Shown piece after piece: positions 1 to 20,436 of a DNA stretch of 20,436 nt. Made by a program: the position numbers and the translations under genes. The DNA is taken from the IMG/VR virus record IMGVR_UViG_3300006793_000378, positions 1-20,436 of that record; one strand, given 5' to 3'. The DNA is from a virus. Numbering within the stretch: position 1 is the first letter of the stretch; each line of letters opens with the position of its first letter. Under the pieces are notes generated by a model. The model was not told the origin of the DNA and made no database searches. It was given only the letters and a program-made list of their open reading frames with translations.

Positions 1-1
1 T

Positions 2-262
2 AAATTAACATCAAAAGATTTAGATGCTGCTAATGAATTTATTATAGGTGTACCAAAAGGTAAAATGGTTTCACCTCAGATACAGGAGCTTTTCATGTTG
101 GTGGAGGATCTTTATAAATCCGTAGAGAAAATTGAGATAAGAATTGAAGATATGATGCACAACAAAGTTAATATAGAATTTGTACAAAAACAAACTGAAA
201 AACTATTAAGTGATGTAGAGAAATTAAAAGATAAGGTAAGAGCTAATGGAAAGAATTACTAG
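2..262 (+). CDS. Partial coiled-coil protein of unknown function
   Basis: The frame is open from the first bases of the window, so this is the C-terminal part of a gene that begins upstream. An internal ATG at 65 is possible, but about 20 sensible codons lie before it. The visible part is about 86 residues. It is rich in Lys, Glu and Ile with heptad-like spacing of hydrophobic residues over most of its length, which suggests an alpha-helical coiled coil. There is no signal peptide or membrane segment in the visible part. Its end overlaps the next small gene by 17 nt, so the two are probably translated together. I do not recognise the family. Confidence 0.6.
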   Translation, partial: KLTSKDLDAANEFIIGVPKGKMVSPQIQELFMLVEDLYKSVEKIEIRIEDMMHNKVNIEFVQKQTEKLLSDVEKLKDKVRANGKNY

Positions 263-410
263 AAAAGTGTTACAATATATGTCTGATAAAGAGAAACAAT
301 CTAAACAGATGCATTGTATTAAACATATGAAAAAAGAAGTAAATATTGGGGCAACGGGTACCCATAAATATAGAATTAAACGTGGGCCCAACAAAGGTAT
401 TGTGGTATAA
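246..410 (+). CDS. Small basic protein, 54 aa
   Basis: A complete ORF of 54 codons starts with ATG inside the end of the preceding gene and ends just before the gene at 435. It is strongly basic (many Lys and Arg), with two histidines and one cysteine (HCIKH) near residues 23-27 and a Gly/Thr-rich turn (GATGTH) near residues 35-40. The stop codon lies within a promoter-like TATAAT. I do not recognise the family. The compact fit between neighbours and the lack of a competing frame support it as a real gene. Confidence 0.5.
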   Translation: MERITRKVLQYMSDKEKQSKQMHCIKHMKKEVNIGATGTHKYRIKRGPNKGIVV

Positions 411-411
411 T
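403..411 (+). promoter_or_regulatory. Possible extended -10 promoter
   Basis: The sequence TGGTATAAT is a perfect extended -10 element (TGnTATAAT). A transcription start about 7 nt downstream would fall near 418, just before a GGAG ribosome binding site at 421-424 and the ATG at 435. There is no good -35 hexamer, which extended -10 promoters can tolerate. In an AT-rich genome such a match can arise by chance. Confidence 0.3.
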
Positions 412-434
412 GGGAGCTAGGGAGTAAAATTTTT

Positions 435-644
435 ATGGAGATTGTGGTAGCACTTTTAATGTTTGTAGATCACGAGATCAAGGAACACAGAATTCAGCCT
501 TCAATGAGCGTGTGTTTAAAAGGGAAGCGTGAGGCTTCTCGTCAGATTAATGATAACATAGAATACAAATGCATTAAAACTAAAGCAGAACTAGAAGACA
601 ATATTGATGGGACTAAATCTATTAAGAAAATTATTTTAGAATAA
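435..644 (+). CDS. Conserved small phage protein, 69 aa
   Basis: This 69-residue protein has a short hydrophobic start (IVVALLMFV, about residues 3-11), then a charged body with two cysteines (C27 and C46) and a C-terminal KSIKKIILE. The pattern of a short beta-like hydrophobic start, SMSVCLKGKREA in the middle and a charged end recalls a small unknown protein common in marine phages; this is from memory. The hydrophobic stretch is too short for a convincing signal peptide or holin segment. A GGAG ribosome binding site at 421-424, 10 nt before ATG, supports the start. Confidence 0.7.
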   Translation: MEIVVALLMFVDHEIKEHRIQPSMSVCLKGKREASRQINDNIEYKCIKTKAELEDNIDGTKSIKKIILE

Positions 645-656
645 TGAAATTTTCTT

Positions 657-1301
657 ATGAGCTATCTAAACGCAAACATACCAGTTACATATGCACAAAT
701 TAGGAGAGAATATTTATATGACCTTAAAAAACATCACGGAGAAGTTGAAGACTGTATTATTTTTGGTATTACGTCTATTACGGGACGTTCCTTACTTTTT
801 CATTGTATTATGGAAAATGGAGCTGTCTACTATCGTTTACCAATATCTGCATTCATTCAAAGAGGCTTTAAACCAGAAGATGTTCCTAAACGTAGGCTTG
901 ATGAGTTGGTTTTATGGAACTGTTTTAGTTACTATCCTGCTGTTACTTCTTGGGACATTCTAGACGGTCAAGCAGGAAAATATTTTGGTAAAGATAAAAA
1001 AACTCATGCAGGAGCTTATCTTTTTACTGTTGACTGGGCGCATCCAGAGAGTAATATTATAGATACAGATCATTCTGAAATACCACACGAACATAAATGT
1101 GCGCATATATTGGCTTTAGATGATGGTAATTATGCAGCACAACCAAACAACAGGTTGATTTGGGACATTCCATCCTTTACAGTTAAGGATAATGTACCAG
1201 ATTGGAAAGTACAAACTTCTGAGTGGAATGTGGAAGATTCTAGAAAGTGGCAAACAGAAGATACAGATAAATTTTTTTATGAAATAGAGGAGAAAAAATG
1301 A
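657..1301 (+). CDS. Conserved hypothetical phage protein, 214 aa
   Basis: This is a soluble, aromatic-rich protein of 214 residues with no signal peptide or membrane segment. The N-terminal third is a compact alpha/beta stretch containing GEVEDCIIFGITSITGRSLL, and the C-terminal half is rich in Trp, Asp and His. Similar proteins starting with a SYxNANIP-like motif occur beside lysis genes in marine phages; this is recollection, and no function is known to me. The start has no clear Shine-Dalgarno sequence. An in-frame TGA at 645-647 means ATG 657 is the first possible ATG. Translation may be coupled to the upstream gene, whose stop is 12 nt away. It overlaps the next gene by an ATGA junction. 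Confidence 0.75.
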   Translation: MSYLNANIPVTYAQIRREYLYDLKKHHGEVEDCIIFGITSITGRSLLFHCIMENGAVYYRLPISAFIQRGFKPEDVPKRRLDELVLWNCFSYYPAVTSWDILDGQAGKYFGKDKKTHAGAYLFTVDWAHPESNIIDTDHSEIPHEHKCAHILALDDGNYAAQPNNRLIWDIPSFTVKDNVPDWKVQTSEWNVEDSRKWQTEDTDKFFYEIEEKK

Positions 1302-1768
1302 AGTTAACAGCAAACATAACATTAGACGAGCTTACCAAAAGCCAAATAGCTGAGAGGAAGGGAATTAACAATAATCCTAACCCACAGCAAATTGAAAATC
1401 TAAAAGCGTTAGCAGTAAACATACTACAACCAGTTCGTTCGCACTTTGACAAACCATTAATTATATCATCAGGATTCCGTTGTGCTCAGCTGTGCCTAGA
1501 AATTGGAAGTTCAGTAAACTCTCAACATGTAGCAGATAAACAAGCTGCTGCAGCAGACTTTGAAATACCTAGCGTAGATAACAGAGAGCTAGCTTCGTGG
1601 GTTAAATCAGAGTTGGAATATGACCAGCTAATCTTAGAATTCTACCGAGATAATGAACCTTCCTCAGGCTGGATTCATTGTTCATACTCGACTAATTCAA
1701 ATAGAAATCAATCCTTGCGTGCCAAAAGAGTTGATGGTAAAGTCGTGTATTCACCATGGCTAGAATAA
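1298..1768 (+). CDS. M15-family peptidase, probable endolysin
   Basis: The protein matches zinc D-Ala-D-Ala carboxypeptidase-like enzymes (peptidase M15A), used by many phages as an endolysin to cut peptidoglycan cross-links. Visible hallmarks are ISSGFRC at about residues 56-62, SQH with His77, ADFEI with Asp87, and WIHCSY with His127. His77, Asp87 and His127 are the expected zinc ligands, and Glu114 in the LILEFY motif may be the catalytic acid/base. The usual HxxGxAxD motif is altered: His77 and Asp87 are ten residues apart instead of seven, and the glycine is missing. Its 156-residue length is normal for phage versions. There is no signal peptide, so export would need a holin or similar. 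A strong GGAG site precedes the ATG, which overlaps the previous stop. Confidence 0.9.
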   Translation: MKLTANITLDELTKSQIAERKGINNNPNPQQIENLKALAVNILQPVRSHFDKPLIISSGFRCAQLCLEIGSSVNSQHVADKQAAAADFEIPSVDNRELASWVKSELEYDQLILEFYRDNEPSSGWIHCSYSTNSNRNQSLRAKRVDGKVVYSPWLE

Positions 1769-2271
1769 CTGTTATAGATAATTTTCTAGAAGATAAACAT
1801 TTTAAAAAAATTCAAGAACACTTCCTATCAAGTACGATACCTTGGTATTGGCTACCTCAAGATGTTCCATTAGAGGATGAACAAGAAAACTTAAGTAAGA
1901 ATGGTTTTTTTAATCATTGTATTTTTAATCATTGGCAATTTTTAGCACCATATTCTAAAGAAATAGGATTACTTTTAACGAAATTGAATATTGTAGCTCC
2001 TATACAAATTAGAGCTAATTTAAACTTGCGGGATGTTGATTCTATTAGTTCAAAATGGCATGTAGATTATCCAGATATACCAAATAATAAAACAGCTATT
2101 TTTTATTTAAATAATAATAACGGTAAGACAATAGTAGATGATAATGGTAAACACACAAAAGTTGACAGTAAGGAAAATAGAATGTTAATATTAGATGGAG
2201 ATATAAAACATAAAGCTCAATATCAAACAGACGTACATAAGAGATATTTATTAAATATAAACTACGTATAG
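1756..2271 (+). CDS. 2OG-Fe(II) oxygenase-like protein (first of four)
   Basis: This 171-residue protein has the double-stranded beta-helix signature of 2-oxoglutarate/Fe(II) dioxygenases: WHVDY gives His102 and Asp104, His152 lies in DGDIKHKA, and Arg163 in KRYLLNINY would bind 2-oxoglutarate. It opens with ITVIDNFLED, the usual 'fixed' N-terminus of phage oxygenases of this kind. Such enzymes hydroxylate or demethylate proteins, nucleic acids or small molecules; the substrate here is unknown. It overlaps the endolysin gene by 13 nt, so the two are probably co-translated. The Asn-rich loop at about residues 119-130 is AT-rich at the DNA level. Confidence 0.8.
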   Translation: MARITVIDNFLEDKHFKKIQEHFLSSTIPWYWLPQDVPLEDEQENLSKNGFFNHCIFNHWQFLAPYSKEIGLLLTKLNIVAPIQIRANLNLRDVDSISSKWHVDYPDIPNNKTAIFYLNNNNGKTIVDDNGKHTKVDSKENRMLILDGDIKHKAQYQTDVHKRYLLNINYV

Positions 2272-2283
2272 GTGGTAAATTAG

Positions 2284-2433
2284 ATGGCAATAACTAGAAG
2301 TCAAATAAAAAAACAGCTAGAACCTGGTCTTGGAAGAGGTTGGGGTAGAGCAGAAAAAAGCAAATTTAGAAAAGTGTTGGAGAAAACACATGGTAAAATC
2401 TATAAATCCAGTCGCAAAAAGTCTAAGGTCTAG
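2284..2433 (+). CDS. Small basic protein, 49 aa, overlapping next gene
   Basis: This ORF begins MAITRSQIKKQLEPG, a start seen in many small marine-phage proteins (recollection), and ends in a Lys/Ser/Arg-rich tail (SSRKKSKV). A GGTGG stretch about 10 nt before the ATG could serve as ribosome binding site. The last 44 nt also encode the start of the next small basic gene in another frame. It has no membrane segment. The function is unknown; its high positive charge would suit binding nucleic acid or another acidic partner. Confidence 0.55.
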   Translation: MAITRSQIKKQLEPGLGRGWGRAEKSKFRKVLEKTHGKIYKSSRKKSKV

Positions 2434-2545
2434 AACATTCAAGCCTAAAGTGATACAATCAAAGAAGTTGTACAACCGTAAAAAGAAGAGAATTAACACT
2501 CTTAATGCGGCCGCACAAATAAAATTGGAGGAGCCAAATGGCTGA
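2390..2545 (+). CDS. Small Lys/Arg-rich conserved phage protein, 51 aa
   Basis: From ATG 2390 the protein reads SINPVAKSLRSRTFKPKV and then KKLYNRKKKR, a pattern I associate with a very common tiny basic protein in marine podoviruses (VAKxLR...PKV...K.YNRKK). The frame is open further upstream to an ATG at 2330, but that part lies inside the preceding gene and the conserved-looking part starts at 2390. A TTGGAG ribosome binding site lies 8-10 nt before the ATG. Its end overlaps the next gene by 8 nt. The charge suggests a nucleic-acid or virion packaging role, which is inference. Confidence 0.65.
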   Translation: MVKSINPVAKSLRSRTFKPKVIQSKKLYNRKKKRINTLNAAAQIKLEEPNG

Positions 2546-2930
2546 TAAAAAGTCTTATAAGAAAAAGAAACTTGATGTTACTTTTGGTGGTGGAATATAT
2601 GATGATGAATATGTTACCACGCCTAGAGCATCTATGGGTGTTGGAAAAGGGGATAAGAAATTAGATTTTACTTTTGAAAAACCTTTTAGTAAAAAAACTA
2701 AAGAAAATATATCTAGTCAGATAGGTCTTGGTTATACCAAAGAAGGTGAAAACTCCAGTTTTAATGTTACAGGAACAAAACGAGGTAAGTCAAAAAATTT
2801 AAGTTTTAATTATAGCAGAAGCTTTAGCACTGGTGGCTATACGGGATCTTATATTAAAAGTGAATTAGATGGTAAAAAAGTTTCTAATAAATCATACGAA
2901 CAATATTATAAGGGCATGATTGATGTTTAA
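2538..2930 (+). CDS. Beta-strand-rich protein of unknown function, 130 aa
   Basis: After a Lys-rich start, the protein is a run of alternating hydrophobic/polar segments separated by Gly, Asn or Lys-rich turns: LDVTFGGGIY, ASMGVGKGDKKLDFTFEKPF, SQIGLGYTKEG, SSFNVTGTKRG, NLSFNYSRSF. This recalls the strands of outer-membrane beta-barrels or beta-meander proteins, but there is no signal peptide and only about six to eight strands. A TTGGAGGAG ribosome binding site stands 5 nt before ATG. It overlaps its neighbours on both sides by 8 nt. The position after the endolysin and before the neck genes would fit a lysis or virion accessory role. I cannot name the family. Confidence 0.65.
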   Translation: MADKKSYKKKKLDVTFGGGIYDDEYVTTPRASMGVGKGDKKLDFTFEKPFSKKTKENISSQIGLGYTKEGENSSFNVTGTKRGKSKNLSFNYSRSFSTGGYTGSYIKSELDGKKVSNKSYEQYYKGMIDV

Positions 2931-3000
2931 AAAAATTAAAAAGTATATAAAACATATAATAGAAAAATTACTTGGCAAAAGATGCCAGTGTAAGGATTAA
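2923..3000 (+). CDS. 25-aa cationic amphipathic peptide, possible lysis peptide
   Basis: A 25-codon ORF starts inside the end of the previous gene with AAGGG 8 nt upstream of its ATG and stops 2 nt before the next gene. Residues 2-19 (FKKIKKYIKHIIEKLLGK) form a textbook amphipathic helix: Phe2, Ile5, Tyr8, Ile9, Ile12, Ile13, Leu16 and Leu17 fall on one face and lysines on the other. The tail has two cysteines (CQC). Net charge is strongly positive. Such peptides resemble antimicrobial peptides and the phage 'disruptin' type of outer-membrane lysis peptide. This role is inference; a chance ORF in AT-rich DNA cannot be excluded. Confidence 0.5.
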   Translation: MFKKIKKYIKHIIEKLLGKRCQCKD

Positions 3001-3002
3001 TT

Positions 3003-3704
3003 ATGGCAACATCAGGAGCAACATCATTTAATCTTAATATCGATGAAGTCATTGATGAAGGATTTGAAAGATGCGGTGGTATTAGACCAAGCACGGGCTA
3101 TGATTTAAAAACAGCACGAAGATCATTAAACTTATTATTTTCTGATTGGGGAAACAGAGGAATACATCTTTGGAAAGTTGAATTAAATGAACAAGCATTA
3201 ACAGCAGGCACAGCTACTTACAGTGTCGCTGCCAATGTAAGTGATGTCTTAGAAGCTTACATATCAACCACAGCTGCGTCAGGTGATAATGCTAACACAC
3301 AAGATGTAGCGCTTACAAAAATAGACAGATCTGCTTATTCAGCTAAACCTAATAAATTAGCAAGAGGACAACCATCACAATATTATGTTGATAGACAAGT
3401 AACTCCAAAAATAAGTTTATATGTTGCGCCTGATGCATCAACATACACAACTTTAAAATATTACACTATAAATAGAATTGAAGACGCAACAGCTTATAAT
3501 GACCAACAAGCTGATGTAGTTTACCGATTTTTACCATGTATGTGTGCAGGTTTAGCTTATTATTTAGCTATGAAAAAAGCACCTGAAAGACTTGAAGCAA
3601 TGAAATTAATTTACGAAGATGAAATGAAAAGAGCTTTGGAAGAAGACGGGCAGAGAACATCATTATATATCTCTCCTCAGTCGTACTTTCCAAATGTATC
3701 ATAA
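3003..3704 (+). CDS. Neck / head-tail adaptor-like protein
   Basis: This 233-residue protein begins with a helical region (INIDEV-like start, then EGFERCGGIRPSTGYDLKTARRSLNLLF at about 15-45) followed by beta-rich segments and a helical C-terminus. This is the layout of P22 gp4-like tail accessory factors and SU10-type adaptor proteins, which sit under the portal and join head to tail. The helix-rich RSLNLLFSDWGNRGIHLW segment is typical of marine podovirus relatives. Identification is by resemblance, not by a catalytic motif. AAGGA precedes the ATG by 6 nt. The stop overlaps the next ATG (TAATG), which points to translational coupling in the neck gene set. Confidence 0.7.
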   Translation: MATSGATSFNLNIDEVIDEGFERCGGIRPSTGYDLKTARRSLNLLFSDWGNRGIHLWKVELNEQALTAGTATYSVAANVSDVLEAYISTTAASGDNANTQDVALTKIDRSAYSAKPNKLARGQPSQYYVDRQVTPKISLYVAPDASTYTTLKYYTINRIEDATAYNDQQADVVYRFLPCMCAGLAYYLAMKKAPERLEAMKLIYEDEMKRALEEDGQRTSLYISPQSYFPNVS

Positions 3705-4144
3705 TGGCTAAATACGCAAGCGGAAAAAGATCATTAGCAATTTCTGATAGAAGTGGATTAGCTTTTCCATATCAAGAAATGGTTACAGAATGGAATGGTT
3801 CTTTTGTTCATATATCTGAATATGATCCTAAACAACCACAAATAACAAGAAGAAGAAACGTAACTGATGCTATTGCTTTACAAAAAGTAAGACCTCAAAG
3901 ATTTCAACAACCTAAAACTGTTGCACCTAATGATGATACTTTAGCTGATTCTGGTGGAACTATGGTTGGTGTGGCTAATTTAAGTTTACCTGGTCAATTT
4001 GCATTTAAAACACAAGACTTTGAAATTACAAGAAATGGAGTTACATCTATATTACATAGTATGATTCCAGAAGATCCTTCATTACAAAATAGAAGAAGAG
4101 AAGCTTCAACATTATTAGGCAATGTAACAGTGAGTATTTCATAA
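3704..4144 (+). CDS. Conserved virion-associated protein, 146 aa
   Basis: The N-terminal 60 residues carry a pattern I recognise from marine phages between adaptor genes: YASGKRSLAISDRSG, then EWNGSFVHISEYDPK and a ...RRNVTDAIALQKVRPQR segment. It is rich in Arg, Gln and Pro with a beta-rich C-terminal half. There is no membrane segment or enzyme motif. TAATG junctions join it to both neighbours, so it is likely made with the neck proteins and may be a structural component. The exact position in the particle is unknown. Confidence 0.65.
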   Translation: MAKYASGKRSLAISDRSGLAFPYQEMVTEWNGSFVHISEYDPKQPQITRRRNVTDAIALQKVRPQRFQQPKTVAPNDDTLADSGGTMVGVANLSLPGQFAFKTQDFEITRNGVTSILHSMIPEDPSLQNRRREASTLLGNVTVSIS

Positions 4145-4812
4145 TGGCTATTACACATGCAAATTTTTTAACACAAGTACGAAACTTTACAGAAGTAGAT
4201 AGTAATGTTTTAAGTGATACTATTTTAGATCAATTCATAAGAAATGTAGAATTAGAAATAGCAGGACAAGTTGATTACGATGATTTAAGAAAATACTCTA
4301 CATCTAGTTTTACAGCTAATAATAGATATGTTATTTTACCAGCTGATTGTATTTTAGTTAGGTCTGTACAGCACGTTGCAGCGAATGGAAATAGGACTTT
4401 TTTAGAAAGAAGAGACACAAGTTTTATAACTGAATTTAATCCAACAGGTGCAACAGGCACACCTAAATACTGGGCTAATTGGGAGGATAATGTTCAACAA
4501 GGTCCTGTCATATTGGTTGCTCCAACACCAGCAGCAGCTGATACGGTTCAGGTCAATTTTATTAAAGACCCACCTCATTTTGATAGTTCAACTAGCACTA
4601 CACTTTCAAAACAACATGAACAGCTATTATTATACGGAGTGTTAAAAGAAGCTTATGGCTTTTTAAAAGGCCCTGAAGACCTATACAAACTGTATTCTGA
4701 TAGGTATAATCAAAGCATACAAGCTTTTGGTCTACAACAAATGGGTAGACGAAGAAGAGGAGAATACGACAGTGGAGTTCCTCGAATTAAAATACCTTCA
4801 CCGTCACCATAA
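4144..4812 (+). CDS. Phage adaptor protein (SU10/T7 gp11-like)
   Basis: This protein has 222 residues with an N-terminal helical part (LSDTILDQFIRNVELEIAG at about 23-41), a central beta-rich part with PTPAAADTVQVNFIKDPP, and a helical region near 150-185 containing LYGVLKEAYGFLKGPEDL. The order and length resemble the adaptor/gatekeeper proteins of SU10-like and T7-like podoviruses, which connect portal and tail tube. It overlaps the gene before it by one base (TAATG). The positively charged stretch MGRRRRGEYDSG near the C-terminus is notable. Together with the protein at 3003 it may form a two-layer neck; this is inference. Confidence 0.7.
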   Translation: MAITHANFLTQVRNFTEVDSNVLSDTILDQFIRNVELEIAGQVDYDDLRKYSTSSFTANNRYVILPADCILVRSVQHVAANGNRTFLERRDTSFITEFNPTGATGTPKYWANWEDNVQQGPVILVAPTPAAADTVQVNFIKDPPHFDSSTSTTLSKQHEQLLLYGVLKEAYGFLKGPEDLYKLYSDRYNQSIQAFGLQQMGRRRRGEYDSGVPRIKIPSPSP

Positions 4813-4829
4813 TTAATTAAGGAGATAAA

Positions 4830-5267
4830 ATGGCAATAACAACTAACGCAATCTGTAATTCTTTCAAAAAAGAATTATTAGAAGCAACTCATAATTTTAG
4901 TCACCCTGGTGGAAACTCATTTAAGTTATCAATGTACGGAACACCAGCGACTTTAGGAAAATCAACAACGTCTTTTACTACAGGTGGACAAGTAACATCA
5001 CCATCAGGTGGATACTCTTCAGGTGGTAAAGCTCTTGTCAATGTAGGAACATCAATAGCAACAAATACAGCAATAACGGATTTTGCTGATTTATCTTTTG
5101 TTGGTGTAACAATCACAGCAAGAGGCGCTTTAATTTATAATGACACTAATGGCGATAAAGCAGTGGCAGTATTAGATTTTGGCGGTGAAAAAACTGCGAG
5201 TAACGGAACTTTTACAATTCAGTTTCCAGCATTTACAACGGCAGCAGCAATATTGAGAATCGCATAA
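4830..5267 (+). CDS. Virion structural protein, 145 aa
   Basis: The sequence is rich in Gly, Ser, Thr and Ala and predicted to be almost all beta. It has the elements SFKLSMYGTPATLG, TSPSGGYSSGGKAL and TARGALIYNDTNGDKAVAVLDFGG, a pattern found in many marine phages as a small virion protein (recollection). There is no signal peptide or membrane helix. AAGGAGA stands 6 nt before the ATG. The gene ends just before the structured region at 5274-5327. It may be a tail or decoration component; which one cannot be told here. Confidence 0.7.
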   Translation: MAITTNAICNSFKKELLEATHNFSHPGGNSFKLSMYGTPATLGKSTTSFTTGGQVTSPSGGYSSGGKALVNVGTSIATNTAITDFADLSFVGVTITARGALIYNDTNGDKAVAVLDFGGEKTASNGTFTIQFPAFTTAAAILRIA

Positions 5268-5273
5268 CTTAAA

Positions 5274-5327
5274 GGAGGGGCCTGCTATGGCGAACATTAT
5301 TAATTTGTTTTTCATAGCGGGTTCTCC
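5274..5327 (+). promoter_or_regulatory. RNA hairpin enclosing ribosome binding site and start codon
   Basis: CCTGCTATG (5281-5289) can pair with CATAGCGGG (5313-5321), a 9-bp stem with one G-T(U) wobble and a 23-nt loop. Outside it, GGAG (5274-5277) can pair with CTCC (5324-5327). The stem would hold the AAAGGAGGGG Shine-Dalgarno sequence and the ATG at 5287 of a 22-codon ORF. No U-tract follows, so it does not look like an intrinsic terminator. It could control translation of the micro-ORF and the fibre gene behind it, or mark an RNA processing site. Confidence 0.4.
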
Positions 5328-5355
5328 GTTATTCCCCGAGGTAATACATGGCTAA
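5287..5355 (+). CDS. 22-aa micro-ORF with very strong ribosome binding site
   Basis: ATG at 5287 follows AAAGGAGGGG (5271-5280), the most complete Shine-Dalgarno sequence in the window, with about 6 nt spacing. The peptide is hydrophobic (NLFFIAGSPLFP in the middle) and ends in VIHG. Its stop codon overlaps the first 8 nt of the fibre gene (ATGGCTAA), a layout expected for translational coupling. It may be a leader peptide that opens the hairpin for the next gene, or a small membrane-active peptide. I do not recognise a family. Confidence 0.45.
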   Translation: MANIINLFFIAGSPLFPEVIHG

Positions 5356-6451
5356 TAATAAATGGGGTCAAGGTCAATGGGGTATAAACGACTGGGGCAA
5401 TCAAGCTGACATAAGTGTTGCTGTATCAGGTCAAAGTTTAACAACATCATTAGGAACACTAACAGATGTTTCAGGAGAAATAAATCAAGGTTGGGGAAGA
5501 TTATATTGGGGTGAGAACGCTTGGGGTGTTGCAGGTGATATCGTTGCTTTAGGTCAATCTTTATCAACCAGTATAAGTGGAGCAACTGCAAAATTTGGTT
5601 CAAGTGATTCGCCAACAGGACAAAGCCTTACTCCATCTGTTGGATCATCAACAGTTGAAATTGCAACAGAAGTTGCAGTAACAGGTCAAGCTTTAGCAAG
5701 TTCAGTAGGCACAGCTTCGGAAGCCACTGGAGGAGCAACAATTATTCCAACAGGACAGGCAGCAACCACAAACGTTGGTGCAGCAACAATAGATGAACGA
5801 TTTTTAATTGGTGAAGGTTGGGGTAGATTATCTTGGGGTAACTTAGTATGGGGAGGAGCTTTCTCTGCTGTTGCACAAGGTCAATCGATGTCAACTTCGA
5901 TTGGTTCACCTACAGTTCAAATAGATCACCAAGTATCTCAAGCAGGTTTGAGTCTTTTAACTATAACTCAAGGTTTAGAGTCAATTGTAATTGATGGAAA
6001 CATTACTGTCTTTGTGGGTGAACCTGCACTACAAACATCGTTAGGTCAACAAAGTTTAGTTCAAACAACTAATGAAAGTGTTTCAGGTCAAGCATTAGCA
6101 GGATCAATTGGTCAAGTAGTTCCTGAGCCAAAAATACCTGTAGATGTAACAGGAATATCAGCTTCACTTTCTTTAGGTTCTATTACGTTAGTTCAAACAA
6201 CAGTAGAGGCAGTAAGTGGTCAAGCAGTTACTACAGCAATAGGATCAGCCAGCCAAGCATCAATATATCCTGTAACTACTGCGGGCGCATTAACTACATC
6301 TGTGGGATCAGTAGCAATTACAGGTACCGCAAGTATTAGCGTTTCTGGTATAGGGTTGACAGCGAGCATTGGTTCACCTATCTTAACAACATGGCAGGAG
6401 ATAGATCCTGGGGTAACTAATAATTGGTCCCCTGTTGATCTTGCTGCTTAA
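5348..6451 (+). CDS. Repeat-rich fibre-like virion protein, 367 aa
   Basis: The protein is built of short beta repeats. About twelve units match G-Q-[SA]-x-x-[TS]-x-[ILV]-G, for example GQSLTTSLG, GQALASSVG and GQAVTTAIG, spaced roughly 20-35 residues apart. Three Trp-Gly clusters interrupt them at residues 6-17, 48-60 and 157-169 (such as GWGRLYWGENAWG). It ends WSPVDLAA. Such repeats are typical of elongated phage fibres or surface decoration proteins. No enzyme motif or trimerisation domain is recognisable. It follows the micro-ORF with an 8-nt overlap and has no strong ribosome binding site of its own beyond GAGG (5338-5341), 6 nt upstream. Confidence 0.75.
   Translation: MANNKWGQGQWGINDWGNQADISVAVSGQSLTTSLGTLTDVSGEINQGWGRLYWGENAWGVAGDIVALGQSLSTSISGATAKFGSSDSPTGQSLTPSVGSSTVEIATEVAVTGQALASSVGTASEATGGATIIPTGQAATTNVGAATIDERFLIGEGWGRLSWGNLVWGGAFSAVAQGQSMSTSIGSPTVQIDHQVSQAGLSLLTITQGLESIVIDGNITVFVGEPALQTSLGQQSLVQTTNESVSGQALAGSIGQVVPEPKIPVDVTGISASLSLGSITLVQTTVEAVSGQAVTTAIGSASQASIYPVTTAGALTTSVGSVAITGTASISVSGIGLTASIGSPILTTWQEIDPGVTNNWSPVDLAA
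5363..5854 (+). repeat. Three Trp-Gly-rich repeat clusters in fibre gene
   Basis: Similar blocks lie at 5363-5398, 5489-5527 and 5816-5854. The second and third share GWGRL-x-WG-(2 residues)-x-WG and near-identical DNA (GGTTGGGGAAGATTAT versus GGTTGGGGTAGATTAT). The first is a shorter, diverged version. Clusters of this type suggest internal duplication of a surface-exposed module. Confidence 0.65.
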
Positions 6452-6472
6452 TTAGGTTAAAATAAGGATTAT

Positions 6473-7819
6473 ATGGCATCAAATTATTCTGCAGACCTCA
6501 AATTGGAGTTAATGACAACTGGCGAAAACGCTGGTACATGGGGTGATAAAACTAATACAAACTTAAACTTAGTACAACAAGCAATAGCTGGTTACGAACA
6601 AGTAACATTATCAAGTGGTGGTACTTTAGCTCTTGCGATGACAAACGCAACTTTATCGAACGCTAGAAACATGGTAATTAAATTTGCTACTGCATCAATT
6701 GCAGCAAGTACAATTTGTACTATACCTGATAGCATAGAAAAATTTTATATCTTTGACGCAACTGGATTAACTAACCCAGCAAACTTAACTATTAAAACTG
6801 CATCAGGCACAGGATTTACTTTAGATGCTGCTAAAATTTACGCAGCTTATTCAGACGGCACAAATTTAAAAGAAGTTTCTTTAGATACTTTAGGCGGAAC
6901 TGTAGCTGCAGGACAAATAGCATCTAATGCTGTAACAACAGCAAAAATTTTACAATCAAACGTAACACAGAATAAAATGGCACCTAATGCAGTTGGGACT
7001 GCACAAATTTTACAATCTAATGTGACTCAAAATAAAATGGCTCCCAATGCAATTGGAACTGTACAAATTTTACAAACTAATGTTAGATTAAATAAAATGG
7101 CTGCCAACTCTGTTGGACCAAGCCAATTACAATCAACTGCAGTGACTGCAGGAAGTTATACGACAGCAAACATAACTGTTGACGAAGACGGAAGATTAAC
7201 GGCTGCAGCTTCAGGAGCAGCAGGTGGAAATAACATGATCTATGTTACAACTTTAACACACGCTTCTAATCCTTCTGGAACTTACACAGCTAATCCAGCA
7301 GCGACTAAAATTCAAGTACACCTTGTTGGCGGTGGCGGAGGAGCATTCATGAATAATACACCAAACGGTGGCCCACCAAACGGTACAGCTGGACATGGTG
7401 GTTATGGAATTTTCCATACAACAATTTCAGCACCTTACTCCGTTCCCTACACAGTAGGAGCAGTAGGAACTAATGGTGGAAACAGCATAGGAGCTGGAGG
7501 CGCAACAAATTGGGGCGGTCCTAATGGACACACTGCAAACGGTGGCCCAGGTAGTCACCCAGGTGCTTCTGGAACTTTTGGACCTTCAACTCAAGGAGTT
7601 GATATGACACCTAACTACAATAACCAAAAATCTTCAAGAAGTTTTATTTTTGGATATGGAACATATGTTAACGGAGGACCAAGTGGAACTTTCTTAGGAC
7701 AGGAAAGTAGAGGTGGTACCCCTGCTACTGTACCTGGATCACCATCAAGCCAAGCTTCGCCTGCTTCTCTTTATAACACTAAGGGTGGAATTGTAATTTA
7801 CGAGGATATAGCAGGATAA
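6473..7819 (+). CDS. Tail fibre-like protein with glycine-rich tip
   Basis: The protein has 448 residues in three parts. Residues 1-155 begin ASNYSADLKLELMTTGENAGTWG, the usual N-terminus of marine phage fibres that attaches to the tail. Residues 157-216 are three 20-residue repeats of the type AKILQSNVTQNKMAPNAVGT, likely a shaft. Residues about 280-448 are Gly/Asn/Pro-rich (HLVGGGGGAF, GHGGYG, NGGPGSHPG), resembling the glycine-rich receptor-recognition domains of some phage adhesins. It ends in KGGIVIYEDIAG. It probably recognises the host surface. AAGGA precedes the ATG by 6 nt. The glycine-rich part would be expected to vary fast between relatives. Confidence 0.8.
   Translation: MASNYSADLKLELMTTGENAGTWGDKTNTNLNLVQQAIAGYEQVTLSSGGTLALAMTNATLSNARNMVIKFATASIAASTICTIPDSIEKFYIFDATGLTNPANLTIKTASGTGFTLDAAKIYAAYSDGTNLKEVSLDTLGGTVAAGQIASNAVTTAKILQSNVTQNKMAPNAVGTAQILQSNVTQNKMAPNAIGTVQILQTNVRLNKMAANSVGPSQLQSTAVTAGSYTTANITVDEDGRLTAAASGAAGGNNMIYVTTLTHASNPSGTYTANPAATKIQVHLVGGGGGAFMNNTPNGGPPNGTAGHGGYGIFHTTISAPYSVPYTVGAVGTNGGNSIGAGGATNWGGPNGHTANGGPGSHPGASGTFGPSTQGVDMTPNYNNQKSSRSFIFGYGTYVNGGPSGTFLGQESRGGTPATVPGSPSSQASPASLYNTKGGIVIYEDIAG
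6941..7120 (+). repeat. Three tandem 60-bp repeats in fibre gene
   Basis: Three in-frame 60-bp units run without gaps, each coding 20 residues (A/V-K/Q-ILQSNVTQNKMAPNA-GT pattern). Copies one and two are near identical in protein and differ mostly at silent positions; the third is diverged (TNVRLNKMAANSVGP). Each copy contains ACAATTTTACAA-like or AATAAAATGGC blocks. Copy number could change by recombination and so change shaft length. Confidence 0.85.
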
Positions 7820-7823
7820 TAAT

Positions 7824-8243
7824 ATGGCAGCTACAATAATTCATAGAGATGATAGTATTATTAAAATCGCTCCTCCAGGAGTTGATCCAAATGATATCTG
7901 CCCAAACTGGTCTATCGAAGCAACAACTATGGAAATAAGTGACGCTGATTACGATTGGCTTGTTCAAGGTAATAGTTTTAATTTTGATGGGACTACTTTT
8001 ACACAGCAGCCTGCAGTCGAAACAATTAGAATTTTAGTAAATTGGCAAGAAGAGATTGATAATACGATTGCAGCTTATGAAGCGGTGAAAGGCTTTCCTA
8101 TAAATCAACCGGATGCTGATAATGCACTTACTTTAATTAGAGCTTTAGACAGAGACACATGTCCTGCTAACCCAAGTCACCCTATCGATACAATTCTTGC
8201 TGAAGCGGGCACACCAATTCGTCCTCTTATATCAATGAAATAA
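7824..8243 (+). CDS. Small fibre-associated protein, 139 aa
   Basis: This soluble protein directly follows the fibre gene. Its N-terminal half is beta-like (TIIHRDDSIIKI, ISDADYDWLVQGNSFNFDGTTFTQQP) and its C-terminal half is helical (NWQEEIDNTIAAYEAVKGFP and ALTLIRALD). That layout, size and position resemble phage tail-fibre assembly chaperones, which have a beta N-terminus and a helical C-terminus. There is no clear family motif, so this is a positional guess. The stop is followed by a small hairpin and a promoter-like element. Confidence 0.6.
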   Translation: MAATIIHRDDSIIKIAPPGVDPNDICPNWSIEATTMEISDADYDWLVQGNSFNFDGTTFTQQPAVETIRILVNWQEEIDNTIAAYEAVKGFPINQPDADNALTLIRALDRDTCPANPSHPIDTILAEAGTPIRPLISMK

Positions 8244-8248
8244 TAATT

Positions 8249-8281
8249 GTAATTTAGACTTGATTCTAATATAAGAATCAT
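8249..8281 (+). promoter_or_regulatory. Weak promoter-like site and small hairpin
   Basis: TTGTAA (8249-8254) and TATAAG (8271-8276) are 16 nt apart, a plausible but weak sigma70-type pair. TGATTCT (8262-8268) and AGAATCA (8275-8281) can form a 7-bp stem with a 6-nt loop in the same place. Both are AT-rich and may be chance. The spot separates the fibre genes from the accessory genes, where a new transcript start would make sense. Confidence 0.2.
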
Positions 8282-8282
8282 A

Positions 8283-9047
8283 ATGATTTATAAGAACATT
8301 GAATTCAAAGCAGATAGTTTAATCATTCAATCACATACAGATTTAAATATTTTACCACAACCTATCAAACTAAATATTCCAAAATGGTTTAAGTCTTTAA
8401 ATCATAGTGCTGATGATAAAACAATTAAAGGCTGCATACCTTTTTTAGAAACATTACAATCAGGATATTTAATTAGAAACTATCAGGATACTCGAATAAA
8501 ACATAATGTGTTAAATGAATGGAAAGGTACTGATGGAAAAAAAATTCATGGTAAAGGAGAGGTAACGTATTCGATCTCTGATCCTGAACTCGGTCGAAAA
8601 TTAAACTATCCAGAAGGGCCTCAATTACATAAACCAGGACAATTAGGAGAATCACCTCTTGTTGAAAAAAATAAAAATTTAGAATTTCACAAAATTTTAA
8701 ACCCTTGGATTATTGTTACGCCTCCTGGTTATTCTTGTCTTTTTACAGCACCTCTTAATAACAGAGATGATAGGTTTGAGATTGTATCTGGCATCGTAGC
8801 CACTGATAATTATTATAATCATATTAACTTTCCTTTAACTTTAAATGGTGATAAATATGAACACATAGATACTATTATTGAAGTGGGAACACCTGTTGCA
8901 CAAGTAATACCCTTTAAAAGAGAATCTTGGTCACACTCGATAGGTCTTGTTGATATAAAGAAAAAATATAGTGTTATTAATACTATACAAGCAAGTTTTT
9001 TACATGCTTACAAAAGGTTTTTTTGGAGAAAAGCAAAATGGAAATAA
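8283..9047 (+). CDS. Conserved cyanophage/pelagiphage protein (DUF6065-like)
   Basis: This 254-residue protein has a hallmark set I recall from unknown proteins of marine cyanophages and pelagiphages: IPKWFKSL at 32-39, NPWIIVTPPGYSCLF at 140-154, GIVATD near 170, NFPLTLNG near 182-189, and GTPVAQVIPFKRESW at 202-216. The family number DUF6065 is from memory. It looks beta-rich with conserved Trp, Pro and His and no membrane segment. Where relatives usually have GIVDTD, this protein has GIVATD, so one acidic residue is lost. The function is unknown; the ordered conserved polar residues could suggest an enzyme. The start has no clear Shine-Dalgarno sequence and overlaps nothing upstream. Confidence 0.7.
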   Translation: MIYKNIEFKADSLIIQSHTDLNILPQPIKLNIPKWFKSLNHSADDKTIKGCIPFLETLQSGYLIRNYQDTRIKHNVLNEWKGTDGKKIHGKGEVTYSISDPELGRKLNYPEGPQLHKPGQLGESPLVEKNKNLEFHKILNPWIIVTPPGYSCLFTAPLNNRDDRFEIVSGIVATDNYYNHINFPLTLNGDKYEHIDTIIEVGTPVAQVIPFKRESWSHSIGLVDIKKKYSVINTIQASFLHAYKRFFWRKAKWK

Positions 9048-9607
9048 AAAATCTAGTAAAGGTTTATGATGAGGCTATCAGTCAGGGTGATGTAAACAAG
9101 ATCATTATGTATTGTAAAAGCGTAGAGGAATTTCAAAAAGGTAAGATAGGTGATAACATAGGTGTTGAAGATACAAATATTAGAAAAGTTTTATTACATG
9201 AGGTAGTTCCTGTTAAAAAAAGTATGACAATGGCTTTTATTCATAATTTTTTAAAGACAACTTTCTTTCAATACTTCTTTAGATACAAACAAGAGACAGG
9301 ATGTACTCTTAATATGAATTTTTTAAATGAAATGAGCATACTAAAATATGAACCAGGGCATTTTTTTAAACCACACTTTGATGCAGGTACGTCCCCTGTT
9401 AGAAATATGAGTTTTATTTTGATGTTAAATAATGATTACGAAGGTGGTCAATTAAGTTTTTTTGATCCTGATTGTAAAACAAATGAATATACGGTAGATG
9501 TTAAACCAGGCAGATTAATTATTTGGCCTAGTTATTGGATGTTTCCACATGGAGTAAAGCCAGTAACAAAAGGAATAAGATATGCCATAGTTTCGTGGGG
9601 TCAATGA
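9038..9607 (+). CDS. Prolyl-4-hydroxylase-type 2OG-Fe(II) oxygenase (second of four)
   Basis: This 189-residue protein has a clear P4H-like core: YEPGHFFKPHFDAG places His113 and Asp115, the FILMLNNDYEGGQLSFF strand follows, and WMFPHGVKPVTKG gives His171, with Arg181 in IRYAIVSW for 2-oxoglutarate. All iron and cofactor residues are present, so it is probably active. Related enzymes hydroxylate proline or lysine in proteins, but the substrate is not known here. I prefer ATG 9038 (GGAGAA 7 nt upstream) over the TTG at 9023. It overlaps the previous gene by 10 nt and the next by an ATGA junction. The first 80 residues are helical and specific to phage versions. Confidence 0.85.
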   Translation: MEIKNLVKVYDEAISQGDVNKIIMYCKSVEEFQKGKIGDNIGVEDTNIRKVLLHEVVPVKKSMTMAFIHNFLKTTFFQYFFRYKQETGCTLNMNFLNEMSILKYEPGHFFKPHFDAGTSPVRNMSFILMLNNDYEGGQLSFFDPDCKTNEYTVDVKPGRLIIWPSYWMFPHGVKPVTKGIRYAIVSWGQ

Positions 9608-10152
9608 TGGAAGGTAAATATAAAAAAATAGAAAATTTTGTATCGCAAGACGTTTTAGATCTTTTAAAAAATTATTGTAAAATTACTCATAGAATAAATT
9701 GTGATGAGTTTGACACACAACCTGGACACACAACAACAGGTTATTATGGTCATCCTATAATGGAAGCCTTAATGATTAAACAAACCAAAAAGATTTCTGA
9801 AATTGTAGGTAAAAAAGTAATGCCAACTTATTCATATTGGCGATCTTACACTATGGGTGATATTTTACCAAAGCATAAGGATAGACCTGAATGTGAATAT
9901 AGTGTTACTTTAATGATAGACTCATGTGGTACAGAGTGGCCTATATATTTAGAGGGGACCCCTATCAATTTAAAGCCAGGTGATGGTGTTGTTTATAAAG
10001 GATGTGAGGCCGAACATTGGAGAAAAACCTTTACTGGAGATTATCACGCTCAATGTTTTCTACATTACTACGATCCTGAAACAAATAAAGAAGCGCAAGC
10101 TGTAGATGGAAGAGCGTTATGGGGTATGAAAAAACCTATCATGCCTATTTAA
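9604..10152 (+). CDS. 2OG-Fe(II) oxygenase-like protein (third of four)
   Basis: This 182-residue protein shows MGDILPKHKDRPECEYSVTL, in which His91 and Asp93 form the HxD pair, and YKGCEAEHWRKTF with His138, followed by HAQCFLHYYD. This PKHKDRP...PGDGVVYKG...EHWR pattern is typical of an oxygenase group in cyanophages and pelagiphages. The usual 2-oxoglutarate-binding arginine after the last histidine is not at the expected place, although Arg140 lies just past His138. The preferred start is ATG 9604, which overlaps the previous stop (ATGATG; 9607 is possible). A longer frame beginning at 9535 lies in the previous gene and is not needed. Confidence 0.75.
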   Translation: MMEGKYKKIENFVSQDVLDLLKNYCKITHRINCDEFDTQPGHTTTGYYGHPIMEALMIKQTKKISEIVGKKVMPTYSYWRSYTMGDILPKHKDRPECEYSVTLMIDSCGTEWPIYLEGTPINLKPGDGVVYKGCEAEHWRKTFTGDYHAQCFLHYYDPETNKEAQAVDGRALWGMKKPIMPI

Positions 10153-10210
10153 GTTAATAGAAACAGAGTTTTTAAGGTACTAGCCCTTTGTTTATTTATT
10201 AAACTGAAGA

Positions 10211-10219
10211 TGTTATAAT
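10211..10219 (+). promoter_or_regulatory. Extended -10 promoter, possibly giving a leaderless transcript
   Basis: TGTTATAAT is a perfect extended -10 element. Transcription would start about 6-7 nt downstream, at or next to the ATG at 10225. There is no good Shine-Dalgarno sequence before that ATG. TTTATT at 10191-10196, 17 nt upstream, is a weak -35 candidate. The 72-nt gap in which it lies is one of the longest between genes in the window. Confidence 0.4.
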
Positions 10220-10224
10220 CTGAC

Positions 10225-12408
10225 ATGCCTTTAGCAAAAGTAAAAATAGAACCCGGATTTGATAAGCAGTCTACACCTGCAGATGCAGAGGGACGTTGGG
10301 TAGATGGTGATAATGTAAGATTTAGATATGGTGAGCCTGAAAAAATAGGTGGCTGGTCAGCATTAGTAGATAATAAAATAATTGGTGCTGCTAGAGGACA
10401 ACATGTTTGGGCAGACACTGATGGTAAAAGATACGCTGCAATAGGCACTGACAAAGTTTTAATTATTTATTATGAAGGTGCTTTTTATGACATTACTCCA
10501 CTTGAAACAGATAACTACCAAACGGGCGCTAACATAACAACAACCAACGCATCAGCTACCGTTACGATTACAACAACAGGTGCTCACAATTTAGAAGTTG
10601 GAGAAATAACAACGTTTGCAAATGCAGGATCATTCAATGCAGGCCAAACAGGTTTTACAGCTACAAGTTTTGATGATCAATTGTTTGAAGTTCAAACGGT
10701 ACCGACTACAAAAACTTTTACAATTACGATGCCTTCAGCAGAGACAGGCTCAGGGACAACGAACAACGGAACATTAGATGTACGACCCTACGAACCAGTT
10801 GGACCATTAAATCAAACTTATGGATATGGGTGGGGCACATACCTTTTTGGAGGACGATCAGTTGCAGCAACCACTACAACAATTAATAATGGTGGTAATA
10901 TGCTTGTTGGTGCATCTTCTGTTGTTCTTACAAGCACAGCAAACTTACCGTTGACTAACGGTAAATTAAGAATTGGTTCTGAGGATATGAGCTACACAAC
11001 TAACACCACAGGAACAAACACCATTAGTGGAATAACTCGAGGCATAAACGGAACAACAGCAGCAGAACACACTAACGGTGCGACTGTGACTGACATTACA
11101 GATTTTGTGGGTTGGGGCGATGCTTCTGCATCAAGCACAGTAACAATTGAACCTGCCAACTGGTCTTTTGATAATTTTGGAAGTATTTTGATCGCTACAA
11201 TTTCTAATGGAAAAACTTTTACTTGGGACCCAACGGCAGGTAACGCATTACAAACTAGAGCTGTTATAGGCTCTGGAATGCCAACAAGATCTGTAATGAC
11301 AATAGTATCAGACAGAGACAGGCATTTATTTCATTTAGGAACGGAAACAACTATTGGCACTCCGTCAACGCAAGATAAAATGTTTATTAGATTCTCCGAC
11401 CAAGAAAGCACAAGTGATTATGCACCAACATCAACGAACACCGCAGGGACATTTAGATTAGACGATGGCACAAAAATTGTAGGAGCTTTTAAAGGTAAAG
11501 ATTATATTTTAGTTTTAACTGATACAGCTGCTTATGAAATGCAATTTGTGGGTCCACCTTTTACTTTTTCAATTAGAAAAGTAGGATCTAACAATGGTTT
11601 AATTGGGCAACATGCGGGAGTATTTGCAAACGGTGCTGTATATTGGATGGGTAAAACAGGTGGCTTTTATGGTTATGATGGAACTGTAAAATCATTACCC
11701 TGTTTAGTAGAAGATTATGTTTTTACCACTGATGGTAGTAATCCTGGGTTAAATTATAATTCAGGGCAATTAGTTTTTGGTGGAATAAATGAATTGTATT
11801 CTGAAATAAATTGGTTTTATCCAACAAACTCGTCATCGGTTATAGATAGAGTGGTAACTTATAATTTTGCTGAGGGTGTTTGGACTACAGGAACCCTCGA
11901 TAGAACAACGTGGATAGGCTCTACAGTTTACGAACAGCCTTATGCTACGGATTATAACGCTTCTGACGCTCCTACATTCCCAGTTGTAAATGGTGTGTCG
12001 AACGGAGCTTCAATTTATTACGCACATGAGATTGGAGTCAATCAAGCCAATGGTGATGGCACAGAGACAGCTATTACTTCTTTTATTAAATCAGGAGAGT
12101 TTGATTTAAACGGTAATTCAGGTGTTCCAGGAGATGGAGAATATTTAATGAGTATTAAAAGATTCTTACCTGACTTTAAAAGGATAGATGGTAACGCAAA
12201 AATTACAATATATTTAAATGAGTTTCCACAAGGCACGACCGCTGCTTCTAGCCCATTAGGGCCTTTTACTATTACTTCCTCTACAAAAAAGGTAGATACA
12301 AGAGCAAGAGCTAGGTTAGCTGCAGTGCAAATAGAGAATGAAAACTTGAACGAGAGCTGGAGATATGGCGCGTTCAGATTTGATGTCAGAGTAGATGGTA
12401 GAAGATAA
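10225..12408 (+). CDS. Large beta-propeller-like tail protein (P22 gp10 / nozzle type)
   Basis: The protein has 727 residues. It opens with PLAKVKIEPGFDKQSTPADA and RWVDGDNVRFRYGEPEKIGGW, the standard start of a very common marine podovirus protein. Repeated aromatic-Gly-Asp blades follow, such as YAAIGTDKVLII, RHLFHLGTETT and AVYWMGKTGGFYGYDG, consistent with a beta-propeller as in tail-tube nozzle proteins (T7 gp12 or P22 gp10). A Thr-rich insertion at about 100-160 resembles an immunoglobulin-like domain. It ends YGAFRFDVRVDGRR. The likely role is the tail tube end, holding DNA in and closing the tail. No enzyme motif is seen. A promoter-like site sits just before the ATG. Its end overlaps the next ATG by one base. 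Confidence 0.75.
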   Translation: MPLAKVKIEPGFDKQSTPADAEGRWVDGDNVRFRYGEPEKIGGWSALVDNKIIGAARGQHVWADTDGKRYAAIGTDKVLIIYYEGAFYDITPLETDNYQTGANITTTNASATVTITTTGAHNLEVGEITTFANAGSFNAGQTGFTATSFDDQLFEVQTVPTTKTFTITMPSAETGSGTTNNGTLDVRPYEPVGPLNQTYGYGWGTYLFGGRSVAATTTTINNGGNMLVGASSVVLTSTANLPLTNGKLRIGSEDMSYTTNTTGTNTISGITRGINGTTAAEHTNGATVTDITDFVGWGDASASSTVTIEPANWSFDNFGSILIATISNGKTFTWDPTAGNALQTRAVIGSGMPTRSVMTIVSDRDRHLFHLGTETTIGTPSTQDKMFIRFSDQESTSDYAPTSTNTAGTFRLDDGTKIVGAFKGKDYILVLTDTAAYEMQFVGPPFTFSIRKVGSNNGLIGQHAGVFANGAVYWMGKTGGFYGYDGTVKSLPCLVEDYVFTTDGSNPGLNYNSGQLVFGGINELYSEINWFYPTNSSSVIDRVVTYNFAEGVWTTGTLDRTTWIGSTVYEQPYATDYNASDAPTFPVVNGVSNGASIYYAHEIGVNQANGDGTETAITSFIKSGEFDLNGNSGVPGDGEYLMSIKRFLPDFKRIDGNAKITIYLNEFPQGTTAASSPLGPFTITSSTKKVDTRARARLAAVQIENENLNESWRYGAFRFDVRVDGRR

Positions 12409-12572
12409 TGGCAAAGATAACAATACAAATACCTGAGCCTAAAACAGAATACTCTCAAGAAGACCAAAGACAAATACTACAAGCTTTTAGAACCTTACAG
12501 TCTCAGTTGAACTTTTCATATGAGAATGATATAAAAAATGACACTAATGCATTTAACTATTTTTTATCCTAA
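12408..12572 (+). CDS. Small conserved phage protein, 54 aa
   Basis: The ORF is joined to both neighbours by one-base TAATG overlaps. It begins AKITIQIPEPKTEYSQED and continues with a helical RQILQAFRTLQSQLNF and an acidic end. This small protein beside the large tail protein is familiar from marine podoviruses (recollection). The amphipathic helix at about residues 20-35 could bind another virion protein. It is too short for a recognisable domain. Confidence 0.65.
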   Translation: MAKITIQIPEPKTEYSQEDQRQILQAFRTLQSQLNFSYENDIKNDTNAFNYFLS

Positions 12573-12913
12573 TGACCATACAATATAAAAACCAAGGTAT
12601 AAATTTAACCACAACAGGCACAGCCTCTGTTTTAACGTGTCCTACAAGTGCTACTTTTTTAATAAGACAAGTACAAGTTGATAATTCTAGCGGAAGTCCA
12701 GTAAACTTATCCGTGCAAGTAACTGATACATCTGCTTCAACTACTTACTCAATTTCAAGGAAAGCCATTGCTGCTAACACTGTTTCAAATATAATTACGC
12801 AAACATTAGTTTTAGAAGGCGGTGATATTTTAAAAATGACTGCTGGAACAGCAAACGAGATACAAGGCATTATATCCTACGCACAATTAGATAGATCTCA
12901 GGAAAATGGTTAA
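12572..12913 (+). CDS. Small virion structural protein, 113 aa
   Basis: This is a Thr/Ser-rich, beta-only protein (QGINLTTTGTASVLTCPTSA, FLIRQVQVDNSSGSPVNL, ILKMTAGTANEIQGIISYAQL). It resembles the small beta-sandwich proteins of marine podovirus tails that are often annotated as virion structural. There is one cysteine, no signal peptide and no membrane segment. It is coupled to the previous gene by TAATG and overlaps the following oxygenase-like gene by 8 nt. The exact location in the particle is unknown. Confidence 0.65.
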   Translation: MTIQYKNQGINLTTTGTASVLTCPTSATFLIRQVQVDNSSGSPVNLSVQVTDTSASTTYSISRKAIAANTVSNIITQTLVLEGGDILKMTAGTANEIQGIISYAQLDRSQENG

Positions 12914-13481
12914 AAAAACAGTTTTATTCACCGAGTCTATACAGCGCTTAAAAATAATGAACGATGACTTTAATAATCTTTTATTGTCTAAATTAAAAGA
13001 AGCAGAAGATAAAAACTATTTAAATGAAGCCTCTAACATTTTTGGAGTTCAAACTAAAGATGTGATGTGTGAAGAAATATTTAAGGTTATTGAAGTTCTT
13101 ATGGACCAATGTTTAACAGATTTATTCGGAAGTTGTAAAACAAAATTTCACATTACAAACTTTTGGATCAACAAGAACAATAAAGGATCATTCAATAGAA
13201 CGCACGTCCATCCGGGATGTCAACTTTCTGCAGTCTATTATGTCAAAGCACCAAAAAATTGTGGGGACATTGTATTTTCTAATCCTAATGTAGCCTCTGT
13301 TATGCAAGGTTTTGACAAGCTAAAGGAACCAGAATTTCAATCCGAGTGGTCAGTTAAACCAGAAGATGGATTATTTATTTTATTTCCATCATATATGCCT
13401 CATGAGGTACACCCTAACCAAAGTGATGAAGAAAGAATATCTGCTGCATTTAACGTACAAGTAGAGTTGTTAGATGGGTAA
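12906..13481 (+). CDS. 2OG-Fe(II) oxygenase-like protein, TIGR02466 type (fourth of four)
   Basis: The core resembles the TIGR02466 family of putative 2OG-Fe(II) oxygenases: FNRTHVHPGCQLSAVYYVKAP (His100 and His102), GLFILFPSYMPHEVHPN (His166), and DEERISAAFN with Arg177. Residues in the iron and 2-oxoglutarate positions are present, although the HxD pair is replaced by HxH, as is usual in this group. The first 80 residues are a helical phage-specific part. It is in the middle of virion genes and coupled to both neighbours (8-nt overlap upstream, 8-nt overlap downstream). The substrate is unknown. Confidence 0.8.
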   Translation: MVKKTVLFTESIQRLKIMNDDFNNLLLSKLKEAEDKNYLNEASNIFGVQTKDVMCEEIFKVIEVLMDQCLTDLFGSCKTKFHITNFWINKNNKGSFNRTHVHPGCQLSAVYYVKAPKNCGDIVFSNPNVASVMQGFDKLKEPEFQSEWSVKPEDGLFILFPSYMPHEVHPNQSDEERISAAFNVQVELLDG

Positions 13482-13608
13482 AAGAAAACCGTTATTTGGT
13501 GTAAGTAATTATGTTAAAAGAACTAGGAAAAAAAGGCCTGGCAGACATAATAAAAGTTGGTCTAAAAGAATACCACGGAGAAAACGCAATCGTGGACAGG
13601 GGCGATAA
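13474..13608 (+). CDS. Small Arg/Lys-rich conserved protein, 44 aa
   Basis: The protein is almost entirely basic: KRKPLFGVSNYVKRTRKKRP, then GRHNKSWSKRIPRRKRNRGQGR. I recall near-identical tiny proteins in pelagiphages and cyanophages (KRTRKKRPG and RGQGR at the end), but cannot check this. It starts inside the end of the oxygenase-like gene. Such charge suggests binding to DNA or RNA. A competing ORF at 13511-13618 in another frame looks less convincing. Confidence 0.65.
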   Translation: MGKRKPLFGVSNYVKRTRKKRPGRHNKSWSKRIPRRKRNRGQGR

Positions 13609-13628
13609 ATTATTGTAACTATTCATTT

Positions 13629-14561
13629 ATGCAAATACTTGGAGTAAATATTTCACATAATCCTTCTATATGTGTTTATGAAAACGGTAAAGTTAAAAAA
13701 TTTTATAATGAAGAACGTTTTATATTGAAGAAAAATACACAACTTAGTTACGAGCCTTTTGAACTTTTTCAATCAATACATCAAAAAATAAATTTTAAAA
13801 TAGATACAGTTTGTTACGCATCTTTTGGCAGAAACAGAGCTTATTACCCTTTATCTGACAATGACATAATCAACATATTACAAAAACAACTTAATTTTCC
13901 TAATTATTATTTTAATGAAAAGGAACATCACTTATACCATGCTGTCTCATCTTTTTATTTTAGTGAATTTGATGAGGCTGCTGCGATAGTTGTAGATGGA
14001 GGAGGAGCGTGTAAATTTTACATCCCTTATGAAGAGATTGAGTCTATATATTTAATTAATAACAAAAAAGTTTTACCAGTTTATAAACATCAAACTAATG
14101 AAAGAGCAAGTTTTGATGCTGAAAATGTAGTTTCGTTTGAATCTTTTGAGTACAAACATGGTTATCTTAATAAATTTTCTAATAAACTTATGGGGGGTGC
14201 TCTTTTTACAGCTACCTGTAAAAAAAATGGTTTTGTGGATGGTAATGACGCGGGTAAACTAATGGGTTTAGCATCTTATGCAAACTGCGATAAAAAATAT
14301 GATTTAGACTATAATAAAGTAAACGCAGCACAAGAAACACAACAAAAAACTTTTAATGATACATGCTTGTTGATAGATAGAGCAAAAGGATATAGTAAGA
14401 ATATTTTGTTATCTGGTGGTTATTTTTTAAACTGTTCTAATAATTTTAAATATGTAAAAAAATATCCAGAGCTTAATTTTTTTGTTGATCCCATACCACA
14501 CGATCCTGGGACAGCCATAGGAGCAGCAATTTATTATGATAATTATAAAAGAAGAATATAA
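13629..14561 (+). CDS. Carbamoyltransferase, N-terminal half (NodU/TobZ family)
   Basis: The sequence matches the N-terminal (Kae1-like) domain of O-carbamoyltransferases, which make carbamoyl-AMP from carbamoyl phosphate and ATP and move the carbamoyl group to a hydroxyl. Visible motifs are LGVNISHNPSICV at 4-16, HHLYH at 100-104 (metal-binding histidines), EAAAIVVDGGG at 116-126, GKLMGLASY at 209-217, LSGGYFLNC at 261-269, and HDPGTAIGAA at 291-300. It stops after 310 residues where a single-chain enzyme would continue; the remainder lies in the next frame. The start has no clear ribosome binding site. The substrate may be a sugar of a surface glycan, as the following glycosyltransferases suggest. 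Confidence 0.8.
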   Translation: MQILGVNISHNPSICVYENGKVKKFYNEERFILKKNTQLSYEPFELFQSIHQKINFKIDTVCYASFGRNRAYYPLSDNDIINILQKQLNFPNYYFNEKEHHLYHAVSSFYFSEFDEAAAIVVDGGGACKFYIPYEEIESIYLINNKKVLPVYKHQTNERASFDAENVVSFESFEYKHGYLNKFSNKLMGGALFTATCKKNGFVDGNDAGKLMGLASYANCDKKYDLDYNKVNAAQETQQKTFNDTCLLIDRAKGYSKNILLSGGYFLNCSNNFKYVKKYPELNFFVDPIPHDPGTAIGAAIYYDNYKRRI

Positions 14562-15066
14562 AGCAGTAGAAGTATTACTTAGTCAAAAACCATTGGTATT
14601 GTTTTATGGTGATAGTGAGTGGGGGGCAAGAGCATTAGGCCATAGATCTATTTTGTTTGATGCTAGAAATAAAGATGCAAAAAATATTGTAAACAAATTG
14701 AAAAAAAGGGAATGGTGGAGACCTCTAGCAGGAACAGTATTATTAGAATATGCACATGAATATTTTGATTTAGCCACTCTTAAAGAAAGTCCACATATGT
14801 CTTTTGCGGTAGATGCTAAAGAAAAGGCTAAAACAGAAGTGCCTTCAATTGTACATGTAGATAATACTTGCAGAATACAAACTTTAACAAAAAAACAAAA
14901 CAAGCCTTTTTACAATTTAATAAAGCATTTTTACGACAAAACTGGCGTTCCTATGTTGTTAAATACATCGTTTAATTTAGCTGGCTATCCAATTGTAGAG
15001 GACGACTTGCATTTAAAATTAACAGTGTTAAATTCTGAATTTAAAAGTGTTTACATTCCACAATAA
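14536..15066 (+). CDS. Carbamoyltransferase, C-terminal half, in the +1 frame
   Basis: This ORF carries the other domain of the same enzyme: GARALGHRS at 30-38, KREWWRPLAGTVL at 57-69 and TGVPMLLNTSFN at 136-147. These match the conserved C-terminal motifs (GPRALGxRS, REWFRPxAP, GVPxLLNTSFN), with Pro replaced by Ala at residue 31 and Pro-like spacing elsewhere kept. It begins 26 nt before the first half ends and lies one base off its frame, with no clear ribosome binding site. It may be a separate subunit made by coupling, the product of programmed frameshifting, or a sequencing or mutational frameshift. It is shorter than the usual family domain, since some linker is missing. Confidence 0.75.
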   Translation: MIIIKEEYKAVEVLLSQKPLVLFYGDSEWGARALGHRSILFDARNKDAKNIVNKLKKREWWRPLAGTVLLEYAHEYFDLATLKESPHMSFAVDAKEKAKTEVPSIVHVDNTCRIQTLTKKQNKPFYNLIKHFYDKTGVPMLLNTSFNLAGYPIVEDDLHLKLTVLNSEFKSVYIPQ

Positions 15067-15084
15067 AATAATTATAAGTAAAGT

Positions 15085-15261
15085 ATGACTGTATATCAAA
15101 AAATTAAATGTAAAACTAAAACAATCTATAGAAGTATTAAAACTAATAAAAGATATGAAACTGAAGAGGCTTTTTTAAAAGAACATCCTAAAGAGGATTT
15201 AGCAACTGATGTTGAAGTGCTAGTTCCTGATCTTCCGATGTTTAGTAAAACAAAAATATGA
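15085..15261 (+). CDS. Small protein between modification genes, 58 aa
   Basis: This ORF begins TVYQKIKCKTKTIYRSIKTN, then RYETEEAFLKEHPKEDLATD, and ends EVLVPDLPMFSKTKI. The mix of beta strand, acidic helix and second strand looks like a folded small domain, perhaps a partner of an enzyme. Similar short proteins occur in marine phages in my recollection, without a known function. Its ATGA junction couples it to the glycosyltransferase gene. Confidence 0.6.
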   Translation: MTVYQKIKCKTKTIYRSIKTNKRYETEEAFLKEHPKEDLATDVEVLVPDLPMFSKTKI

Positions 15262-16190
15262 AACCAGCAGGCGGAACAGAACTACAACATGAATTTTTAA
15301 AGAAGCACGTAGCTTCAGAATTATTAGATCACTTCCAAATATGTACATCAGTGCCGGGCAAAGTTCCTATAGCAGCTAATAAAATAAATATACTTTGGCA
15401 AAAGATGGCACCCGATCAGCCACACTTTCAAGAATTTTTTAAAGACCCAGAGCAAATAAAACAATATGATTATTATGTATTTAATAGTCATTGGAATTAT
15501 GAACAATTTCGTAAGCAGTTTAATATACCATTAGAAAGATGTACTGTAATTAAAAACGGAATACTTGATTTTAAAAAAAGAGACCCAGCACCTAAAAGAG
15601 ATAAAATTAAATTAATATATCATCCAACTCCTTGGAGAGGTTTGTCTATTTTACTAGGAGCCATGCAACTCATAGAGAACAAAAACATAGAATTAGATGT
15701 TTATAGTAGTACACAAATATACGGTGATGATTTTAAAAAAGAAAACGATCCAGGATATCAAGCATTATATGACCAAGCAAAAAAATTACCCAATGTAAAT
15801 TACATAGGCTACAAATCTAATGAATATATACTTGAAAACTTACATACTTATGATGCTTTTGTTTATCCTAATATATGGGAGGAGACATTCTGTATCTCTG
15901 CACTTGAATCATTAGCTTGTGGTTTATTTGTAGTAACAACGGACAACGGAGCACTCTACGAAACTTGCTCAGAGTTTCCCGTATATGTTCCATACGATAA
16001 TAATTTTAAAAATTTAGCTCATCAATTTGCAGCTATAATTGATGGAATACCAGATCAAATAAATTCAAAAGGCTGCCATAATCATCTTAGGTATCAATCT
16101 AATTTTTTTAATCATTTTTATAACTGGAAAAACATAGCAGGACAGTGGGAGCAGTTTTTGAAAGGAGCTTTAAATGCAAGACCCCAATAA
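15258..16190 (+). CDS. Glycosyltransferase, GT-B fold (family 4-like)
   Basis: This 310-residue protein has the GT4 signature near its C-terminal half: YPNIWEETFCISALESLACG, with Glu209 and Glu217 as the E-x7-E pair that binds the sugar nucleotide. Other marks are GGTEL near the N-terminus and a HPTPWRGLSILL stretch at 122-133, which is the usual start of the second Rossmann domain. Length is slightly below the usual 350-400, because the N-terminal domain is short. It would transfer a sugar to a glycan, protein or nucleic-acid acceptor; the acceptor is unknown. It is coupled at its start and overlaps the next gene by 17 nt. Confidence 0.85.
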   Translation: MKPAGGTELQHEFLKKHVASELLDHFQICTSVPGKVPIAANKINILWQKMAPDQPHFQEFFKDPEQIKQYDYYVFNSHWNYEQFRKQFNIPLERCTVIKNGILDFKKRDPAPKRDKIKLIYHPTPWRGLSILLGAMQLIENKNIELDVYSSTQIYGDDFKKENDPGYQALYDQAKKLPNVNYIGYKSNEYILENLHTYDAFVYPNIWEETFCISALESLACGLFVVTTDNGALYETCSEFPVYVPYDNNFKNLAHQFAAIIDGIPDQINSKGCHNHLRYQSNFFNHFYNWKNIAGQWEQFLKGALNARPQ

Positions 16191-17010
16191 ACCAATGTGG
16201 TTTGATAAGAAAGATAAAGATAAAGATATAAAAGTTCATGAGATTAAAGCAAAAAAATATTCTATCTTTGTAGCCACACCATGCCATAGTGAATTATCAC
16301 TACATTATTTTCAGGCTTGTTTAGAGTTCCAAAAGGTTTGTATGAAGAATAACATATTAACTTCTTTTCAAGTTATGAAATCTTCTTTAGTTACACAAGG
16401 TAGAAATTTATGTGTATCTAGTTTTATGGAGAGTAAAGACACACATTTATTATTTGTGGATTCAGATATAGAATTTCAAGCACAATCTGTATTTAAAATG
16501 GTTGCTGCAGATAAAGGTGTTATATCTGTGCCTTACCCACTTAAACAGCTTATGTGGGATAAGTGTTGGGAAAGAGTGCAAAACGGTTCAATAAAAAATG
16601 CAAAAGATTTAAAATTTAAAGGTCTCTACACATACCCTATGAAAGTAGTAAATGAAAAAGATATAAAAATAGATAAAGAGGGAGTTATTGAAGTAACGCA
16701 TTCTCCTACTGGATGTATGTTAATTAAGAGAGAGGTTATAGAAAAAATGATCAAGGCTTATCCCGAAAAAGAAATAGCGCAGAAAACTGTGGTAAATGGA
16801 GAGTTAATTAACAGACCTTTCTTTTATAATCTATTTGATACTGAGTTTGATCAGTCCACAAAAACCTACCTAGGAGAAGATTTTGCGTTCTGTAGAAGAT
16901 GGAGAAACATAGGCGGTAAGTGTTATGCCCTAATAACCGACCGTATTACACATGTTGGCGAACACCAATATCGAGGGTGCTTTGCCGATGAGTTGATAAA
17001 GGTAGACTAA
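16174..17010 (+). CDS. Glycosyltransferase, GT-A fold
   Basis: The protein contains SIFVATPCHSELSLHYF near 30-46, a QGRNLCVSSFM stretch, and a DxD-like motif DSD (Asp96-Ser-Asp98), which would bind a metal and the nucleotide sugar. GEDFAFCRRW (acidic pair at 235-236) and HVGEH (His260 and His264) follow, as in phage and viral GT-A enzymes. It starts with an unusually charged, Lys/Asp-rich head (residues 11-25). An AAAGGAG ribosome binding site is just before the ATG. It is probably made with the upstream glycosyltransferase, and both with the carbamoyltransferase. The sugar and acceptor are unknown. Confidence 0.8.
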   Translation: MQDPNKPMWFDKKDKDKDIKVHEIKAKKYSIFVATPCHSELSLHYFQACLEFQKVCMKNNILTSFQVMKSSLVTQGRNLCVSSFMESKDTHLLFVDSDIEFQAQSVFKMVAADKGVISVPYPLKQLMWDKCWERVQNGSIKNAKDLKFKGLYTYPMKVVNEKDIKIDKEGVIEVTHSPTGCMLIKREVIEKMIKAYPEKEIAQKTVVNGELINRPFFYNLFDTEFDQSTKTYLGEDFAFCRRWRNIGGKCYALITDRITHVGEHQYRGCFADELIKVD

Positions 17011-17058
17011 AATGTTAAACTTTCCTAATCTGCTAAATTAAGGAGAAAATATTTACAT

Positions 17059-18114
17059 ATGGCATGGCAAGCAATAGTCCCATACGCATTAGCCGCTTAC
17101 GGTGGGTATAAGGGTTATAAAGGATCTAAAGACGCTGGAGGTTCAGGACTTCAAAGATTATTAGCTGGAGCAACAGGAGCTGCAATGGGATACTACGGTG
17201 GTAAAATGATTCCAGGTGTTACAGCACCAGGAAGCCCTTTTGTTCCTTTCACACAACAACCTATTGTTCAAAGTATGTATTCTAGCATGCCCTTCCTAAA
17301 TCAAGGAGCAACACAAACAGGCACACTTGCAAATTTAAGAGGCCCTGCAGAATATGGTATGACAACTAGAGCAGGCGCAGCCGCGTCTAACCCCATTAAC
17401 AATAATCCACCCGGTGGATTGCAATCTATGTTTGATAAATTATTTAGAAGAGAAAGATGGGTAGGTGGTAAAGCTACAGGAGAAATGGAACTTAGTCCTG
17501 GTAAAATGGCATCAGCAATCGCAGCGGCCACTTACTTCGGTGGTGCGTTTGATCCTAAACCATTAGACATTTACACACCTACTTACAATTTAGGTGTTGC
17601 AGAATTACAAAAACAAAGAGGTGGTTTTAAATATATTGATCCTGTAACAGGAGATGAAAAAGTTTTTGATCAACCATACATACCTGAAGCTGATCCAGCA
17701 AATCAAGGTGACTTTAGACAAGGCCCTTATGCAATGGAGCATACCAGATTAAAAGAAGGTGGATTAGCAGAAGTAAAAAGATTTAATGAAGGTGGTATAA
17801 ACTATCTTCCAAGTAAAAGATCTCATGACGAAGACGATGCACATAATTATGTAAGAGCATCGGGTTATGTCGAAGATGGATCTGGCACAGGAGACAAAGA
17901 CGAAGATACAATGTTAGCTCAATTAGCAGATGGAGAATTTGTAACAAGAGCAGATGGAGTATTAGGCGCAGGAATCATAGCAGGTGCGAATCCAGAGAGT
18001 TTCAAAGACATGCGTGAAAAAGGTGCACGATACTTCTACGAACAACAAAAACGATACAAAAGAGTTTTTGATTTATTAGAGGGAAGTAGAAATGCACAAG
18101 CCAAAGCCAATTAA
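17059..18114 (+). CDS. Phage protein with Gly/Ala-rich N-terminus (virion-associated)
   Basis: Residues 5-60 are Gly/Ala/Tyr-rich and hydrophobic (VPYALAAYGGYKGYKGS, LLAGATGAAMGYYGG), probably a membrane-active or helical segment. Middle parts are Pro/Gln-rich. The C-terminus carries SGYVEDGSGTGDKDEDTMLAQLADGEF and ends in a helical basic tail, a pattern I recall from pelagiphage virion proteins. The acidic GTGDKDEDT stretch could bind calcium; this is inference. AAGGAG (17040-17045) is 13 nt from the ATG, a little long. It overlaps the following GNAT-like gene by 23 nt. Confidence 0.7.
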   Translation: MAWQAIVPYALAAYGGYKGYKGSKDAGGSGLQRLLAGATGAAMGYYGGKMIPGVTAPGSPFVPFTQQPIVQSMYSSMPFLNQGATQTGTLANLRGPAEYGMTTRAGAAASNPINNNPPGGLQSMFDKLFRRERWVGGKATGEMELSPGKMASAIAAATYFGGAFDPKPLDIYTPTYNLGVAELQKQRGGFKYIDPVTGDEKVFDQPYIPEADPANQGDFRQGPYAMEHTRLKEGGLAEVKRFNEGGINYLPSKRSHDEDDAHNYVRASGYVEDGSGTGDKDEDTMLAQLADGEFVTRADGVLGAGIIAGANPESFKDMREKGARYFYEQQKRYKRVFDLLEGSRNAQAKAN

Positions 18115-18547
18115 ACCTGACATATCTGTTTTATCAGTTGAGCCAAAATATATAGATAAGTTTTGGCCTTTATGTGATTTTATGGTTGCAGAGGCCTTAA
18201 AGTATTCAGGTGGTTCTGCTGAGCCTAAATATATAAAAGAATTACTTAAAAAAGACGAGGCACAAATGTTTCTTGTATTTGGTAGTGACGAAGATGAATT
18301 AAACCAAGTCTTTGCATTATTTGTAACTCGTATTGCCGCCTTACCTAACTACAGCCAACTCGAAGCTATTATCTGTACGGGAAGAAAAAGGCATTTATGG
18401 GAGGACAAGATAGTGAATACTGTTACAAAATTTGCTAAACTAAATGGATGCAAAAAATTAAGTTTTTGGGTAAGACCTGGTTGGGCAAGAGTTTCAAAAA
18501 AATGGGGTTGGAAAGCTAAACACATACAAATGGAAAGAGAAGTTTAA
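18092..18547 (+). CDS. GNAT-like protein, internal virion protein A type
   Basis: This 151-residue protein has the alpha/beta layout of GNAT acetyltransferases: LSVEPKYIDKFWPLCDFM helix, QMFLVFGSDEDELNQVFALFVTRI strands, an acidic EAIICTGR strand, KIVNTVTKFAKLNGCKKLSFWV, and a C-terminal WGWKAKHIQMERE. The usual acetyl-CoA loop is not clear, so it may have no enzymatic activity. T7 gp13-type internal virion proteins share this fold. It is placed between proteins of the same kind. It overlaps the upstream gene by 23 nt and joins the next by TAATG. Confidence 0.65.
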   Translation: MHKPKPIKPDISVLSVEPKYIDKFWPLCDFMVAEALKYSGGSAEPKYIKELLKKDEAQMFLVFGSDEDELNQVFALFVTRIAALPNYSQLEAIICTGRKRHLWEDKIVNTVTKFAKLNGCKKLSFWVRPGWARVSKKWGWKAKHIQMEREV

Positions 18548-19413
18548 TGGGAGTAATATCAAATATTTTTGGAGGAGGAAGTAAAGCTGCCCCTGCACCA
18601 TCAAGTGGAACAGGAATACAAACGTCAATTATAAGAGAAGCTCCTGGTATAGAAGAACGAAAAATAGAGTTAATGGATTTAGCTCGTGGAGTTGCACAGA
18701 AACCTGTAGCATTACCTTCTATGCAAGTTGCACCTTTTGGTGCTTTAGAGCAACAAGGATTAACAGCAGCAGGAACCACAGGAGTGGGTGCTCCAACAGT
18801 AACCTCGGGCATCGGACAACTACTTGCTGCACAAACACCTAACATAAATCAATTTTTTAATCCTTATCAATCTTATGTTGTAGATGAGATTAATAGACAA
18901 GCTGCACAAGCACAAAATCAATTGTCAGCAAACGCTGTAATGTCAGGTGCTTTTGGGGGAGGTAGAGAAGGTGTTGCTCAAGCAGAATTAGAAAGAGCTA
19001 GATTAGGTCAAGTAGGTTTAGCTCAACAAAGAGGTTTTGGAACAGCTTTACAAGCTGCTCAACAACAACAACAAATGCAAGGAACTATTGGAACTCAATT
19101 AGCTAATATAGGTTCAGGTCAACAACAAATGGCACAAGCTGATATTAATCAATTAATGCAAGCAGGGGGAGTACAAAGACAGTTAGCACAAAATACATTA
19201 GACGCAGCTAGACAATCACAATTACAACAAACTTATGAACCATACCAAAGAGCTGAATTTTTATCAAACATTTATGCTGCTGGTCCAAAATCACAATCAA
19301 CTATTGCTGCATCAACGCAACCACAAACAAGTCCATTAGCACAATCTATTGGAACTGGTATAAGCGCATTCCAAGCATTCCAAGGTATGCAGGGTGGCCA
19401 AGGGAGAGCCTAA
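18547..19413 (+). CDS. Gln/Ala-rich virion/ejection-type protein
   Basis: This 288-residue protein has a Gly/Ser/Pro-rich head and long Gln/Ala-rich helical parts (for example INRQAAQAQNQLSANAVMSG and LQAAQQQQQMQG) with heptad-like repeats, and a Gly-rich end. The composition fits the internal proteins that podoviruses eject with their DNA, which form helical, membrane-spanning tubes. There is no signal peptide or catalytic motif. TAATG junctions join it to the GNAT-like gene and to the next gene. Confidence 0.7.
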   Translation: MGVISNIFGGGSKAAPAPSSGTGIQTSIIREAPGIEERKIELMDLARGVAQKPVALPSMQVAPFGALEQQGLTAAGTTGVGAPTVTSGIGQLLAAQTPNINQFFNPYQSYVVDEINRQAAQAQNQLSANAVMSGAFGGGREGVAQAELERARLGQVGLAQQRGFGTALQAAQQQQQMQGTIGTQLANIGSGQQQMAQADINQLMQAGGVQRQLAQNTLDAARQSQLQQTYEPYQRAEFLSNIYAAGPKSQSTIAASTQPQTSPLAQSIGTGISAFQAFQGMQGGQGRA

Positions 19414-20436
19414 TGTCTCTCAATAAAGTTTTAAACAGACCATTGTTCAGGCAACAAGCTTTAAGAAAAGGTGTATTAAAACCATTACGTGCAAATTCAG
19501 GAACAATGGTTGGAATGACTGTCCCTGGAGGTGTACAAAATTATGTGCAAAAGGGTGGTGGTTTTTATGATCCTACAACGGGAAGATTAGTAGGAGGATT
19601 ACCAGCAAAAATAAATACCCCTCAAACACCTAGTTGGTGGTCAAAATTCAAAAGTGACATGGGTGGTGTTGGAAGAAATTGGAAAGACCCAAGATTTTTA
19701 CTAAGTGCTCCTTTTGGTATGGGTGGCGGCCTGACAAGAGGTGCTGGATCTATTGGTTTGTATCCTCTTATTGAAGAAGGAACAAGAAAACTTGGAATGA
19801 CAGGATTTCCAAAATTGGCTGCCGATGCAGCTATATCATATGGATTAGCTAAAAACCCATATGCTGCTGGTATAGGATTATTATACGGTGGTTATAGAGC
19901 ATCACGCCCATTAGTAGGAAGAGGTGTTGATTTAATTAAAGAAAGACCATTAGGTACAACTGCATCTAATAAAGATTTTATGCCTGGTGTTGAAGGTGCA
20001 CTAGGTGATCCTATCAAAACAGTATCGTTTGAAGAAATGGTTAAAAATAATAAGGGAGCTGGAAGATGGACCTCACGAGACTCTTCACAAACTGCAGACA
20101 GTGAAGCGCCAAAACCAGTACCTTCTAACATGAAACAAATTGCATCAGGAAGAGGGTCAGGAACTCCTGTGGCTAATGTTGGATATAGAGAATTTGATAA
20201 TGCAGTTGCAGGAGTAGTAAAACCAGATCAGTTAACTCAACCAGAAAACGAAACTAGAGTAGGAAATAGTACAGTAGTAGATTTAGAAAAAGTAGTAAAA
20301 AACGCTTCATTATCAGAAGATGAAAACATTAAAGTACCTAAAGATGAAGGATTAGTTGTTGCACCAGGGATTGAACCAAGCAAACCACCAGCACCTGTAA
20401 AAGAAAATACATTATCGACAGCTCAGAACATATATA
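19413..20436 (+). CDS. Large virion/ejection-type protein, truncated by window end
   Basis: The frame is open from ATG 19413 to the last base with no stop, giving at least 341 residues. The N-terminus is basic and Gly-rich (NKVLNRPLFRQQALRKGV). A hydrophobic Gly/Ala region at about 100-170 (PFGMGGGLTRGAGSIGLYPL, YAAGIGLLYGGYRASRP) could insert into membranes. The rest is Pro/Val/Lys/Glu-rich and likely extended. It follows a TAATG junction. The size and position suit a large internal virion protein. Its C-terminal part is outside the window, so any lytic domain would not be visible. Confidence 0.7.
   Translation, partial: MSLNKVLNRPLFRQQALRKGVLKPLRANSGTMVGMTVPGGVQNYVQKGGGFYDPTTGRLVGGLPAKINTPQTPSWWSKFKSDMGGVGRNWKDPRFLLSAPFGMGGGLTRGAGSIGLYPLIEEGTRKLGMTGFPKLAADAAISYGLAKNPYAAGIGLLYGGYRASRPLVGRGVDLIKERPLGTTASNKDFMPGVEGALGDPIKTVSFEEMVKNNKGAGRWTSRDSSQTADSEAPKPVPSNMKQIASGRGSGTPVANVGYREFDNAVAGVVKPDQLTQPENETRVGNSTVVDLEKVVKNASLSEDENIKVPKDEGLVVAPGIEPSKPPAPVKENTLSTAQNIY

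Follow-up and report, generated by a model that had tools for sequence, protein, structure and literature searches.

Two overlapping genes for the domains of a predicted O-carbamoyltransferase in marine phages

The gene pair and its surroundings

The window, by which we mean the whole stretch of DNA analysed, is a viral record, 20,436 bases long, and is syntenic with Pelagibacter phage HTVC023P; the host of the phage is probably a SAR11 bacterium. Two overlapping genes in it encode the halves of a carbamoyltransferase and are accompanied by an oxygenase and a glycosyltransferase (Table 1). The oxygenase and both halves are flanked by homologues of HTVC023P gp74 and gp77, and at the corresponding place (gp74–gp77) HTVC023P has two small hypothetical genes. 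The oxygenase and the carbamoyltransferase pair are likely to be one inserted cassette. Carbamoyltransferase is not named in the main text of a survey of phages of the HTVC023P type (PMC9599517). A 35-codon ORF (13511–13618) lies between the oxygenase and the N-half. The stretch at 9535–10152, which is adjoined by 2OG oxygenases, is labelled ferrochelatase by PHROGs and has no Pfam match above cut-off; this label may be wrong.

Table 1. Features of the carbamoyltransferase locus (positions in the window)
Feature	Position	Strand	Basis
2OG-Fe(II) oxygenase adjoining the pair	12906..13481	+	PF13759, E 2.6e-27
N-half gene; predicted Kae1-like acceptor and iron-binding subunit, 310 aa	13629..14561	+	PF02543; model mean pLDDT 93.9; best PDB matches TobZ; invariant ligands and base
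GGAG, possible Shine-Dalgarno site, 12 nt 5' of the C-half ATG	14520..14523	+	Sequence
Overlap of 26 nt, from C-half ATG to N-half stop	14536..14561	+	Sequence; ATG in 66/66 non-redundant relatives
C-half gene; predicted YrdC-like carbamoyl-adenylate-forming subunit, 176 aa	14536..15066	+	PF16861; model mean pLDDT 92.9, with order beginning at residue 1; closest PDB structures the C-domains of GdmN and TobZ
Group 1 glycosyltransferase 3' of the pair, homologous to HTVC023P gp77	15258..16190	+	PF00534, E 7.1e-14; 55.5% identity

Pfam assigns 13629–14558 to Carbam_trans_N (PF02543, E 1.5e-15) and, in the +1 frame relative to the N-half, 14536–15063 to Carbam_trans_C (PF16861, E 1.6e-50). Both halves match phrog_1601, a profile of 528 aa for Nol-like carbamoyltransferases, at separate ends (the best stretch of the N-half at positions 1–217, the C-half at 357–522); phrog_20469, a profile of 181 positions likewise named Nol-like carbamoyltransferase, is a further match of the C-half. 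The iron ligands of GdmN are H133, H137, D156 and D333 (PMC9633730). By motif, spacing and profile alignment they are H100, H104, D123 and D292 of the window, and these residues, together with the catalytic base H10, are invariant in 54 N-halves. As judged from sequence, then, the N-half is the Kae1-like domain and the C-half the YrdC-like domain of a TobZ/Nol-type O-carbamoyltransferase. The PF02543 N-domain, the PF16861 C-domain, the H/H/D/D ligands and the catalytic His that define class III enzymes of this type are all present; the two domains are not on one chain, so we class the pair as a split form of the class III family and not as a typical member. The sequence-only reading had placed the pair exactly, including its motifs (HHLYH and GKLMGLASY in one frame, GARALGHRS and GVPMLLNTSFN in the +1 frame) and the 26-nt overlap.

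Each half is predicted to fold alone (Table 1). In the N-half model the last helix (residues 294–307) is followed by 3 residues to the end, and in the C-half model the first strand is formed by residues 2–4. Ranked against the PDB, the N-half is best matched by TobZ, with TsaD/Kae1 after, and the C-half by GdmN/TobZ, with TsaC/Sua5 after. These next matches (TsaC/Sua5/YrdC and TsaD/Kae1) could point to two subunits that move some other carbamoyl-type group or act on tRNA in the manner of TsaC/TsaD. We consider this improbable, as the closest profiles and folds are PF02543/PF16861, TobZ, GdmN, NovN and VtdB, the E-values for TobZ-type enzymes being many orders better than for TsaC with the C-half and better than for TsaD with the N-half; a t6A system would be closest to TsaC/Sua5 and TsaD/Kae1, which is not what was found.

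The interdomain linker is 25–52 residues long in fused phage relatives and 26–59 in fused bacterial and archaeal ones, and window-type N-halves end a median of 7 residues past the point at which the linker of fused relatives starts. By this measure the linker seen in every fused relative (25–59 residues) is gone from the window-type split, and the clean cut between domains that had been claimed for the window is borne out. In both halves dN is well below dS in seven divergent pairs, and on these estimates purifying selection acts on both; the window and L003 are a very close pair with too few changes for dN/dS to be read.

Conservation of the break among relatives

IMG/VR was scanned twice and then extended by profile searches, the counts covering loci up to L223. 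N-then-C splits account for 201 rows, of which 66 are non-redundant (<90% C-half identity), and every window-type IMG/VR locus holding both halves is split at the same place. Three further IMG/VR contigs, taken from different metagenomes, have exactly the same junction as the window, one of them with only 94% N-half identity, and N-half identity falls to about 40% within the clade sharing the break. In a tree of the C-domain the window-type splits form one clade (67 split rows, SH-aLRT 97; 99 in a second sample). A comparison of the junction in related phages, proposed earlier as a check, thus finds the boundary conserved in 66/66, and the split is real, old and common to many ocean phages. 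For all phage splits together, a single origin is not rejected (AU p 0.328).

That a normal fused gene has been broken by a recent frameshift mutation, or only seems broken through an error of sequencing or assembly, would agree with the fused state of the cellular relatives, which are single-chain in 79/79 classifiable bacterial and archaeal loci, with no split among them (best 80 examined). The expectation that the family is normally one chain therefore holds for bacteria and archaea and fails for marine phages. The recurrence of the same break in independent metagenomes and in dozens of lineages as far diverged as noted above, and the low dN relative to dS in both halves of diverged pairs, argue against an error. 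So does the missing linker, which disfavours a simple one-base indel because an indel would leave the linker in place. The base error allowed for by the sequence-only reading is scarcely credible.

An ATG in the C frame, noticed in the overlap of the window, is present in all 66 non-redundant splits, 4–38 nt before the end of the N stop. In control windows, arbitrary 36-nt stretches of the same N ORFs, a +1-frame ATG occurs in 9% (9–15% across controls), a comparison that is a description and not a test as the sequences are related. The residues around the C-half start vary (YYDN, YYEN, YNDY, YYHE and others), so the conserved ATG is not explained by a single fixed peptide. SD-like 4-mers are found in 50 of the 66 relatives; the GGAG of the window, only a possible site, carries no weight as evidence for a Shine-Dalgarno site since the same letters encode a conserved motif of the N-half, IGA.

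Programmed +1 frameshifting in the overlap, giving one fused enzyme, had also been allowed for. The overlap is short, and the +1 relation is kept in 63 of the 66 splits, both of which would suit such a mechanism; the other three, however, are in the +2 frame with a 4-nt ATGA overlap, the C-frame ATG is always kept, and the fused product would be without the linker present in every fused relative. No slippery site common to the relatives was seen by eye. A conserved frame relation together with an internal start that is not needed would mark a programmed frameshift, and this combination is not found.

Rearranged, separated and duplicated halves

Other phages arrange the halves in other ways. 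In L166/L167, two contigs from different samples that are 99.7% identical, the halves are separated by a 206-codon 2OG-Fe(II) oxygenase gene. The start of this gene falls where relatives start their C-half, and 4 nt past its stop comes a separate ATG for the C-half. The order is reversed, C then N, in S-RIM44, Sf-FP1, S-SCSM1 (two pairs) and AG-345-D19; another seven viral loci have it too. L392 has a single C-half with an N-half on either side, the adjoining genes overlapping by ATGA, and a further C-half was looked for in the 4 kb downstream and not detected; L318 and L319 are also N-C-N loci. An N-half is parted from a C-N pair by another gene in L321, L328 and L351, a fused gene is followed by an extra N-half in L322, L326, L327, L329 and L370, and S-SSM7 has an N-half near a fused copy. 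An N-half scan based on L121 returned only four loci.

The inserted gene, the reversed order, the N-C-N sets and the extra N-halves make frameshifting or error untenable as a general explanation. With a frame that varies by lineage as well, frameshifting is a very improbable account of the window pair, and a minor frameshift fusion product made alongside the separate proteins is possible.

The N-C-N loci, the loci with a fused gene and an extra N-half, and S-SSM7 also fit a reading in which the phage halves are interchangeable modules, one carbamoyl-AMP-forming subunit serving several acceptor subunits with different substrates. We offer this tentatively, at somewhat less than even odds.

The N-half of S-SSM7 (SSSM7_123; L305 3995–5104) is a lone protein of 369 aa that retains every iron ligand; its neighbours are a 2OG oxygenase and the fused copy. 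N-halves downstream of a C-half have Asn at the position of the catalytic His in L318, L319, L321, L322, L326–L329, L333 and L351, and the upstream N copy has Lys there in L321, L322, L326–L329 and L351, with all iron ligands kept. The H14N form of TobZ is a studied variant (PDB 3vex). The Lys/Asn pairs of N copies hint at paired, specialised N-subunits. Given a half without its own partner nearby (SSSM7_123) and the swaps of catalytic base, the copies need not all be the same enzyme. In L103 a fused carbamoyltransferase (1457–3094) is followed, with a 4-nt overlap, by a split pair (3091 onward), so that one phage has both forms.

The proposed enzyme and its relatives

With a probability of about 0.9, the two ORFs are separately translated genes, probably translationally coupled, that encode the subunits of one O-carbamoyltransferase. 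This reading, which had been favoured from the start and is supported by the conserved boundary and ATG, draws on sequence evidence: the separate conserved start, selection, loss of the linker, the independent arrangement of the halves and the conserved catalytic residues. Complex formation, activity and the acceptor of the pair we infer.

In class III enzymes, formation of carbamoyl-AMP is the task of the YrdC-like part and transfer of the carbamoyl group that of the Kae1-like part (PMC9633730). In the phage pair, the YrdC-like C-subunit would convert carbamoyl phosphate and ATP to carbamoyl-AMP, and the Kae1-like, iron-binding N-subunit would take this and move the carbamoyl group to an acceptor hydroxyl, perhaps of a sugar or a hydroxylated side chain. 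The layout of subunits would be akin to that of TsaC and TsaD in tRNA t6A synthesis. There too a separate YrdC-like activator (TsaC/Sua5) and a Kae1-like transferase (TsaD/Kae1) pass on an acyl-adenylate, although the acceptor is different and the similarity only distant. Among split loci, 20/52 have a 2OG oxygenase or a ‘ferrochelatase’-labelled protein no more than 900 nt upstream, and 20/59 have one no more than 900 nt downstream; for this reason we would guess that the acceptor is an oxygenase-made hydroxyl, which would be O-carbamoylated. A sugar is the other candidate because a glycosyltransferase adjoins the window pair.

The MetaGPA 5-hydroxymethylcytosine carbamoyltransferase, which occurs with thymidylate synthase, is one chain of 63 kDa (PMC8670742). 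It is probably phage-borne and has the same PF02543 and PF16861 domains as the window pair. The neighbours of the window pair are different, a 2OG oxygenase on one side and a group 1 glycosyltransferase on the other. Group 1 glycosyltransferase neighbours have been reported for carbamoyltransferases on unmodified contigs (PMC8670742). A role in DNA modification was considered and set aside for the window pair, as thymidylate synthase adjoins the reversed-order cyanophage pairs and not this one.

TobZ, GdmN, NovN and VtdB resemble the window pair in having two domains, in their iron ligands and in their domain folds, but each is one chain with a linker, whereas the window has two genes and no linker. 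In TobZ-type enzymes the labile carbamoyl-AMP is believed to move from one site to the other within a single protein. With a natural version made of two proteins and found in several gene orders, channelling versus diffusion of this intermediate becomes testable, and the halves are ready-made separate parts for enzyme work. The pair is also a case of fission of a metabolic enzyme at a domain boundary in widespread marine phages, one that annotation tools may miscall as a broken gene.

The Nol-like carbamoyltransferases of cyanophages S-RIM44, Sf-FP1 and S-SCSM1 (PHROG 20469) are, as in the window, encoded by two genes, one per domain; they differ in their C-then-N order and in N-halves that retain part of the linker, the window pair being N-then-C with no linker. 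Literature searches, covering open-licence papers only, found no published description of the split enzyme. Public cyanophage records already annotate the halves as separate genes, and a PHROG of the length of a stand-alone C-half exists. The carbamoyltransferase of L224, a contig of a Neomarinimicrobiota MAG, groups inside the phage clade, and from its sequence this stretch of the contig may be viral.
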